This document shows positions 1 through 64,000 of a stretch of 64,000 bases of DNA, one piece after another. This DNA is from Clostridiales bacterium (GTDB lineage Bacteria > Bacillota > Clostridia > Saccharofermentanales > Saccharofermentanaceae). Location of the stretch: positions 62,001-126,000 of the forward strand of contig JAFSPU010000008.1 of NCBI GenBank assembly GCA_017451265.1, given 5' to 3'. Numbering within the stretch: position 1 is the first letter of the stretch; each line of letters opens with the position of its first letter. The notes under the pieces were generated by a model that did not search any database, was not told where the DNA came from, and saw only the letters and a program-made list of their open reading frames with translations. Both the position numbers and the translations under genes were made by a program.

Positions 1-132
1 AAGAGCGTTAAAACGCTCCTCCTGGGAAATTACGTAATTATAGCCGACATAAACTCCGAGGATCGCGAAAGCAACGACCAACAGGAGTACAACAAGAATA
101 TTAAAAACAATTTTAAGCTTCTTTGACAGCAT
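1..132 (-). CDS. N-terminus of a membrane-anchored protein (partial, runs off the window)
   Basis: An open frame of 44 codons starts with ATG at 132 and continues past the window edge. It overlaps the end of typA by 20 bases, so it is probably co-transcribed and translationally coupled. The start reads [10 protein letters not shown], a positively charged cytoplasmic tip, followed by one strongly hydrophobic segment at about residues 8-30, then a polar stretch (SQEERFNAL). This is the pattern of a single-pass protein with an external C-terminal part. The family cannot be told from 44 residues; endolytic transglycosylases and LCP-type wall enzymes begin like this, but that is only a possibility. 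Confidence 0.6.
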   Translation of the reverse strand, partial: MLSKKLKIVFNILVVLLLVVAFAILGVYVGYNYVISQEERFNAL

Positions 133-1963
133 CTTTCTTCTTAGCTTCGGCCTTGAGACGCTGGTCGGTATTGAGTATCTTCTTTCTCAGTCTGATACTC
201 TTGGGAGTTACTTCGCAAAGCTCATCGTCTTCTACGAATTCGAGACACTGCTCAAGGCTGAAATTAAGAGGAGGTGTGAGACGCATAGCATCATCACTTC
301 CGGCAGCACGCATGTTGGTAACGTGCTTCTTCTTACAAACATTTACGGTGATATCCTCGGGCTTCGGGTTAATGCCGACGATCATACCTTCGTAAACATC
401 CGTGCCGGCACCTATGAGAAGGTTTCCTCTGTCCTGTGCGTTATAAAGACCGTAGGTCATCGCCGTACCGCTCTCGAACGCTACAAGGACTCCATGTGAA
501 CGTGTCGCGATCTGTCCCGCAACCGGCTCATAGCCGCTGATTATGGAGTTCATTATACCATTGCCCTTAGTGTCGGTCAAAAACTCAGTACGGTATCCGA
601 TAAGTCCTCTTGAGGGGATATTGAACTCAAGTCTTGTGTATCCCTTTGAAGGAGGAAGCATGTTTCTCATCTCTGCCTTACGGCTTCCGAGCTTCTCGAT
701 TACGGCACCTACGAACTCCTCGGGAACGTCGATAACGAGGTCCTCGTAAGGCTCGCAAAGAACGCCGTCGATCTCCTTCATGATAACCTTGGGCTTACTT
801 ACCTGAAGCTCGTAACCCTGTCTTCTCATCTCCTCGATGAGAATGGAAAGATGGAGCTCTCCTCTTCCCTTTACGATGAAGGACTCAGTGGTATCTGTCT
901 CTTCAACTCTCATGGAAACGTTAGTCTCGATCTCCTTGAAGAGTCTGTCTCTTAAGTGACGGCTTGTAACGAACTTTCCTTCCTGACCTGCGAAGGGGGA
1001 GTCGTTTACGGAGAATGTCATTGCAATGGTAGGCTCATCGATCTTAACGAACGGGAGAGCCTCAGGTGTGGAAGAGTCGCACAGTGTATCACCGATACCG
1101 ATATCAGGGATACCTGCAACGCAGACGATCTCACCGATGGAAGCCTCTGTAACTTCCTGTCTGCCGAGACCGGAGAAGCGCAGGAGCTTAACGATCCTTG
1201 CGTTTCTCTTACCTTCCTGCTCGATGTTAACTACGCAAACATTCTCGCCCTGCTTAACAGTACCTCTCTCAACTCTTCCGATGGCGATTCTGCCGATATA
1301 AGGATCGGAGTCGATGTTGGAAACGAGCAGCTGCATGGGAGCCTCGGGATCACCCTGAGGGCAGGGTGTATTCTCGATGATGGTGTCGAGAACGGGGCAG
1401 AAATCAGTAGCTCTGCCTTCTGTGTAATCCTTAAGATCGAAGCATGCTACGCCGACCTTACCGGATGAATATACGATCGGGAAGTCGAGCTGGTCCTCAT
1501 CAGCGCCAAGCTCGATGAAGAGGTCGAGAACCATGTCTACGACCTGCAAAGGTCTTGCATCAGGTCTGTCGATCTTATTGATGCAGACGATAGGACGAAG
1601 TCCGAGCTCGAGAGCCTTATGAAGAACGAATCTTGTCTGGGGCATAGGGCCGTCGAAAGCATCTACTACGAGCAGAACTGCGTCGACCATCTTCAGTACA
1701 CGCTCAACCTCACCTCCGAAGTCTGCGTGTCCGGGAGTATCAACAACGTTGATTCTGATTCCCTTGTAATCGATAGCTGTGTTCTTGGCAAGGATAGTGA
1801 TTCCTCTCTCCCTTTCAAGATCGTTGCTGTCCATTACCTGCTCTACGATCTGCTCATTCTCGCGGTAGATACCTGCCTGCTTGAGCATGGAATCGACGAT
1901 AGTAGTCTTACCGTGGTCAACGTGTGCGATGATGGCGATGTTCCTTAAATTCTCGATCTTCAT
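113..1963 (-). CDS. typA: Translational GTPase TypA/BipA
   Basis: A ribosome-binding GTPase of the EF-G/LepA group, needed for ribosome assembly and stress or cold adaptation. The 616 residues match the usual length. The G domain is intact: AHVDHGKTT near residue 13 (P-loop), RERGITI (switch I), VDTPGHADF (G3) and NKIDRP (G4). EF-Tu-like domain II, two alpha/beta domains and the BipA-specific C-terminal part follow. ATG at 1963 has an ACGGAG site 8 bases upstream. It lies 97 bases downstream of der, so two ribosome-related GTPases are neighbours. Identification is certain from the motifs. Confidence 0.97.
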
Positions 1964-2060
1964 ACGTGATACTCCGTTAATAATATAAAATACGATTTTT
2001 TGCCTTTATTATTTAACTACTCGGAGCGGGGAATACATACCCGACTACTTGCACAAATAT

Positions 2061-3395
2061 TTAAGTCTGTTCGCCCTTCTTATTACGCATTAATATCTTA
2101 ATCGGCGTTCCCTCGAAACCGAAGTTACGTCTTATCTGATTCTCGATATATCTCTCATATGAGAAGTGGGACAGTTCCGTATCGTTTACGAACAGTGCAA
2201 ACGTAGGAGGCTTAACGGCTACCTGTGTTCCGTAGTAGATCTTAAGGTGCTTACCCTTATCCTGAGGTGTAGGTACCATTGCGACGGCTTCCGTGAGCAT
2301 ATCGTTAAACACACCCGTGGACAGTCTCTTCTCGGAGGACTCGTTGGCCTTTACGATAGCTTCCCAAAGCTTATCGACGCGCTGACCGGTCTTGGCGGAG
2401 ATGAAGATTACGGGCGCGTAGTCCATGAAGGAAAACCTGTCCTTTACCATCTTCGTCATGGCCTCGAGTGTACCCGTCTCCTTGTCGATCAGGTCCCACT
2501 TGTTGATGACGATGATCGAAGCCTTGCCGCTGTCATGAGCGACGCCTGCAACTCTCGTATCCTGCTCAGTAATACCTACGGAAGCATCGATCATGATGAC
2601 GCACACATCAGCCTTATCTACAGCTGAAAGCGCACGCACCATGGAGTACTTCTCCACGGAATCCTCGATGCGGCTCTTCTTCCTCATACCCGCAGTATCA
2701 ACGAGCACGAAGCTTCCGAACTTGTTGTCTATCATTACGTCGATCGCGTCTCTCGTCGTACCTGCGATATCAGATACGATACTTCTGTCGGAGCCGCTCA
2801 TCTTATTCGTGAGTGAAGACTTGCCGGCATTAGGTCTTCCGATAAGAGCCACTCTGATCCTGCCCTCATCCTCATCACCCTCACCGGGAGCCGGGAAGTA
2901 TTCGAAGATCTTATCAAGCAGATCTCCGATACCTAATCTGTGTGCAGCTGAAATAGGAATGATATCGGAATCTCCGAGTCCCAGGTTATAGAACTCGTAC
3001 ATCTCGGCAGGAGGCTCTCCTACCTTATCCGACTTATTGACGGCAACCACCACGGGCTTGCCGGACTTTCTTAACATGGAAGCGATATCCTTATCGGCCG
3101 CGGTCATACCGGACTTAAGGTCTACCATGAATACGATTACATCTGCCGTGGCAATGGCAACCTCGGCCTGCGCCCTCATCCCCTGAAGGATAACATCGTC
3201 ACCTGCAGGCTCGATACCGCCCGTATCGATGATAACGAACTCGCGCTCACGCCAGGTTGCGGTAGCATAAATACGGTCCCTGGTTACGCCGGGGGTATCA
3301 TGCACTATCGATATACGCTCACCGTAGAGCGTGTTAAAAAGCGAAGACTTTCCTACATTAGGACGTCCGACTATGGCTACGGTAGGTTTACTCAT
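2061..3395 (-). CDS. der: Ribosome biogenesis GTPase Der (EngA)
   Basis: A double GTPase required for maturation of the 50S subunit. Two G domains stand in tandem: GRPNVGKSS near residue 10 and GRPNAGKSS near residue 186, each with its own DTAGM/DTGGI and NKxD motifs (NKSDKV, NKWDLI). A C-terminal KH-like domain binds rRNA. The length of 444 residues is normal. ATG at 3395 follows a GGAGAAG site. A 327-base stretch with an unusual palindrome array lies directly upstream, between der and rpmF. Confidence 0.97.
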   Translation of the reverse strand: MSKPTVAIVGRPNVGKSSLFNTLYGERISIVHDTPGVTRDRIYATATWREREFVIIDTGGIEPAGDDVILQGMRAQAEVAIATADVIVFMVDLKSGMTAADKDIASMLRKSGKPVVVAVNKSDKVGEPPAEMYEFYNLGLGDSDIIPISAAHRLGIGDLLDKIFEYFPAPGEGDEDEGRIRVALIGRPNAGKSSLTNKMSGSDRSIVSDIAGTTRDAIDVMIDNKFGSFVLVDTAGMRKKSRIEDSVEKYSMVRALSAVDKADVCVIMIDASVGITEQDTRVAGVAHDSGKASIIVINKWDLIDKETGTLEAMTKMVKDRFSFMDYAPVIFISAKTGQRVDKLWEAIVKANESSEKRLSTGVFNDMLTEAVAMVPTPQDKGKHLKIYYGTQVAVKPPTFALFVNDTELSHFSYERYIENQIRRNFGFEGTPIKILMRNKKGEQT

Positions 3396-3432
3396 GGGGC
3401 TTCTCCTATTCAGTACACATTTATGACCTCTT

Positions 3433-3626
3433 AACGTACCAAAAGTCAGTTTTTGCCTTTTTGGTACGTCATTTGAACCGTTTTAACGTACTAAACCCGC
3501 ATTTTTGAAGATTTGGTACGTTAATTTCCCTCATTTTGTGTACCAAAATCGAGTTTTTCGTATTTTAGTACGTTTTTCGAGCTGTTTTAACGTACCAAAA
3601 GTCTGTTTTTGAAGATTTGGTACGTT
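3433..3626. repeat. Array of four GTACCAAA/TTTGGTAC palindromes, about 52-base period
   Basis: Four imperfect palindromes of about 37 bases follow one another: 3433-3469, 3485-3522, 3539-3575 and 3589-3626. Each has a left arm like AACGTACCAAAA, a middle containing GTTTTTG or ATTTTTG, and a right arm like TTTGGTACGTT. Spacers are about 13-16 bases of less conserved sequence. Units 2 and 4 share the segment TTTTTGAAGATTTGGTACG exactly. There is no open frame across them. They lie upstream of der and downstream of the rpmF terminator. They could be RNA hairpins, protein-binding sites or a REP-like element; the sequence does not decide which. Confidence 0.85.
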
Positions 3627-3654
3627 TCCCATCTGGCCGCAAGGAACTGGATGG

Positions 3655-3698
3655 TCAAAACAAAAATAAAGGCGGTGTTAAGTTTATCAACACCGCCT
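3655..3698 (-). terminator. Rho-independent terminator of rpmF
   Basis: On the minus strand the stem GGCGGTGTT/AACACCGCC (3671-3697) with a 9-base loop is followed by TTTATTTTTGTTTTG. It lies 25 bases beyond the rpmF stop codon. Confidence 0.9.
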
Positions 3699-3722
3699 GG
3701 TTTCTGTTAGCTTAAGGAAGAA

Positions 3723-3908
3723 TTACTCTTCTTCGCCTACTGTAATAACAGCCTTACCGTCAAGATATCCGCAGTTCTTGCAAACTGTGCGGCGAAGCAT
3801 CTTCTGATGACACTGCGGGCACTCTACAAAACCCGGTACAGAAAGCTTCCACAGGCTTCTGTGACGTGATGTCCTTGCCTTGGACCATTTTCTCTTAGGA
3901 TGTGCCAT
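3723..3908 (-). CDS. rpmF: 50S ribosomal protein L32, zinc-binding form
   Basis: A small large-subunit protein of 61 residues. It begins MAHPKRKWSKARTSRHRS, the usual L32 start, and carries the four-cysteine zinc knuckle CPQCHQ...CKNC near residues 35-48, so it is the C+ zinc-requiring paralogue. A strong GGAGG site lies 9 bases before the ATG, and a terminator follows the gene. The 124-base gap to the codB stop suggests separate or read-through expression; no clear promoter was picked out there. Confidence 0.97.
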   Translation of the reverse strand: MAHPKRKWSKARTSRHRSLWKLSVPGFVECPQCHQKMLRRTVCKNCGYLDGKAVITVGEEE

Positions 3909-4032
3909 ATATTTTCACCTCCATCTTAAAGGTATTAGTTGTTCTTTCAAACGTGCTTGACGATTATACATTGGAATTTTGCACTTTGCAAGCATTATTT
4001 TTCCCTTGTTTAAAGCACCCTCAAAAAGACCT

Positions 4033-5277
4033 TCAAATCGTACCACGCCTTCTATTAGAAGTAAAACAGAAAATAAGCAGATAGCACACACATGTTGCCG
4101 CCAGAGAATTCAGCGAAGCTATGCCCTTATTTACGAAGACACCGGCAGCCGTTCCTGCCGCCAGGCTGAATGCGCTTGTGAAATTAATTGAAGAATCCGG
4201 TTTTTCTTCATCCGCAAGGTAACGCTTACGGTTAAAGAAATAGTCGATCATTATAACCGCACCTATAGGCGGAAGCATGATGTTAAGAACGCTGAGCCAG
4301 TGAAGGAAGTTATCGTAGACCCAGACAGACGCGAGCGTTCCGACCACACCTGCGACGATGACCAGCGGACGCTTAGGGCGCCTCGTGATATTGCCCAGCC
4401 CCAGTGCGCATGAATAAAGTGTGTTGTCATTGGTAGTCCAGATGTTCGCCCCGAGCACCAGCAGAGCCTGCACAGTAAGCCCCTGAGCGATCATGACATA
4501 AAAGATGTCCTCCTTGCCCGTGAAGGCACCTCCGACAGCACCGAAGATAAACATCATGCTGTTTCCGATAAAGAATGCTATTACTGTCGCGGCTACTGCC
4601 TTCCTGTTCCCCTTCGAGAACCTCGCAAAATTAGGAGTAGTAGTGCCGCCGCTTATAAACGAGCCTACGACAAGGCCGATACCCTCCACCAGGGTCAGCT
4701 GATTGATACGGTCTCCGAAGACGCCGTAAAGGCCCCCGCCCTCATTAAGGGCTTTAGCCACGGTATAAAACCCGAGCACAACTATCATGGGAACAGAAAC
4801 ATAACTTACGATCTCCATGCCCTTGATACCGAAGTACGCCGACGATGTCATACAGACCCCCGCGAAGACGATAAGTATCCACCTGTTGCAGCCTATCACG
4901 TCAGCAGCTGCGGTGCCGAACATTGCGACGCCGACACCGAACCAGCCTATCTGGGTTACAGCGATTATTGCCGAAGGAAGAAGGCTGCCGGTCCTGCCGA
5001 ACGCGCGGCGTGCGAGAAGGTCAAAAGACAGTCCCGTAAGCGAACCTATATAAGCAAGCATGCCGGTATAAGCCGCAAGGATAATGCCTCCGAGAAGAAC
5101 GGATAAACAGAAAGTCTTCAGGTCAAGCGAAGTTCCGAGCTTCGCACCGACAGACATGCTTGAAGAAAAGATCGTGAATCCGAGCATGACAAAAAGCATC
5201 GAGAAGAAGCCTTTCCTCGCGGATAAGGGAACTTTTTCGAAAGTATAGTCTCGGTCTTTATTCTTTGGGGTTGACAT
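4033..5277 (-). CDS. codB: Cytosine permease CodB (NCS1 family)
   Basis: A proton- or sodium-coupled cytosine importer with about 12 membrane segments in 414 residues. Similarity to E. coli CodB, recalled by motif, is clear: PLSARKGFFSMLFVMLGFT at the N-terminus, QIGWFGVGVAMFG, VGSFISGGTTTPNFARF and LGANIWTTNDNTLYS. The start codon lies inside the preceding phosphoesterase gene (20-base overlap), which indicates coupled translation. No cytosine deaminase gene is in the window, so the imported base would have to be used by a gene elsewhere. The first gene of the unit carries a nucleoside-binding-type domain, consistent with a nucleobase theme. Confidence 0.92.
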   Translation of the reverse strand: MSTPKNKDRDYTFEKVPLSARKGFFSMLFVMLGFTIFSSSMSVGAKLGTSLDLKTFCLSVLLGGIILAAYTGMLAYIGSLTGLSFDLLARRAFGRTGSLLPSAIIAVTQIGWFGVGVAMFGTAAADVIGCNRWILIVFAGVCMTSSAYFGIKGMEIVSYVSVPMIVVLGFYTVAKALNEGGGLYGVFGDRINQLTLVEGIGLVVGSFISGGTTTPNFARFSKGNRKAVAATVIAFFIGNSMMFIFGAVGGAFTGKEDIFYVMIAQGLTVQALLVLGANIWTTNDNTLYSCALGLGNITRRPKRPLVIVAGVVGTLASVWVYDNFLHWLSVLNIMLPPIGAVIMIDYFFNRKRYLADEEKPDSSINFTSAFSLAAGTAAGVFVNKGIASLNSLAATCVCYLLIFCFTSNRRRGTI

Positions 5278-5863
5278 CGATGATCTGGAAACCGCAGGCG
5301 TTGATGATCTTGGTCCCTGACGGGTGATCGTATTCCTTCTTTATCCTTCCGTAGTTCATGTGCACGTGGCCGTGAACCATGTACTTCGGATGACAGCGGT
5401 TCATGATGTCATTGAATACATCGAAGCCTCTGTGAGGAAGATCCTCAAGGTCTCCGTAACCCTTGGCGGGTGAATGAGTAACAAGGACGTCTATTCCGCC
5501 TCTGAGTTTTATCCTCGGCAGAAGGCGGAGCTCACGCAGCTTCATCTCCCTCTCCGTATACATATTTCTTCCGTTCGGATTATAACGGTATGAGCCGCCG
5601 AGGCCCATGAACTTAACTCCCTTGTAGTTATAGATGCGGTCCTCTATGCAGATGGCTCCCAGCGGCGGATCAGCGATCTGTCCGTCGTCATGATTGCCGC
5701 GCACATAGATCATCGGCACATTGACCATCGTTATAAGGAAGTCTATATAATCCGATCTTAGATCGCCGCAGCCGACTATGAGTTCAACACCTTCGACGCG
5801 CTTCTTATCGAAGTGGTCATACAAAAGCTTATCTTCAACATCGGCTACGACTAAGATCTTCAT
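5258..5863 (-). CDS. Calcineurin-like metallophosphoesterase
   Basis: A 201-residue single-domain enzyme of the binuclear metallophosphoesterase superfamily. Visible metal ligands in order: D-x-E replacing D-x-H in VVADVEDK near residue 8, GCGD, RGNHDD near residue 57, VTHSP and GHVH near residue 166. The DVE at the first motif is a departure from the common D-x-H. The substrate cannot be inferred from the sequence; relatives cleave phosphodiesters or phosphoproteins. It overlaps its upstream neighbour by four bases (ATGA) and the downstream permease by 20, so all three are one transcription unit. A cytosolic location is expected, as there is no signal or membrane segment. Confidence 0.85.
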   Translation of the reverse strand: MKILVVADVEDKLLYDHFDKKRVEGVELIVGCGDLRSDYIDFLITMVNVPMIYVRGNHDDGQIADPPLGAICIEDRIYNYKGVKFMGLGGSYRYNPNGRNMYTEREMKLRELRLLPRIKLRGGIDVLVTHSPAKGYGDLEDLPHRGFDVFNDIMNRCHPKYMVHGHVHMNYGRIKKEYDHPSGTKIINACGFQIIDVNPKE

Positions 5864-7842
5864 GTCTCGCTCTTCTCAACCTTCTCTGTCTTCTCAGCAG
5901 GCATAAACGGCATTCCGTTAGCCAATACGGTCTTGCGAGCGGACTCAGTCAACTCATCCAGTGACGGTATTGAACCGACTACATTATCGCACAACCAGTT
6001 CATATTAATAATCTGTTCGTTGCTTAATCTCGGGCTCAATGCATCCTGCACCACACCGGTCTGCGAACGAAGCTCACCCTCGAACGGATTGATGACATCG
6101 GATGTCAGTCCCTTACGCATTATGGAGACAAGCTTCAGCGTCTCATACGGAACCGTATCAAACTGATATATATCGATAACGCCGGATGTCATACCCCACC
6201 AGTAGTTGATGGCACTGTCCTTGGCATCCGCGACCTCTGCATCCCAGGCATCGTTCAGGATAGTCTGTACGATCAGCTCATAATACTTACCCCAGTTCCA
6301 CAGAGGGAATGCGATGTTGGTGATCGTACCGTCCTCACCTATGGTATACAGACCGTACTCGTTATCTGCATTCTTAGGCTTGATCAGGTCAGGTCCGGAT
6401 ACGATGCTGAAGTGGTTGTCACGGACATATTCACGCCAGTACTCCTCCTTCAGGCAGGACCATGTCAGATGTATCTTTACTTCCGGATCAACCATGGAGG
6501 CGCCGATGGCGAATGCATTGATGTTAGCGATATTACCGCATATAGGATAAGTGGATACATAACCTATACGGTGATCCTTGGACATCGTGGCCGCGATCAT
6601 TCCGAGAAGGAACTTGGCCTCATACATACGTCCGTAATAAGTTCTTACGGCGCCGTGTGAAAGATGTACGGAGCAGTTAAGGAACTTGATCTTGGGATAC
6701 TTTACTGCAGCCTTAAGCGCAAACTCCATCTGTACGGGAGAAGTGGTGATAATGAGATCGGCACCGTCTTCAGCCGCAGCCTCTACAGACTCCTCGAACT
6801 CCTCTTCCGTATCCTTGCAGTCACACGCGAGCGTCTTAACTACTCCGGGGAATACTTCCTCGAGGTCCTTACGGCCCTCTTCATGTCCGTGGATCCAGCG
6901 GGACTTGGTGGCATCGCCGTCATAAAGGAAGAGGACCTTGAGCGGGTTCTGCTCGGTATAAGTCTTCTTCATGATGTTATCGATGATCGGGATCGCATTC
7001 TTCTTCTGAAGCTGAGGCTCCTCCGAGAAAACGATCTGATTACCGTTAGCTCTGATTCTTATCTCTTTCCAGATAAGGCTCAGGTTCTTCTTAATCTCAT
7101 CCTGTACCGGGATCTTAAGACTCTCATACTTGTACATATCCAGATATACAAGGAAAGCATCACCGGGTGTGATGGACGAATATGCCTTACCGCCCGTCGC
7201 CATATAAACCTGCGAGAATGCCGTAAAGGCAGAACGAAGATCCATTATGGAATCTTCATCCCAGGGCTCCTCCAGATCCTTACCTGCGATAGTCGCAAGT
7301 TTCTGATATGAACCCTCTTCAGTAAAGGTTATGCTGTACAGATTTGTACACTTAAAGAACTTAAGGAATTCGTTATAGATCCTTACTTCCTTATCGTCTT
7401 CATCAGCCTGGGGCGGCATTATGCGCGTAACAGTCGCGAGCATGACCGACTGCCCCAGATAACGCATTACGGATACTCTCTTGTTACCCTCGAGAACATA
7501 GAATTTACCCATGAACTCGATGACCTTGATGGCATCACTGATGCCGTGCTCGGTCTGATACTCCATAAGGCTTATCCACTTCGTACCGAACTCAGTATCA
7601 GGTGCAAGAAGGGGCATAAAATTACGGGCAAAACTATCCTGACGTCCCGTCGTAACCGTTCCTACTATGAGGGAGATCGGGATGTTAAAAGTGCCCACGG
7701 GGATCTCATTAAGAGTAGTCCTCTTCTCGAGCATGTGATCAAGAGCCGGAAGATAAGGATAATGACCTTCACTCAAGGCCTTGTTATATTCCTTGGTTCC
7801 GAGTTTTCTAGCTTTTACGTATTCTTCCTGTGCTGTTGCCAT
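5860..7842 (-). CDS. Cytosolic ParB-like / PnrA-type (BMP family) nucleoside-binding fusion protein
   Basis: 660 residues, no signal peptide and no lipobox. The N-terminal third contains YVLEGNKRVSVMRYLG near residues 111-127, which resembles the GxxR box of ParB/Srx-fold proteins. From about residue 297 (LKVLFLYDG) to about 600 it resembles the BMP/PnrA family, whose known members are exported lipoproteins that bind purine nucleosides; recognisable parts are HEEGRKDLEE, GADLIITTS, YYGRMYEAKFLLGMIA, IGYVSTYP and YWWGMTSGV. Here the binding domain must act inside the cell. It opens the unit with a phosphoesterase and CodB. The ATG follows an extended -10 box by 6 bases without a ribosome binding site. 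A sensor of nucleosides is an inference. Confidence 0.72.
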   Translation of the reverse strand: MATAQEEYVKARKLGTKEYNKALSEGHYPYLPALDHMLEKRTTLNEIPVGTFNIPISLIVGTVTTGRQDSFARNFMPLLAPDTEFGTKWISLMEYQTEHGISDAIKVIEFMGKFYVLEGNKRVSVMRYLGQSVMLATVTRIMPPQADEDDKEVRIYNEFLKFFKCTNLYSITFTEEGSYQKLATIAGKDLEEPWDEDSIMDLRSAFTAFSQVYMATGGKAYSSITPGDAFLVYLDMYKYESLKIPVQDEIKKNLSLIWKEIRIRANGNQIVFSEEPQLQKKNAIPIIDNIMKKTYTEQNPLKVLFLYDGDATKSRWIHGHEEGRKDLEEVFPGVVKTLACDCKDTEEEFEESVEAAAEDGADLIITTSPVQMEFALKAAVKYPKIKFLNCSVHLSHGAVRTYYGRMYEAKFLLGMIAATMSKDHRIGYVSTYPICGNIANINAFAIGASMVDPEVKIHLTWSCLKEEYWREYVRDNHFSIVSGPDLIKPKNADNEYGLYTIGEDGTITNIAFPLWNWGKYYELIVQTILNDAWDAEVADAKDSAINYWWGMTSGVIDIYQFDTVPYETLKLVSIMRKGLTSDVINPFEGELRSQTGVVQDALSPRLSNEQIINMNWLCDNVVGSIPSLDELTESARKTVLANGMPFMPAEKTEKVEKSET

Positions 7843-7848
7843 ACGCTT

Positions 7849-7857
7849 ATTTTAACA
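7849..7857 (-). promoter_or_regulatory. Extended -10 promoter, apparent leaderless start
   Basis: Minus strand TGTTAAAAT, then six bases AAGCGT, then the ATG at 7842. No Shine-Dalgarno sequence lies between, so the mRNA probably begins at or near the start codon. No good -35 hexamer is visible. Confidence 0.6.
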
Positions 7858-7988
7858 CGAACCCGGGGGACGACACCCCTTCGCAAGATGTTACTAAAGT
7901 CCAAAAATACACGTGCCACTCACATAAATCTTGTGATGACGCACTATCATCCTTGAGCATCAGATCACCGAGCACATAGACCTCATCA

Positions 7989-9569
7989 TCAACTAAGCTC
8001 GCTTACCATCTCCGCGTAACTATATGTAGTATTAGGAGTGCTTAATAATGTGTCGCCCCACAAACCGTTATAGTCCGATTCTTCTGAGTACCACGGAGCA
8101 ATCGAGATACATGTGTCGACTGTACTCGAGAACGCCTCTCCTGCAGCATCAAACTCACTCTCGTCGATTTCTTCGCCGCTGTGGTAATAGGTATACTCAT
8201 ACTCCTCGGGATCGAAGCTTATAAGCTCATCTTCCCTTCTGTAATTCTCAGTGAACACGAGACTGTCACCCTCTACAACATACACAGAATAATCGCAGAA
8301 ATAGAACTCGAGGTCGCCGCCTTCGAGGTAGAACACAAGCGTGCCGTCATCCTGCAGTGCGATGTCGAGGAACAATCCTGAAGCCGCATAAGTAACGGCG
8401 TTCTTGAAGTAGAACATCTCGACAGCTTGGCCTGCTGCAGCATCGTAAGTGAACACGCGCATGGAAGCATATGTGTACTCTCCGTCATAGGGTGCAACAC
8501 CGTTCTCGGAGTCTGCGTTATACCAGATAAAGAGCTCCTCCTGGCCGTCTCCCGTTATATCGCAGTAAGAACATGTCGGGAAAGACTGTGAAGAAGAATT
8601 CTCGATATACATCATGTCGTCCTCGTAAACCGAAAGCACTCCGAGGTAAGCCTGCTCCGCAGTAGCGCCTGCGAAAGCAGAACCGAAGTCAACTCCGTAT
8701 CTGCCCATGTAATCATCGAGGTACAGGTACTCGCCCTGCGCGAAAACGCTACCGGGGATTCCGTTCCAGTCTCTGCTAAAGATATCTCTTACAGTGTAGT
8801 CACTGTAAGACACTCTGCCTGAGTACGGCATAACGGGAGCCACGATACGGTTGATGTACTCCGTCTGTGCCGCATAGAAATCATCTGTAGCAACCTGCGA
8901 GCCGTTATGTGTCGCGGACTCGGGAACACAGTCGTCACTTCTGTCAGGCATCGACTCGTATCCTTCCCATCTGTCAGCGATCGTGTATACGCCGCCTGCG
9001 TAAGGAGCGGTATAAGACTCGAACCACAACTCGTATTCACCGCCGCTTCCCACTTCGTTGGCAAGTACGATACTGCCGTCATCAAGAAGCACGACATCGC
9101 CCGATAAGCCCCAGCTTCCGAGTTCATCATCAACCGGAATATCGAGCACGGCAGAAGCTGTTCCGCGCGAACTGTCGTAATCGTAGATCGCAAGATTCAG
9201 AATGTACGGTTCAGCCACGTACTTGAAGATAAGTTCGAGCTCACCGTCGAAGTCTATATCCATAAGATTAATCGAAGGGCATCTCCATGTATGGAAGTCA
9301 TTCTCGAATGCTGCGATCGCATCATAGTGCGATGCGAGCACATCCGTGTATGCGAGGACAGCGTCAGCACTCAGATCTGTAGTGTCAGGAATAACAACAG
9401 TCTCCGAAGGCTCAGTCTCTTCTGTCGAAGGTCTCGTAAAACCCGGACGGTCATCGTCGTCATCATCGCGGTCGCGCTGAGGCTTCTTACCGGAAGATGC
9501 ACATGCACTCATCAGTACAGATGCAGCCAGAGTTAATGCCAATACCGAATTAATCTTAGACTTCTTCAT
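7989..9569 (-). CDS. Exported acidic lipoprotein with calcium-loop-like repeats
   Basis: 526 residues with an N-terminal signal ending in the lipobox LMSACASS (Cys near residue 23), followed by an Asp/Glu/Thr-rich linker (RDRDDDDDDRPGF). The body contains short acidic loops, MDIDFDGELEL near residue 102 and CDITGDGQEEL, of the D-x-D-x-DG type found in FG-GAP-like and dockerin-like calcium loops. It is the likely paralogue of the next gene upstream, which has the same layout; the two are one base apart. Probably anchored to the outer face of the membrane. The function is unknown. It is the last gene of the run that starts at the cyclophilin. Confidence 0.75.
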   Translation of the reverse strand: MKKSKINSVLALTLAASVLMSACASSGKKPQRDRDDDDDDRPGFTRPSTEETEPSETVVIPDTTDLSADAVLAYTDVLASHYDAIAAFENDFHTWRCPSINLMDIDFDGELELIFKYVAEPYILNLAIYDYDSSRGTASAVLDIPVDDELGSWGLSGDVVLLDDGSIVLANEVGSGGEYELWFESYTAPYAGGVYTIADRWEGYESMPDRSDDCVPESATHNGSQVATDDFYAAQTEYINRIVAPVMPYSGRVSYSDYTVRDIFSRDWNGIPGSVFAQGEYLYLDDYMGRYGVDFGSAFAGATAEQAYLGVLSVYEDDMMYIENSSSQSFPTCSYCDITGDGQEELFIWYNADSENGVAPYDGEYTYASMRVFTYDAAAGQAVEMFYFKNAVTYAASGLFLDIALQDDGTLVFYLEGGDLEFYFCDYSVYVVEGDSLVFTENYRREDELISFDPEEYEYTYYHSGEEIDESEFDAAGEAFSSTVDTCISIAPWYSEESDYNGLWGDTLLSTPNTTYSYAEMVSELS

Positions 9570-9570
9570 A

Positions 9571-10455
9571 TCAGTTCACCAACATCGAATAAAGCGAATC
9601 GTAGTCCATTCCAATCTTACGTGTTCCCATAACGGCACTCTGCCACTCGTTAGGTTCATTCCACTCGGAATCATACCAGGGATTCATCAGGATAACGCTG
9701 TCAAACGAGGCCTCGTACGCGCTTATCACAGTATCAAAATCCTCTTCACTGATCTCCTGGCCGTTCTGTGTGTATGTATGGTATTCCTCATACTCATCAG
9801 AATCATAATTAATACCGAATGCACTGCACATCGAGCACACTTGGACAAGCGTGTTACCTTCCGCGGCATACTCATCATAGTAAGTCTCACCGTCCTCATC
9901 TGCCCAGCCGTAAGTAACGAGCAGATTGCCGTTGTTCAGAAGAATGATATTGCAGTCAGAACCGCCTGCAGCGTTCATGATGATGTTGTCAACATGGAGC
10001 ATCTCGACTGCCTGTCCTGCTTCAAAGTCATATGTATATACGGCACTGTCTCCGCCCATGAACATTCCGTAATCACCACCGTACTCGTAGTCGGAACAGT
10101 AAGTGATGATCAACTCAGGATATCCGTCACCGGTAAGGTCTGTATAAGCACATGTCATGTAGTCAGTGTACTCATCATCTTCGACCTCTCTGATGTAAGG
10201 CTCATACTCAGTTAATATCGCAGCATAAGCGGCGGTCATCTCAACCTCGTTGTAAACAGGAGCTGCAGAAGTCTCGGTAACTTCAGTCTCCTCAGTGGTT
10301 TCCACAGTAGTCTCAGAGGTCTCTACAGTCTCCTCGGAAACTTCTGTCTCGTCTGCGTCGCGGTCGCGCTTGTCGCTTTTCGAGCAGGCCGGAAGCAGTA
10401 CTGCAGCAGCAACAGCAAGTGCACCTACAGCGATGAGTTTTCTTTTTAGTGCCAT
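9571..10455 (-). CDS. Exported acidic lipoprotein, paralogue of its neighbour
   Basis: 294 residues. Signal peptide with lipobox LLPACSKS (Cys near residue 24), then a long linker of Glu-Thr-Val repeats (residues ~33-67), then a domain with AYTDLTGDGYPELIITY, the same acidic loop as in the 526-residue neighbour. The C-terminal parts also correspond (SEEDFD and ILMNPWYDSEWNE here; DESEFD and SIAPWYSEESDYN there). The gene lies 18 bases after the DUF1934 gene. Both lipoproteins probably arose by duplication and form a surface-exposed pair. No catalytic motif was seen. Confidence 0.75.
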   Translation of the reverse strand: MALKRKLIAVGALAVAAAVLLPACSKSDKRDRDADETEVSEETVETSETTVETTEETEVTETSAAPVYNEVEMTAAYAAILTEYEPYIREVEDDEYTDYMTCAYTDLTGDGYPELIITYCSDYEYGGDYGMFMGGDSAVYTYDFEAGQAVEMLHVDNIIMNAAGGSDCNIILLNNGNLLVTYGWADEDGETYYDEYAAEGNTLVQVCSMCSAFGINYDSDEYEEYHTYTQNGQEISEEDFDTVISAYEASFDSVILMNPWYDSEWNEPNEWQSAVMGTRKIGMDYDSLYSMLVN

Positions 10456-10473
10456 AATCTCTTCCCCCTTGAG

Positions 10474-10857
10474 TTAAAGCAGTTTTACCGAGAACACATT
10501 CTTGATGTCGTCCGCGCCCATCTCGTATGAGATCTCGAACTTGGGGCACAGTACGGAAGGCAGGTTTATATACTCCGTTTTAATGTCAGTGGTGATGTCG
10601 CCGTAAGGCGTGGTAACGACGCCCGCAGTCTTGCGCGCGGTGTCAAAGACAAGCTTGCTCTTATACTCACCCGAGCGGCACACAGTGGCCACCCCGGTCT
10701 GCTTGTCCATTCTTATCTCGTAAAAGGAATGCTCCTTATCGCCCTCGTGAAGCTGCTTCCACTTGATGTAAAGGGACGACACAGAGTCCTCGTAGATGCC
10801 TTTTGTCACGAGAGGCTTATCGTAGGCTCCCGTAGTTATCTCCATTTCCCTCAGCAC
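10474..10857 (-). CDS. DUF1934 family beta-barrel protein (YwiB-like)
   Basis: 127 residues of mostly alternating strand pattern, with the family hallmarks SLYIKWKQL, VCRSGEYKSKLVFD and TPYGDITTDIKT. DUF1934 members such as B. subtilis YwiB are small calycin-like barrels of unknown function, often near murI or argS. I chose the GTG at 10857: AAGGGG lies 5 bases before it, whereas the in-frame ATG at 10845 has a purine run only 3 bases upstream. The start overlaps the end of murI by seven bases. Confidence 0.8.
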   Translation of the reverse strand: MLREMEITTGAYDKPLVTKGIYEDSVSSLYIKWKQLHEGDKEHSFYEIRMDKQTGVATVCRSGEYKSKLVFDTARKTAGVVTTPYGDITTDIKTEYINLPSVLCPKFEISYEMGADDIKNVFSVKLL

Positions 10858-11687
10858 AGAAACCCCTTCACGTCGTAATTGTCGACCTGTACGTGCTTGG
10901 TGCCCTGGGGCAGCCCTCTTCCGAGGAACGGTGACGCCACCTGCTCGAAGATCTTGGGGTCGTCACTCGTGTAGAAAAGATGCGTGGGCTCACTGTCAGC
11001 CATAAGGCCGTCCTTCTCGAGGATGTCCTTGACCACGCCTGCCACGGCAATGCCGGAGTTAATAAGCGTAACGTCAGGGCCCATGACCTTGCTTATGGTC
11101 TTCGCAAGCAGAGGGTAATGTGTGCACGCGAGCACCACCGTATCCACTCCCGCAGTCTTCAAAGGCTCAAGGTAGCGGCTCGCGGTAAGGTATGCCACCT
11201 CATCGTCCCACCAGCCTTCCTCGGCAAGCGAAACGAAAAGCGGACACGCCTTGGAAATAACTTCAAGCTCCGGGATGTCCTTTCCGCACTCGCGGACCGC
11301 GGACTCGTATACGCCGGAGCCAACCGTGGCGCGCGTCGCAATGATACCGATCTTACCGTTCTTCGTAGCCTTAACAGCGGCCTTGGCACCCGGAACAACA
11401 ACCTCGACTACAGGCACGTCACACACCTTTGAGAGCACGTTATATGCATGCGTGCTCGCGGTGTTACATGCGATCACGATCATCTTCACATCCTGCTCCT
11501 TAAGGAACATCATGTCCTGAAGCGAATACTTGATTATGGTGTCATGTGACTTGGTACCATAAGGAGACCTTCCGTCGTCACCGAAATAGATCGTACTCTC
11601 CCCCGGCACCTGCGCGATTATCTCGCGGAGCACCGTGAGGCCTCCGATACCCGAATCAAAAACACCAATAGGTCTGTTGTCAGCCAT
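10851..11687 (-). CDS. murI: Glutamate racemase
   Basis: Makes D-glutamate for peptidoglycan in the cytosol. 278 residues, as usual. Both catalytic cysteines are present: IACNTAS (Cys74) and VLACTHYPLL. The N-terminal IGVFDSGIGGLTVLRE and the substrate segment FGDDGRSPYGTKS are typical (most family members have D-x-x-R-x-PYG). The start codon overlaps the stop of the upstream pseudouridine synthase gene by one base (TAATG), so translation is coupled. Confidence 0.96.
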   Translation of the reverse strand: MADNRPIGVFDSGIGGLTVLREIIAQVPGESTIYFGDDGRSPYGTKSHDTIIKYSLQDMMFLKEQDVKMIVIACNTASTHAYNVLSKVCDVPVVEVVVPGAKAAVKATKNGKIGIIATRATVGSGVYESAVRECGKDIPELEVISKACPLFVSLAEEGWWDDEVAYLTASRYLEPLKTAGVDTVVLACTHYPLLAKTISKVMGPDVTLINSGIAVAGVVKDILEKDGLMADSEPTHLFYTSDDPKIFEQVASPFLGRGLPQGTKHVQVDNYDVKGFLC

Positions 11688-12637
11688 TACAATTCCACCT
11701 CATATCTCGGCTCGATAGAGAACTTTCTGCCGGATAATTCCCTGTGTTTATTGTCTTCTGATATTTTACCGAACAACAACGATGTTGACCACAGCTGCTG
11801 GTGCTTTATCCTGCCGCCGTCCTTGGCCTCGAAGCACAGGTTCACCTGATTGCGGCCGTAGTTGCCGTCACCCAGAATCGGGTACCCAAGGTGTGCGAAC
11901 TGCGCCCTGATCTGATGCGTCCTTCCCGTCACGAGCTCGCACTCGATCTCGGAGAAGCCGTCATGGTAACCCAGGACCCTGTACCTCGTAGTTATCGGCA
12001 GGTCGCCCTCCTGTTTCTTGTCGTGGATATAAACCTCACCTGAGCGCGTCTTCTCGAGGTAAGCCGACACCTCGCTCATGAGCTTCTCGTCCTGCGCGAC
12101 TACAGCCTCTCCCAGGTCCGCGGGGATCTTCCCCACTACAAGGCACCTGTATCTTTTTGTTACCTTCTCTTCCTTAAAGAGCTTCACGGCATCTTCAAGG
12201 TAGTCCTTATTCTTGGCGATCATGAGGATGCCGCCGGTGTTCATGTCGATCCTGTGCACAAGCTCGGCGTTCTTAAAGCCTGCGCTCTGCCTTACTATGT
12301 CGATGAGGTTGTCGCCCGTCGTCTTTCCGCTGTGCACGGGCAGTCCCTGACGCTTGTTTACGATCAGCATGCCGTCGGTCTGTGCCACCACGGAGTAATC
12401 CCTGGAGTAGTCCCTCTTCTGCTGCGCGCCCTCGAAAAGGCTGTCAGGCAGCCACACCTGAACCTCCTGGCCCGCGAGCACCTTAAGGTCAGCAGAGACT
12501 TTCTTGCCGTCGATCCTTATGTCCTTGTGCTTGAGCGCCTTATAAAGGTCCGCCTTGGTCAAAGACGGGAAATTAACAGTGCACGCCTTAACGACGTGCT
12601 CACCGTTTAATGAATTGTCTACGATAAAGCTTCTCAT
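11687..12637 (-). CDS. RluA-family pseudouridine synthase
   Basis: Converts uridine to pseudouridine in rRNA or tRNA. 316 residues with an N-terminal S4-type RNA-binding domain (about residues 10-75) and a catalytic domain with the box VHRIDMNTGGILMIAKN, whose Asp is the catalytic residue. GRTHQIRAQFAHLGYPILGD is the second family hallmark. The target (RluC, RluD or another class) cannot be told. It lies two bases after the small membrane protein and overlaps murI by one base. Confidence 0.9.
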   Translation of the reverse strand: MRSFIVDNSLNGEHVVKACTVNFPSLTKADLYKALKHKDIRIDGKKVSADLKVLAGQEVQVWLPDSLFEGAQQKRDYSRDYSVVAQTDGMLIVNKRQGLPVHSGKTTGDNLIDIVRQSAGFKNAELVHRIDMNTGGILMIAKNKDYLEDAVKLFKEEKVTKRYRCLVVGKIPADLGEAVVAQDEKLMSEVSAYLEKTRSGEVYIHDKKQEGDLPITTRYRVLGYHDGFSEIECELVTGRTHQIRAQFAHLGYPILGDGNYGRNQVNLCFEAKDGGRIKHQQLWSTSLLFGKISEDNKHRELSGRKFSIEPRYEVEL

Positions 12638-12639
12638 TA

Positions 12640-13113
12640 TTACTTAAGTATATTAATACCGAGCATCGTCAGGACTCCGATAATGATTCCTGCCAATACT
12701 ACTCCGCACATAACGGCGATCGAACTCTTCTTAAAGTCCAGGTCGAGGATGCTTGCTGCAAGCGTTCCTGTCCACGCGCCTGTTCCGGGAAGCGGAATGC
12801 CTACGAAAAGAAACAGCGCGATATAAGCGCCCTTCTTGCCTGCCATGAGCTTCTGTCCGCCCTTGTGGCCCTTCTCAAGGCAGAAGGTAAAGAACTTACC
12901 GATGATCTTCTTATCCTTACCCCACTCGAGAACCTTACGTGCGAGGAAGAAGATTATCGGTACCGGCAGCAAGTTGCCGACGATACAAATGATATATGCA
13001 GGTATTGTCGGGATGCCCGCAGCCAGAGCATAGATAATGCCGCCACGGATCTCGATCAGAGGAACCATCGATATAAAAAACGAGATAATTGCATCATACA
13101 TATCAAAAGACAT
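12640..13113 (-). CDS. Small multi-drug export family membrane protein
   Basis: 157 residues with about four membrane helices. The segments MVPLIEIRGGIIYALAAGIP and FLFVGIPLPGTGAWTGTLAA match the family named Sm_multidrug_ex in Pfam (COG2426). Despite the name the transport function is hardly tested. It is very close (2 bases) to the pseudouridine synthase gene and 54 bases after the AraC gene, so it belongs to the same run. Confidence 0.83.
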   Translation of the reverse strand: MSFDMYDAIISFFISMVPLIEIRGGIIYALAAGIPTIPAYIICIVGNLLPVPIIFFLARKVLEWGKDKKIIGKFFTFCLEKGHKGGQKLMAGKKGAYIALFLFVGIPLPGTGAWTGTLAASILDLDFKKSSIAVMCGVVLAGIIIGVLTMLGINILK

Positions 13114-13167
13114 AATAATTCTCCTTAATCGCCACTGATTGTCGCATAAGATGCCGTGCTTTACAAA

Positions 13168-13938
13168 TCAGCCTTTGGCCTCCTGCTCGCTTATCCAGCT
13201 TTTGTGATAATGCTTCTTCCTGTACTCTTCGGGCGTCATGCCGGTCTGCTTGCGGAACACCTGTATGAAGTGGCTCTGTGATGAGAAGCCTAAGTAGTTT
13301 GAGATCTGAAGTGACGTGTCATCGAGGTGGCGCAGCATATGTTCCGCGATCTCTATCTTACTGTCACGGATATACTCGCTTATTGACTTGCCCATCTCCT
13401 TCTTAAACAGCTTGCTTAAGTAACTCGCGTTAACCGAGAGCTCGTTTGCCACCTGCTCCACCGTAATAGGCTCCTGGACGTGAGCGCGGATATAGTCGAC
13501 TGCGAGCACGACATATCTTGAGACGACCTGCTTGGTGGAAAGCTCGCGCATCCTCATGCAGTACTCGATCCTGATCTCGTTGGCGATGGCGCGGACTTCC
13601 TCAGGCGTAGACGCGCGGTCGATCTTTCTTATGAAGATATCTGATAATGTATAGCTCACGGCTATATCAAACCCGTGCTCAATGCAGAACCTGGAAACAA
13701 GCGCCGTCATGATGATGGCGTGATACTTCTCGTTGCTTAAGCTGTCGGAAGAAAGAACACCTCTTCTTGAAGGTGAATTCTTATCCTTATCCGACCTCTC
13801 GAGGTCCTTTTTAAGGCCCTCAAGATCACCCGCGGCGATCAGGCCGTAACGGTTGATTTCGGCATTATAAGCGAAACGCATTATATCGTTATCGCGCTCC
13901 GTCAGAAGCAGACGCTCAAGCTCTTCGTCGATAGTCAT
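13168..13938 (-). CDS. AraC-family transcriptional regulator
   Basis: 256 residues. The last 100 carry the double helix-turn-helix of AraC/XylS proteins: VEQVANELSVNASYLSKLFK and ISNYLGFSSQSHFIQVFRK followed by GMTPEEYRK. The N-terminal 150 residues are helical and show no cupin or receiver motif, so the ligand, if any, is unknown. Its start overlaps the cyclophilin stop by one base (TGATG). It may control the operon in which it lies; no operator was identified. Confidence 0.9.
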   Translation of the reverse strand: MTIDEELERLLLTERDNDIMRFAYNAEINRYGLIAAGDLEGLKKDLERSDKDKNSPSRRGVLSSDSLSNEKYHAIIMTALVSRFCIEHGFDIAVSYTLSDIFIRKIDRASTPEEVRAIANEIRIEYCMRMRELSTKQVVSRYVVLAVDYIRAHVQEPITVEQVANELSVNASYLSKLFKKEMGKSISEYIRDSKIEIAEHMLRHLDDTSLQISNYLGFSSQSHFIQVFRKQTGMTPEEYRKKHYHKSWISEQEAKG

Positions 13939-14597
13939 CAGTCGATTACTCTGACTTCAGTGATAACGGGCTGGTCCTCGGGTGCAACAGCGCCATTGGG
14001 GCCTGAATTAACGGTATTCTCACAGATTGCATCTACGATTTCCATGCCTTCGGTTACGTGCCCGAATGTGGCATAGTTGCCGTCGATAGACTGATAGTCC
14101 TCGTGAACGATGTAGAACTGGGAGGAAGCGGAATCCATATTCTGTGCGTTACGGCCCATGGCGATGGCGCCTCTGGTATGTGAGATGGGATTCTCGATAC
14201 CGTTGTTGGCGAACTCGCCGATGATCGTATGACCGGAGCCGCCTGTACCGTCGCCGTTAGGATCGCCGCCCTGGATCATGAAGCCTGAGATGATTCTGTG
14301 GAATGTAAGTCCGTTGTAGAAGCCGGAGCTTGCGAGGTCCATGAAGTTATGTGTCGTGATAGGAGCAGCATCAGCATCAAGCTCGATGTAGATGGTGCCG
14401 TAATCCTGAATATCCATCTCCACATGGTGAAGGCCGTCTCTTAATGGCGCTGCCTCTTCCTCATATGCACTGAGTCTTGCAGCCGCAGCATCACGTGCAG
14501 CCTGGTTGGGATCCTCATATTTAATGCAGCCTGTCATGAGGCTCACAGCAGCTGCCATGGCAACCGCAGATATCAATATCTTCTTTATACCCTTCAT
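13938..14597 (-). CDS. Exported cyclophilin-type peptidyl-prolyl isomerase (lipoprotein)
   Basis: Catalyses cis-trans isomerisation of prolyl bonds outside the membrane. I place the start at ATG 14597, which has AGGGGAG 9 bases upstream and gives a signal peptide with lipobox LMTGCIKY; upstream codons add an unlikely tail. The 219-residue product has the cyclophilin core: FHRIISGFMIQGGDPNGDG, SSQFYIVHED and GHVTEGMEIVD. The catalytic Arg (FHRI) and Phe/Gln of the FMIQGGD strand are present. It is the first gene of the run down to 7989. Confidence 0.92.
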   Translation of the reverse strand: MKGIKKILISAVAMAAAVSLMTGCIKYEDPNQAARDAAAARLSAYEEEAAPLRDGLHHVEMDIQDYGTIYIELDADAAPITTHNFMDLASSGFYNGLTFHRIISGFMIQGGDPNGDGTGGSGHTIIGEFANNGIENPISHTRGAIAMGRNAQNMDSASSQFYIVHEDYQSIDGNYATFGHVTEGMEIVDAICENTVNSGPNGAVAPEDQPVITEVRVID

Positions 14598-14651
14598 TTC
14601 CTTATACTCCCCTTGTTTATATACCCATACATTGTAACACAGGCATTGTGC

Positions 14652-14657
14652 TATCAT
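14652..14657 (+). promoter_or_regulatory. Extended -10 promoter, apparent leaderless start
   Basis: TGC followed by TATCAT (14652-14657), then six bases TTCCTT, then ATG at 14664. No ribosome binding site is present in between. Confidence 0.55.
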
Positions 14658-14663
14658 TTCCTT

Positions 14664-15218
14664 ATGGAAAACACAGTCTATAACTTCACCTCAGAAAAGA
14701 TATATAAGAAGACCTCATGGGAGAGGAACCTGTGTCTCGGAGCCGCAGGACTCTTCGCTTTAACTGCAGGACTTACGTACCTCGGAGTAAACGCCGGCCT
14801 CGGACCCGTGTCGATCTTCCCCATCGCCATAGGCATCTTCACACTCGCGACCGCCGCAGGAGTCTGGCTGCTTCACATAGGCGAGAAAAGGCAGCTAAAA
14901 AAGTCTCTCAAGGATCTGTCTGTCGATGACGTCTTGTACGAGATCAACCACAACTGCATCTTCATCTTCGGACGCGACAACAAGGCGTCATTCTTCCTGA
15001 CGCCGAAGTACCTGGTGGTACAAAATAAGTTTGTATGCAAGACTTCAGACATCGCACGCGCCCGCCTCTTCAAAGGCAGACCCCGCATTAATTCCACTGT
15101 GATCTACCTAAAAAACGGCACCGAGTATGACTCGGGCAAGCTGCTCGGTAATTACGGCAAGTATGATGAGTTCGCAGCCGCGTTAAGGCGCGTGAATCCT
15201 TCTGCAGAATGCCGATAA
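14664..15218 (+). CDS. Two-helix membrane protein with a PH-like cytosolic domain
   Basis: 184 residues from ATG 14664; this start lies six bases after a -10 box and no earlier start has a ribosome site. Two adjacent membrane helices (about residues 25-45 and 50-70) are followed by a soluble domain with alternating strands and a final helix, as in YcxB-like or bacterial PH-domain proteins (ASFFLTPKYLVVQNKFV, DEFAAALRRV). I do not recognise a named family. It is transcribed away from the cyclophilin gene and stands alone. Function unknown. Confidence 0.7.
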   Translation: MENTVYNFTSEKIYKKTSWERNLCLGAAGLFALTAGLTYLGVNAGLGPVSIFPIAIGIFTLATAAGVWLLHIGEKRQLKKSLKDLSVDDVLYEINHNCIFIFGRDNKASFFLTPKYLVVQNKFVCKTSDIARARLFKGRPRINSTVIYLKNGTEYDSGKLLGNYGKYDEFAAALRRVNPSAECR

Positions 15219-15405
15219 GATATTAACAGGGTGTTCCCCACCTTAATGCACATATACCCCCCAATCGACCATCAGCTAGGGAATCACACCCCCTTATTCC
15301 CCATAACTCACCCGTTTTCATTCACAAAGCGTCTGTGATTGGGGAACTCTTAAGCACACCCTTCTTACCGACAAAAAGCACTTCAACTCAATCTATACTT
15401 CTGGG
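15219..15405. other. Gene-free stretch, nothing identified
   Basis: This 187-base region is rich in runs of C (CCCC in several places) and has no open frame, strong hairpin with a T-run or promoter that I can defend. Confidence 0.5.
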
Positions 15406-15636
15406 TTATTGGTTTTGTCTGTCGCTTAGTATGATTTCAATTTGTTTCTTTAATTCGTTTATTTCTAATTCCTGTTCACGTAATTTCTTCCTAAACCCGC
15501 CAGCATTCTCACATTTGGGAATAAGCTTATGAAAGGGCTCTGAGGACATATCTGAAGTCGGCCCCCCCTTATAAACACAGTCAACAAACAAATCTGAAGA
15601 ATCAAGTTTATCAAACGGACACACTTCCATCTTCAT
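15406..15636 (-). CDS. Small protein resembling the N-terminus of an HNH-type restriction enzyme, with coiled-coil tail
   Basis: 76 residues from ATG 15636, which has AAGGAG 9 bases upstream; an ATG at 15645 is too close to that site. Residues 10-45 (LFVDCVYKGG...EPFHKLIPKCENAGGFRK) resemble the N-terminal block of a type II restriction/HNH endonuclease group with the pattern VYKGG...DDPISKLL..GN.GGFR. The remainder (KKLREQELEINELKKQIEIIL) is a heptad-like coiled coil instead of a nuclease. It stands alone in AT-rich DNA unlike its neighbours. It could be a remnant of a restriction system or an independent adaptor. The family link is from memory and needs a profile search. Confidence 0.6.
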   Translation of the reverse strand: MKMEVCPFDKLDSSDLFVDCVYKGGPTSDMSSEPFHKLIPKCENAGGFRKKLREQELEINELKKQIEIILSDRQNQ

Positions 15637-15983
15637 AAGCGTCATCTCCTTTTATGCACATATATTTATAATTATAAGATTCATTTATTAATAATCTGTT
15701 ATTAACCCTATGAACTTTCATTCAAACTTGACCTACTACAGGTAAACATCTCTAAAGTCATTGGTTATTATCCTGTCAACTCTGCGAATCGCACATTTTC
15801 CTAGTATTCGTACAACTCTTACACAGCTCTCAAACAGCATACAGAAGGTTTGCTCATTGATGTACCAAATCGGCCGAAATATGTTAGTGATGGGATACTC
15901 GTGGGCGTAATGGCAGAAACCCGCAAACAAAAACCTCTCACCGCGTGGATGAGAGGTTTTAATGTTCAATAATCTAAAACGAA
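15637..15983. other. Intergenic AT-rich stretch with promoter and terminator
   Basis: The first 80 bases are very AT-rich and contain a minus-strand TATAAT (15671-15676) that can serve the 76-residue gene. The last part holds the terminator of the gene at 15984. Between about 15730 and 15900 a minus-strand frame is open but has no start or ribosome site. Confidence 0.5.
15922..15959 (-). terminator. Rho-independent terminator
   Basis: Minus strand AAACCTCTCA, 9-base loop, TGAGAGGTTT, then TTGTTTG. It lies 24 bases beyond the stop of the transglutaminase-like gene. Confidence 0.85.
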
Positions 15984-17564
15984 TCAGTTCGCTCTTTCGA
16001 TGATCCTGTAAGGCGCGATGTAATACTCGTCCTCATCAAGGTCGATGCCGTGAGGAACGCTGATGATCGCTCTGGGGCAGTCATCAAAAGCCCAGCTGTC
16101 AACAACTGTTACGCTGTCGGGAACATAAACATACGCGAGCTCATCGCAGTAGTCGAATGAGCAGTAACCGATGTACTGGAGGCCTTCAGGCAGGTATATA
16201 TACTCCAGGTCCTCACATGTATTAAACGCATAATCCTCGATACGCGTTACCGTGTCAGGAAGAACTACGCTGGTTATGATATCACAGTCAGCAAAGCACC
16301 TCTCAGCGATGGTATCAATCGTGCAGTTCTCATCGAATACGACTGTTCTGAAACCGTTGCAGCCGTAAGGAAGATCCAGTGTACCGCTTCCGGAGATGGT
16401 GATAGTACCGTCTCTTGAGATCTGATATGTGGCATCGCCGGCCTGACCGGAACTCTCGATTCCGTGGATAGTATCTGCATCACAGATCTTGTGTGTGTTG
16501 GAGAAAAGCTCCAGGGGAAGCAGATACCAGTTATAGGAAGCATCGCCTTCAGTTCTTGTACCTGTGTCATGAGTGTCGCCGTTATATGCATTGCCGCAGT
16601 CCCATGTCGGATCCACGTGATACCATGTTCCGTCGATGCAGACTACTGCCCATGCGTGGTTCGGGCCCTCATCACCGATATAATCGTCAGCCATAACGAG
16701 CTCACTCGCATCTGCGCCGATACCGAAGGATACTGCAGCAGGAATATCGGCAGCTCTGCAAAGTGCAGTAAATGTATTGCCGAGGCCCTCGCAGATAGCT
16801 ACCTTACGCAGAATAAGAGTAGCGGCATCATCCTGATAACCTGTGTAATTGTCATTTATCTGTACATAGTCATAAGCAAACTCATTGACCATGTAATCGT
16901 AGATCGCATATACCTTGGACCAGTCATCTGTGCAGTGCTGTGTGAGACGCTGAGCAGTTGTAATAACGATGGGTGAATCGCAGTTTACGTCGTTCTGGGG
17001 CTGGAGGCACTCCTGAAGAGACTGATCATCAGTCCACAGCTCGCTGCATCTTTCCACATTGAAGTCATAACATGTTGACTCTACAAAAGCGAGATTGCCG
17101 TCATTCTTCTTGGTAATCGCTATGTCGTCATATCTGCACTGGATACCGTCTGCAGTAACTACGAACATCATGTAGTAAAGATCGTTGGTATCAAGATAAT
17201 CTGCTACCTCGAAAGAGAATGAACCGGAGTTTCCGGGGCCGCTGGATGCGACAATGGAATGTCTGTCATCCATAACATTGATCGTCATTCCGGAACCGCA
17301 TGAAGTCTGAACTCCGACCTCAGTACCGGATACATAAAGCTTGATCTCGCCGCCGGTCTTGGATCTGAACATGATATCCGTGTAATCGGCATAGTAGTTC
17401 TCGATGCTCAGTGCACCGGGATTAACCGTGGGATCGAGACCTGCGAAGATGCTGCTCTTATCTGCCTTCACGGAATTGACCGCGGCAGCGGCAGGACAAG
17501 CCATCAGGTTAGCGACGACAGCCGCAGCAGCCATGCATGAAAGAAGTTTTCTAAGCTTAATCAT
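15984..17564 (-). CDS. Exported transglutaminase-like protein with BspA-type leucine-rich repeats
   Basis: 526 residues. A signal peptide (about residues 1-28, AAAAVVANLMACPAAAA) precedes an N-terminal strand-rich region. A transglutaminase-like core holds the triad: Cys in VAICEGLGNTF near residue 258, His in GPNHAWAVV near 301 and Asp in HVDPTWD near 319. Residues ~390-510 carry four or so LRR_5 repeats (SVVLPDTVTRIEDYAFNTC, YIYLPEGLQYIGYCSFDYC). Such proteins are thought to cleave or modify surface peptides or to adhere. The proS gene ends 11 bases upstream and a terminator follows, so it closes that operon. Confidence 0.85.
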   Translation of the reverse strand: MIKLRKLLSCMAAAAVVANLMACPAAAAVNSVKADKSSIFAGLDPTVNPGALSIENYYADYTDIMFRSKTGGEIKLYVSGTEVGVQTSCGSGMTINVMDDRHSIVASSGPGNSGSFSFEVADYLDTNDLYYMMFVVTADGIQCRYDDIAITKKNDGNLAFVESTCYDFNVERCSELWTDDQSLQECLQPQNDVNCDSPIVITTAQRLTQHCTDDWSKVYAIYDYMVNEFAYDYVQINDNYTGYQDDAATLILRKVAICEGLGNTFTALCRAADIPAAVSFGIGADASELVMADDYIGDEGPNHAWAVVCIDGTWYHVDPTWDCGNAYNGDTHDTGTRTEGDASYNWYLLPLELFSNTHKICDADTIHGIESSGQAGDATYQISRDGTITISGSGTLDLPYGCNGFRTVVFDENCTIDTIAERCFADCDIITSVVLPDTVTRIEDYAFNTCEDLEYIYLPEGLQYIGYCSFDYCDELAYVYVPDSVTVVDSWAFDDCPRAIISVPHGIDLDEDEYYIAPYRIIERAN

Positions 17565-17574
17565 AATCAGATCC

Positions 17575-19269
17575 TCACTTGATCTTGGATGCTGCCTCGA
17601 GAGCCTCTTCTACTGTGGCTTCGCTCATGGCACCGTCCATTCTGAACTTGAGTTCTACTATTCCCTCACCCGCTCTTCTTCCGACAGTAACACGCAGAGG
17701 AATACCGAGAAGGTCAGCGTCCTTAAACTTAACGCCGGGGCGCTCGTTTCTGTCATCGATGAGTGTCTCGTAACCTGCGTCGATATAAGAGTTATAAAGC
17801 TTCTCTGCAACGCCCATTACAGTCTCATCCTTGGTATTTGTAGGGATGACGATGACCTTATAAGGAGCTGCGATGGCAGGCCACTTGATTCCGTCCTCGT
17901 CGTTATACTGCTCGATGATAGCTGCGATCGTTCTGGATACGCCGATACCGTAGCAGCCCATTACCATTGACTGCTCCTTGCCTTCTTTATCAAGGTAGAT
18001 GCAGCCTAAAGAATCGGAATACTTGGTGCCGAGCTTGAAGATATGTCCTACCTCAACTCCTCTTGCCATTCCGAGGGGCTTGCCGCACTTAGGGCACAGG
18101 TCTCCGGACTTAACGTTCTTAACATCCTTTACGATGTCGGGAGTGAAGTCTCTTCCGATGTTTACGTTCTTAAAGTGGTAGTCTGTCTCACATGCGCCGA
18201 CGATGAAATTCTTCATGCCGGCAACCTCTGTATCCATGACTACTTCGATCTTCTCCTTGAGTCCTACAGGGCCTGCGAATCCGACCTTGGCACCTGTGAT
18301 TCTCTCTACATCCTCGAAGGAAGCGAGATCCATCTCCATGGCATCGTAGATGTTTCCGAGCTTAGTCTCGTTGATATCTCTGTCTCCTCTTACCATGACT
18401 GCAACGATCTTGCCGTCGATGTTGTACAGGATAGTCTTAACGAACTTATCGGGAGTCGTATTCATGAAAGCGATGAGCTCCTCGATAGTCTTAACGTCAG
18501 GTGTGTGTATCTTCTCGATGGGAAGCTCGGCAGCTGTATCAGCCTCACCCTCCTTGCATGTAGCCTTCTCCTCGTTAGCAGCATAACCGCAGGCATCGCA
18601 GAAGCAGATGGCATCCTCACCGATAGGGCTCTTAACCATGAACTCCTGAGAACCGGAACCGCCCATGGCACCTGAGTCTGCATCAACTACTGTGTAGTCG
18701 AGACCCAGTCTGTCGAAGATCCTTCTGTATGCGTCATACATGATCTTGTATGACTTATCGAGACCTTCCTCGTCTACGTCAAAGGAATAAGCATCCTTCA
18801 TTACGAATTCACGGGAACGGATGACACCGAATCTCGGCCTCTTCTCGTCTCTGTACTTGTGCTGGATCTGATAAAGAGTAACAGGCAGATTCTTGTAGGA
18901 TCTGAAAGTATCTCTTACAGCTTCTGTGAAAGGCTCCTCGTGCGTAGGGCCGAGGCAGAAAGGCCTGCCGCCTCTGTCGCTCATACGGAACATCTCGGGT
19001 CCGAACTTCTCCCATCTTCCGGAAGCCTGATAAGCCTCAGCAGGAAGCAGAGCGGGCATGATGAGCTCCTGAGCTCCTGCCCTGTCCATCTCCTCACGGA
19101 TGACCTTCTCAACGTTCTTGTAAACCTTAAAGCCCATCGGCATATATGCATATATACCGGATGACATCTTGCGGATAAGACCCGCTCTCAACATCAGCTT
19201 ATGTGAAGGAATCTCGGCATCAGCCGGTACTTCTCTTTGTGTTGCGAAAAATAGATTAGATACTCTCAT
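17575..19269 (-). CDS. proS: Prolyl-tRNA synthetase (bacterial type)
   Basis: Charges tRNA-Pro. 564 residues with class II motifs: motif 2 around [23 protein letters not shown] and motif 3 around [17 protein letters not shown]. The long insertion between them (about residues 220-400) is the editing domain that removes mis-charged alanine, so this is the bacterial and not the archaeal-type enzyme. A C-terminal anticodon-binding domain is present. The nearest ribosome site, AGGAG, is 13 bases before the ATG, longer than normal. No T-box leader is visible in the 66 bases upstream. Confidence 0.97.
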
Positions 19270-19335
19270 TACCTGATAAGCTCTCCTATGCCTTTTAATT
19301 AATAAAAAATATTATATAGTCGCACCGCTGTTTTT

Positions 19336-21204
19336 TCAACGGCGGCGGGAATGCGATGTAACACTGACGTGGCATGCGTTGGTAAGGATCATCGGCCTTC
19401 TTCTGGTCTTCTCGAAGAGGAAGTCCCTTAAAGAATTCCTGAAAGCCCTGGTGGTGATCCTGGCATCGATGCTCTCACCCTTAAGAGCTCCGGTAGAAAG
19501 CAGCTGGCTCACCTTCATTGCGAGGGCGTCATGCATCTCCTGCTTCTCGTCGTCGATAACGAAGCCGATGGAGTCGACTACAGGCTCACAGGCAAGCTCG
19601 CCGGAAGCAAGATCGACTGTAATGGAGATGGCTACGCAGCCGTCATCACCTAAGTGCATACGGTCGCTCATTACGTGGTCGTCACGCACTGCCGCGGACG
19701 AACCGTCGATGAGGATAGCCTGCGCCGGAACCTCACCCGTGACCTCAGCAGTCTTACCGTCAGTCTCGAATACGTCACCGTTACGCAGCACAAAGATATC
19801 GTCAGGATCCATGCCGAGGCTCTGCGCGAGCTGTGCATGTCTTATGAGCATTCTGTATTCACCGTGCACCGGGATGAAGAACTTAGGCCTCAGAAGCGTA
19901 TGCAGCAGCCTGATCTCGTTCTTATATGCGTGTCCCGAAACATGTACGTCGGCAAGCGACTCGTAGATGACCTCGGCGCCGCACTTAAACAGCTCGTCGA
20001 TGAGCTTGTAGATAGACTTCTCGTTACCGGGGATGGGGTGCGCGGAAATGATTACGGTATCACCGTCGCGGATCTCGACTTCCTTATGGGAAGCAAAAGC
20101 CATTCTGGAAAGCGCACTCGTAGGCTCAGCCTGGGAGCCCGTGGTGAGGACTACGATCTCGTTATCCGGATAATTCTTTATGGCACTGATATCGATCAGT
20201 GTATCGGGATTCATTTCAATGTATCCCAGGGAATTCGCGATCTTAAAGCAGTTGATCATGGAGCGGCCGCACAGACATACATGACGTCCGTTCATCTCGG
20301 CTGCGGTGAAGATCTGCTGCATGCGGTGAACGTGGCTACTGAAGGTAGCGACTATGATCCTGCCGTCAGCTTTCTTGAAGATATTCTGGAAGGCCTCGCC
20401 GACATACTTCTCAGAAGGTGAAGAACCCTCCTTCTCGATGTTGGTGCTCTCGCACATGAACGCGAACACCCCCTCGTGACCGAGCTCGCCGAAGCGCTGC
20501 AGGTCTATTACCTTGCCGTTGATAGGAGTGTAATCGATCTTAAAGTCACCCGAGTGTACCACGAGTCCCGCAGGAGTCCTGATGGCAACTGCATACGAGT
20601 CCGCAATGCTGTGGTTGACTCTTATAAACTCCACCTGGAATGCGCTGCCGAGTCTTACCCTCTCGCCGTTGCGGCACGCATCAAGAGAGATGCCCTTGAG
20701 GCTGATACCGTTGTCCTCGAGCTTATGTCTTACGAGTTCCACGGTAAGCTTGCCGCCGTAGACGGGGCACTTGAACTCCCTCAGGAAATACGGCAGTGCG
20801 CCGATATGGTCCTCGTGTCCGTGTGTAAGGATGATTCCCTTAAGCTTGTATGCGTTCTCGCGGATGTAAGTGTAGTCCTGGATTACGCAGTCTACGCCCG
20901 GTGTGTCCTCGCCGCCGAAAGCCATACCGACATCGACGATGATGAGGTCGTTACCGTACTCGAAGGCGGTCATGTTCTTGCCGATCTCGAGAAGGCCTCC
21001 GAGGGGTATTATCTTCAGCTTATTCTTGGGAGCCTTGGGCTTCCTTTCCTTCTTGGGCTTCTCCTGCTTAACCTGCTTTACAGGCTTCTTAGTCTGCTTG
21101 GAAGACTTGGCTGTCTTAGTTTCCTTCTTAGCTGCCGTCTTCTGAGTCTTCTGTGTTTTAGTCGTCTTTACAGACTTGGTTTCTTTCTGTTTTTTCTCAC
21201 TCAT
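19336..21204 (-). CDS. rnj: Ribonuclease J
   Basis: A metallo-beta-lactamase-fold RNase (5'-3' exo- and endonuclease) central to mRNA decay. I chose ATG 21204 (MSEKKQKETK), which has AAGGAAAG 5 bases upstream; the ATG at 21225 is in frame but lacks one. Residues 1-65 form an unusual Lys/Thr-rich tail. The catalytic box LTHGHEDHIGALPYFL, then VHSGDFKIDYTP, HVSGHA and the beta-CASP domain with a C-terminal domain follow. The tail is absent from B. subtilis RNase J1 and probably contacts RNA. It lies 20 bases after the 3D-domain gene. Confidence 0.95.
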   Translation of the reverse strand: MSEKKQKETKSVKTTKTQKTQKTAAKKETKTAKSSKQTKKPVKQVKQEKPKKERKPKAPKNKLKIIPLGGLLEIGKNMTAFEYGNDLIIVDVGMAFGGEDTPGVDCVIQDYTYIRENAYKLKGIILTHGHEDHIGALPYFLREFKCPVYGGKLTVELVRHKLEDNGISLKGISLDACRNGERVRLGSAFQVEFIRVNHSIADSYAVAIRTPAGLVVHSGDFKIDYTPINGKVIDLQRFGELGHEGVFAFMCESTNIEKEGSSPSEKYVGEAFQNIFKKADGRIIVATFSSHVHRMQQIFTAAEMNGRHVCLCGRSMINCFKIANSLGYIEMNPDTLIDISAIKNYPDNEIVVLTTGSQAEPTSALSRMAFASHKEVEIRDGDTVIISAHPIPGNEKSIYKLIDELFKCGAEVIYESLADVHVSGHAYKNEIRLLHTLLRPKFFIPVHGEYRMLIRHAQLAQSLGMDPDDIFVLRNGDVFETDGKTAEVTGEVPAQAILIDGSSAAVRDDHVMSDRMHLGDDGCVAISITVDLASGELACEPVVDSIGFVIDDEKQEMHDALAMKVSQLLSTGALKGESIDARITTRAFRNSLRDFLFEKTRRRPMILTNACHVSVTSHSRRR

Positions 21205-21224
21205 TAATTCTTTCCTTCTTGTCA

Positions 21225-22217
21225 TCAGTTGACGACATAAACGTCGCAGTCAGTTACAGTGTGACTGCCGTTGGCAAACAGGTCGAGGTGGCTGCCTCTT
21301 ACTCCTGAGCCTCTGTCTTCAACTGTATAATATCCGTCTCCGCCGAGCGGGTCGTTCGGCAGATAAAGTGTCGTGCCTGCAGGGAAAATACTCCAGTCTG
21401 CCGCGACTGTTCTTCCCTCTGAACACGTGGTTCCCGTGGCTGTGGTCACGCTGTAAGTTCCGTCAGATCTGGGCTGAGGTCCGTAGAACGTGATGTGGCA
21501 TACGCCGTAGTAGGTCATTCCCGAAGTATCTGCTCCGCCCGCAGAATTGGCCTCGGTCATGGGAGGCGTCGTCGGCACCGTTCCCGCGGTGGTCGCGGAT
21601 GTGGGTGCAGCGGTAGCTGAAGTCGGTGCTGCCGTGGTGGCAACGGGCTCGGTCGTCGTCAGGCTGATAAGGACATAGTTGCCGCTGTAAGTGCGGTACC
21701 AGCCTGAAGCAGTCCTGCCTGTTACATCGATACCCTCGCCGACATGGATCACTCTTACGATCTCGTACTCGGTTCCGGGGCCGGATCTTAAGTTGATGTC
21801 ACTCGATGCATATACGGACGCGTAATAAACCTCGACTGCATTGGGGTCGGCTGCGGTCGTTTCCGCCGCAGTTTCGGCCTGGCTTTCTTCGGCCGGTTCG
21901 GTGTCCGGTGAAGTCTCAGAGACTTCGGTTTCCTCGGCTGCAATGCTCGGCGCGAGCAGATCCTCCGTGGGCTGGGTTTCAGTCTCAGAAACGGTCTCGG
22001 AAGTCTCCGCAGCAGCGGAAGAAGACTCAACAGCATCAAGCAAAACAGAAGCCTGTGCATTTCTTCTCGCACGGTCTTCTCTTGCCTTGGAATCAAGCAG
22101 GGTATATACCCCGGCGAAGACCAGGACACTTAACACGACCACAGCGGCGATGCTCACGCCCATACGCAGTCTGTCTCGTGACAGGTTATCTTTTAATGTC
22201 GAATCAACGAAACGCAT
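21225..22217 (-). CDS. Membrane-anchored SH3b / 3D-domain cell wall protein
   Basis: 330 residues. One membrane helix near residues 20-42 is followed by a Ser/Glu/Thr-rich linker, a bacterial SH3 domain (INLRSGPGTEYEIVRVIHVG, about 138-190), an Ala/Thr-rich linker and a C-terminal 3D domain (about 235-330) of double-psi barrel type. The three aspartates of the 3D name are visible in AADWSIFP, VEDRGSG and SHLDLFAN. Relatives are lytic transglycosylase-like wall enzymes such as YocH/YuiC. The start lies 7 bases from an extended -10 (TGGTATAAT) with no ribosome site. It heads an operon with RNase J. Confidence 0.85.
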   Translation of the reverse strand: MRFVDSTLKDNLSRDRLRMGVSIAAVVVLSVLVFAGVYTLLDSKAREDRARRNAQASVLLDAVESSSAAAETSETVSETETQPTEDLLAPSIAAEETEVSETSPDTEPAEESQAETAAETTAADPNAVEVYYASVYASSDINLRSGPGTEYEIVRVIHVGEGIDVTGRTASGWYRTYSGNYVLISLTTTEPVATTAAPTSATAAPTSATTAGTVPTTPPMTEANSAGGADTSGMTYYGVCHITFYGPQPRSDGTYSVTTATGTTCSEGRTVAADWSIFPAGTTLYLPNDPLGGDGYYTVEDRGSGVRGSHLDLFANGSHTVTDCDVYVVN

Positions 22218-22224
22218 TCTATCT

Positions 22225-22233
22225 ATTATACCA
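22225..22233 (-). promoter_or_regulatory. Extended -10 promoter, apparent leaderless start
   Basis: Minus strand TGGTATAAT is followed by seven bases (AGATAGA) and the ATG at 22217. No Shine-Dalgarno sequence lies between. Confidence 0.6.
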
Positions 22234-22278
22234 CAGGTGCTTCACCGGCCCTCTTCTACGCTTTGTAAATGAAATATC

Positions 22279-22318
22279 ACATACGTGAAAAGTATGTCAT
22301 ATTCTCGCTCTCTATAAT
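22279..22318 (+). promoter_or_regulatory. Promoter with inverted repeat for the 46-residue peptide gene
   Basis: TATAAT at 22313-22318 is followed by six bases CGAAGC and the ATG at 22325, so the mRNA is probably leaderless. The inverted repeat ACATAC-7-GTATGT (22279-22297) covers the place of the -35 element and may be an operator. Confidence 0.55.
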
Positions 22319-22324
22319 CGAAGC

Positions 22325-22465
22325 ATGGCACAGGAAGAATTCAATCTTAAAGACAGATCACGTGATACGAAGATGCGCAGAGGCGTCATCTATTTGTTCT
22401 GCACGATGATCATTATTCTCACGATTCTTCTTGATATCTATCTTGTCTCCGAGCTTCTTGCCTGA
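22325..22465 (+). CDS. 46-residue single-pass membrane peptide
   Basis: A short frame from ATG 22325 to TGA 22465. The first 19 residues are polar and charged (MAQEEFNLKDRSRDTKMRR) and residues 21-41 form one hydrophobic helix (VIYLFCTMIIILTILL...). This follows the positive-inside pattern for an N-in protein. There is a TATAAT six bases before the ATG and no ribosome binding site. It is divergent from the 3D-domain wall protein and convergent with relA. No family is recognised; it may be a membrane regulator or small subunit. Confidence 0.6.
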   Translation: MAQEEFNLKDRSRDTKMRRGVIYLFCTMIIILTILLDIYLVSELLA

Positions 22466-22479
22466 AGGAGAATCAGTAC

Positions 22480-24915
22480 TTATTTCCTGAATACACTTGC
22501 AGCATACGGCAGCGTCCTTAACTTGGTGATGACGCGGTCAAGCTGTTCCCTGTTTCTGAACATAGCCGTAACGACGAATTCCGTATAAGCGCCGTCGTTT
22601 ATCTTCATCGGCTGTTTGATATCCTGGATATCTACATGCTCATCACTGAAGATCGCAGATACATCTGCAAACAGCAGTGTGAGTGAGCAGTCCTGGGAGA
22701 GCATAACGATGTTGGAGATAAACCCGTAAGACTTGTTGTTCTTGCCGTCATCCCAAGTGGCATTGATGAGGCGCTCGTACTTACGCTTATCCTTGTCGGA
22801 GCGGTCCTTAACGGAGATTATGTGAACGATATTCGGGCATGATGCCTTATGGACGGTAACGCCGTCGCTCTGCGTGATATAACCTATGATCTCATCTCCC
22901 GGAACCGGATGGCAGCAGTTGGCCACGCGCAGGAGAGGATGCACCATACCCTCGATGATGATGCCCTGCTCGCTCTTCTTTCTGGCCTTCTCCTTGTCAG
23001 GTGAGGAAGGCATCTTGATGACGTCACCCTTACCGAGTTCGTCAGGCATGTTATCAGGCATGTAGTAAACGATCTGGCCGTCGGATGCCGTGCGGTAACC
23101 CATAGCCAGACGCTCTTCTTCACTCAACGTCTTAATGTACTCATCGCGAAGCTTGCCGAAGACCTTTCCCGCCTGGATGGAACCGTAACCGATGGATGCG
23201 AACAGGTCATCGATGGAGTTGCATGAGAACTTGTCGAGAACGACCTTGACGCTTTCCACGAGCATGAGCTGCGTTTCGGTGAATCCGTTCTTCTCTATCT
23301 CACGCTCGAGTCTGTTCTTACCTATCGCGATGTTCTCGTCACGGTCCTGCTTTTTAAACCATGCGTTGATCTTGGATCTGGCGGAAGCGGTCTTAACGAT
23401 CTTGACCCAGTCACGAGAAGGGCCCTTGATCTTATCGGACGACATGATCTCGACCTCATCGCCGGACTTAAGGACATAAGACAAAGGAACGATCCTTCCG
23501 TTTACTTTGGCGCCGTGCATGTGGTTTCCGATGCCGCTGTGGATCGCATATGCAAAATCGATCGGGCATGAACCGGTAGGCAGTCTTACGATCTTTCCCT
23601 TAGGAGTAAATACGAAGACCTCGTTCGGAACGATATTGTTCTTCAGAAGCTCCATAAAGTCCTTCGGGTCATCGGAATCCCTCTGAGCATCGAGGAACTG
23701 TCTTACCCACTTGATCTTCTCGTCGTAGATATCTTCCTTGAAAGCCTTGGAATTACCGGCTTCCTTATAATGCCAGTGCGCTGCGATTCCGTACTCGGCC
23801 TCGATGTGCATGCTGTATGTTCTGATCTGAACCTCGAACGTCGTCTCGCCGAATGTCTTTCCGCCGGGGCGCTTTACCGTGGTGTGGAGCGACTGGTAGC
23901 CGTTCTCCTTCGGGTTCGCGATGTAATCCTTAAATCTTCCCGGGAGCGGCACGAACATGGAGTGCACGATGCCGAGCGCTCTGTAACAGTCCGCGATGGA
24001 ATCCACAATGATCCTGCACGCGAACATATCGTAGATGTGGTTGATGTCGTTATGCTTGTTGTCATGGAGCTTCTTGTAGATGCTGTAGAAGTGCTTCGGC
24101 CTACCGTCTACGTCGTAATGCTCCATTCCGTCGTCCTTGAGTTTGTCGGAGATCTCGGAGACAACGTGCGCCATGAAAGCTTCGCGCTCAGATCTTTTAG
24201 ACGAGATAAGGCCCACGAGCTCATAGTAGCCGTCGTTATCGAGGTAGCGCAGGCACAGGTCCTCGAGTTCCCACTTGATCTTAAAGACGCCGAACTTCTC
24301 TGCGAAGGGCGCGTAAATATCGAGCGTCTCACGGGCCTTCTCCACCTGTTTCTCAGGGGTCTGGTACTGCATGGTGCGCATGTTATGCAGACGGTCTGCA
24401 AGCTTGATGAGGATTACTCGGGGGTCACGCGTCATGGCGAAAAGCATCTTACGCGTGTTCTCCGCCTGCATCTCCTCCTTGCTGTGAGAGGAGATCTTAT
24501 TGAGCTTGGTAACACCCTCTACAAGCAGCGTAATAGTCGAGCCGAACAATTCCGTGAGCATCTCGGAATCGGCTGCCGTGTCCTCGACGGTATCGTGCAG
24601 CAAAGCACCTGCCAAAGACTCAGCGTCCACCTCAAGTTCAGCGAGGATCTCAGCCGTGGCAATGGGGTGGATTATGTAGTACTCGCCGTTCTTTCTTTTC
24701 TGATTGCGGTGAGCCTTGAAAGCGAAAATGTAAGCGCGCCTGATAAGATCCTGCTCCTTGCTGAGTACCCCCTTATCAAGATGCGCACGTGAAGCATAAG
24801 ACGTGAACATATCCATGACCGCGTCGAACTTTTCCTGAATGTAGTCAGGAATCTGCGGGACCTGGGTCTCATCGAGCAGATAAGCTCTCTCGTCAAAATC
24901 GTTCGCGTCAGCCAT
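22480..24915 (-). CDS. relA: Bifunctional (p)ppGpp synthetase/hydrolase RelA/SpoT
   Basis: Makes and degrades the stringent-response alarmone on the ribosome. The order of domains in 811 residues is: HD hydrolase (HD pair in LLHDTVEDT, His107-Asp108), synthetase (RFKDYIANPKENGYQSLHTT, EVQIRTYSMHIEAEYG), TGS (VFTPKGKIVRLPTGSCPIDF), helical region, zinc-finger or CC domain (NCCHPVPGDEIIGY) and C-terminal ACT domain. The protein is about 70 residues longer than B. subtilis Rel, with extra sequence at the N-terminus and before the NCCHP box. Its start overlaps the recJ stop by eight bases. Confidence 0.96.
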   Translation of the reverse strand: MADANDFDERAYLLDETQVPQIPDYIQEKFDAVMDMFTSYASRAHLDKGVLSKEQDLIRRAYIFAFKAHRNQKRKNGEYYIIHPIATAEILAELEVDAESLAGALLHDTVEDTAADSEMLTELFGSTITLLVEGVTKLNKISSHSKEEMQAENTRKMLFAMTRDPRVILIKLADRLHNMRTMQYQTPEKQVEKARETLDIYAPFAEKFGVFKIKWELEDLCLRYLDNDGYYELVGLISSKRSEREAFMAHVVSEISDKLKDDGMEHYDVDGRPKHFYSIYKKLHDNKHNDINHIYDMFACRIIVDSIADCYRALGIVHSMFVPLPGRFKDYIANPKENGYQSLHTTVKRPGGKTFGETTFEVQIRTYSMHIEAEYGIAAHWHYKEAGNSKAFKEDIYDEKIKWVRQFLDAQRDSDDPKDFMELLKNNIVPNEVFVFTPKGKIVRLPTGSCPIDFAYAIHSGIGNHMHGAKVNGRIVPLSYVLKSGDEVEIMSSDKIKGPSRDWVKIVKTASARSKINAWFKKQDRDENIAIGKNRLEREIEKNGFTETQLMLVESVKVVLDKFSCNSIDDLFASIGYGSIQAGKVFGKLRDEYIKTLSEEERLAMGYRTASDGQIVYYMPDNMPDELGKGDVIKMPSSPDKEKARKKSEQGIIIEGMVHPLLRVANCCHPVPGDEIIGYITQSDGVTVHKASCPNIVHIISVKDRSDKDKRKYERLINATWDDGKNNKSYGFISNIVMLSQDCSLTLLFADVSAIFSDEHVDIQDIKQPMKINDGAYTEFVVTAMFRNREQLDRVITKLRTLPYAASVFRK

Positions 24916-27046
24916 TATTCTCCAGCAGCCTCATGTAAAGTGCCGATTGTTTAAGATCGGTCTTGCCTTCAGTCTTCAGGAATCTTATGCAGACCCTCAA
25001 TGAAGATAATACACCAAGTTTGATAAGATGTGCCTCCGAGAATACTTCCAGGCACCTTGCAACCTTAAAAGGAGTCACATCGACACCCGATTCGGAAGAC
25101 ACGAGCCTTGCCAGAAGCGGGATGTCCGCGTAGGAAGTCTCGCCGTGGCATTCATTCTTCAGTATCTGATAGCAAGCAAGGTAGTCCACCTTGCCGGGAA
25201 CAAGTCCCGCGGTGACTTCGGTCTTTGCAAGCTTCGCGATCTGGCTTAACTCCATGCCGCTCCTGTAAAGGTCCTCCGCAATGTCGGCCTTCTTCCAAAG
25301 GAAGCTGTCGTCTCCGCTAAGCTTCAAGTCCTCGAGGTAAAGGCTGACCGAGGTCTTGCCCTTATATGTGTACTCATTCATGGTATATGCGATATCGATG
25401 ATGTCTCCGGGCTTAAGGATCTTGCTATAGATACCCATGCCGAAGCCTACCGCGGACACCGTCGCCTGCCCGTCGCCGTCTTGGGAGGTCAAGTCGAGCC
25501 TGATGTGAGCGCCGTCGGTCATGTCGTTGACGTTAACCACCACCATCTTCTCTGTAACGAATACGGGCTTCTTGTTGCCGATGCCGTAGGGCTTGAACTC
25601 GCAGATCTTGGCGTAAGTGTCGAGGTTTAAGATGTCGAAACCGAGCTTAGCTGTAACCTCGAGCTCGTCGTCCTGCTCCGAGTCGCACGGATTCGTCTTG
25701 GCGTCCTCCTCAAGAGCACGCATGAACTCGAGCAGGTCAGTCTTGCGCAGCGTCACTCCGGCAGCCTTCTTATGCCCGCCGAAGTTTATAAGCTTATCGC
25801 TGACGCGGCCCAGCGCGGCGAAAAGATCATACTCGCCGTAAGCTCTGCCTGAGCCCTTAATGTTAACGGGGTCTATCGAGTCTGCAGTAAATACGATCGC
25901 AGTCCTTCTGTAAGCGGCAGCTAATCTTCCTGCTACGATGCCGAGCACGCCCTGGTGCCAGTTGGCAGCATAGGCCACGACCGGACCCTTGGTGTTGGCA
26001 AGGCTCCACTCGTCCGGCCTTCTAACGTCCTCGATCTGCTTTACGGCTTCCTCGTAGACACGGGCCTCGATCTGCTTTCTCTCGTCGTTCTGGTTACCGA
26101 GAGCTACCGCAGCCTGTCTTGCCTTGTCTTCGTCATCTTCCAGGAAGAGGTTAAGGGCCTCGGAAGAGTCGTAAAGTCTTCCTGCAGCATTGACACGGGG
26201 CACGAAGTTAAAGGAGATGAAAGTCTCATCAAGCTTGCGCGCGCCGCCCTTCTCCAGCAGAAGCTCATTCATGACGCGTATGCCGGGATTAACCGGATCC
26301 TTTAAGCTTATGAAAGCTTTCTTAACTATGGTTCTGTTCTCGTCCACGACGCCCACCAGGTCCGCAATGGTCGCGATACCTGCAAGCTCTATCGCCTGAC
26401 GCCAGACAGAACCCGAGACGGGGAACCTCTTGTCTATACCCATTGCCTGAACGATCTTCATGGCCACGCCCGCGCCGCACAGGTCACGGAAAGGATATGT
26501 GTTGTCCTCACGCTTGGCACAGATGACGGCATCCGCGTCAGGGATCTGCTCCTGAACGTTATGGTGATCGGATACGATTACCCTGATGCCCTTGCTCTTA
26601 AGCTCAGCGATGGTATCCATATTGGTGATGCCGCAGTCGACGGTGATGACGAGATAAGGCTCCCTTACGAGAACATCCTCGATGATGTTCTTGGTAAGGC
26701 CGTAGCCGTGCTCTTCCCTGTTAGGAACGATATAAGAAACATCGCAGTTATGGCTTCTGAAATATCTTACGAGAATGGAAGTGGCGGTGACGCCGTCACA
26801 GTCGTAGTCTCCGTAAACGAGGATCCTTCTGTTATTGCTCATCGCATCACAGATGAGATCGACTGCCTTGCGCATGTCATTAAACAGGAACGGATCATAA
26901 AGCTCCGCACCCTTATCCTTAAGGAAATCCTCCCTTTGTTCAGGGGTATCGATCCCGTGTATCTTTAATAATGCCTCAAATAAAGCATCAGTGCTCGAGA
27001 AAGGCTCCTCGACCACATAACGCCACTTCTGTGAAGTCAGCAACAT
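24908..27046 (-). CDS. recJ: Single-stranded-DNA exonuclease RecJ
   Basis: A 5'-3' exonuclease of DNA repair. 712 residues with the DHH phosphoesterase motifs: YGDYDCDGVTATSI (near residue 80), TVDCGI and VSDHHN, then DHHA1 with FGGHKKAAGVTL, an OB-fold and a C-terminal domain. It is paired with relA, an arrangement also common in Clostridia (recJ-apt-relA, here without apt). A weak AAGAGAG site lies 9 bases before the ATG. Its promoter follows directly on the rpsU terminator. Confidence 0.95.
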   Translation of the reverse strand: MLLTSQKWRYVVEEPFSSTDALFEALLKIHGIDTPEQREDFLKDKGAELYDPFLFNDMRKAVDLICDAMSNNRRILVYGDYDCDGVTATSILVRYFRSHNCDVSYIVPNREEHGYGLTKNIIEDVLVREPYLVITVDCGITNMDTIAELKSKGIRVIVSDHHNVQEQIPDADAVICAKREDNTYPFRDLCGAGVAMKIVQAMGIDKRFPVSGSVWRQAIELAGIATIADLVGVVDENRTIVKKAFISLKDPVNPGIRVMNELLLEKGGARKLDETFISFNFVPRVNAAGRLYDSSEALNLFLEDDEDKARQAAVALGNQNDERKQIEARVYEEAVKQIEDVRRPDEWSLANTKGPVVAYAANWHQGVLGIVAGRLAAAYRRTAIVFTADSIDPVNIKGSGRAYGEYDLFAALGRVSDKLINFGGHKKAAGVTLRKTDLLEFMRALEEDAKTNPCDSEQDDELEVTAKLGFDILNLDTYAKICEFKPYGIGNKKPVFVTEKMVVVNVNDMTDGAHIRLDLTSQDGDGQATVSAVGFGMGIYSKILKPGDIIDIAYTMNEYTYKGKTSVSLYLEDLKLSGDDSFLWKKADIAEDLYRSGMELSQIAKLAKTEVTAGLVPGKVDYLACYQILKNECHGETSYADIPLLARLVSSESGVDVTPFKVARCLEVFSEAHLIKLGVLSSLRVCIRFLKTEGKTDLKQSALYMRLLENNG

Positions 27047-27077
27047 ACTATATAGCTCTCTTAATTATTTTGAGACA

Positions 27078-27086
27078 ATTGTAGCA
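27078..27086 (-). promoter_or_regulatory. Extended -10 promoter of recJ-relA
   Basis: Minus strand TGCTACAAT stands immediately after the T-run of the rpsU terminator and about 30 bases before recJ. No convincing -35 hexamer is seen because the terminator stem occupies that place. Confidence 0.5.
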
Positions 27087-27087
27087 C

Positions 27088-27119
27088 AAAAAAGACTTCG
27101 GAAAAACTTCCGAAGTCTT
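27088..27119 (-). terminator. Rho-independent terminator of rpsU
   Basis: A perfect 12-base stem AAGACTTCGGAA/TTCCGAAGTCTT with a four-base loop is followed on the minus strand by TTTT. Confidence 0.92.
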
Positions 27120-27145
27120 GATGTTTCTAATCTATAAGAAGGTTA

Positions 27146-27319
27146 TCAGTGCTTACGCTTTCTAGCAGCCTCAGACTTCTTCTTACGCTTTACAGAGGGC
27201 TTCTCGTAGTGCTCTCTCTTACGTACTTCTGCAAGTACACCGGATCTTGCGCATGAACGCTTGAAACGACGAAGTGCGCTGTCGAGGGACTCGCCTTCCT
27301 TAACTCTGATCTCTGACAT
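27146..27319 (-). CDS. rpsU: 30S ribosomal protein S21
   Basis: A 57-residue basic small-subunit protein, [20 protein letters not shown] at the start and a Lys/Arg-rich tail ending AARKRKH. Length and sequence fit the family exactly. The RBS is a GGGGGG-rich stretch before the ATG at 27319. A near-consensus promoter lies upstream and a terminator follows, so it is a single-gene unit. Confidence 0.96.
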
Positions 27320-27373
27320 TCTTTTTCCCCCCTCTCGTGCGCGGAAACGTTATTTGTTGAAAACAACTCGCTT

Positions 27374-27402
27374 ATTATAATCGCTGATCTTAAAATCGTC
27401 AA
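27374..27402 (-). promoter_or_regulatory. Sigma-A promoter of rpsU
   Basis: Minus strand TTGACG, a 17-base spacer and TATAAT. This is a near-consensus promoter, as expected for a ribosomal protein gene. Confidence 0.88.
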
Positions 27403-27409
27403 ATATTCT

Positions 27410-27438
27410 TTGTAATAGCTCCTCTTCCGCTGTATAAT
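27410..27438 (+). promoter_or_regulatory. Sigma-A promoter of the ABC importer operon
   Basis: TTGTAA, a 17-base spacer and TATAAT. Its -35 element is only seven bases from that of the divergent rpsU promoter, so the two polymerases would compete. Confidence 0.82.
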
Positions 27439-27478
27439 CGCGGTTGATAAAAACCTACTGTTTAGAAAGGCAATACAA

Positions 27479-28438
27479 ATGAAAAAACTTTTAAGTACAG
27501 TGCTCACATCCGTTCTGGCCCTCGGCCTTCTCGCCGGATGCGGCACCCCCGCTGAAGATGATGTTACGGTCCGCATCGGTTCCCTTTCAGGTCCTACCAC
27601 GATCGGTATCATCAACATGATGGACGAGGAATCTGACATTGAGAACGGAGATTATGAATTCACAGTCTCCACTCAGCCTGATGAGATCGCAGCTTCACTT
27701 AACGCAGGAGATCTCGACATCGCACTGATCCCCGCCAACCTCGCAGCAACTCTTTATAACCGCACAGAAGGCGGCATTAAGGTTATCGACATCAACACAT
27801 ACGGTGTTCTTTACTGCATCACCACAGATCCTTCCATCACTTCCGTAGAGGATCTTTCCGGTAAGACCGTAATCACCACAGGTCAGGGCGCTACTCCTGA
27901 GTATGCGATGAACTATCTTCTCGAGCAGTACGGCGTTACAGACTGTACTTTAGACTTCAAGACTGAAGGCTCCGAGGTAATCGCTTCACTTCAGGCTGAC
28001 CCCAACCAGATCGCAGTTCTTCCCCAGCCTGCAGCAACTGCTGCCATGGTTCAGATCGAAGGCATGAACATCGCCTTCTCACTTGATGAAGCTTGGAGCG
28101 AAGTCTCCGACTCACGCCTCGTAACAGGTGTTACAGTCGTAAGAACTGAGTTCCTCGAGCAGCATCCCAATGCAGTTGCATCCTTCATCGTTGATCACCA
28201 CAACAGCGTAATCTCTGCTAATACAGACGTTGAGCACACAGCCCAGCTCGTTGTGGACGCAGGCATCGTAGGCGCTCTTCCCATTGCACAGAGAGCCATC
28301 CCTCTTTGCAATATCGACTGCGTTGCAGGAAGCCAGATGAAGACTGATCTGTCCGGCTATCTGCAGACACTTTTTGATGCAAACTCTCAGTCTGTCGGCG
28401 GCACTTTGCCGGGTGACGACTTCTATTACATGGGCTGA
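27479..28438 (+). CDS. ABC importer substrate-binding lipoprotein (NitT/TauT type)
   Basis: 319 residues. Signal peptide with lipobox LLAGCGTP (Cys21), then a periplasmic-binding fold: VRIGSLSGPTTIGIINM, LNAGDLDIALIPANLAATLYN, VEDLSGKTVITTGQGATPEYAMNYLL and QIAVLPQPAATAAMV. These match the family that binds nitrate, sulfonates, or thiamine precursors. The ligand is not determined; the neighbours (one permease and one ATPase) do not narrow it. AGAAAGG lies 9 bases before the ATG. Expression starts from the promoter at 27410. Confidence 0.88.
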   Translation: MKKLLSTVLTSVLALGLLAGCGTPAEDDVTVRIGSLSGPTTIGIINMMDEESDIENGDYEFTVSTQPDEIAASLNAGDLDIALIPANLAATLYNRTEGGIKVIDINTYGVLYCITTDPSITSVEDLSGKTVITTGQGATPEYAMNYLLEQYGVTDCTLDFKTEGSEVIASLQADPNQIAVLPQPAATAAMVQIEGMNIAFSLDEAWSEVSDSRLVTGVTVVRTEFLEQHPNAVASFIVDHHNSVISANTDVEHTAQLVVDAGIVGALPIAQRAIPLCNIDCVAGSQMKTDLSGYLQTLFDANSQSVGGTLPGDDFYYMG

Positions 28439-28442
28439 TAGT

Positions 28443-29180
28443 TTGAAAAACGGCACTGCAAGAAAGATACTGATAATAGTATTCTGGCTGCTGTTGTGGC
28501 AGGGCGCTTCTGCGCTCGTCCACAACAGCATTTTACTTGCAGGACCTTATGAATCACTGCTCGCACTTTGCTCGCTTGCGGTAACTTCCAAGTTCTGGCT
28601 GTCTATCCTTTTTACTTTCCTTAAGATAACTCTGGGCTTCGTTCTCGGACTTATCACAGGCATTCTGTGCGCCTGTCTTTCATACAGATTTAAGCTCTTC
28701 CGCGAGTTCATCACGCCGCCTATATCGGTCATTAAATCAATCCCCGTGGCAAGCTTCGTTATCATTGTGATCATATGGGCAGGAGCCTCTTCTCTTGCCA
28801 CAGTCATAAGCGCACTCGTGGTCTTCCCTATGATCTATCACAATATGCTCTCGGGACTTGAAGCAACCGGTTCTTCTCTCATCGAGATGGGAAGGCTTTT
28901 CCGTTTCAGATTCATCGACAAAGCGCGTTATATTTACTTCCCGCAGGTGCTCTCACACCTTCACAGTGCAGTCCTCATCAGCTCGGGAATGGCTTTTAAA
29001 AGCGGCATAGCAGCCGAAGTCATCGGACGCCCGCTGCAGTCCATCGGCAACGGTCTGTATCTTTCGAAGATCTCGCTTGCCACAGCCGACCTGTTCGCAT
29101 GGACTTTCTGCGCAGTGATACTCGCGTACCTTTTCGAGAAGGCTGTCTCACTTATACTTAAGAGGTTGTCTGCCGCATGA
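28443..29180 (+). CDS. ABC importer permease (NitT/TauT type)
   Basis: About 245 residues with five or six membrane helices and the permease-ATPase coupling loop near residues 160-190 (EATGSSLIEMGRLFRFRFIDKARYIYFPQV, related to the EAA motif). I place the start at TTG 28443, five bases after the stop of the binding protein, because in-frame ATG codons lie 65 or more bases inside the previous gene; no clear ribosome site supports either. It partners the flanking binding protein and ATPase. Confidence 0.82.
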   Translation: MKNGTARKILIIVFWLLLWQGASALVHNSILLAGPYESLLALCSLAVTSKFWLSILFTFLKITLGFVLGLITGILCACLSYRFKLFREFITPPISVIKSIPVASFVIIVIIWAGASSLATVISALVVFPMIYHNMLSGLEATGSSLIEMGRLFRFRFIDKARYIYFPQVLSHLHSAVLISSGMAFKSGIAAEVIGRPLQSIGNGLYLSKISLATADLFAWTFCAVILAYLFEKAVSLILKRLSAA

Positions 29181-29755
29181 AGATCATACTGAAAAACATC
29201 TGTAAGTCTTATAACGGCAGGAAAGTGATCGATAACTTAAGTTATGAGTTCACTCCTGATAAACCTGTCGTGATCGAAGGCGGCTCAGGCATCGGCAAGA
29301 CCACTTTGCTGCGCATCATCATGGGACTCGAGAAGCCTGATTCCGGCGAGGTCGTTTTCGAAGGGGTCTCACATGAGGCTGTGCGTTTCGCGCCCGTGTT
29401 CCAGAACACAAGACTTATAGATAAGCTCGATGCCCCCGCTAACGTCAGACTCGCCGCACGCGAGATTTCCGGGGATGCAGTACGCGCCGCGCTCATTGCG
29501 CTGATACCGAAGGAGGAACTCGGCAAGAAAGTGCGTGACCTTTCAGGAGGAACGCAGCGCAGGGTCGAGATCGTACGTGCCGTGCTCGCGCCTTCTGACG
29601 TGATCATTATGGACGAGCCTCTCACAGGCCTCGATGAAGGGAACGCACGCAGGGCCGTGGCCTATATTAAAGAAAACATGGAAGGCCGCATCCTCATCAC
29701 CTCATCGCACTCTGACCTTTTCGAGGCCTTCTGCGAAACACTTCTTCTGAAGTAA
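29177..29755 (+). CDS. ABC importer ATP-binding protein, short form
   Basis: 192 residues, shorter than the usual 240-260 of this class. All motifs are intact: Walker A GGSGIGKTTLL, signature LSGGTQRR, Walker B VIIMDEP, D-loop TGLDE and switch His in TSSHSD. The signature is LSGGT, where LSGGQ is usual. The missing length is at the C-terminus. It starts within the permease stop (ATGA overlap), so the three genes form one operon. Confidence 0.9.
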   Translation: MKIILKNICKSYNGRKVIDNLSYEFTPDKPVVIEGGSGIGKTTLLRIIMGLEKPDSGEVVFEGVSHEAVRFAPVFQNTRLIDKLDAPANVRLAAREISGDAVRAALIALIPKEELGKKVRDLSGGTQRRVEIVRAVLAPSDVIIMDEPLTGLDEGNARRAVAYIKENMEGRILITSSHSDLFEAFCETLLLK

Positions 29756-29772
29756 TCCCTAACTTTTAAGCA

Positions 29773-29803
29773 CAAAAAAGCCGTGCACCTAAAGTACACG
29801 GCT
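29773..29803 (-). terminator. Rho-independent terminator of the zinc-ribbon gene
   Basis: Minus strand AGCCGTGTAC, loop, GTGCACGGCT and then TTTTTTG. It also lies just past the ABC operon but has no T-run on the plus strand. Confidence 0.8.
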
Positions 29804-29827
29804 CTTGGCATATCTAATTGCAAAGAA

Positions 29828-30292
29828 TTACTCTTCAGCCTTCTCCTCTGTCTCTTCAGAAGCGGCCTCTTCAGCCTTCTCCTCAGCAGCGGGAGCTTCT
29901 TCAGCAGGCTCTTCAGCCTTAGCTTCATCGAGCTTAGCCTCAGCTTCCTCGAAATCCGTCTTAGGTTCCTTAGAAGAATCCTCATCAAACTTAGTTCCGC
30001 ACTTGAAGCAGAAACCGTACTCCAAGCTGTTCTCTGTACCGCAGTTCGGGCACTTCTTCAGTCCCTTCTCGAAAAGGATCTTAAGCTTGTAGTCTTCGAT
30101 CTCATTACCAAGTCTGGTGATAGCCTCACAGCGTGTGTTGATATCCTTGGTGTTATCAACATTCATATCCTTGTACTGATCATAGTAAAGCTTACCGATC
30201 TCATCGTAATACTTACGGACGGAAGCTGTGCGATCATCAATAGCTCTCTGATAGCTGGAAATAACCTTTGCCTTAGGATCGAACAATGCCAT
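29828..30292 (-). CDS. Zinc-ribbon protein with acidic alanine/glutamate tail
   Basis: 154 residues from ATG 30292, which has a strong CGGAGG site 8 bases upstream; an upstream in-frame start is unsupported. Residues 1-75 are helical and charged. A four-cysteine ribbon, CPNCG...CFKCGTKF, lies near residues 80-100. The last 45 residues are almost only Glu, Ala, Lys and Pro (EEPAEEAPAAEEKAEE). No signal or membrane segment is present. The function is unknown; the layout suggests a cytosolic scaffold or nucleic-acid-associated protein. Confidence 0.75.
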   Translation of the reverse strand: MALFDPKAKVISSYQRAIDDRTASVRKYYDEIGKLYYDQYKDMNVDNTKDINTRCEAITRLGNEIEDYKLKILFEKGLKKCPNCGTENSLEYGFCFKCGTKFDEDSSKEPKTDFEEAEAKLDEAKAEEPAEEAPAAEEKAEEAASEETEEKAEE

Positions 30293-30332
30293 ATAAAAAA
30301 CCTCCGAAAATCTCGTTTTTACACTCAACGAC

Positions 30333-30338
30333 ATTATA
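30333..30338 (-). promoter_or_regulatory. -10 box of the zinc-ribbon gene
   Basis: TATAAT on the minus strand, about 40 bases before the ATG. The -35 region is AT-rich and not consensus. Confidence 0.4.
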
Positions 30339-30457
30339 CATGATTTCGCAGGAATTATTTAGAATAATTGATACTTTTACAGTAAGTTAATATTTTTAAC
30401 TCTATAATTAAATCAGGATGAAAATCCTTAGAACCTCTACAGGAAGGATGTGATTTC

Positions 30458-31006
30458 ATGAAGATCACTACACAGGGCAACGGAATTAAGATTGGTGAGA
30501 GGCTCGAGACCAAGATCACCGACAAGCTCAGAAAATTTGACAAGTACTTTGGCGATGAGGGTTCTTGCAACGTCCGCATCAGACCTGAAGGAACAAAAAT
30601 GGTAGTCGAGATTACAATGAAGCTCGACAACAGGATCTACAGAGCAGAGGCGAGAGACGAAGAAATCCTTACAGCAGTAGACAGAGCAATTGATAAGCTC
30701 GAATCACAGATCAGACGTAATAAGACAAAGTTCCTCAAGAGAAAGAAGGAGTATCCTCAGATTGCAAGTTATCTCGAGGATGATAACGGTTCCGACTTTG
30801 ACTACACAGCGGATGCACCGGAAGATTCCAAGATCACACGCCGTAAGACTTTCGAGTTAAGGCCTATGACTTCCGAAGATGCTATCCTCCAGATGGAGAT
30901 GCTCGGACATAACTTCCTCGTATATCTTGATGCTGATACTGATTCGGTATGCGTTGTATATAAGAGAAACGACGGCGACTACGGTCTGCTCGAACCCAAG
31001 TACTGA
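30458..31006 (+). CDS. hpf: Ribosome hibernation promoting factor, long form
   Basis: Drives 70S subunits into inactive 100S dimers in starvation. 182 residues: an N-terminal S30AE domain (MKITTQGNGIKIGERLETKI, residues 1-105) that sits in the ribosome, a linker, and a C-terminal dimerisation domain (KTFELRPMTSEDAILQMEML, about 130-182). The long form is typical of Firmicutes. GGAAGGATGTGATTTC precedes the ATG. A TATAAT at 30403-30408 is a possible promoter. It is a single-gene unit with its own terminator. Confidence 0.95.
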   Translation: MKITTQGNGIKIGERLETKITDKLRKFDKYFGDEGSCNVRIRPEGTKMVVEITMKLDNRIYRAEARDEEILTAVDRAIDKLESQIRRNKTKFLKRKKEYPQIASYLEDDNGSDFDYTADAPEDSKITRRKTFELRPMTSEDAILQMEMLGHNFLVYLDADTDSVCVVYKRNDGDYGLLEPKY

Positions 31007-31028
31007 TTACATATAAATCGTTAATTAC

Positions 31029-31055
31029 GGGGGCCGACTTCGGTCGGTCCCCTTT
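31029..31055 (+). terminator. Rho-independent terminator of hpf
   Basis: A stem of GGGGGCCGAC/GTCGGTCCCC closes a TTCG tetraloop and is followed by TTTAATTA. Confidence 0.85.
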
Positions 31056-31091
31056 AATTACTAAACCGGCAATGAAAGGAAGGAAAGTGTT

Positions 31092-31913
31092 ATGAAGTTT
31101 TCATTAAGAAAGAAGATTACAGCCATTGCGCTCACTGCTGCAATGGCCGTCGCTATGTCACCTGCCGCAGCTTTAGCTGCTCCCGGAGATGTAGTAGACG
31201 AACCCACAAGAACCTATTTCCTGGATCTTTACGATTCATCAACTGCATTTCTCTCTATCTACTACGATAAGCTCCCGGAAGACGTAAGAGTCTGCCTCGA
31301 GTGCGCAAGACAGGATGCATATGCAGTTATCAACACCACTTCGATGGACGAGACAAATGCAGCAAGTTCTGAGTTAAGAGTTGCTCTTCGTGTTGCAGAA
31401 TCCACACTCGCAGGAATCCCCGTTGACACGAATGTTGCACCTGACTTCGTAATCGGAACAAACAGAGGTAATGTAACAAGACCCATGATGACCAGCTGGG
31501 ACATTGCAGGTACGATCGGCGGCATCTATGCTGACAACCGCGGTCAGTCCACTACAATCGTAAGACAGCAGGTTCTCGGCTACTTCGTAGACAGAATCTA
31601 TCTTGCAGCTCTCGGAAGAACCTCCGATGACGCAGGCAGAGCTTACTGGGTAAACAGCATCATGAGCGGCGAGCGTTCAGCCAATGACGTTATCATCACG
31701 ATCCTGCAGAGCCAGGAATTCATGAACAGGAACTTAAGCGACGAAGCTTTTGTAACAGCTATCTATAAGGTATTCTTCGGAAGAAATCCTGACACACAGG
31801 GACTCAACACATGGGTAACAGTTCTTCGTGCAGGTACATCCAGAGCTGACCTCGTAGAGATCTTTACTACAACAGCTGAGTGGCAGAACCTCTGCTCTTA
31901 CTTCGGATTGTGA
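31092..31913 (+). CDS. Exported DUF4214 protein
   Basis: 273 residues. A signal peptide (MKFSLRKKITAIALTAAMA..., cleavage after ALAA near residue 30) precedes a helical region and a C-terminal DUF4214 repeat pair: FVDRIYLAALGRTSDDAGRAYWVN and AIYKVFFGRNPDTQGLNTWV. DUF4214 is a helical domain of bacterial surface or secreted proteins; some are tied to carbohydrate or S-layer structures. No anchoring signal is seen, so it may be secreted. GGAAGG lies 10 bases before the ATG. Confidence 0.85.
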   Translation: MKFSLRKKITAIALTAAMAVAMSPAAALAAPGDVVDEPTRTYFLDLYDSSTAFLSIYYDKLPEDVRVCLECARQDAYAVINTTSMDETNAASSELRVALRVAESTLAGIPVDTNVAPDFVIGTNRGNVTRPMMTSWDIAGTIGGIYADNRGQSTTIVRQQVLGYFVDRIYLAALGRTSDDAGRAYWVNSIMSGERSANDVIITILQSQEFMNRNLSDEAFVTAIYKVFFGRNPDTQGLNTWVTVLRAGTSRADLVEIFTTTAEWQNLCSYFGL

Positions 31914-31942
31914 TCCTAAGTAACAAATAGAAAGACATAAAC

Positions 31943-31968
31943 AAAGGGCCGTCTCCGGACGGCCCTTT
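31943..31968. terminator. Terminator between convergent genes
   Basis: Stem AAAGGGCCGTC/GACGGCCCTTT with a short loop. The T-run is short on both sides; it lies between the DUF4214 gene and the GDPD gene and can serve either. Confidence 0.75.
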
Positions 31969-31988
31969 GTAATTACTGTTATTCAAGA

Positions 31989-32927
31989 TTATGCCGGAAG
32001 CGAATCCGTATAGATCATATCGACACCCATGTCGAAGAATGCATCGGCTGCTTCCTGATCATTAACGGTATGAACAGCCACATTAATACCCTGCGTATCC
32101 CACAGAGCAAGCATTTCAGGTGTAAGCAGATAATCCCATAAAGTTACATAACGGCAGCCTGATCTGAAACAGAAATCATATACAGATTCAGGTGTCCACT
32201 CAGTGGCATAAAGAGTAAAGATGATCGACTTAAACTCATAGACCTGCATTACCGTCCAGAACATATCCTCGTTATAGACCTGTGGAACGATCCTGTTTAA
32301 GATACGCGGATCCACCCTCTGAGCCTCTGAAACGATCTGGGAGAACATTATGATCACACTCTGTCTGTCAAAATGATGAGTATCGAGAACGATATAGACG
32401 TCAGGGTGCTCATCCATAATCTGAATCAGGCCTTCAAGATCAACAGGGGTAAAAAGGCCGTTTGTAGGCGTATTCATAAAGTTATCATGTGTAAAGGGGA
32501 AGTCATCGGCTACATCTGCTCTCTCTGCCCTCCAGGACTCCTCGTCATGCGTCAGAACTACGGAATAATCGTCCAGGGTGTAATCCAGATCAACCTCAAA
32601 CACTCTGTGTCCTCTGGCATAATTCGCCTCAAAGGCCTCCATGCTGTTGGTGTATGTATATCCGTCCACCTCGCCGAAAGCGTGGGCTACATAGCCGTCC
32701 GTGTCTTCAATCCACGAATAGTCAAATGTATACGGAGTATGCTGCTCAGGCGGCTGAACAGCTGCAATCTGCCCTACTGCATCGATTCTGCTCGACAGTT
32801 CAAAATACATCTGCTTGATGCGCTGCTTGGCATAACGAAGAACGAACAAGCCGCCCGCAAGGAGTGCGAGCACAGCAACACATGCGATCACGATACGAAT
32901 TATCTTACCTTTTGATACTTTGGACAT
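31989..32927 (-). CDS. Membrane-anchored glycerophosphodiester phosphodiesterase-like protein
   Basis: 312 residues from ATG 32927, which has AGGAGG six bases upstream; the ATG at 32942 is part of that site. One N-terminal membrane helix (about residues 8-31) anchors an external GDPD TIM barrel. The catalytic segments are AHAFGEVDGYTYTNSMEAF, VFEVDLDYT and VVLTHDE. The usual HRG...ENT is HAF...TNS, while the second His and the Glu-x-Asp pair remain. The enzyme may release glycerol-phosphate from lipids or teichoic acid, but the substrate is unproven. Confidence 0.82.
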   Translation of the reverse strand: MSKVSKGKIIRIVIACVAVLALLAGGLFVLRYAKQRIKQMYFELSSRIDAVGQIAAVQPPEQHTPYTFDYSWIEDTDGYVAHAFGEVDGYTYTNSMEAFEANYARGHRVFEVDLDYTLDDYSVVLTHDEESWRAERADVADDFPFTHDNFMNTPTNGLFTPVDLEGLIQIMDEHPDVYIVLDTHHFDRQSVIIMFSQIVSEAQRVDPRILNRIVPQVYNEDMFWTVMQVYEFKSIIFTLYATEWTPESVYDFCFRSGCRYVTLWDYLLTPEMLALWDTQGINVAVHTVNDQEAADAFFDMGVDMIYTDSLPA

Positions 32928-32973
32928 CACAGACCTCCTCATTAACCTTCACCATTATAAATAAACAGCAGGA

Positions 32974-33006
32974 CAATAAAAAGCCTCCCGGGAAAACCCG
33001 GGAGGC
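32974..33006 (-). terminator. Rho-independent terminator of gap
   Basis: A perfect ten-base stem GCCTCCCGGG/CCCGGGAGGC with a four-base loop, followed on the minus strand by TTTTTATTG. Confidence 0.93.
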
Positions 33007-33032
33007 CGTATTCACTTTACTTAAGCTATTAA

Positions 33033-34067
33033 TTAGCCGAGCTCTGCGAAGTACTTGATTGTTCTTACCATCTGAGATGTGTAAGAATTCTCGTTGTCGT
33101 ACCAGGAAACAACCTGTACGAGAGAGTTGCCGTCGTCCATCTTGGAAACCATTGTCTGGTTAGCATCGAAGAGGGAACCGTATCTCATACCGATGATATC
33201 GGAAGAAACGAGCTTCTCCTCTGTGTAACCGAAGGACTCTGTAACAGCAGCCTTCATAGCAGCGTTGATGCCCTCAACTGTAGCCTCACCCTTAACAACA
33301 GCGTGGAGGATTGTTGTGGAACCTGTAGCTGTAGGAACTCTCTGAGCAGCACCGATGAGCTTACCATTGAGCTCAGGGATTACGAGGCCGATAGCCTTAG
33401 CAGCACCTGTGGAGTTAGGTACGATGTTAGCAGCACCAGCTCTTGCTCTCTGGAGGTCACCCTTTCTCTGAGGGCCGTCGAGGATCATCTGGTCACCTGT
33501 GTAAGCGTGAACAGTTGTCATGATACCGCTCTGGATAGGAGCATAGTCGTTAAGAGCCTTTGTCATAGGAGCAAGGCAGTTTGTTGTGCAGGAAGCAGCA
33601 GAGATAACCTTGTCATCAGCTGTGAGTGTTGTGTGGTTAACATTGTAAACGATTGTAGGGAGATCGTTTCCAGCAGGAGCGGAGATAACAACCTTCTTAG
33701 CACCTGCATTGATGTGTGCCATGGACTTTTCCTTAGATGTATAGAAACCTGTGCACTCGAGAACTACGTCTACACCGAGCTCACCCCAAGGGAGATTGTT
33801 AGCGTCAGCTTCCTTGTAGATCTGAAGTGTCTTGCCGTCAACTGTGATTGTGTTAGCCTCGTCGTCGGAAGTAACTGTGTGCTTGTTCTCGCCGATTACA
33901 CCAGCGTAACCGCCCTGAGCTGTGTCATACTTGAGAAGGTGAGCGAGCATGGAAGGCTTTGTAAGATCGTTGATAGCTACAACCTCATAACCCTCTGCAC
34001 CGAACATCTGTCTGAAAGCAAGACGACCGATACGACCGAAACCGTTAATCGCAACTTTAACTGCCAT
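33033..34067 (-). CDS. gap: Glyceraldehyde-3-phosphate dehydrogenase
   Basis: The glycolytic NAD-dependent enzyme. 344 residues with the Rossmann start [17 protein letters not shown], the active-site segment [12 protein letters not shown] (Cys near residue 157), HAYTGDQ and the C-terminal [20 protein letters not shown] precedes the ATG by 9 bases. It is a single-gene unit with strong promoter and terminator; pgk and tpi are not adjacent. Confidence 0.97.
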
Positions 34068-34121
34068 TGTGATTTTCCTCCTGAAAATAACTAGTTATTC
34101 ATGTGTTTTACGCACGTTAAA

Positions 34122-34150
34122 ATCATACAACGATGTTCGGTCCTTGACAA
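34122..34150 (-). promoter_or_regulatory. Sigma-A promoter of gap
   Basis: Minus strand TTGTCA, a 17-base spacer and TATGAT. The leader to the ATG is about 50 bases. Confidence 0.85.
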
Positions 34151-34254
34151 TAAACATGATTGTAAATTAACGGTAATATTGCGGTATTTATCCCCTAAAT
34201 TAATAACTTCTCTTTACATTTGGGCAAAACGATTTTTGTTTGACTCTGACTCGG

Positions 34255-34260
34255 TATAAT
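34255..34260 (+). promoter_or_regulatory. -10 box of the 109-residue membrane protein gene
   Basis: TATAAT about 33 bases before the ATG. The match to TTGACT at 34240 is too close (9 bases) to be the -35, so the upstream element is uncertain. Confidence 0.45.
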
Positions 34261-34292
34261 GTACTTATTAATATAAATAAGGAGTGTTGTAT

Positions 34293-34622
34293 ATGGAAAA
34301 TCAGACAACCACAGTATATCCCACACCTGTAAATCCCCTGGACAAATTCCTGGGTATCTACGCAGTGTTCGGCAGCATCATGGGCGTTATTATGTCTTAC
34401 TTCGGCGGCGATGTTAACGGCGAGCGTTCAGAATACTTAAAATTCTACTGCAATGAGGGACTTGTACTGTTCCTGTTCGGTCTCGGCGGTGCCATCATCC
34501 CGTTCGTAGGCTGGGCCTGGGATATCTTCGTATTCGTATGCCAGATCATCGCTATCGTTAACGCTTGTAAGGGTATCGCTAAGCCCGTTCTCTTCTTCGG
34601 AACGATCAGAATCATCAAGTAA
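34293..34622 (+). CDS. Small DUF4870-like membrane protein
   Basis: 109 residues from ATG 34293 with AAGGAG 8 bases upstream. Three hydrophobic segments follow a polar N-terminus. The pattern YLKFYCNEGLVLFLFGL...VNACKGIAKPVLFFGTIRII resembles DUF4870/Tic20-like proteins, in which a buried polar residue near N-x-GL and an NA-x-KG-x-x-x-P motif are conserved. Function unknown. It is followed by its own terminator. Confidence 0.7.
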   Translation: MENQTTTVYPTPVNPLDKFLGIYAVFGSIMGVIMSYFGGDVNGERSEYLKFYCNEGLVLFLFGLGGAIIPFVGWAWDIFVFVCQIIAIVNACKGIAKPVLFFGTIRIIK

Positions 34623-34660
34623 TCCCTTATTTTTACAATTCGCAAAATGACCATAAAAAG

Positions 34661-34690
34661 CAGATGTTCTCCTCTGAACATCTGTTTTTA
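34661..34690 (+). terminator. Rho-independent terminator
   Basis: CAGATGTTC, six-base loop, GAACATCTG, then TTTTTA. Confidence 0.88.
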
Positions 34691-34780
34691 TGTCTATCAG
34701 CAAAAAATCGCGATAGTGGTACTATGCTCTGGGACCTGAAACAGGCCCCGGACATTATTGAGAACAAGGAGATATACATT

Positions 34781-35269
34781 ATGAAGAATTCTAAGATTGC
34801 TGCTGTAGCTCTTGTTGCTGCTATGGCTCTTTCCATGACAGCTTGCGGTGCTAAGACAGAAGAGACTGTTGCTGAGACATCCGCTGAGGAGACTGTAGTT
34901 GAGACAACTGTTGAGGAGACAGTTGCTGAGACAACAGCTGCTGAGACTGTTGCCGAGACAGAGGCTGAGGAGACAGCTGCTACAGAGCCCAGCATCGACG
35001 AGGACCTCGTTGGTACATGGTCTGCTGAGATCGAGGGTGCATCTATCGTTTACATCTTCAACGACGATGCTACAGGTTCTATGGTTATGACAGAGGAAGG
35101 CGAGGAGATCGAGATCCCCTTCACATACAACGTACCTGAGCAGGGAACAATCACTCTCACAATCGAGATGTTCGGCGAGACAAATTCCACAGACGGTTCT
35201 TACGCAGTTGACGGTGACACACTCACAATCGACGACGGTACAGATTCTGTAGATTTCACAAGAGAATAA
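34781..35269 (+). CDS. Exported lipoprotein with Glu-Thr-Val linker and strand-rich domain
   Basis: 162 residues from ATG 34781 (AAGGAG 9 bases upstream). The signal peptide ends in lipobox LSMTACGAK (Cys near residue 22). Residues 26-68 are Glu-Thr-Val-Ala repeats (ETVAETTAAETVAETEAEE). The remainder is a small beta-rich domain (LVGTWSAEIEGASIVYIFND, YAVDGDTLTI) of the kind found in lipocalin-like DUF families. The repeat linker is shared with other exported proteins of this window. Function unknown. Confidence 0.75.
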   Translation: MKNSKIAAVALVAAMALSMTACGAKTEETVAETSAEETVVETTVEETVAETTAAETVAETEAEETAATEPSIDEDLVGTWSAEIEGASIVYIFNDDATGSMVMTEEGEEIEIPFTYNVPEQGTITLTIEMFGETNSTDGSYAVDGDTLTIDDGTDSVDFTRE

Positions 35270-35293
35270 TTCTTATCTGTAACAAACTAAATG

Positions 35294-35325
35294 AAAGGGA
35301 GCATCGTCTTGATGCTCCCTTTTCA
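35294..35325. terminator. Bidirectional terminator
   Basis: A 12-base stem AAAGGGAGCATC/GATGCTCCCTTT with a five-base loop, with T-runs on both strands. It serves the lipoprotein gene and trmB. Confidence 0.9.
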
Positions 35326-35330
35326 TTTGC

Positions 35331-35987
35331 TTATTTCTTATTTGATGTAGCCACCAGGCGTTTAATCGGGATGCCCTCATCCGCGAACTTCTGCTCGAAC
35401 TCGGTCCTTACATTCTCTTCATTCCACTCGCTGTTATGAAGGTCGCGCGTTACTTCGGAAAGCGTAAACCCGCATTCGGTAAATTCATTCACTGAGAACT
35501 CGAACAGCAAAGTATTATCCGTCTTGAAGCGTACTTCCCCGCCCGGCTTCATTATCGTCTCATAGACCTTAAGGAAATCACGGTAAGTAAGCCTTCTCTT
35601 GGGCTTCTTCTTACGAGTCCAGGGATCGGAGAAGTTTAAGTAGATACGGTCGACCTCGTTCTCCTCAAAGTAATCCATGAGGTTCTTGGCATCGGCATTA
35701 ACGAAGAAAAGGTTCTTTATCTCCAGCTCCTTGGCCTTCTCGATGGCCGCGAGGATTACGGAGGACTCGCGCTCGAGCGCAATGTAGAGCGCATCGGGAT
35801 TCGCGATCGCCGTCTCTGTGCAGAATTTACCCTTACCGCAGCCTATCTCAAGGAAAAGCTTACAGTCTGCCGGGAAGCCGCACACCTCTCTCCACTTACC
35901 TTTATTTGTCGCAGGCAGGGCAAACCACAGATCGGCACACCTCTCCATACGCTCCGGAATATGTCTCTTGGCACGAAGTCTCGTCAT
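35331..35987 (-). CDS. trmB: tRNA (guanine-N7-)-methyltransferase
   Basis: Methylates G46 of tRNAs with S-adenosylmethionine. 218 residues with the SAM motif FLEIGCGKGKFCTETA, the segment IALERESSVILAAIEKAKE and the family block YLNFSDPWTRKKKPKRRLTY (usually NFPDPWPK). GGEVRFKTDN is also typical. It overlaps the metH stop by one base (TAATG) and closes the long operon; methionine synthase thus sits with a consumer of S-adenosylmethionine. Confidence 0.95.
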   Translation of the reverse strand: MTRLRAKRHIPERMERCADLWFALPATNKGKWREVCGFPADCKLFLEIGCGKGKFCTETAIANPDALYIALERESSVILAAIEKAKELEIKNLFFVNADAKNLMDYFEENEVDRIYLNFSDPWTRKKKPKRRLTYRDFLKVYETIMKPGGEVRFKTDNTLLFEFSVNEFTECGFTLSEVTRDLHNSEWNEENVRTEFEQKFADEGIPIKRLVATSNKK

Positions 35988-38413
35988 TATACTGTCTCCT
36001 CAAGGAGCTTCTCACAGATCCTTACGGACTCCATCGCATCAGCAGCATAATAGTCTCCGCCGATCTTCTTTACGACATCGTCGGTAACAACGGCACCGCC
36101 GCAGAAAGTCGGGATCGTGATCCCCTGCTCCTTCATCATTTTTATTGTTGCTTCCATAGAAACCACGGTCGTGGTCATAAGCGCAGACAGTCCCACCGCA
36201 ATGGGGTTATGCTCGCGGCAGGCATCGCAGACAGCTTCAGGGGGAACGTCCTTACCGAGGTCAATAACGTCGAAGCCGTAGCTTTGCAGCACCACCTTCA
36301 CGATGTTCTTGCCGATATCGTGAACGTCATTCTGCACCGTCGCTATAACAACGCAGCCCTTGGAGGGCCCGCTGTTACTTGTAAGCTTGTCCTTTATCTC
36401 GTCGAAAACGAGCTTCGCCGTCTCAGCCGAAACCATAAGCTGCGGCAGGAAGATGATACCCTTGTCGTAGTCACGGCCGACCTTGTCCAGTGCCGGCACG
36501 AGGTGATCTGAAACGATTGCGAGGGGCTCGATATCCATCGCCTTGACGGCATCGACAGCCTGGTGTTTCTGGCCCTTAACGATGGTCTTGAAAAGCGCGG
36601 ACTTGCCCTCAAGCTCGGCATCTGAAGGAGCCTGTCCTTCTGCAGAAGTTCCGGGAGCGGGAGCCGCACCGGGCTTGGCAACTACGTCGTTCATGTGACG
36701 GCTTATGTAGTCCTCGGCATTAACGTCGGAATAGTTCAGTACCTCGAAGGCATCGATCGCGCCCATAAGTTCCTTATCAAGAGGATTCAGGATAGGAAGC
36801 TTAAGTCCAGCGTAAAGTGCCATTACAAGGAAGGTCCTGTTTATGAGCGGGCGGTTAGGAAGACCGAAAGAAACATTGGAAAGGCCGAGTGCTGTCGGGC
36901 AGCCGAGCTTATCCGTAACAAGGCCCACGCATTTTGCTGTCTCGATTACTTCCTTCTGCTGAGCGCTCGCCGTAAGTACGAGCGAGTCGATAACTATCCT
37001 CTTATGTGAGATGCCGTACTTGGCGGCTTCGTTAATGATGCGCTGTGCTATCTCAAATCGCTGCGGCGCCGTAGGAGGTATACCGTCCTCATCGATACAA
37101 AGGCCGATAACCGTACCGCCGTATTTCTTTACAATCGGGAATACGGCATCCATTACTTCCTTCTTGCCGTTTACCGAGTTGATAAGCGGCAGACCATTAT
37201 AGATACGGCATGCCATCTCGAGTGTCTCGGGGTTCGAACTGTCGATCTGCAAAGGCAGGTCTATTACCTCCTGCAGATCCGTGATGAGCTCGACCATGAC
37301 AGCCGTCTCGTCTATACCGGGAACACCGACGTTAACATCAAGAACATCTGCACCGGCCTCCACCTGCGCAATACCTTCATCGACTATGTCATAGAGTCTG
37401 CCCTCCGCAAGAGCGAGCTTCATCTTTTTCTTACCCGTCGGGTTAAGGCGCTCTCCGCACCTGATAACGCGGTTTCTGAACTCCACGAGCGTCGTAGTAC
37501 CGCTGACGCGTGCGACTTCCTCTGCAGGAGTAAAGTTTACCTTCAGATCCGCAGTCTTTTCACAGCAGGCCTTGATGTGAGCCGGGGTCGTTCCGCAGCA
37601 GCCTCCGAATCCGCAGATGCCGGCCTCGGCAAACTTTCTTATGTAATCAGAGAACTCATCGGGTCCTACATCGTAATAAGTCTCACCGTCTCTGAACTTG
37701 GGAAGTCCCGCGTTAGGCTGAACAAGCATCGGGATCCTCGCGGTGTTGAGCATCCTCATTATGATCGGCTCGAGCTCGGAAGGACCGAGTGCACAGTTAA
37801 CTCCTACCACATCAGCACCAAGTGTCTGAATAAGAGAAACAGCCTGCTCGGGTGAGGCACCGGTAAGCATGTTGCCGTTCTCTTGGAAAGTGACGGAAAC
37901 AAAGAGCGGCTTATCAGTATTCTCCTTGACGGCAAGCATAGCGGCCTTAACCTCATACAAGTCGGTCATGGTCTCGATTATGAATCCGTCGACGAGGTCA
38001 CGGGCGATAATTACCTGCTCCCTGAACGCATCGACAGCATCCTCGAAGTCGAGGTCGCCCAGAGGCTTAAGAAGCTTACCCGTAGGAGCCATGTCATAGA
38101 AGACATAGACGTCTTTATCAGCTTCGTCAGCTGACTTAAGCGCGTTATTACAGGCTGCTGTGATCTGCTCCACGCGCATCTTCTCATCAGTGATATGAAA
38201 CTTATCCGCTCCGAATGTATTGGTAACAATGCAGGTGGATCCCGCATTAATGTAGTCAGTATGAATAGCACAAACGAGGTCTGAACGATCAACATTGATC
38301 TCGGCACTGTTAGTACCCGCAGGCACTCCCCTCGCCTGAAGCTGTGAACCGAATCCTCCGTCAAACACGAAGAACTCTTTACCTATTATTTCTCTTATAT
38401 CCATTTTAGCCAT
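35987..38413 (-). CDS. metH: Cobalamin-dependent methionine synthase core (no activation domain)
   Basis: Transfers a methyl group from methyltetrahydrofolate via B12 to homocysteine. 808 residues: homocysteine domain (about 1-290) with zinc cysteines in VGVNCALGP and GFGGCCGTTPAHI; folate/pterin domain (about 305-570; RCGERLNPTGKK, VDVNVGVPG); helical cap; B12 domain with the cobalt-ligand His in NDVHDIGKNIV. The C-terminal activation domain of E. coli MetH is absent; the neighbouring gene supplies it. ATG 38413 lies six bases after an extended -10 (TGATACACT) and has no ribosome site. Confidence 0.95.
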   Translation of the reverse strand: MAKMDIREIIGKEFFVFDGGFGSQLQARGVPAGTNSAEINVDRSDLVCAIHTDYINAGSTCIVTNTFGADKFHITDEKMRVEQITAACNNALKSADEADKDVYVFYDMAPTGKLLKPLGDLDFEDAVDAFREQVIIARDLVDGFIIETMTDLYEVKAAMLAVKENTDKPLFVSVTFQENGNMLTGASPEQAVSLIQTLGADVVGVNCALGPSELEPIIMRMLNTARIPMLVQPNAGLPKFRDGETYYDVGPDEFSDYIRKFAEAGICGFGGCCGTTPAHIKACCEKTADLKVNFTPAEEVARVSGTTTLVEFRNRVIRCGERLNPTGKKKMKLALAEGRLYDIVDEGIAQVEAGADVLDVNVGVPGIDETAVMVELITDLQEVIDLPLQIDSSNPETLEMACRIYNGLPLINSVNGKKEVMDAVFPIVKKYGGTVIGLCIDEDGIPPTAPQRFEIAQRIINEAAKYGISHKRIVIDSLVLTASAQQKEVIETAKCVGLVTDKLGCPTALGLSNVSFGLPNRPLINRTFLVMALYAGLKLPILNPLDKELMGAIDAFEVLNYSDVNAEDYISRHMNDVVAKPGAAPAPGTSAEGQAPSDAELEGKSALFKTIVKGQKHQAVDAVKAMDIEPLAIVSDHLVPALDKVGRDYDKGIIFLPQLMVSAETAKLVFDEIKDKLTSNSGPSKGCVVIATVQNDVHDIGKNIVKVVLQSYGFDVIDLGKDVPPEAVCDACREHNPIAVGLSALMTTTVVSMEATIKMMKEQGITIPTFCGGAVVTDDVVKKIGGDYYAADAMESVRICEKLLEETV

Positions 38414-38419
38414 AGCGTA

Positions 38420-38428
38420 AGTGTATCA
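38420..38428 (-). promoter_or_regulatory. Extended -10 promoter, apparent leaderless start of metH
   Basis: Minus strand TGATACACT, six bases TACGCT, then ATG 38413. No Shine-Dalgarno sequence. Read-through from the upstream gene is also possible. Confidence 0.5.
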
Positions 38429-38431
38429 CAT

Positions 38432-38980
38432 TTATCCTACAAACCCGATGATTCCGGTCATAGACTTGAACGGATGCATGAGGCAGCCGTCGTCCAATGT
38501 AAGACCCATCTTCGAAATCTCAGGAATGTTATCAAATATCTGTTTTTGCAAAGTCAAAGGCACATCGCCGTACCCTGGAGCAAAACGGAAAGTCTGAGAC
38601 TTCAGACCGAGTTTTTTCTGATACTCATTGGTTACTTCTTCGATATAAGCATTAGCCGCAGCATCGAACAGTACCATCTTCGCGGGCTCGGAGTCCTTCA
38701 AACGGTCGATACGCTTATCCACGGCAGCTCCCAACGTGGAGATAAGAAAAGCTACCGAATCTGATCCGCCTTTGGCGAAGATCTCCTGCAGACTCTTAAA
38801 GCTTATATCTATAGGGCATTCGGAGATCTTATAATATTTGACCGTAAAAACAGGACGAGCGACCGACTTTACCTCGCCGATCGCTTTACGTACCATAGTA
38901 ATCTGCTCTTCAGAAGCCTCGCTTTTGAAGTTCAGGTATAATAATGTCCTTTTCTCAAGCTCCGTTAATTCGGAATTCAA
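38432..38980 (-). CDS. Stand-alone methionine synthase activation-domain protein
   Basis: 182 residues. The segment RFAPGYGDVPLTLQKQIF followed by LTLDDGCLMHPFKSMTGIIGF corresponds to the RxxxGY SAM-binding motif of the MetH activation domain, which supports reductive methylation of oxidised cobalamin. The gene lies 18 bases before metH, which lacks this domain, so the two probably form a split enzyme. The start is TTG 38980, overlapping the HIT-gene stop (TTGA) with GGAG 8 bases upstream. The assignment rests on the motif and context. Confidence 0.82.
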   Translation of the reverse strand: MNSELTELEKRTLLYLNFKSEASEEQITMVRKAIGEVKSVARPVFTVKYYKISECPIDISFKSLQEIFAKGGSDSVAFLISTLGAAVDKRIDRLKDSEPAKMVLFDAAANAYIEEVTNEYQKKLGLKSQTFRFAPGYGDVPLTLQKQIFDNIPEISKMGLTLDDGCLMHPFKSMTGIIGFVG

Positions 38981-39318
38981 ATCATCTTCTCCGTAAGCTT
39001 AATGCCTCCGATGACGTGGAAGTGTACATGCTTTACCGTCTGTCCGCCATCCTCACCGCAGTTATTGATAACGCGGAAACCGTTACCCAGACCGTCGATC
39101 TCGGCAACCTTTGCAACAGCCTTGGAGACCGCACCGAGATACTCCGCGCCGTCTTCAGCCTTGGAGATATCGATAATGTCATCGAAGTGCTTCTTGGGAA
39201 CAACGAGAACGTGTGTCGGTGCAACAGGGTTAATGTCCCTGAAGCACAGAACCTTCTCGTCCTCATATACCTTTGTTGAAGGGATCTTGCCCTCGATGAT
39301 GTCACAGAAAATGCACAT
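38977..39318 (-). CDS. HIT family nucleotide-binding hydrolase (Hint type)
   Basis: 113 residues. The HIT box HVHFHVIGG near the C-terminus supplies the catalytic histidine; MCIFCDIIEGKIPSTKVYED and PKKHFDDI are typical of Hint/PKCI proteins, which hydrolyse purine phosphoramidates such as aminoacyl-AMP. Position directly after alaS is fitting, as aminoacyl-adenylates are Hint substrates. GGAGG lies 8 bases before the ATG. Confidence 0.93.
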   Translation of the reverse strand: MCIFCDIIEGKIPSTKVYEDEKVLCFRDINPVAPTHVLVVPKKHFDDIIDISKAEDGAEYLGAVSKAVAKVAEIDGLGNGFRVINNCGEDGGQTVKHVHFHVIGGIKLTEKMI

Positions 39319-39322
39319 GGAA

Positions 39323-42004
39323 TTATCCTCCGATCTGATCCTTGAGAACGTCCTCGACAGCCTTCAGAGCCTCGCCGAGCTTGCTTGCGTCCTTACCGCC
39401 GGCCTGAGCCATGTCAGGTCTTCCGCCGCCACCGCCGCCGCAGATCTTGGCAGCCTCACGGATGATGTTACCGCAGTGAGCCTTCATGTCGTTGGCAGCC
39501 TTTGTTGCCATTGCTGTGAACAGGACCTTACCGCCTACGTCACTTGCAAGGAATACGACTGCAGCCTTGTCGGCGAACTTGTCTCTGATCTTATCAGCTG
39601 TGTCGCGGAGTGAAGGTGCATCCTCAGCATCGCACTTGGCGATAACTGCGCTTACGCCGTTGATCTCTACAGCCTTGGCAACAGCCTCATCAGCGAAGTT
39701 ACCTGCAGCCGCCTTCTTCATGGAAGCGATCTCCTTCTGGGAAGCCTTGAGCTCTGCAAGAACAGAAGCGCTCTTCTCTGCGATCTGGTCGTGGTTGACC
39801 TTAAGTGCGGAAGCTGTCTCCTTGATGAGAGCTCTGTCAGCCTTAGCCATCTCGTAGCACTTGGCACCCGTAACAGCCTCGATTCTTCTTGTACCGGAAG
39901 CGATACCTGTCTCGGATACGATCCTGAACTGACCTGCCTGAGATGTGGACTTAAGATGTGTACCGCCGCAGAACTCGAGGTCGAAAGCGTTCTCGAAGTC
40001 GCCTACGGAAACTACTCTTACAGTCTCGCCGTACTTCTCACCGAAGATAGCGATGGCGCCGAGCTTCTTAGCCTCATCGATGCTCATCTCCTTGGTGATG
40101 ACGGGCAGATCCTGAAGGATAACGTCATTGACGATAGTCTCTACCTTATCGATCTCTTCCTCAGTCATTGCCTGGAAGTGGTTGAAGTCAAATCTCAATC
40201 TGTCCAGACCTACGAAGGAACCTGCCTGCTCGACGTGTGTTCCGAGAACGGATCTCAGTGCAGCGAGCAGCATATGTGTAGCGGTGTGGTTACGTGCGAT
40301 GGCAAGTCTGCTCTTGGGATCGACCTTAACCTCAGCCTCAGTGCCCTTCTTAACAGTTCCCTCAGTGATGGAGACTGTATGCAGATACTTGCCGGAAGAA
40401 TCCTTATCAACGGACTTGATAACTGCCTTGAAGCCGTCACCCTCGATAGTACCTTCATCGTGGATCTGACCGCCCATTGTGGCATAAGCTGTAGTCCTGT
40501 CGAGAATGAGGATAGCCTCGTCACCCGAAAAAGCTTCATCCTCGGAGAAAAGATTACCCTCTTCGTCCTTCTTGATGATGTGCTGGATAGTACCCTCGCA
40601 GGTAAGTGCATCGTATCCTGCGTAGTAAGTTACGGAAATATCGGATGTAACATCCTCGGGAAGTGCCGTTCCGCCCCAAGCGGTATCGACCTTCTCCTTA
40701 GTAGCTGCACGGGCTGCATCCTTCTGCTTCTTCATGGCAGCCTTGAAGCCTTCCTCATCTACGGAAAGACCTGCGTCCTTAGCGATCTCCTTGGTGAGGT
40801 CCAGAGGGAAGCCGTATGTGTCGTGAAGCTTGAATGCATCCTCGCCTGCAAGCTCTGTCTTGCCTTCTTTCTTAGCAGACTCGATCATGTCATTCAGGAT
40901 CTCGGTTCCGGCAGCAACTGTTCTGTGGAAAGCCTCCTCCTCGAGAGCGATGATCTTCATGATGTAGTCATGTCTTACAGCGAGGTCAGGATATGCATCC
41001 TTATTCTGATCGATAACGACTTCTGCAACCTCTGTCAGGAACAGTCTCTCGATACCGAGGAGACGGCCGAATCTTGCAGCTCTTCTCATGAGTCTTCTCA
41101 GTACGTAACCGCGGCCCTCGTTGGAAGGAAGAACTCCGTCGGAGATCATCATGGTGGAAGATCTCATGTGGTCTGTGATAACTCGGATAGCTACGTCGTC
41201 ATCGTGATTAGCATGATATGTCTTGCCTGCAATGTTACATACAGTGTCAAGGATCTTTCTTACGGTATCTACCTCAAAGAGGTTATCAACACCCTGCATT
41301 ACGCAGGCTACTCTCTCGAGGCCGGCACCTGTATCAATATTCTTCTGCTTGAGAGGGAGGTAAGAGCCGTCCTCCTGACGGTCGAACTGTGAGAAAACGA
41401 GGTTCCAGATTTCAACAAATCTGTCACACTCACAGCCGGGCTTACAGTCAGGCTTACCGCAGCCGTGCTCGATTCCTCTGTCGAAATAGATCTCGGAGCA
41501 GGGGCCACAGGGACCTGTACCGTGCTCCCAGAAGTTATCTTCCTTGCCGAGTCTGGTGATCCTCTCCTCGGGAATGCCGATCTTATCCCTCCAGATGGCG
41601 AAAGCCTCATCATCTTCAACGAATACCGAAGGATAGAGCTTCTCAGGCTCGATCTCGAGTGTCTGTGTAAGGAACTCCCATGCCCACGGGATAACCTCAT
41701 CCTTGAAGTAATCGCCGAAGGAAAAGTTTCCGAGCATCTCGAAGTATGTGCCGTGTCTTGATGTGTGGCCTACGTTCTCGATATCGGGAGTACGGATGCA
41801 CTTCTGGCATGTCGTAACTCTCTTGCGCGGGGGTGTCTCGGCTCCCGTGAAGTACGGCTTCATAGGTGTCATACCCGCATTGATAAGAAGGATCGAAGGA
41901 TCGTTCTGAGGTACAAGCGAGAATGACGGAAGTCTCAAGTGTCCCTTGGACTCAAAAAATGAAAGGTATCTTTCTCTAATCTCATTTAAGCCGAGAGGTT
42001 CCAT
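39323..42004 (-). CDS. alaS: Alanyl-tRNA synthetase
   Basis: Charges tRNA-Ala. 893 residues: class II aminoacylation core (LPSFSLVPQNDPSILLINAGM; RVTTCQKCIRTPDIENVGHT), tRNA-recognition region, editing domain with HTATHMLLAALR and the zinc cysteine of FCGGTHLKST, and C-terminal DHHA1-like domain ending GGGGGGRPDMAQAGG. AAGGAG precedes the ATG. No T-box was found in the 27-base gap to the WYL gene. Confidence 0.97.
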   Translation of the reverse strand: MEPLGLNEIRERYLSFFESKGHLRLPSFSLVPQNDPSILLINAGMTPMKPYFTGAETPPRKRVTTCQKCIRTPDIENVGHTSRHGTYFEMLGNFSFGDYFKDEVIPWAWEFLTQTLEIEPEKLYPSVFVEDDEAFAIWRDKIGIPEERITRLGKEDNFWEHGTGPCGPCSEIYFDRGIEHGCGKPDCKPGCECDRFVEIWNLVFSQFDRQEDGSYLPLKQKNIDTGAGLERVACVMQGVDNLFEVDTVRKILDTVCNIAGKTYHANHDDDVAIRVITDHMRSSTMMISDGVLPSNEGRGYVLRRLMRRAARFGRLLGIERLFLTEVAEVVIDQNKDAYPDLAVRHDYIMKIIALEEEAFHRTVAAGTEILNDMIESAKKEGKTELAGEDAFKLHDTYGFPLDLTKEIAKDAGLSVDEEGFKAAMKKQKDAARAATKEKVDTAWGGTALPEDVTSDISVTYYAGYDALTCEGTIQHIIKKDEEGNLFSEDEAFSGDEAILILDRTTAYATMGGQIHDEGTIEGDGFKAVIKSVDKDSSGKYLHTVSITEGTVKKGTEAEVKVDPKSRLAIARNHTATHMLLAALRSVLGTHVEQAGSFVGLDRLRFDFNHFQAMTEEEIDKVETIVNDVILQDLPVITKEMSIDEAKKLGAIAIFGEKYGETVRVVSVGDFENAFDLEFCGGTHLKSTSQAGQFRIVSETGIASGTRRIEAVTGAKCYEMAKADRALIKETASALKVNHDQIAEKSASVLAELKASQKEIASMKKAAAGNFADEAVAKAVEINGVSAVIAKCDAEDAPSLRDTADKIRDKFADKAAVVFLASDVGGKVLFTAMATKAANDMKAHCGNIIREAAKICGGGGGGRPDMAQAGGKDASKLGEALKAVEDVLKDQIGG

Positions 42005-42031
42005 ATATATAACACTCCTTTTCTTTTAAAC

Positions 42032-43099
42032 CTATGAATTGTAGCACACTTCCAGTGCCTTTTTAAGATACTGTTCATAGCGATTTCTGACCTCTTCGTC
42101 ATCAATGGCCATATTAACGCCCTCATACATGCAGACTTTGAACAGTTTATCGAAGAAAGGCGGCACGAGTCCGGCCTCTACAGTAAACTTGATAAGACCG
42201 TTGGAGATCTTGTCTGAGATGATGGTCGTCTTCATGTCTTCAGAGAATCCCGTATACGCCTTAAGAAGCTCCTTCTCGTTGTCGCTTGAGAGCGTGATGG
42301 TGACGAATCGGTCATCCTTACCCTTGTAAGAATAAGCATCTATCGAAGTCTTCATGTACCTCTTAAGCACATCTTCCCTGTCGCCTTTAAAACCGACATA
42401 TTTATCGGAAGGGCTGAAGTTGACCCTCCTCATACGGTCTAATCTGTATGTCTTTATTGCCTCATTCTTGGTGCTTCCCGCTTCCACCGCAGCATTATCA
42501 ACTGCGATCAGGTAGTAATGGGACTTTTTAAAGTCGAGGCCGAGCGGAGATACATGCTTCTCAGATGTTCCCCTGATGCCGGAAGCCACCAGGTATCCGT
42601 ACTCGAAAGTAAGTACGAGACCGTCTTCGATGGCTGTCCTGATCGTATTAAGGAGGTACATGGACCTTTTCTGCACCTGCCTGTCATCATGAGGGACGAT
42701 CGAATTGTATCCGGACGTAAAATAAGTCGGATACATCGCCTTGATCTTCTCGCACAGGCCGCTGTCGATGAAGTCAGTGGCATTGATCGCATCTACGATA
42801 AGTCTCGCCTCGTCGTAGGTCAGATCGCCCTTGATCTCGCCTCTTTTATAGGTCTTACCGTCAAGCTCTATCCAGGGAGCATTTTCATCGCAGATTCCTA
42901 CCGCACGGGCAAACTCATTGATCCTGTCAATATCAGAGTAGATGGACTTCCTTTCGAATTCCGCTCCGGTCATCTCATTAAGATAAGCCATCATATCGGC
43001 CATGGTCGTTCCGTCACCCGGCGCCTCGGCCTTAACGTATTTTCTGAAGTAATGATAAAGGTAAAGAAGTTTCAGCTTGGAATACTCGGTATTAGGCAT
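42032..43099 (-). CDS. WYL-domain transcriptional regulator
   Basis: 355 residues from ATG 43099 with GGAGG 7 bases upstream; earlier codons lack a site. The N-terminal 90 residues form a winged helix-turn-helix (KLKLLYLYHYFRKYV, MLLNE-like TMADMMAYLNEMTGAEFERKSI). A WYL domain follows at about 155-240 (VLTFEYGYLVASGIRGTSEKHVSPLGL, HYYLIAVD), then a C-terminal WCX-like part. WYL proteins sense small ligands or nucleic acids. It heads the operon with alaS and metH and may regulate it. The ligand is unknown. Confidence 0.88.
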   Translation of the reverse strand: MPNTEYSKLKLLYLYHYFRKYVKAEAPGDGTTMADMMAYLNEMTGAEFERKSIYSDIDRINEFARAVGICDENAPWIELDGKTYKRGEIKGDLTYDEARLIVDAINATDFIDSGLCEKIKAMYPTYFTSGYNSIVPHDDRQVQKRSMYLLNTIRTAIEDGLVLTFEYGYLVASGIRGTSEKHVSPLGLDFKKSHYYLIAVDNAAVEAGSTKNEAIKTYRLDRMRRVNFSPSDKYVGFKGDREDVLKRYMKTSIDAYSYKGKDDRFVTITLSSDNEKELLKAYTGFSEDMKTTIISDKISNGLIKFTVEAGLVPPFFDKLFKVCMYEGVNMAIDDEEVRNRYEQYLKKALEVCYNS

Positions 43100-43157
43100 A
43101 TAAAAACCTCCTCGCAGTAGTACTATTAATTGTACACCACAAGGAGGCTGATACATG

Positions 43158-44267
43158 TTACATCTTGTACTGCCTGTTTATCCTCACTTCAGGGCGCGTA
43201 TCCGTCAGGTACAGGTACAGCAGGAACACCCACTCAAGCGGCTTCATCAGGATGTAGATCAAGTCTGCCCTGCCCGGCGTCGTTATGATGTTGGACAGCG
43301 GGTAGCCGTAAGTGTCGTATACATGTCGTATCCACCTGTGGAAGCGGGGGAACCTCTCCGCAACAGACTCCTCAAAAGCATTCGCAATGCAAAGCTGCCT
43401 GTTGACGACGATTATAGCCCCGCGGCGCTTACCGTATCTTACGGGCTTCACGAGATTCTTATGCCCTCCCGCTGCAACGGTACACAGGTAGTGTCCTTCA
43501 TATTCCATAGGCGGAGGCGGTATCTGCTGAGAAAAAGTCCAGTCCGCAGTGTCGGTGAAAGCTTTTAAAGGCGCATCGAGTCCCTGCCCCGCGAGCACCG
43601 CCATTATCTCTATCAGTGCGACAAAAAAGAAAAGCGCCAGGAAGATCGGCAGAGAATACTGCGATGCGCGCTGCACTTTCATGTAAAGCCACATGAGGTT
43701 CTTGCGGTCCTCGAAATCATCTTTTCTCGAACTGAAGTACTTGGACTGCGCCTTAATACAGCTTCTTACCGCATCTACTGACAGGATAAGGATGTTGAAG
43801 TGATACAGGTAAAACAGAAAATCGAACGGAGTGCTAAATTGATTAGTAAGCTGTACCGCAAATGCAATCCCCGCCACATTCAAAAGTATTACGAGCGCTG
43901 TTGACATTACTGTTATCAGAGGCGGCAGTTTTTCCGGTACAAAATAGATTAATGTGAATAAACCTATAAAACCGAAGACAAAGCACAGCATGACAGGCCA
44001 GCCGTATTCTCCGGAAATAGGATAATGAAGCTGACCCTGATAGATCGGCTCGTACCATTCTCCGTTACAATCAAACAAAGCGAGCAGCAGCAGATACATG
44101 AAACCGCCGATAAGTACAGTTAAAGTACTTGCGGCTATCCTGCTTTTACGGGCATCCTTTATCCAGTTCTTGATATTCCATACGGTGAACGCGAGAGGAA
44201 TAAGGACAGTGATGATTATAAGCAGCGCATACTCAAAGAAGGCCACAAACATAAATTCAAATTCCAT
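43158..44267 (-). CDS. Polytopic membrane protein with conserved C-terminal domain (DUF6688-like)
   Basis: 369 residues from ATG 44267. About six membrane helices occupy residues 1-230; the C-terminal 140 residues contain GHYLCTVAAGGHKNLVKPVR, RGAIIVVNRQLCIANAFEE and LMKPLEWVFLLYLYL, which I associate from memory with DUF6688 (moderate certainty). The function is unknown. AGGAGG lies 15 bases upstream of the ATG, unusually far, and sits almost at the 5' end of the mRNA if the -10 box TGGTATCAT at 44298 is used. Confidence 0.7.
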   Translation of the reverse strand: MEFEFMFVAFFEYALLIIITVLIPLAFTVWNIKNWIKDARKSRIAASTLTVLIGGFMYLLLLALFDCNGEWYEPIYQGQLHYPISGEYGWPVMLCFVFGFIGLFTLIYFVPEKLPPLITVMSTALVILLNVAGIAFAVQLTNQFSTPFDFLFYLYHFNILILSVDAVRSCIKAQSKYFSSRKDDFEDRKNLMWLYMKVQRASQYSLPIFLALFFFVALIEIMAVLAGQGLDAPLKAFTDTADWTFSQQIPPPPMEYEGHYLCTVAAGGHKNLVKPVRYGKRRGAIIVVNRQLCIANAFEESVAERFPRFHRWIRHVYDTYGYPLSNIITTPGRADLIYILMKPLEWVFLLYLYLTDTRPEVRINRQYKM

Positions 44268-44297
44268 AATCTTTATATCTATCCTCCTGACAGCGGT

Positions 44298-44306
44298 ATG
44301 ATACCA
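44298..44306 (-). promoter_or_regulatory. Extended -10 promoter
   Basis: Minus strand TGGTATCAT; the mRNA would begin about six bases later, just before AGGAGG. Confidence 0.45.
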
Positions 44307-44397
44307 CGCCATTCATCGAGAAGCAAGATATATTTATCGTAATTCGATATTGTTTTATTGGATTTCAAGAGTACTCGTTACTAAATAGGCATATAAT

Positions 44398-44423
44398 AAC
44401 CGGGGCATCTGCAGCCGCCCCGG
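44398..44423 (-). terminator. Probable terminator of the helical-protein gene
   Basis: Stem CCGGGGC/GCCCCGG with a ten-base loop, followed on the minus strand by TTATTATAT. The T-run is poor. Confidence 0.6.
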
Positions 44424-44430
44424 CGTAGGA

Positions 44431-44892
44431 TCAGACGCACATATTCTGCTTGGACTGTCTGGATTTGACGGTCTTTACCGAAGCCGCAAAAATCTTATGG
44501 ATACCTGTAACTGATTCGACGATCGCTTCTCTAACCGTGTTATTTTTATCAAGCGTTCCGCAGAACTCCAGATATACCAGAAGTCTTCCCGAGGAATAGA
44601 ATCCCTTCTCAAGATTCTCGGTAAATCTGTCTCTTCCGATAGACTCAGAGGTGAGGCTTGCCGCCGCGATCATGCACATCATCTCCTGGAAAAGAAGATT
44701 ACCCATGGATGTATGACCTTCATTCTTAAGAGTTCCGATGTATCCGTAAAGAACTATGCACACTCCGTTAACAAGCTCCCTAAGATCCGAACTGTTTCGC
44801 TTTCCGCTGCCGGAATTATTCTGGGGCTCATTGCCTGAACCGGCTGTCTCGGGTGCGGGCAGTGTCTGTTCAATAGTCTCTGTCTCATTCAT
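44431..44892 (-). CDS. Helical protein of unknown function
   Basis: 153 residues from ATG 44892 (AAGGAG 10 bases upstream; the upstream TTG is too close to the site). The first 40 residues are disordered (Gly/Asn/Ser-rich). The rest reads as four amphipathic helices (ELVNGVCIVLYGYIG, SMGNLLFQEMMCMIAAASL, RFTENLEKGFYSSGRLLVYLEF, VREAIVESVTGIHKIFAASV). This recalls the four-helix-bundle proteins of the S23/IVP type, but no diagnostic motif is present. It stands alone with its own terminator. Function unknown. Confidence 0.6.
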   Translation of the reverse strand: MNETETIEQTLPAPETAGSGNEPQNNSGSGKRNSSDLRELVNGVCIVLYGYIGTLKNEGHTSMGNLLFQEMMCMIAAASLTSESIGRDRFTENLEKGFYSSGRLLVYLEFCGTLDKNNTVREAIVESVTGIHKIFAASVKTVKSRQSKQNMCV

Positions 44893-44975
44893 TGTTATCA
44901 ATCTCCTTAATCATTAATCATTGCCGGCAACCCAAGCGTAGCAGGAAACGGGGGTGGGAATCACCTGCAAATTCT

Positions 44976-45026
44976 CGACAATTTCCGACAATTTTTGTCG
45001 AATAAGACAAAGACCCGTGATAGAAT
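44976..45026 (+). promoter_or_regulatory. CGACA half-site cluster and -10 box upstream of the DUF1015 operon
   Basis: CGACA occurs at 44976 and 44986, and its inverse TGTCG at 44996, exactly 10 bases apart. The last two make the palindrome CGACAATTTTTGTCG. TAGAAT at 45021-45026 is a likely -10. The one-turn spacing suggests a repressor or activator site. Confidence 0.5.
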
Positions 45027-45063
45027 AGGCGATGTATTTAATTTTTATATAAAGGAATTTACC

Positions 45064-46305
45064 ATGAAACTTACAGATATCCCTGCAGTAGCAATCCCCG
45101 ACATCCTCCTTCCCAAGGAAGGTACGGACCTTAAGAAGTGGGCAGTAATCGCCTGCGACCAGTTCACATCAGAACCAGAGTATTGGGACGCCTGCGACAA
45201 GTTCGTAGGAAACGCACCTTCAGCACTCAGGATCGTTCTTCCCGAGGTTAAGCTCGGCCTCGAGACCGAAGAGCAGATTGAAAATGATCTTAAGGATATA
45301 GCATCCAACATCAATTCGTATATGAACGGCGGCATCTGGGCTGACGCTTGCGAAGGCTTCATCATCACTGACAGAGCAACAAGCCTCCATCCCTCAAGAA
45401 GAGGCATCATGCTCGCAGTAGACCTCGAGACTTATGACTTCACTCCCGGTAACAAGGCACTCGTTCGCGCTACAGAAGGAACGGTTTTAAGCCGCATTCC
45501 TCCCCGCGTTAAGATCAGAGCTAACGCTGAGGTGGAGCTGCCTCATATCATGCTCCTTTATGATGACCCGGAAGATAAGGTTATCGGCAATGCTCTCGCT
45601 TCCAACCCCGACGTAATCTACGACACAGATCTTATGCAGGATTCAGGACACATCACGGGAAGATTTATCCCCGCAGGTTCCGCTGCAGCCGAAGGTATCG
45701 TTAACGATTTCAAGTCACTTATAAGCGCTGACGGTCTGCTCTTCGCAGTAGGTGACGGCAACCACTCACTCGCATCCGCCAAGGCTCACTGGGAGAACGT
45801 CAAGAAGACGGTTCCCGCCGACCGGCAGAAGACACACCCTGCAAGGTTCGCACTCGCAGAGGCAGTCAACATCCACGACAAGGGCCTCGACTTCGAGCCT
45901 ATCCACCGCGTTATCTTCGGCATAACCGCTGACGAGTTCATGGCAAAGGCAGAGGAGTTCTTCGGCAAGGACAACATGGGTACTGAAGGCCAGGCTTTCA
46001 CTGTAGTTTCTGCAGGAAAAGACGACATCAAGGTAAGCCTTAAGAATCCTCCCCACACACTCGCAGTAGGTTCCGTGCAGATGATGATCGACAAGTTCGA
46101 GCTTAACTGCGACTATATCCACGGCGAGGACTCCGTAAGAAAACTCGCAACCGGTGACGCTGTCGGCATCCTCGTGCCTGGAATCAGCAAGGACACATTC
46201 TTCAGCACCATCGAGACCGAAGGTGTCTTCCCCCGCAAGACTTTCTCCATGGGAGAAGCTTTCGAGAAGCGCTTCTACCTTGAGGCAAGGAAGATCACAT
46301 TATGA
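45064..46305 (+). CDS. DUF1015 family protein (ParB/Srx-like motif)
   Basis: 413 residues from ATG 45064 (AAAGGAA six bases upstream). The sequence matches DUF1015: WAVIACDQFTSEPEYWDACD, ALVRATEGTVLSRIPPR and AVGDGNHSLASAKAHWE near residue 228. The DGNH...A element resembles the DGxHR box of ParB/Srx-fold serine kinases (SerK, SbnI). In other phyla DUF1015 genes often lie next to serA-serC, which here are 8 kb away on the other strand. A link to serine metabolism is therefore possible but only inferred. It is first in an operon with an oxidoreductase and a DUF2298 protein (ATGA overlap). Confidence 0.85.
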   Translation: MKLTDIPAVAIPDILLPKEGTDLKKWAVIACDQFTSEPEYWDACDKFVGNAPSALRIVLPEVKLGLETEEQIENDLKDIASNINSYMNGGIWADACEGFIITDRATSLHPSRRGIMLAVDLETYDFTPGNKALVRATEGTVLSRIPPRVKIRANAEVELPHIMLLYDDPEDKVIGNALASNPDVIYDTDLMQDSGHITGRFIPAGSAAAEGIVNDFKSLISADGLLFAVGDGNHSLASAKAHWENVKKTVPADRQKTHPARFALAEAVNIHDKGLDFEPIHRVIFGITADEFMAKAEEFFGKDNMGTEGQAFTVVSAGKDDIKVSLKNPPHTLAVGSVQMMIDKFELNCDYIHGEDSVRKLATGDAVGILVPGISKDTFFSTIETEGVFPRKTFSMGEAFEKRFYLEARKITL

Positions 46306-47375
46306 GCAGAATCTGCATTATAGGTGCAGGCCTCTCAGGCCTTCTGTGCGGAATGCGCCTGTCCAAGGCAGGACATGAAGTAGTCATTCTCGAGGAGCTC
46401 ACATCCCCGGGAGGACTTATGGCGTCCACACACATTGGAAGCGAATACATCGAGCTTCTCCCCCACCACATCAGAAGAACCGACAAGGCACTTCTCTCCG
46501 TGGTGAAGGAACTCGGTATCGACAGCAAGATCAAATGGTACGACGCCTTCTGGTACGGCCGCGCTTCACGCAAGAAGATCGGTTATTTCGAGGGCGGATT
46601 CGCGACACTTATTAACCTTCTTATCCAGACCATCACGGACAACGGAGGAAAGATCCTTTACTCTTCCTCTGTCTCTGAGATAACACGTAAGGAAGACGGC
46701 ACTTATGTCACCACATGCATCCTCTCCGATTCGCGCAAGTACGAGGTGGAGAGCAGCTATGTAATCTTCACAGGTTCATGCAGAACATTCGTCAATGTAA
46801 GCCACGGTCTTCCCATCTCCATGAACACCAGAGACCAGCTGATGAACCTCACATATCAGTCGAGGATATGTCTCGCGCTCAGGATGAAGAAGATACCGAG
46901 TGACGCATATATCCAGATGAAATTCCCGGCCAATGACGAGCTTCCTTTTGCGAGGATAATTAACCACACGTCATGCATAAATGACAGATCATACGGAGGC
47001 CAGATCCTCTACCTTGTAGGCAAGTGCCAGATTACCGACCCGCTGTGGGTAGAATCGGATCAGAAAGTAATGGAAGAATACTTCCGCGCCTACCGCAAGC
47101 TCTATCCACTGATCAAGAAATCTGACATCAAGTCCTGGCGTCTCACCAAGGTACGTTATGCCGTTTCGGAGCAGTTCCCCGAGACTGATCTTTCAGAGCC
47201 GCTGGACAATATCTATGTATGTTCCTCGGCACTCACGACTCATCCGGCCATGGAAGTTCCCGAGAACAGAATGGACAGAATAACAGCACTGGCAAACGAC
47301 ATCTGCGCCAGAATCATAAATAAGGAATCATCCGCTAATGAGCACAAAGAAGAAGCCATTATCACAGCATTATGA
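46302..47375 (+). CDS. FAD-dependent oxidoreductase, protoporphyrinogen-oxidase/UGM-like
   Basis: 357 residues. The dinucleotide-binding start ICIIGAGLSGLLCGMRLSKAGHEVVILE and the second-box GGLMASTHIGSEYIEL belong to the amine oxidase/phytoene desaturase/UDP-galactopyranose mutase group. The last segment, CSSALTTHPAMEVPENRMDRITALAND, closes the FAD domain. Such enzymes next to membrane glycosyltransferase-like proteins often act on nucleotide sugars or polyprenoids; the substrate here is not known. The gene overlaps both neighbours (4 and 38 bases). Confidence 0.82.
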   Translation: MSRICIIGAGLSGLLCGMRLSKAGHEVVILEELTSPGGLMASTHIGSEYIELLPHHIRRTDKALLSVVKELGIDSKIKWYDAFWYGRASRKKIGYFEGGFATLINLLIQTITDNGGKILYSSSVSEITRKEDGTYVTTCILSDSRKYEVESSYVIFTGSCRTFVNVSHGLPISMNTRDQLMNLTYQSRICLALRMKKIPSDAYIQMKFPANDELPFARIINHTSCINDRSYGGQILYLVGKCQITDPLWVESDQKVMEEYFRAYRKLYPLIKKSDIKSWRLTKVRYAVSEQFPETDLSEPLDNIYVCSSALTTHPAMEVPENRMDRITALANDICARIINKESSANEHKEEAIITAL

Positions 47376-49971
47376 TCCCATAAAACTTCTTCTGCTCCTG
47401 ATCCCGGCGGCAGCGTATTTCGTGCCCGGCATCTTTCTTATGGGGACCGCCGATGCAGTTTATGTTGCGCGTTTTTTGTTTACGCTCCTCATCTTCACGG
47501 CGGCATGCTATCCCCTGTCTGCCATGCTCTTCCCGGTATCCCGAAGCGGAGGCTTCACTTTAGGCAAGCCCTTAGGATTTCTTACATGCGGACTTCTCAT
47601 CTGGACGCTGACATATCTTAAGATCGGCAGACTGAATCTTGTATTCATCATCCTTTCCGTCATCGCTTTGGCATTCGCCTGCTGGTACCCCAAAAAGCTG
47701 CGTGATAACGCGGTCGAAATGCTATCCCGTGAAGACACTCTCATAAGCATCATCACGGAAGAAACGATCTTCGCACTCGCGTTAACGATGCTGTGCTTCT
47801 ACAAGGGCATGAACCCTAACATCAACGGACAGGAAAAGTTCATGGACTACGGCTTCATGATGTCCATGATCCGTAACTCCGAGCTCCCGGCTAACGACAT
47901 GTGGCTGTCGGGGTACTCTATCAACTACTACTATTTCGGACAGTATATCTACGCGTTCCTGACAAAACTTTCGCTCATCACTCCGAGCGTTGCCTATAAC
48001 ATCTGCATGTGCTGTTCCATCGCGCTGCCTTTCTCCATGTGCTTCTGCATCGGCCAGATGCTCATGGACACTGCAAAAGAAAACGGCGTGAACTGTCCTA
48101 AAAGCCTCGGCACCATCGCAGGCATACTCACGGCCTTTGCGGCAATGATCTTCGGCAACTCACATTCTTTCTACTACGATGAGGAAAGCATCGGCAACGG
48201 CCTGCTCGACATCTTCACAAGCATGGGTTTCGACGTCGGAAGGACAGACCACTTCTTCTATCCCGACAGCACGAGATATATCGGACACAACCCGGATTCT
48301 GCACTCATTGAAGGCATCCGTAACGGCGGTGACTACACCATCGAGGAGTTCCCTTTCTACTCCTATCTCATCGGTGACCTGCATGCTCATGTATGCTCCA
48401 TAATCAATGTACTGCTCATCATTGCGCTTGCGGTCTGCCTCATCTCCAGGATTTATAAGGCAGCTGACCGCGGCGAAATACACGACTTCGCAGGACTCAC
48501 TCTTTCTTTCAGGGAGAAGTTCATCACGGCTGCAAAGGAACTTCTTATGCCTGAGCTTATCGCCATCGCGGTAATGCTCGGCGTATGCCAAATGACCAAC
48601 TACTGGGACTTTCTCATCTACTTTATCTTCGGATCTATGGTGCTTCTGGTACTTAACACATACACTTCAAAGCAGTTCTCCACCGTCCCCGGGACGGCCT
48701 TCTTTGCAATCATTATAGGTGCGGTACTCGGGTGCTACCTGCTGTTCGCATACATGCCGCTTGCTCACGCCTTCTTCCAGATTGCAGTGCTCGCTTTATC
48801 CATTGCGGCATGCGCTTGCGCCCCCTGCACACTGACGCGCACAGCTTCCGGCATGAGTTTCTTTTTCACGGTGGCAACAATCGTCTCACTGCCTTTTAAC
48901 ATGAACTTCGACATGATAAGCAACAAGCTCGGCGCGTGCGTCAACCGCTCGCCCCTGTACCAGCTTTTCATCCTGTGGGGCACGCACGTAATCATCTGCG
49001 TCGTGTTCCTGGTATTCGTCATCATCTTTAAAAAGCACATCGAACTTAAGGGAAAGAAGAACACGGGCATCACCTACAACAACCCCGTGGAAAAGTTCTT
49101 CCGCCAGCGCAATCCCGCCGACGTTCTGGTCTGCGGCAGCGTTGTGGTAGGCATACTGCTCCTTATCGCACCCGAGATCTTCTACGTGCGCGACATCTAC
49201 ACAGGCGGCTACTTAAGAAGCAACACAATGTTCAAGTTCGCTTATGCGGCCTTCATTATACTTTCGATCTGCATGATCTATGCAGTATTAAGACTGATGT
49301 TCATGGAGAACCGCGATGGCAAATTCAGCACGCTTACTTTCATTCTCTCGATCGTCTTCTGCTTCATGCTCCTGGTGCCTGCGCATTATACTGTCCTGTC
49401 TCTTAAGCAAAGATGCGGAACACTTACACGTGACAACTATAAATGTCTGGACGGCACGTGCTACCTTGAGACATACACGAGCCCGAATACAAACAACGTA
49501 ACCCCGGGCAACCTCGCAGATTATTACGACTGCATCAACTGGATGAATGAGAACATCGAAGGTGATCCGGTCATACTTGAGGCTTACGGCTTAAGCTATA
49601 CCGATTACGACATCGTCTCCGCATATACGGGCCTGCCCACAGTCTGCGGCTGGCAGACACACGAGTGGCTCTGGAGATATCACGGAATAGTAGATGAGGA
49701 GACAGATCTTCTCGTATCCGATCCCGAGCATGATGTATGGGAACTCTATCTTAACCCCCGCCATGCGGATATCGATACGATGTACACTTCCAACGACCTC
49801 GATGAAGTGTTCAGCCTGTTAAGCAAATATAACGTTCAGTATGTTATCGTGGGTGACCTTGAAAGAAGCAAATACAGCGGTGTCGATAACACGGGCGTCT
49901 TCGCTTCACTTGGCCGCGTCGTCTACATCACGGGCGACCTGATGGTTATAGAGATCTTCTATATAACATAG
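47338..49971 (+). CDS. DUF2298 (YYY) polytopic membrane protein
   Basis: 877 residues with many (over 12) membrane helices. The hallmark YSINYYYFGQYIYAFLTKLS near residue 195 and the N-terminal FMDYGFMMSMIRNSELPANDMWLSG mark the DUF2298/YYY family, better known from archaea and Chloroflexi and resembling GT-C glycosyltransferases in topology. A large loop and a soluble C-terminal segment (WMNENIEGDPVILEAYGLSYTDYD, YVIVGDLERSKYS) lie outside. It starts inside the FAD gene. Its last 26 bases overlap the convergent rimI gene. A role in surface glycan assembly is an inference. Confidence 0.88.
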   Translation: MSTKKKPLSQHYDPIKLLLLLIPAAAYFVPGIFLMGTADAVYVARFLFTLLIFTAACYPLSAMLFPVSRSGGFTLGKPLGFLTCGLLIWTLTYLKIGRLNLVFIILSVIALAFACWYPKKLRDNAVEMLSREDTLISIITEETIFALALTMLCFYKGMNPNINGQEKFMDYGFMMSMIRNSELPANDMWLSGYSINYYYFGQYIYAFLTKLSLITPSVAYNICMCCSIALPFSMCFCIGQMLMDTAKENGVNCPKSLGTIAGILTAFAAMIFGNSHSFYYDEESIGNGLLDIFTSMGFDVGRTDHFFYPDSTRYIGHNPDSALIEGIRNGGDYTIEEFPFYSYLIGDLHAHVCSIINVLLIIALAVCLISRIYKAADRGEIHDFAGLTLSFREKFITAAKELLMPELIAIAVMLGVCQMTNYWDFLIYFIFGSMVLLVLNTYTSKQFSTVPGTAFFAIIIGAVLGCYLLFAYMPLAHAFFQIAVLALSIAACACAPCTLTRTASGMSFFFTVATIVSLPFNMNFDMISNKLGACVNRSPLYQLFILWGTHVIICVVFLVFVIIFKKHIELKGKKNTGITYNNPVEKFFRQRNPADVLVCGSVVVGILLLIAPEIFYVRDIYTGGYLRSNTMFKFAYAAFIILSICMIYAVLRLMFMENRDGKFSTLTFILSIVFCFMLLVPAHYTVLSLKQRCGTLTRDNYKCLDGTCYLETYTSPNTNNVTPGNLADYYDCINWMNENIEGDPVILEAYGLSYTDYDIVSAYTGLPTVCGWQTHEWLWRYHGIVDEETDLLVSDPEHDVWELYLNPRHADIDTMYTSNDLDEVFSLLSKYNVQYVIVGDLERSKYSGVDNTGVFASLGRVVYITGDLMVIEIFYIT

Positions 49972-50386
49972 CATCACGGCCTTCGCCGTAATAATCCTTA
50001 CGTAAGTTATAGCGCGTAAAACCTGCCTTCTCATAGAGGGCTATGGCATTGGTGTTATCCGATTCGACTTCGAGAAAAACCGTAACGATCCCGCACGTCT
50101 TAAGTGTTTCCAGAAGATCGTTAAGAAGCATCTTTCCTGCGCCCTGCCCGCGGTATTCCGGGAGTACGCAGATATTGCCGATCTCGGCCTCGTCCAGCAC
50201 ATAAGAAGCGCCGACATAACCGATCACTTCACCATCATCCGTAAAAGCCTTTAAAGCTATCTTATTATCGTCATTTACGAGAGCCTCGATGCTGTCACGG
50301 GTCCACGGATGCGCGATGCCCGAAGCCTCGATCCTCATGATCGAATCCACATCAGCGATTACCGCCGGTCCCGTCTTAATATCCAT
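49946..50386 (-). CDS. rimI: Ribosomal-protein-alanine N-acetyltransferase
   Basis: A GNAT acetyltransferase of 146 residues. Acetyl-CoA binding is shown by VLPEYRGQGAGKMLLNDL (V-x-x-x-x-R-G-x-G-x-G) and the family tail NTNAIALYEKAGFTRYNLRKDYY. Position behind tsaE-tsaB is the standard arrangement. Its ATG overlaps the tsaB stop (TGATG), and its stop end overlaps the DUF2298 gene on the other strand. Substrate specificity for S18 is by context only. Confidence 0.93.
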   Translation of the reverse strand: MDIKTGPAVIADVDSIMRIEASGIAHPWTRDSIEALVNDDNKIALKAFTDDGEVIGYVGASYVLDEAEIGNICVLPEYRGQGAGKMLLNDLLETLKTCGIVTVFLEVESDNTNAIALYEKAGFTRYNLRKDYYGEGRDAMLYRRSL

Positions 50387-51072
50387 CAGTTCTGGTATCT
50401 TTCCGCCCTTGAGGCCGCGCAGTAAGAGGCCTTTACGGAAGCTCCGTTTACGGCCTCGATGCCCTTGGAAGCCTTAAGTATCCCCTTGGGAAGTATCACT
50501 GCACCGGGAGCATACTGCACGCGGTGTGTGAAGAATAAAGCCTTGCGCACAGTGTCGGCGCCGTCGCCTACTACAAGGATCTGCTTTTCGGCAGCACCCG
50601 GCACTGCCTTAAGAAGGTCGGTGAAGTCCTGGTTAAAGTAAGCGCCGTCAGCTATGAGAGTCTCACCTGAAGCATCGCAGTAGGCAGCCGCAAACACGCG
50701 GTCATTGCGTGCGTCAAAGCAGGGCACGATGATGGTGTCGGAAGGATCCGCAGCCACGTTGTCCACGCTCATTGCGAGCGCCTTTAAAGAAGACACCGGG
50801 ATCATGTTAAGGCCGGCAGCCAGCGCCATGCCCTTGACCGCAGAAAGACCGATGCGGATACCCGTAAATGAACCGGGGCCCGTCGTGACTGCAAGTGCAT
50901 CCATGTCCACGGGATTTAATCCGCACTGCCTGAAGACTCTCATCACGAGAGGCATGAAAGTCTCCGAGTGAGTCTTCTTCTCGAGGCTTATCTCGTACGC
51001 GAGCTCAGTGTCGCCGTCGTAGATGCCGGCACAGCACGTTCTGTTGGAAGTATCACTGCACAGAATCTTCAT
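50386..51072 (-). CDS. tsaB: tRNA threonylcarbamoyladenosine biosynthesis protein TsaB
   Basis: 228 residues of the ASKHA fold that activates TsaD in t6A37 synthesis. LCSDTSNRTCCAGIYDGD and TGPGSFTGIRIGLSAVKGMALA are diagnostic. ATG 51072 has GAGG six bases upstream within the end of tsaE; an in-frame TTG at 51078 is less likely. tsaD itself is not in the window. Confidence 0.95.
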   Translation of the reverse strand: MKILCSDTSNRTCCAGIYDGDTELAYEISLEKKTHSETFMPLVMRVFRQCGLNPVDMDALAVTTGPGSFTGIRIGLSAVKGMALAAGLNMIPVSSLKALAMSVDNVAADPSDTIIVPCFDARNDRVFAAAYCDASGETLIADGAYFNQDFTDLLKAVPGAAEKQILVVGDGADTVRKALFFTHRVQYAPGAVILPKGILKASKGIEAVNGASVKASYCAASRAERYQN

Positions 51073-51502
51073 CTTCAACCTCTATCCTTCTGGTGTCGCC
51101 CACACCCGTTATCCTTATCCTGACCGTGTCCTTCGGCAGAAGGTCCGCGATCACAGAACTCCATTCGATAACGCACACGCCTCCCCTGTCGAAATACTCA
51201 TCGAGCCCCGCGTCAAGGAAGTCGTCGCTGTTACCGAGCCTGTATGTATCGAAATGGAACAGCGGCACCGAAGCCTGCTGTCCGTCCTTAGTCTCATCGT
51301 ATTCATTTACTATTGTGAAGGTGGGGGAACACACGTCGTCCTCATTAAGACCCATACCCCTCGCAATGCCTCTGGTGAGAACGGTCTTGCCCGCACCGAG
51401 GTCGCCGTCAAGAGCATACACGAGTCCCGCGTGCGCGTTCTTGCCGAGCATAACGCCGATCTCCTCCGTCTCCTGCGCCGTTACCGTCTTGTACTCTGCC
51501 AT
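51053..51502 (-). CDS. tsaE: tRNA threonylcarbamoyladenosine biosynthesis ATPase TsaE
   Basis: 149 residues from ATG 51502 (GGGAG six bases upstream). Walker A ALDGDLGAGKTVLTRGIARG, then SPTFTIVNEY, FHFDTYRL and VIEWSS, identify the family. It drives release of the TsaBD complex in t6A formation. It overlaps tsaB by 20 bases and lies one base after the amidohydrolase gene. Confidence 0.95.
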   Translation of the reverse strand: MAEYKTVTAQETEEIGVMLGKNAHAGLVYALDGDLGAGKTVLTRGIARGMGLNEDDVCSPTFTIVNEYDETKDGQQASVPLFHFDTYRLGNSDDFLDAGLDEYFDRGGVCVIEWSSVIADLLPKDTVRIRITGVGDTRRIEVEDEDSVQ

Positions 51503-51503
51503 A

Positions 51504-52304
51504 TTAGACTCCCACTCCGAGAAGCTTCGCCGCATTCTCATAAAGGATCTGTTCCTGCTCTTTTTCCGTAAGCTCAAGCGCATTGAAAAGTGCTATCTCG
51601 CTAGCGTGGTCCCAGGTGGGATAATCAGTCGCAAAGAGCACCCTGTCTGTACCAAACTTGCGCATAAGTCTAACAGCATCATTCTTATCCATGAACCTTA
51701 AGCTTGAACATGTATCCACATACATATCATATCTGCCTGCGATCTTCTCCTCAACTTCGCTCCACATACTCCAGCCTCCGAGATGGGCGCCGATGACGGT
51801 AAGTCCCGGAAGCTCCTTCAGGAACACCGCAAGCTGGTCGGGATTGCTTAGCTTGTATCTGAAGTCACCGCAGTGTGTGAGCACGGGAAGACCCGCATTC
51901 CTTATGACCTGACCGAGCTTTATGGCTCTTTCCTCTGCAAGTGAGAAGAACTGGAAATCCGGGTGAATCTTAACGCCCTTAAGGCCGAGATCCATCAGGT
52001 GTTTCAGGTCTCCTTCCACATCTTCCGAATCCGGATGAAGCGTGCCGAAGCCCGTGAACACACCCGGGTGCTTCTTAACCTCGGAAGCGATGAATTCATT
52101 TATGGTATGGACCTGAGTCGGCTTAGTGGCAACGGAATGAACAAGGTAGTGAACTACGCACGCCTTCTTCCCGTCCTCGATGAGGCCGTCGCTCATGCCG
52201 TTCATTTCAATATCGATATGATAGAACTCACTGATACCCGCCACAGCACGTGCGGCAATATCTGCCGGATATATGTGACAGTGTGAATTAATGATCTTAC
52301 GCAT
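51504..52304 (-). CDS. Amidohydrolase-2 family metal-dependent hydrolase
   Basis: 266 residues of TIM-barrel amidohydrolase type. Metal ligands visible: NSHCHI near residue 8, VKIHPD near 132, THCGD near 159, GAHLGG and ATDYP. These match the uronate isomerase/decarboxylase-like branch (Amidohydro_2). The substrate is unknown. No clear ribosome site lies within 15 bases of the ATG. It stands between the glycosyltransferase gene and tsaE. Confidence 0.85.
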   Translation of the reverse strand: MRKIINSHCHIYPADIAARAVAGISEFYHIDIEMNGMSDGLIEDGKKACVVHYLVHSVATKPTQVHTINEFIASEVKKHPGVFTGFGTLHPDSEDVEGDLKHLMDLGLKGVKIHPDFQFFSLAEERAIKLGQVIRNAGLPVLTHCGDFRYKLSNPDQLAVFLKELPGLTVIGAHLGGWSMWSEVEEKIAGRYDMYVDTCSSLRFMDKNDAVRLMRKFGTDRVLFATDYPTWDHASEIALFNALELTEKEQEQILYENAAKLLGVGV

Positions 52305-52313
52305 AAAGAAAGA

Positions 52314-53009
52314 TCAATTCTTGATCCTTATTCCGATCAGACGGAACATAGTCTTTATATAGCTTATGATGAATGGAATGAGTCTTCTCTTCGACTCACC
52401 CGCAATTCTCTTATTGAATGTGATCGGAATTTCACCGACCTTGAACGACTTTCCGATCTTAAGCTTCATGAGAAGCAGAACTTCCTCGAGAACATCATAG
52501 TTTGTTGATGTAAGCGTAATCTCACGCAGAACATCAGCGCGGTACATTCTGAAGTTAGTAGACAGATCCTTCGCCTTAACGCCTGTAACGATGCGGAACA
52601 CACCATTCAGAATATGAGACATGATCTTTGACGTAACAGCGTCTTCAGTCTTGCCACCCTTGGTATAACGCGAGCCGATTACTACATCGTACCCCGTGAT
52701 GAACTTGTTATAGATGTCGGGAATGTAGATAGGATTATGAGAGCCGTCACTGTCCAGCACTAGCATCTTATCACCCTTCATGACGGTGATACCCTTACGG
52801 TAAGCGCCTCCGAAACCGGGCTCTTCCTGGTTAACATAAACGGCACCGTACTGATCACATACACCCTTGGTGTTATCAAGGGGCTTTGCAGTATCGACGA
52901 CTATAATCTCGTATTCTTCATTAAGAGAATCGAGCTCTTTTATAAGTCTCGGGAACAGAAGTTTAAGACTTTCCTCTTCTCTGTATGCCAATAAAACTAC
53001 GCTTATCAT
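52314..53009 (-). CDS. GT2 glycosyltransferase (polyprenyl-phosphate mannosyl/glucosyl type)
   Basis: 231 residues. SVVLLAYREEESLKLLFPRL at the start, VLDSDGSHNPIYIP (the DxD-like metal motif), VIGSRYTKGG and NFRMYRADVLREI are those of DPM1-like enzymes. There is no C-terminal membrane helix, so the protein is peripheral. It may feed lipid-linked sugars to membrane glycosyltransferases such as the DUF2298 protein 2-5 kb away on the other strand. The ATG follows TGTTAGAAT by six bases with no clear ribosome site. Confidence 0.88.
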   Translation of the reverse strand: MISVVLLAYREEESLKLLFPRLIKELDSLNEEYEIIVVDTAKPLDNTKGVCDQYGAVYVNQEEPGFGGAYRKGITVMKGDKMLVLDSDGSHNPIYIPDIYNKFITGYDVVIGSRYTKGGKTEDAVTSKIMSHILNGVFRIVTGVKAKDLSTNFRMYRADVLREITLTSTNYDVLEEVLLLMKLKIGKSFKVGEIPITFNKRIAGESKRRLIPFIISYIKTMFRLIGIRIKN

Positions 53010-53015
53010 GAACCC

Positions 53016-53024
53016 ATTCTAACA
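53016..53024 (-). promoter_or_regulatory. Extended -10 promoter, apparent leaderless start
   Basis: Minus strand TGTTAGAAT, six bases GGGTTC, then ATG 53009. It sits at the end of the GH32 gene, so it would add an internal promoter to the operon. Confidence 0.5.
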
Positions 53025-54125
53025 CACATATACTGTGATGTTCTCTACCCCTCCGTTAATAAATAATTCCACGCAGCCGACATCCTCGAACGTAAGCACA
53101 TCCGGCTCGTGCGCGTAGGGTCTTTCAAGCACGGTCCTGTCACCGAACTTCACCCTGAGGTGTCCGTTCTCATAGCACACAAACTGCGACTCCTTCTTAA
53201 GAAGGTGCATGCCCTCGGTTATTGGGAGCATCGTGAGCCTGCCGGCCTTGTCGAACCCCATCTCGCGAGGGAAAGTGAACGCTCCCACCTGAAACTGCCC
53301 CTTGTCCACGCGGCGGTTCCAGTTATACATCCACGCAATGTTGATCATGCGTCCGTCAGGTGCCTCGAGTATCTGCGGTGCGTAGAAATCAGGACCCGTT
53401 TCCACCGTGAAATACGGCCAGGAATCGGGCTGCCCCTCGGGTACCTCAGGAGTGAAATTAACTCCGTCGAAATCGCCCACAGCAAAGATAACACGGTGCG
53501 GCATCGCCTTTATAGACGAGAACATAAGCACCCACTTATCCTCAAGCGGAAACAGGTTCGGGCACTCTATGACATTGCCGAAGCGGCCGTCAGTCAGAAG
53601 CTCGCCCAGGTACTCCCAGTGTATGAGATCCGACGAGCGGTAAAGAAGGATCGAACCCGTGTTGTGAACGCCTGCTCCTACCACCATGCGGTACTCGCCG
53701 TTAAAGACGAATACCTTCGGGTCACGGAAATCCCTGTTGGAGCCTAAAGGGCACTCAGGGATGATCGGGTTGCCTTCATATTTCGTAAAGGTAATTCCGT
53801 CGTCCGTGAAAGCCAAAGACTGTGTCTGCTCCCCTTCTTCGGAGACGGAAGTATAGAAAAGATACAGCCTCCCGTCCTTCTCTATGGCAGAGCCTGAGAA
53901 GCACCCGCCGTTGCTGCCGTTATCATATGGCATATCCGGGTAAAGCGCGATGGGAAACTCCTCCCAGGTGATCAGATCATCGGAGACACAGTGTCCCCAG
54001 TGCATCTGGCCCCATCTGGGAGCGTGAGGATAATGCTGGAAGAAGGCGTGAAAACGACCCCGATAGAACACAAGTCCATTGGGGTCGTTCATCCAACCTG
54101 ATTTATTCTTAAAGTGATACTTCAA
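53019..54125 (-). CDS. GH32 beta-fructosidase, shortened
   Basis: 368 residues, against 450-500 in most family members. The five-blade catalytic domain is complete: WMNDPNGLVFYRG (nucleophile Asp near residue 13), FRDPKVF near 131 and ECPNLFPL near 190 with the acid/base Glu. The C-terminal beta-sandwich is reduced; only its last strands (DVGCVELFINGGVENITVYV) remain. There is no signal peptide, so the substrate would be intracellular (sucrose or its 6-phosphate). The start is TTG 54125 with no good ribosome site. It lies five bases after serA, an unusual partner. Confidence 0.88.
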   Translation of the reverse strand: MKYHFKNKSGWMNDPNGLVFYRGRFHAFFQHYPHAPRWGQMHWGHCVSDDLITWEEFPIALYPDMPYDNGSNGGCFSGSAIEKDGRLYLFYTSVSEEGEQTQSLAFTDDGITFTKYEGNPIIPECPLGSNRDFRDPKVFVFNGEYRMVVGAGVHNTGSILLYRSSDLIHWEYLGELLTDGRFGNVIECPNLFPLEDKWVLMFSSIKAMPHRVIFAVGDFDGVNFTPEVPEGQPDSWPYFTVETGPDFYAPQILEAPDGRMINIAWMYNWNRRVDKGQFQVGAFTFPREMGFDKAGRLTMLPITEGMHLLKKESQFVCYENGHLRVKFGDRTVLERPYAHEPDVLTFEDVGCVELFINGGVENITVYVC

Positions 54126-54130
54126 CTTGA

Positions 54131-55753
54131 TCAGTCGAGTTCGAGAAGAGAGACCTTAAGAACGTCGTCCGCGCTCTCAAGCTCGTCGATGATCTTCTGA
54201 GTAACAGGCTGCTCAACAGCAACGAAAGCCTGAGCGAACTGGTTGTCGGAACCGTCGTGAGCCTTTCTTCCCCAGTACATGGAGCAGATGTTGATGTTGT
54301 GCTTGCCGAGGATTGTAGCGATTCTTCCGATTACACCCGGAACATCGTTGTTCTTGATGGCAAGAACCGTATTGGAAAGAGGGCAGTTCATCTCGTAACC
54401 GAAGAAGGAAACGATAACCTCGAGACCGGACTCGAATACAGTACCGTTGATCTTGAGCTCACGGCCGTCCTCTGTGTAGAACTTAACGTTGATAAGGTTG
54501 TTGTACTTCTCAATAGTAGGATCCTTAGTCTCAACTACTTCGATGCCGCTCTCAGCAAGGGCATCCTGAGCGTTAACATAAGATACATTCTCGACACCCA
54601 TACCCTTAAGAAGTCCTACGATGAGTGAGAGTGTGATAATGCCTGTGCCGGAGTTACCTGCAAGCTCGCCTCTGTATCTTACGTCCACCTTCTTGATGGG
54701 GGTAGCCTCAGCCTGGAAATACATGCGGCCGATCTTCTCAGCGAGTGAGCAGTGGGGCTTGATCTCATCGATGCTTCCGGAGAATGAAGGAAGGTTCAAA
54801 GCTGCAACAAGTTCTCCCTTAAGTGCGCCATCGATGAGCTCAACTACCTGGGAACCTACCTTGTCGGTAGCCTCAACAGTGGAAGCACCGAGGTGAGGTG
54901 TGATGTAGCAGTTAGGAGCATGGAGAAGAACATTGTCGAACTCCTGCTCGCCGGGCTTCTTGTTGTAAGAAGGCTCCTTGTCGAATACGTCGATAGCAGC
55001 AGCTGCTACCTGACCCTCAGCAAGTGCGTCAGCGAGATCCTGCTCGTTTACAAGTCCGCCTCTTGCAGCGTTTACGATACGTACGCCTCTCTTACACTTG
55101 TACAGCTGCTCCTTAGCGATCATGTTGTATGTGTCTTTTGTCTTAGGTGTGTGGAGCGTGATGAGGTCTACCTGAGGAAGGAGCTCATCAAGAGTCTGGC
55201 AGCGGCCTACGCCGAGCTTCTCGAACTTCTCAGAAGGTACGAAAGGATCGTAAGCGATAACGTTCATGCCGATTCCCTTGAGCTTTCTTGCTACGATGGA
55301 ACCGATTCTTCCGAGACCGATAACACCTGCTGTCTTGCCCTCGAGCTCGTAACCTGTCCACTGTCCTCTTCTGAAGTCACCGTTATGTACGCCCTCGTTA
55401 GCAGCACAGATGTTTCTGAATACTACGAAAGCGTGTCCTACTGCGAGCTCACCTGCTGCCATGTTGTTAGCTGTAGGTGTGTTAAGAGCGATAACGCCGT
55501 GCTCTGTACAAGCGGGAACATCGATGTTATCGATACCTGTACCTGCACGTCCTACCGCCTTGAGACAGTCAGCGTTAGCGAGGAGCTCAGGTCCGACCTT
55601 TGTAGCGGATCTTACGATAAGAGCGTGAAAGCCCTTAATGTGCTCGTTGATCTCTTCCTGTGAATGACCGAGATACTCTTCTACCTCGTATCCCTGGTCC
55701 TTCAGGTACTGAACAGACTGCTCTGCAATGCTCTCAGTGATTAATACCTTCAT
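54131..55753 (-). CDS. serA: D-3-phosphoglycerate dehydrogenase
   Basis: First enzyme of serine biosynthesis. 540 residues: NAD-dependent core with GRAGTGIDNIDVPACTEHGV and GVIGLGRIGSIVARKLKGIG, the catalytic His in CYITPHLGAST, an intervening allosteric-substrate-binding domain and a C-terminal ACT domain (VPGVIGRIATILGKHNINI). This is the long B. subtilis type. AAGGAG lies 8 bases before the ATG. It follows the class V aminotransferase gene by 32 bases. Confidence 0.97.
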   Translation of the reverse strand: MKVLITESIAEQSVQYLKDQGYEVEEYLGHSQEEINEHIKGFHALIVRSATKVGPELLANADCLKAVGRAGTGIDNIDVPACTEHGVIALNTPTANNMAAGELAVGHAFVVFRNICAANEGVHNGDFRRGQWTGYELEGKTAGVIGLGRIGSIVARKLKGIGMNVIAYDPFVPSEKFEKLGVGRCQTLDELLPQVDLITLHTPKTKDTYNMIAKEQLYKCKRGVRIVNAARGGLVNEQDLADALAEGQVAAAAIDVFDKEPSYNKKPGEQEFDNVLLHAPNCYITPHLGASTVEATDKVGSQVVELIDGALKGELVAALNLPSFSGSIDEIKPHCSLAEKIGRMYFQAEATPIKKVDVRYRGELAGNSGTGIITLSLIVGLLKGMGVENVSYVNAQDALAESGIEVVETKDPTIEKYNNLINVKFYTEDGRELKINGTVFESGLEVIVSFFGYEMNCPLSNTVLAIKNNDVPGVIGRIATILGKHNINICSMYWGRKAHDGSDNQFAQAFVAVEQPVTQKIIDELESADDVLKVSLLELD

Positions 55754-55785
55754 AATATATGCTCCTTAATCTTTAATTACCGTTA

Positions 55786-56859
55786 TCAGAGAGATGCGAG
55801 GACTTCATCGAGGTCCTTAAGAAGTGCATCCATCTCCTCATCTGTTGTATCAGCCATGTGAGCGACTCTGAATGTCTTGTCCTTGAGATCGCCGTAACCG
55901 TTGCTGATAAGCCAGCCCTTCTCGCCCATAGCCTTGTTTATATCGGAGAAAGGATGTCCTGTTGTGTTATTGATGCATGTAACCGTTACGGAGAGGTTCT
56001 CAGGATCAGAGTAAAGACCGCCGTGTGTCTTAGCCCACTCCTGAACCTTGGCTGCAAGTCTCTTATGTCTCTCGTATCTGTTCTCAAGACCCTCCTCGAG
56101 GATTCTGTCGAGCTGGTAGTCCAGAGCGAACATGTGTGAGAGTGAAGGTGTGGAAGGATACTGATAAGGCTTCTCCTTAACAAACTTAACGAGCTCAACA
56201 TAGTCGAAGTACAGACCTCTGTTCTCGATTGTCTTAGCCTTCTCGATAGCTCTGTCGGATACAGCTGCGATAGCCATTCCCGGAGGAACGCCGAGGCACT
56301 TCTGTGTGGAAGTGATGCATACATCGATTCCGAGCTCATCAACGGGAACGAAGTCACCGGCCATGGAAGATACAGTATCAACGCAGACGATAACATCAGG
56401 ATACTTCTTGTAAACCTCAGCAAGTCTTGCCATAGGGTTATGAACGCCTGTGGAAGTCTCGTTCTGTGTGATCGTGATGAGGTCATACTTACCTGTGGAA
56501 AGAGCCTCTTCGATCATCTCGGGAGTTGTGATCTGTCCGAGCTCGCTCTCAAAGATATCTGCAGGGATACCGTTAGCTGTACACATCTTGTACCATCTCT
56601 TACCGAAAGCTCCGATGGAGAATACTGCAGCGCGCTTAGCTGTAAAGCATCTTACTGCACCTTCCATAAGTCCGCTTCCTGAAGATGTGGAAAGAACGAT
56701 AGTGTTCTTGGTCGCCATGACCTTCTGCATCTTCTCGGAGATACCCTGCTGCAAAGCAGTAGCATCCTTTGTACGGTGTCCGATAAGAGGTGTTGCCATC
56801 TTCTCGAGAACTGCAGGATTAACCTCTACAGGTCCCGGTATAAATAATTTCTTGTGCAT
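55786..56859 (-). CDS. Class V aminotransferase, probable phosphoserine aminotransferase
   Basis: 357 residues of PLP fold type I. LFIPGPVEVNPAVLEKM at the start, SGSGLMEGAVRCFT, VDTVSSMAGDFVPVDELGID and STQKCLGVPPGM (PLP lysine) place it with alanine-glyoxylate/serine-pyruvate aminotransferases. Position directly before serA argues that it does the SerC step (phosphohydroxypyruvate to phosphoserine), as known for related proteins in Thermotogae and Clostridia. The first gene of the operon, with AGGAAGGAT 9 bases before the ATG and a -10 box upstream. Confidence 0.88.
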   Translation of the reverse strand: MHKKLFIPGPVEVNPAVLEKMATPLIGHRTKDATALQQGISEKMQKVMATKNTIVLSTSSGSGLMEGAVRCFTAKRAAVFSIGAFGKRWYKMCTANGIPADIFESELGQITTPEMIEEALSTGKYDLITITQNETSTGVHNPMARLAEVYKKYPDVIVCVDTVSSMAGDFVPVDELGIDVCITSTQKCLGVPPGMAIAAVSDRAIEKAKTIENRGLYFDYVELVKFVKEKPYQYPSTPSLSHMFALDYQLDRILEEGLENRYERHKRLAAKVQEWAKTHGGLYSDPENLSVTVTCINNTTGHPFSDINKAMGEKGWLISNGYGDLKDKTFRVAHMADTTDEEMDALLKDLDEVLASL

Positions 56860-56900
56860 AGCTTAGATATCCTTCCTGTATACAATAAAACAACTTAGTG

Positions 56901-56909
56901 ATTATAGCA
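56901..56909 (-). promoter_or_regulatory. Extended -10 promoter of the serine operon
   Basis: Minus strand TGCTATAAT about 42 bases before the aminotransferase ATG. No convincing -35 box is seen. Confidence 0.55.
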
Positions 56910-56959
56910 CGGCGAAGGTATTAAGTGAGCATAATCAAGCTTGTTAATTATTACAAATA

Positions 56960-57000
56960 ATAAAATAAGAGCCGGCATTTCTTTATACGCCGGCTCTTAT
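56960..57000 (-). terminator. Rho-independent terminator of the pseudo-PP2C gene
   Basis: Stem ATAAGAGCCGGC/GCCGGCTCTTAT with a 12-base loop, followed on the minus strand by TTTATTATTT. Confidence 0.88.
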
Positions 57001-57026
57001 GCAGATATAATTTTCAATTCAACCGA

Positions 57027-60000
57027 TTAGGTAGGGTCCTGATCCATCTGAACGAACTCGTCAGGGTTTGCTGCAGCGGCTGTCTCGGCTGTTGCCGGGT
57101 CTGCTGCACCATCCACTGTCTGTACCTCACCGCTAACGGCTGTGGAAGAATCAGCGGAAGCAGCTCCTCCTACCTGGAATGTAACGGGGATAGTGCCGTC
57201 AAGAACACCTACAGGAGGCAGCAGGAGTGCGTCTCCGGAGCTCGGTGTGTAAGAAGCATCAAGTCCGTTATAGTTCAGGATGATCTGAATTCTCGGATCG
57301 GATGTATTGGCAATATCATCGATACCGTAAACCGTATTGAACAGATCCCACCATGTTCTGTATCCGATGTACTCGGAGAACTGGAATCTACCGATCGGGT
57401 AAGAAGGATCCTGTGACGTTGTCTGTACAGGTTCTGTCTCCACTGCGATCGTTGTCTCTACAGGTGATACATTAACATCTGTCTCGGATACTTCGGCAGT
57501 TTCCTTACCGCAAGATCTTACGATGGCGCTGATGAGGATGATCAGGCAGACAACACATACGATAACGAATGCAAGGAACATATAACCGTTGCGGTTGAGC
57601 CTCGGGATCTTTCTCTTTCCGCCGCCGTTACCGGATCCGGAAGCAGAGCTTCTCGGTCTGGCAGCAGAAGACTGAGGCCTTCTTTGCATGGGCGGAACAC
57701 CCTGATTTGTAGGCTGCTGGCCGTATCCATAACCGCCGTTACCTGCCATAGTCGCACCTCCTGCTTCCATACCCATATTATCAGCGGAAGCTGCTGCCGC
57801 CTGGGCACCTGCTCCTGCCATATCGAAAGCACTGTCATCGATTCCGAGAATCGAGTTGATCCAATCGTCATCAGAAGAAGGAGGTACTTCTCCGGGTGCA
57901 CCGGCAGGATTGTCATATCCTTCCTGATACTGTCCGGGAGTATAACCGTACTTGCCTTCTGTATAAGGCTGCTCGTCGTAAGGTCCGTAAGCCGTGGGAC
58001 TTAAGGACTCATAAGAAGACTGATCTGCGGCCGGAGCCTCAGGAACCGGTGCCTGTGCCTGATAATCATTGAACTCAGGAACCGGTGTTTCAGCCATATT
58101 CTCGTTATTTACCATCTGACCATAGGAGTAAACACCCTGATCAGGAGTATCAACCGGCACATCTGCATTGGCAGCAGCGGTAGGGGCCTGATAAGTGTTG
58201 GCACCGAAGACCGGCATCTCAGGGATCTGCTCGGGAACAGGTGCAGGGATATCATTGACAGTCTCTGCTCCGTTCTCGAAAGGAAGGCTGAAATCGTTAC
58301 CGGATTCAGGCTCGACGCTTACATTGTTCTCTTCGTTCGGCTTGTCGTAGTCTTTGCTCACGGGGAACTCCACTCCTAACTTATCAGTTTCTTCGATCTG
58401 CGGTTTATCGCTCTGAATATCGAATTCGGGAACAGGGATGCCTTCGGAAGCCTTGATAAGCTCCTCATCGGAAGGCGCTGTCATGATGCCGGTCTCACCG
58501 AATACGAGAGGCTCGGCATTCTGCATTTCTTCCGTATTTCCTACGCTGTAAGGATCGAAGTCTGCCTTGGCAGCTTCAGCAGTAACGTCGGAGATAACGG
58601 CGCTGTCTGCTTCCTGCGAGAATACGAAAGTGCCCTCAGCCGTCTGCATGGGAACAGGTGCGGGTGCAGGCGTCTCGGCAGCAGGCTGTGCTGCAGAAGT
58701 ATCAGCAAAAGGATTGAAGGGTGACTCAAAAGGTGACTGTGCTGTAGTCTGCGCAGCAGGAGTCTCCACGACAGGGGTCTCTACCACAGGAGTTTCGACA
58801 ACAGGTGTCTCAACTACGGGAGTCTCTACTACAGGTGTTTCAACTACAGGCGTCTCGACGACAACGGGAGCCTCAACAACAGGAGCCTCCGGTACAGGTG
58901 TCTGCTCTGCAGAGAAAACGATCTCAGGCATTACGGATGCCGAAGCCCGGGAAGCAGCAGCTTCTCTATTGGCAGCCTCTTCACTCTCCTTGGCAAGCTT
59001 AGCCATGAATGCGGCATCAAGCCTCTCTACGGGCTTGGTCTTATCTGCATCAGTATCAGCGTCAAAAGAAAGCTCTGTCTTGGATACTGTCTCCATAGCA
59101 CCTGCAGCTGCAGGAGAGAAGGAAGCAAAGGGGTTTACCGCCTCGCTTACGAAGATGGAGTCAGCAGCAGAAGCTGCAGCAGTTCCTGCGGAAACTGTTG
59201 TTGCGGCTGCGGCTGCAGTTGTTGCTGCCTGCGAAGCTGCGGCTGCACCTGCGACGGCTGTACCGGCCGCTGCAGTAGCCTTAACGGAATCCTGGAACAA
59301 TGTCTTCATTACATCCTCGGCACTTACCTCGGATACATCCTTATTAACGGAAGGATCAAGGAACTGAACGAAGCTGTTCTCCTTGTCCTTAGGTGCTGCG
59401 TCTATAACGAGGCCCTGGTTGCCTGTAGCCTGCTGGTTTGTAGCAGGAGGAGCCATATTGCCTGCAGTGTCTCCGAACATTACGAAGGAGTCGGATCCCT
59501 GAGGCTGATACTCTTCGATCGTCATGCTGCCGGCAAATCCGGATGTGGCGGCTGCATTGGCAGCTGCACCTACGAGACCGCCGTCCAGAGTGGACTGGAT
59601 GCTCATTTCGGAAGTGTCCTCTTCCTTAGCCTTCTTTCTGAAACCGAACAGGCCTCTCTTCTCATCGGATACTACATCCTCTACGAAAGAGATGGCGAAC
59701 TGCATCGGTACGTCAGGCATTCTGGCAGAGGCCTGTGTGATGATAACGCCGGCTGCATCGCACTGGTCATCAGCCTCATCGAGGATTCTTAAGATCTCGC
59801 GCTGGCCCAATGCGTCATAAACTTCCTTGTTGCAAAGGATAATGCAGTCATCCTGTGCCAATGTAAAGAAGTTGGACCACAGGGCATTAGCTGTCTTGGA
59901 TGAGCAGTAATACAGGAAATCTGCAACTCTGTTACCCTTGGCGTCGATAGGCTCCATCGGGATGCCTGCGTCTGTCAAAGGATAGAGAGTGTCGTCTCTG

Positions 60001-60428
60001 TAAAGGAAAGCGAGACCTGTACCGATAGTTACGGCAAAAGCCTCTGAATCTCTTACGATGATACCGGAGAAATAAGGAGATCTGTCATCAGCCTCTGCGA
60101 TCCTTGACTTACCCGTAACATCAACGGCAGTAGTCAGGAAGCCTTCGATCATCTCATCGATCTCTTTACGGCCGAACTTGACCTCATTACATGTTCCGCG
60201 AAGCTCCGGCTCATAAGGCGGCATCATGCCGGGCTCATAATTAGCAATCTTAGGATGTGCAAATACTGAAAGGAAATAGCCTCTCTCGTTCTTCTCTATT
60301 GTTATATCCGCCTGACGTGCTTCTCTCTTACCAAAAAGCCTTCCGTCAAGATAAAATGCATCAGTTAAAGTTTTGGAAGGAAAATATCTGGCCGTAAGTG
60401 TGCTAGCCAGATTAGTTAAAACCGCCAT
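57027..60428 (-). CDS. Transmembrane protein: degenerate PP2C domain, long repeat linker, external LysM-like domain
   Basis: 1133 residues. Residues ~40-260 align by eye with PP2C phosphatases: IEKNERGYFLSVFAHPKI (for VADGMGGH), FAVTIGTGLAFLYRDDTLYPLTD (for NVGDSRAYL...LT) and DDCIILCNKEVYDALGQREI (for DLLLCSDGL). The metal-binding aspartates (DG, SDG, DN) are missing, so catalysis is unlikely. Residues ~270-940 are low complexity, with seven copies of VVETP near 521-556. A helix at ~950-972 spans the membrane, and ~1019-1075 (YIGYRTWWDLFNTVYGIDDI...LLLPP) resembles LysM. GGAGG lies 6 bases before the ATG. Monocistronic. A wall-sensing pseudophosphatase receptor is inferred. Confidence 0.75.
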   Translation of the reverse strand: MAVLTNLASTLTARYFPSKTLTDAFYLDGRLFGKREARQADITIEKNERGYFLSVFAHPKIANYEPGMMPPYEPELRGTCNEVKFGRKEIDEMIEGFLTTAVDVTGKSRIAEADDRSPYFSGIIVRDSEAFAVTIGTGLAFLYRDDTLYPLTDAGIPMEPIDAKGNRVADFLYYCSSKTANALWSNFFTLAQDDCIILCNKEVYDALGQREILRILDEADDQCDAAGVIITQASARMPDVPMQFAISFVEDVVSDEKRGLFGFRKKAKEEDTSEMSIQSTLDGGLVGAAANAAATSGFAGSMTIEEYQPQGSDSFVMFGDTAGNMAPPATNQQATGNQGLVIDAAPKDKENSFVQFLDPSVNKDVSEVSAEDVMKTLFQDSVKATAAAGTAVAGAAAASQAATTAAAAATTVSAGTAAASAADSIFVSEAVNPFASFSPAAAGAMETVSKTELSFDADTDADKTKPVERLDAAFMAKLAKESEEAANREAAASRASASVMPEIVFSAEQTPVPEAPVVEAPVVVETPVVETPVVETPVVETPVVETPVVETPVVETPAAQTTAQSPFESPFNPFADTSAAQPAAETPAPAPVPMQTAEGTFVFSQEADSAVISDVTAEAAKADFDPYSVGNTEEMQNAEPLVFGETGIMTAPSDEELIKASEGIPVPEFDIQSDKPQIEETDKLGVEFPVSKDYDKPNEENNVSVEPESGNDFSLPFENGAETVNDIPAPVPEQIPEMPVFGANTYQAPTAAANADVPVDTPDQGVYSYGQMVNNENMAETPVPEFNDYQAQAPVPEAPAADQSSYESLSPTAYGPYDEQPYTEGKYGYTPGQYQEGYDNPAGAPGEVPPSSDDDWINSILGIDDSAFDMAGAGAQAAAASADNMGMEAGGATMAGNGGYGYGQQPTNQGVPPMQRRPQSSAARPRSSASGSGNGGGKRKIPRLNRNGYMFLAFVIVCVVCLIILISAIVRSCGKETAEVSETDVNVSPVETTIAVETEPVQTTSQDPSYPIGRFQFSEYIGYRTWWDLFNTVYGIDDIANTSDPRIQIILNYNGLDASYTPSSGDALLLPPVGVLDGTIPVTFQVGGAASADSSTAVSGEVQTVDGAADPATAETAAAANPDEFVQMDQDPT
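58760..58864 (-). repeat. Seven tandem 15-base repeats inside the pseudo-PP2C gene
   Basis: Each copy encodes Val-Val-Glu-Thr-Pro (GGNGTNTCNACNACA on the plus strand). Synonymous positions differ between copies, so the peptide and not the DNA has been kept. Confidence 0.85.
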
Positions 60429-60457
60429 GATCGACCTCCGAATAATAGTTCAGAATA

Positions 60458-60484
60458 ATTATAACACAATGTTCTTAATGACAA
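60458..60484 (-). promoter_or_regulatory. Promoter of the pseudo-PP2C gene
   Basis: Minus strand TTGTCA, a 15-base spacer and TATAAT, about 30 bases before the ATG. The spacer is two bases shorter than ideal. Confidence 0.55.
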
Positions 60485-60523
60485 ATGTTTTTTAGTATAT
60501 TTATAAAATAATAATATACCGGC

Positions 60524-60553
60524 ATGAAAACGGCCGTCCGATTACCGGACGGC
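60524..60553 (-). terminator. Rho-independent terminator of the DUF885 gene
   Basis: Stem GCCGTCCG/CGGACGGC with a five-base loop, followed on the minus strand by CGTTTTCA. Confidence 0.75.
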
Positions 60554-60582
60554 TGTGTGTTATCAGTAAAATCAAACCTGCG

Positions 60583-62640
60583 TCAGTGACCCAGCAGGGA
60601 TCCTCCGGAAGATGTCTCTTCGTCCCCCTGTCCGCCGTCTGCAGAAGAGCCTATCTCATCACCCCAATTGCTTACAGGATAAGAAAGATCTCCCTCCTCC
60701 AGGAACTGCTCGGCGTTGGCGAGTATCTGCTCATAAGTGCCGGACTGTGAATTAAGATAAGCCGTATGTATCTCAAGATCTGTCGCATCGGGGAAATCAT
60801 TATGCAGCTGTGCGATGACCATACCCGTATTAATAAACGAGATACCATACTTTACTCCGTAGCAGGGATTGGACAGGATGATGTTATAAGAATCCAGTAA
60901 TGCATCAGATGACAACGGCATTCCCATCAGATCCGAGCACCACTCGGTGCAATCATCAAGATCCCATCCCTCGTAATTAACTCCGAGGTCCAGTCTTGCA
61001 AAGAGGATTGTATTAATCTGATCCTCTATATCCACGAGTGTGCTCGCAGGAGACGTGCTGAAGAATCTGTAAGAATAATCCTGAACATAAGTCGCCCAGC
61101 CCTCGGCATAACCGATCGAATCAGCAAGGTACATGTACGGATGAGACGTTATGGCTCTGTGGTAAACAGACTCGTACATATGTCCCGGATATCCTTCATG
61201 CGCACAGTTGATACCCATAGGCCTTCCAGTGGCAGATTCATTCGTAATGATGATATTGGAATCATATCGGTCGACATGATATCCGAGGTATGCAGCAGGA
61301 GAGAAATCATCCGCGAAAACTTCAGGTACAGTCAAAAGTCTGTATGCATGATCCGGTATAGGCGGGAAATACTCCTGAACGGCCTCATAAAGATAATCGA
61401 GATTGTCCTGTGTATCGCCCATGGAATAGTCATGATTAAGATACTCGTCCATCCAGGAGTTATCTGAACCGTAAGCAATCGCCATCATATTGGATACGAT
61501 GGCATCCGAATATGCCTCAAGCTGCTGGATTGACTCATCAATAGACCTTCCGGAATTCGTCTGAAGATAAAACTGGTATGCATAGTATGCATCTCCGCCG
61601 GGATATGCACTAACTCCGACAGCAGGTGCACCGCACTTAAGAGCTCTCATACGCTCGGCACACTCCTCAAACTCAGGGAATACGATGTCATGCATAACCT
61701 GATCGTGCTCTTCAATCAAAGCTTCACGCTCCTGATCAGTAAGGCCGTCGATATTATCCAGCCTGTCAACGAAAGAGTCATAAAGGAAGCAGTCCTCAGA
61801 CTGTGCCACGAGATTATCAAATGATTCGGCAATCTCTTCATATACATCATCGGAGTTGATGTATCCGTATTCTACGCGCTGTTCCTCAAAGGTGCACATA
61901 TCATCGTAGTATCTGTCGATATCGCGCAGTACCAGAATGTAATTCTCGGCATCCTCCACTGTATCGAACTCCAGTACCTCCAGGATAAAGAGCACCTCAC
62001 ACTGAGGTCCGACCAGGGCCTTAAGAACACCCTCGTAATAATCAAAAGCCGTATACTGTGATCCGTAAGCCGCCAGCTCCATATCATACAGCAGCTTGTC
62101 ATAGAAGATCCTGTCATCAGTTTCAAGGCTGTCCCTATCGATGGAATACAGCTGTTCCAGAACCTCATCTATTTCACCGTCTTCCGAATGATCCGGGAGC
62201 ACTTCACCCCAGCCGATCTCATCCTCATCAAACGAGATGCCCATACTCTCATAATCTGCAAAGAAAATCTCTGACATTACATAGCTGCCGCCTATGCTAT
62301 CAGCGATTATCTGAGACTCAATGTCATTCAGGATATCGACAGCCTCCTGTCCTGAGACAGTACCGTTCGGATGAGAAGGATGGATCTCATCATATGTCGG
62401 AATATGATCCGGATATGTAAGTCCGTTCCCTTCGACATCAACTGTCGGTACAAGCTCAGACGGATCCGTCTGCTCCGTTTCCTCAGTTTCCGTTTCTTCA
62501 GACTCATCATCGTCATTTCTTTCATGTCCGTGACTGTTGCTAAGATCGAAGAATTCTTCTATCTTGGAGCAGCCTGCAAAGCTTATGACAAATGAACATA
62601 CAAGCAGTATTGCAATTAATTTAGTTATCTTTCCCTTCAT
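60583..62640 (-). CDS. DUF885 family metallopeptidase-like lipoprotein
   Basis: 685 residues from ATG 62640; an in-frame TTG at 62655 is an alternative. The signal peptide ends in lipobox ISFAGCSKI (Cys near residue 24), followed by an Asp/Glu/Thr linker. The body carries the zinc-peptidase motif NCAHEGYPGHMYES near residue 481, where HExxxH supplies two metal ligands, and EGWATYVQDYS farther on, the likely third ligand (Glu). DUF885 is treated as a thermolysin-like peptidase family. It would act outside the membrane. It overlaps the upstream ligase gene by 20 bases. Confidence 0.88.
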   Translation of the reverse strand: MKGKITKLIAILLVCSFVISFAGCSKIEEFFDLSNSHGHERNDDDESEETETEETEQTDPSELVPTVDVEGNGLTYPDHIPTYDEIHPSHPNGTVSGQEAVDILNDIESQIIADSIGGSYVMSEIFFADYESMGISFDEDEIGWGEVLPDHSEDGEIDEVLEQLYSIDRDSLETDDRIFYDKLLYDMELAAYGSQYTAFDYYEGVLKALVGPQCEVLFILEVLEFDTVEDAENYILVLRDIDRYYDDMCTFEEQRVEYGYINSDDVYEEIAESFDNLVAQSEDCFLYDSFVDRLDNIDGLTDQEREALIEEHDQVMHDIVFPEFEECAERMRALKCGAPAVGVSAYPGGDAYYAYQFYLQTNSGRSIDESIQQLEAYSDAIVSNMMAIAYGSDNSWMDEYLNHDYSMGDTQDNLDYLYEAVQEYFPPIPDHAYRLLTVPEVFADDFSPAAYLGYHVDRYDSNIIITNESATGRPMGINCAHEGYPGHMYESVYHRAITSHPYMYLADSIGYAEGWATYVQDYSYRFFSTSPASTLVDIEDQINTILFARLDLGVNYEGWDLDDCTEWCSDLMGMPLSSDALLDSYNIILSNPCYGVKYGISFINTGMVIAQLHNDFPDATDLEIHTAYLNSQSGTYEQILANAEQFLEEGDLSYPVSNWGDEIGSSADGGQGDEETSSGGSLLGH

Positions 62641-64000
62641 TCTCTTCTTCCTCAAACATCCTGATCAATTTCTCGTAATCTACCCTTCCGTATTTCTCTG
62701 TCGGCAGATATGCCATGAAAGCATACTCATCAGGCTGCATAGGCTCCGGCATCTCCATCTGGCATGTCCTGTCTATCTCATCCTTAAGAGCATTGAGCTT
62801 GTCGTTGCTGAACATATAATCCGGCTCAGGTTTTACCGCCAGTTTAAGAACAGTCTCTCCGTTTCTTTCGAGCGGAACCGCACAACAGTCAGCAACGCCG
62901 ATAAGCACCCTTACCGAGTCTTCGATAAACTGGGGATAAACGTGCATGCCTCCCCTGTCGAAGATCCTTCTTCTTGTACCGCCGTAATAGAACAGGCCCT
63001 CATCATCCTGGGTTCCTATGTCACCTGTTATGACCCACCTGCTGTTATCGTTAAGTTTCCTTAAAACAGTTACGGTATCATCGTCAGAATCGGCATAGCA
63101 GGTCATGTGCGCAGGTGTATTGATCGCGATAACGCCTGCCGTGCCGTTAAACTGATCGGAATTGTTCTCGGGGTTTATGATCTTCACTCTCACACCCGGA
63201 AGCGGAATGCCGAGCAGCGAAGGCCTCAGAGTTTCAGGCGGGATGAACATGCACACCGAGCACGTCTCGGTGATTCCGTAAAGACGAAGTATATTAGGCG
63301 TTAAGCGCCTCTTTTCGAAGAAGCTGCTTATCTTATGGTAAACCGCGCCTGACATGGTGTTGCCGCACGAGCAGATGGTCTTGATGTTTGCGAGCGCCTT
63401 GGCACTGACGTTCTTACTGTCAACAAATGCCGTAAGCATCTGCGGGTACCCGACAATAACATCGGGACGGTAGCGGTCGATGTCGTAGCCTGTAAACTCA
63501 AAGTCCTTCTGCAGGTTTATAAGGTACGTATTGCCCGCAAGAAGCGTGGTGTGAAGCGCAAAGCAGAAGCCGTAGGAGAAGTCGAGCCTTATGAAGGAGA
63601 ACACCCTCACGGGAGACTGTCCCAGGAGGAACGCGCTTATGCTTGCCTCCGCGTTTATGGCGCGGGAATCGAACTTAACGATGTGCACGGGACCCGAAGC
63701 CGTACCGCTCATGAGAATAACTGCGATGTCGTCGGCTTTAACGGGATTATGCACCTCGGGAAGCTCGCCCTGACCGAGTTCAGACCAGTAGCACACCTTG
63801 GTACCGAAATCACTCTGCGGGATCTTCAGGTCGAAGGTCTCATTGCGCTTTATCTCACGCAGGTTTCTGTTAAAGATCTCACCCGGGCCCGCGAAGTCCG
63901 TGCTCTTGGCAAGGATGATCTTCTTGATGGGAGCGTGCGCGAGTACCTCCTTAAACTTGTCGTAGATCTCAACAGCGAAGATCATGACGCTGGCCCTTAA
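62621..64000 (-). CDS. AMP-forming acyl/aryl ligase-like protein (partial at the window edge)
   Basis: The frame is open from the last base of the window (codons before ATG 63985 continue without stop), so the N-terminus is probably outside. About 460 residues remain of the adenylate-forming fold: VILMSGTASGPVHIVKF (A3 loop; the usual PK is PV), LYGITETCSV (A5), GVIAINTPAHMTCY, WVITGDIGTQDDEGLFYYGG (A7) and RRRIFDRGGMHVYPQFIED (A8). The A10 element is PTEKYGRVDYEKL, with Arg where the catalytic Lys normally stands. The substrate is unknown. It is upstream of, and overlaps, the DUF885 gene. Confidence 0.82.
   Translation of the reverse strand, partial: LRASVMIFAVEIYDKFKEVLAHAPIKKIILAKSTDFAGPGEIFNRNLREIKRNETFDLKIPQSDFGTKVCYWSELGQGELPEVHNPVKADDIAVILMSGTASGPVHIVKFDSRAINAEASISAFLLGQSPVRVFSFIRLDFSYGFCFALHTTLLAGNTYLINLQKDFEFTGYDIDRYRPDVIVGYPQMLTAFVDSKNVSAKALANIKTICSCGNTMSGAVYHKISSFFEKRRLTPNILRLYGITETCSVCMFIPPETLRPSLLGIPLPGVRVKIINPENNSDQFNGTAGVIAINTPAHMTCYADSDDDTVTVLRKLNDNSRWVITGDIGTQDDEGLFYYGGTRRRIFDRGGMHVYPQFIEDSVRVLIGVADCCAVPLERNGETVLKLAVKPEPDYMFSNDKLNALKDEIDRTCQMEMPEPMQPDEYAFMAYLPTEKYGRVDYEKLIRMFEEEENEGKDN

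Follow-up and report, generated by a model that had tools for sequence, protein, structure and literature searches.

The window, i.e., the whole stretch of 64,000 nucleotides of clostridial DNA analysed here, contains a gene for a predicted pseudophosphatase, in which an N-terminal PP2C-fold domain deprived of its canonical metal site is followed by a long linker, a single transmembrane (TM) helix and a LysM-like domain facing the outside (Table 1). This architecture and the loss of the canonical metal site are nearly certain. The best explanation overall, to which we assign a probability of about 0.5, is that of a membrane-spanning pseudophosphatase that would couple the state of the cell wall to Ser/Thr phospho-signalling. 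The relatives of the protein belong to an order that we take to be, probably, the Saccharofermentanales (hereafter the order); we know of no earlier bacterial PP2C pseudophosphatase distributed over a whole order and, if true, this one would be the first known to us.

Table 1. Location of the predicted pseudophosphatase gene, its domains and the adjacent hairpins, in positions of the window.
Feature	Position	Strand	Basis
Whole gene, 1133 aa	57027..60428	(-)	ORF, ATG start; predicted PP2C-like pseudophosphatase, linker, TM, LysM
PP2C-fold domain, predicted cytoplasmic, residues 1-258	59655..60428	(-)	profiles, model, Foldseek, alignment
Linker, low-complexity, Pro/Ala/Glu-rich, residues 259-945	57594..59654	(-)	alignment of 76 long relatives
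Tandem array, 15-base, inside the linker	58757..58889	(-)	VVETP units, recognised by eye in the translated sequence
TM helix, single, about residues 949-972	57513..57584	(-)	hydropathy
LysM-fold domain, predicted outside, residues 1007-1083	57180..57410	(-)	model and hhalign
Terminator-like hairpin, 14 pairs and T run, directly after the stop	56965..57000	(-)	hairpin scan
Terminator-like hairpin, upstream, between the pseudophosphatase gene and the DUF885 gene	60533..60553	(-)	hairpin scan

Taken alone, the N-terminal domain of the window protein gives no Pfam match, no PDB sequence match and no NCBIfam match above the cut-off, and a profile built from 19 diverse N-terminal domains of the order (A1) retrieves no PP2C chain from the PDB sequences, where only two chance-like rows occur. 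Kinship of the domain to the PP2C/PPM superfamily is statistically supported by way of relatives from the class, whose profile (A5) compares with A1 at an E-value of 8.3e-25, with the canonical PrpC profile at 7.8e-19 and with PP2C chains of the PDB at 8e-14. The direct comparison of A1 with PrpC yields an E-value of 1e-6 and a probability of 91, against a probability of 0.8 and an E-value of 0.07 for two unrelated profile pairs used as a control, and the canonical PrpC profile matches a protein of the order (L048) at 5e-6. The model of residues 1-258 (pLDDT 74, pTM 0.80) displays a PP2C beta-sandwich according to both Foldseek and VIA, with pLDDT values below 50 over most of residues 1-45, the motif-1 region included. 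The first-pass annotation, which assigned about 260 N-terminal residues to PP2C, is thus borne out by both the profile comparison and the fold match. The single TM segment and the long low-complexity linker it described are also confirmed: the linker of 687 residues is weakly conserved among the long relatives aligned, and the most hydrophobic 19-residue stretch (residues 952-970, hydropathy 3.45) recurs at the same place in the relatives. The helix limits were set by eye, as was the inside-positive orientation suggested by the preceding KRKIPRLNRNG segment.

The metal site was examined in a joint alignment of 16 canonical PrpC and 138 distinct domains of the order, a canonical PrpC (L077) being excluded from the latter set. 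According to the main text of a classification of bacterial PP2C, motifs 2, 8 and 11 build the binuclear metal centre and motif 5 holds a third metal (PMC12088040). Eight motif positions, read as E, D, D, G, D, D, D and N in all 16 PrpC, are occupied in the window protein, represented in the recount by the identical L001, by T22, D23, A57, H58, T137, K201, V240 and P241. In the order, the motif-1 Glu position never carries Glu and most often Thr (106 of 138), and the motif-1 Asp is retained in 134 domains, D23 being its counterpart in the window. The remaining ligand positions are occupied by T (59), A (52) and S (27) at motif 2; by G (47), N (20), K (19), S and T (15 each), R (12), H (5), A (3), D and E (1 each) at motif 5; by K (100), R (32), Y (2), S, C, G and N (1 each) at motif 8; and by V (61), T (59), A (6), I (4), L (3), D (3) and E (2) at motif 11. 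Asp consequently occurs at the ligand positions of motifs 2, 8 and 11 in 0, 0 and 3 domains, respectively, with at most one of the three per domain, and the window protein, with A57, K201 and V240, lacks the Asp set of the binuclear centre. Since the canonical Asp ligands are replaced, the canonical metal site is gone, in the window protein as in the order, like in the TAB1-like PP2C pseudophosphatases. The earlier statement that every metal-ligand Asp carries another residue therefore holds for motifs 2, 5, 8 and 11 and has to be amended for motif 1, whose Asp, that of NED, persists as D23 beside the Glu position. With a PP2C match in hand and no intact ligand set elsewhere in the alignment, the reading as a degenerate PP2C stands, and phosphate hydrolysis is predicted to be absent from the window protein. 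An Asp at motif 11 of the window protein was considered and ruled out, the alignment placing V240/P241 there; the Asp of the GDIT stretch found in most class relatives corresponds to the Asn position of that motif, not to its ligand position.

It is improbable that the domain is still an enzyme, a weak phosphatase or another hydrolase with a site rebuilt around a metal or Lys/Arg/His, as its strong conservation and the retention of the acidic residues D23, D28, D91 and D194 could suggest, because the canonical ligand positions are replaced, and by residues that vary from family to family within the order, whereas an active site that had been rebuilt would not usually show such variation.

Within the order, the N-terminal domain was retrieved by the A1 profile from 176 of 188 genomes, including 101 of the 106 good ones and all 30 genera; missing from 12 genomes, it is not strictly universal. 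With the full-length protein as query, 56 of 59 genomes gave a match, which in a few cases was confined to the linker or the C-terminal part. Of the 111 confirmed relatives, 80 loci were kept, and those whose record bears a name belong to Saccharofermentans, Mageeibacillus, 'Ruminococcaceae' and unclassified clostridia; many of these originate from rumen and gut, and some are isolates, cultured relatives such as YRB3002 and YAD3003 (loci L143 and L196) being available. The relatives share the layout: an N-terminal domain, a linker whose length ranges from about 60 to 800 residues, a single TM segment and an outside domain, apart from frames cut by contig ends. Between the window gene and its seven nearest relatives (L123-L129), Nei-Gojobori dN/dS values lie at 0.014-0.036 in the PP2C domain, at 0.03-0.10 in the LysM domain and at 0.12-0.17 in the linker, and the PP2C domain of the more distant L139 gives 0.059, L131 being saturated; with dS near or above 1 in many pairs, all these values are rough. 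Such a strong constraint on a dead enzyme indicates that the protein has a job. Conservation also refutes the idea of a decaying, pseudogene-like remnant, to which the lost catalytic residues might point and which has a negligible probability, given the long open frames of the relatives, the near-universal occurrence in the order and the low dN/dS of the PP2C domain in the nearest pairs. For a gene of 176 out of 188 genomes whose N-terminal domain matched no Pfam model, a hypothesis on its function is now available.

The outside module also corresponds to what had been proposed. A Pfam scan of residues 977-1133 of the window protein detects no family; the model of the ectodomain, built from 48 rows, exhibits a pLDDT of 88 and the beta-alpha-alpha-beta order of the LysM fold, and hhalign aligns the ectodomain with ten LysM segments, all taken from proteins of relatives with a Pfam LysM match, at an E-value of 1e-8. 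Matches to known structures are weak, many of them to LysM proteins. The genus of the window possesses a divergent form of the domain (GYRTWWDLF..VYGI..YNGL..GD.LLLPP), found once per genome in 13 of its 13 genomes and in none of 8 genomes from other families of the order, and no partner protein sharing it was found in either set of genomes. Depending on the relative, the outside domain is a Pfam LysM (L032, L042), a bacterial SH3 (L048) or a domain with no Pfam match above the cut-off (L038, L044).

Beyond the order, a search with A5 yields matches in 310 of 393 genomes of the class, many of which are probably plain PP2C, judging from frame length. The survey covered the 30 loci that this search provided, together with another 35 stretches, and certain proteins were read over their full length, the other clostridial families being labelled f9, f11, f15, f16, f21, f25, f48, f49, f62, f80, f83 and f84. 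Canonical members comprise a soluble PP2C of 276 residues (L257) and a PP2C followed by a TM segment and two Pfam LysM (L272). In L256, Asp residues are present at motifs 2, 8 and 11 only, together with a TM segment and a Pfam LysM; L253 has the same triad and a LysM-like stretch recognised by eye, with no Pfam match. Family f9 contains six rows with an intact triad and 15 partly degraded rows (genera g35 and g67), in which the motif-11 ligand Asp has disappeared and motif 8 is variable. A second membrane group (L281-L284, L286, L287, L293) shows losses of its own, with E or D at motif 2 and no Asp at motif 8. The layout is hence not special to the dead enzyme, as it also occurs with an intact Asp triad in relatives from other clostridial families. 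The window gene is akin to a branch of clostridial PP2C, some of whose members, soluble as well as membrane-bound, look active.

The triad is intact in 36 of 90 tree rows, a distribution that requires no fewer than 6 changes of triad state on the quick tree. An ancestor with an intact triad is the simple reading, the change counts being unable to separate gain from loss. The 24 tree rows of the order come together in a single clade (SH-aLRT 100), whose very long stem measures about 2.2 changes per column and which groups with L229 and L249 in both trees at a support of no more than 82-86; both are quick trees built without bootstrap and rich in open forks (21 inner branches out of 68 in one, 33 out of 87 in the other), and long branches may attract each other. 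The graded series from canonical to triad-only, partly and fully degraded members offers a test of what a pseudoenzyme keeps.

Because relatives elsewhere in the class look active, the window protein has probably evolved from an enzyme into a reader of signals. The LysM domain would bind wall glycan or a wall precursor outside, and the PP2C domain may have kept a binding role inside, towards phosphorylated substrates of a PASTA kinase or towards the kinase or phosphatase itself. Binding could proceed through the old substrate groove, with Lys or Arg in place of a metal ligand; the basic residue at motif 8 could hold a phosphate without metal, a phosphate-site reading weakened by 6 exceptions among the 138 domains of the order. 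As a result, wall state would be coupled to Ser/Thr phospho-signalling, or phosphoproteins would be held at sites of wall synthesis, a mechanism whose chances we place slightly short of even. The window protein may thus have the role proposed in the first-pass annotation, a wall sensor binding phosphoproteins; its partners, localisation, binding and inactivity are all predicted.

MapZ of streptococci binds peptidoglycan. Available descriptions attribute to it a cytoplasmic N-terminal part, one TM segment and an extracellular C-terminal domain (PMC7055233, PMC4931243), a layout similar to that of the window protein; compared by description only, MapZ differs by another outside domain, and a PP2C fold is not mentioned in these descriptions. 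This resemblance favours the main rival, which we consider rather unlikely, i.e., a wall-to-cytoplasm tether or positioning protein placed by LysM at sites of particular peptidoglycan, whose PP2C fold, unconnected with phosphorylation, would now serve only as a docking platform for a protein of division or elongation. Residues specific to the order, invariant or nearly so, e.g., in YLDGR, NID, SN and LGQ, agree with such a platform, as does the lack of a kinase in the neighbourhood, whereas the basic motif-8 residue suggests a phosphate site, and the loci L270 and L271 combine a member of the wider branch with a Ser/Thr kinase.

No PASTA kinase, for which the first-pass annotation proposed to look, lies nearby: a home-made profile from 9 kinases detects none among 386 neighbour proteins from 37 loci of the order, the last 20 kb of the window included (E 0.1), nor among 1931 ORFs of the window and L031-L066 (E 0.01). 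The pairing of PrpC and PASTA kinase as adjacent genes does not occur at the window gene. Elsewhere in the genome, PASTA proteins are encoded by 40 of 40 relatives and a PF00481 PP2C by 35 of 40; in G017, such a PP2C at 288 kb is followed at 286 kb by a kinase-like frame (by eye) with PASTA repeats, the pseudophosphatase lying at 843 kb. The window's own assembly (69.5% complete) contains one PF13672 match (L067) and a frame of 813 aa with a single PASTA match, and no pair of PF00481 PP2C and PASTA kinase was found in it. Gene neighbours vary with the family (aminotransferase/serA-type, radA/ispD-type or alaS/HIT-type, labels partly by eye) and give no partner candidate across the families of the order.

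In the wider branch, the soluble canonical PP2C of L257/L270 is encoded between YukD and a Ser/Thr kinase in a WXG100 locus, and the PP2C-TM-Big_2 protein of L271 (TM by eye) adjoins genes for an FHA protein, a Big_2-containing kinase and a T2SSE-type ATPase. These contexts indicate that the branch includes pairs of kinase and phosphatase, located in some cases in secretion loci, and they would accord with the protein belonging to the machinery of type VII or Tad secretion, comparable to the pseudokinase EssB. Such an origin is set aside as very unlikely: YukC/EssB occurs in only 2 of 40 relatives of the order, showing no co-occurrence with type VII secretion, against a near-general presence of the gene, and none of the six scanned window neighbours is a secretion gene (upstream, a DUF885 protein and an AMP-binding enzyme; downstream, a class-V aminotransferase, a phosphoglycerate dehydrogenase, a GH32 protein and a glycosyltransferase). 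EssB/YukC, described in PMC12599244 as a degraded signalling enzyme with a TM segment, resembles the window protein in this association and differs by its kinase fold and its function in type VII secretion.

PASTA Ser/Thr kinases (PrkC, StkP) expose a wall-binding module outside and a signalling domain inside, and Gram-positive PP2C phosphatases are regarded as their soluble partners. The window protein is the mirror image of these kinases, a phosphatase-derived domain with LysM replacing the kinase with PASTA, and a membrane PP2C with its own wall-binding domain would give the phosphatase side its own wall input. Unlike PrpC, Stp1, PstP and tPphA, it lacks the Asp ligands of motifs 2, 5, 8 and 11, is fused to a long linker, a TM segment and LysM, and has no adjoining kinase gene. 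PstP is a membrane protein with a putative PASTA domain, according to the main text of PMC12088040; it is an active phosphatase, whereas the window domain is a predicted pseudophosphatase. From TAB1 and PHLPP2, the eukaryotic PP2C-fold pseudophosphatases, the window protein differs in being bacterial and membrane-spanning, with LysM outside.

In the searched literature, largely outside subscription journals, neither a PP2C pseudophosphatase from bacteria nor a protein combining PP2C with LysM came up, and the words LysM, pseudophosphatase and inactive do not occur in the main text of PMC12088040. The parts, namely the PP2C fold, pseudophosphatases such as TAB1, and LysM, are known; what appears to be new is the way in which they are combined, how widely this combination occurs, and the graded series. 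More tentatively, clostridia may own a class of wall-facing receptor phosphatases, with PP2C inside and LysM, SH3 or Big_2 outside, mirroring the PASTA kinases, which in several lineages, and completely in the order of the window, would have been turned into a metal-free phosphoprotein reader that is now a core gene. Such a class was not found in the papers searched.

The terminator-like hairpins on both sides of the pseudophosphatase gene suggest that it may be a single-gene unit, such sites being not clearly above chance in the region (4 seen for 3.1 expected); promoter-like sites (6 for 3.9 by chance) are not clearly in excess either. A GGAGG sequence is located 6 bases ahead of the ATG.

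The outside LysM domain of the pseudophosphatase is replaced in part of family f2 by an SH3-type domain, located at the C-terminal ends of L048 (Pfam SH3_3) and L053 (recognized by eye), and both proteins have retained the pseudophosphatase domain despite this different outside domain. An Asp occurs at motif 11, one of the PP2C metal-site motifs, in three rows of the order, including L048 and L053. The linker, whose length differs greatly among the relatives of the pseudophosphatase, contains in the window protein a 15-base tandem repeat encoding VVETP units.

In three genomes of family f4, which belongs to the window's order, a second PP2C of 541-576 residues, canonical and ending in a hydrophobic stretch at its extreme C-terminus, occurs beside the pseudophosphatase. 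The sole PF13672 match in the window's own genome (G000, C10) corresponds to a PP2C of 293 residues with an altered motif 1 (RPSQQDS) and, by eye, a hydrophobic stretch at the N-terminus. A further group of membrane PP2C-like proteins (L281, L282, L283, L284, L286, L287 and L293), built up from 526-1016 residues with Thr/Pro-rich tails, displays an altered motif 8 and, in five of the seven, an altered motif 2; it perhaps represents an independent pseudophosphatase lineage.

Among other clostridial families, L270 (G281, f49) harbors a canonical soluble PP2C, its gene identical with that of L257, flanked by YukD/WXG100 genes on one side and a Ser/Thr kinase with DUF5050 on the other; this is a type VII secretion-type locus having its own kinase-phosphatase pair. 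In L271 (G194, f11), the genes for a PP2C-TM-Big_2 protein and for a Ser/Thr kinase also containing Big_2 share a single run with those for an FHA protein and for a T2SSE-type ATPase; the outside domains of phosphatase and kinase match.

Coordinates of the repeat and of the PP2C genes and loci
Feature	Sequence	Positions
VVETP-encoding repeat	window	58757-58889
Second canonical PP2C, f4	L278	566-2296
Second canonical PP2C, f4	L279	1011-2723
Second canonical PP2C, f4	L280	1317-2942
PF13672 match, own genome	L067	1399-2280
Soluble canonical PP2C locus	L270	7345-11130
PP2C-TM-Big_2 gene run	L271	5103-11648
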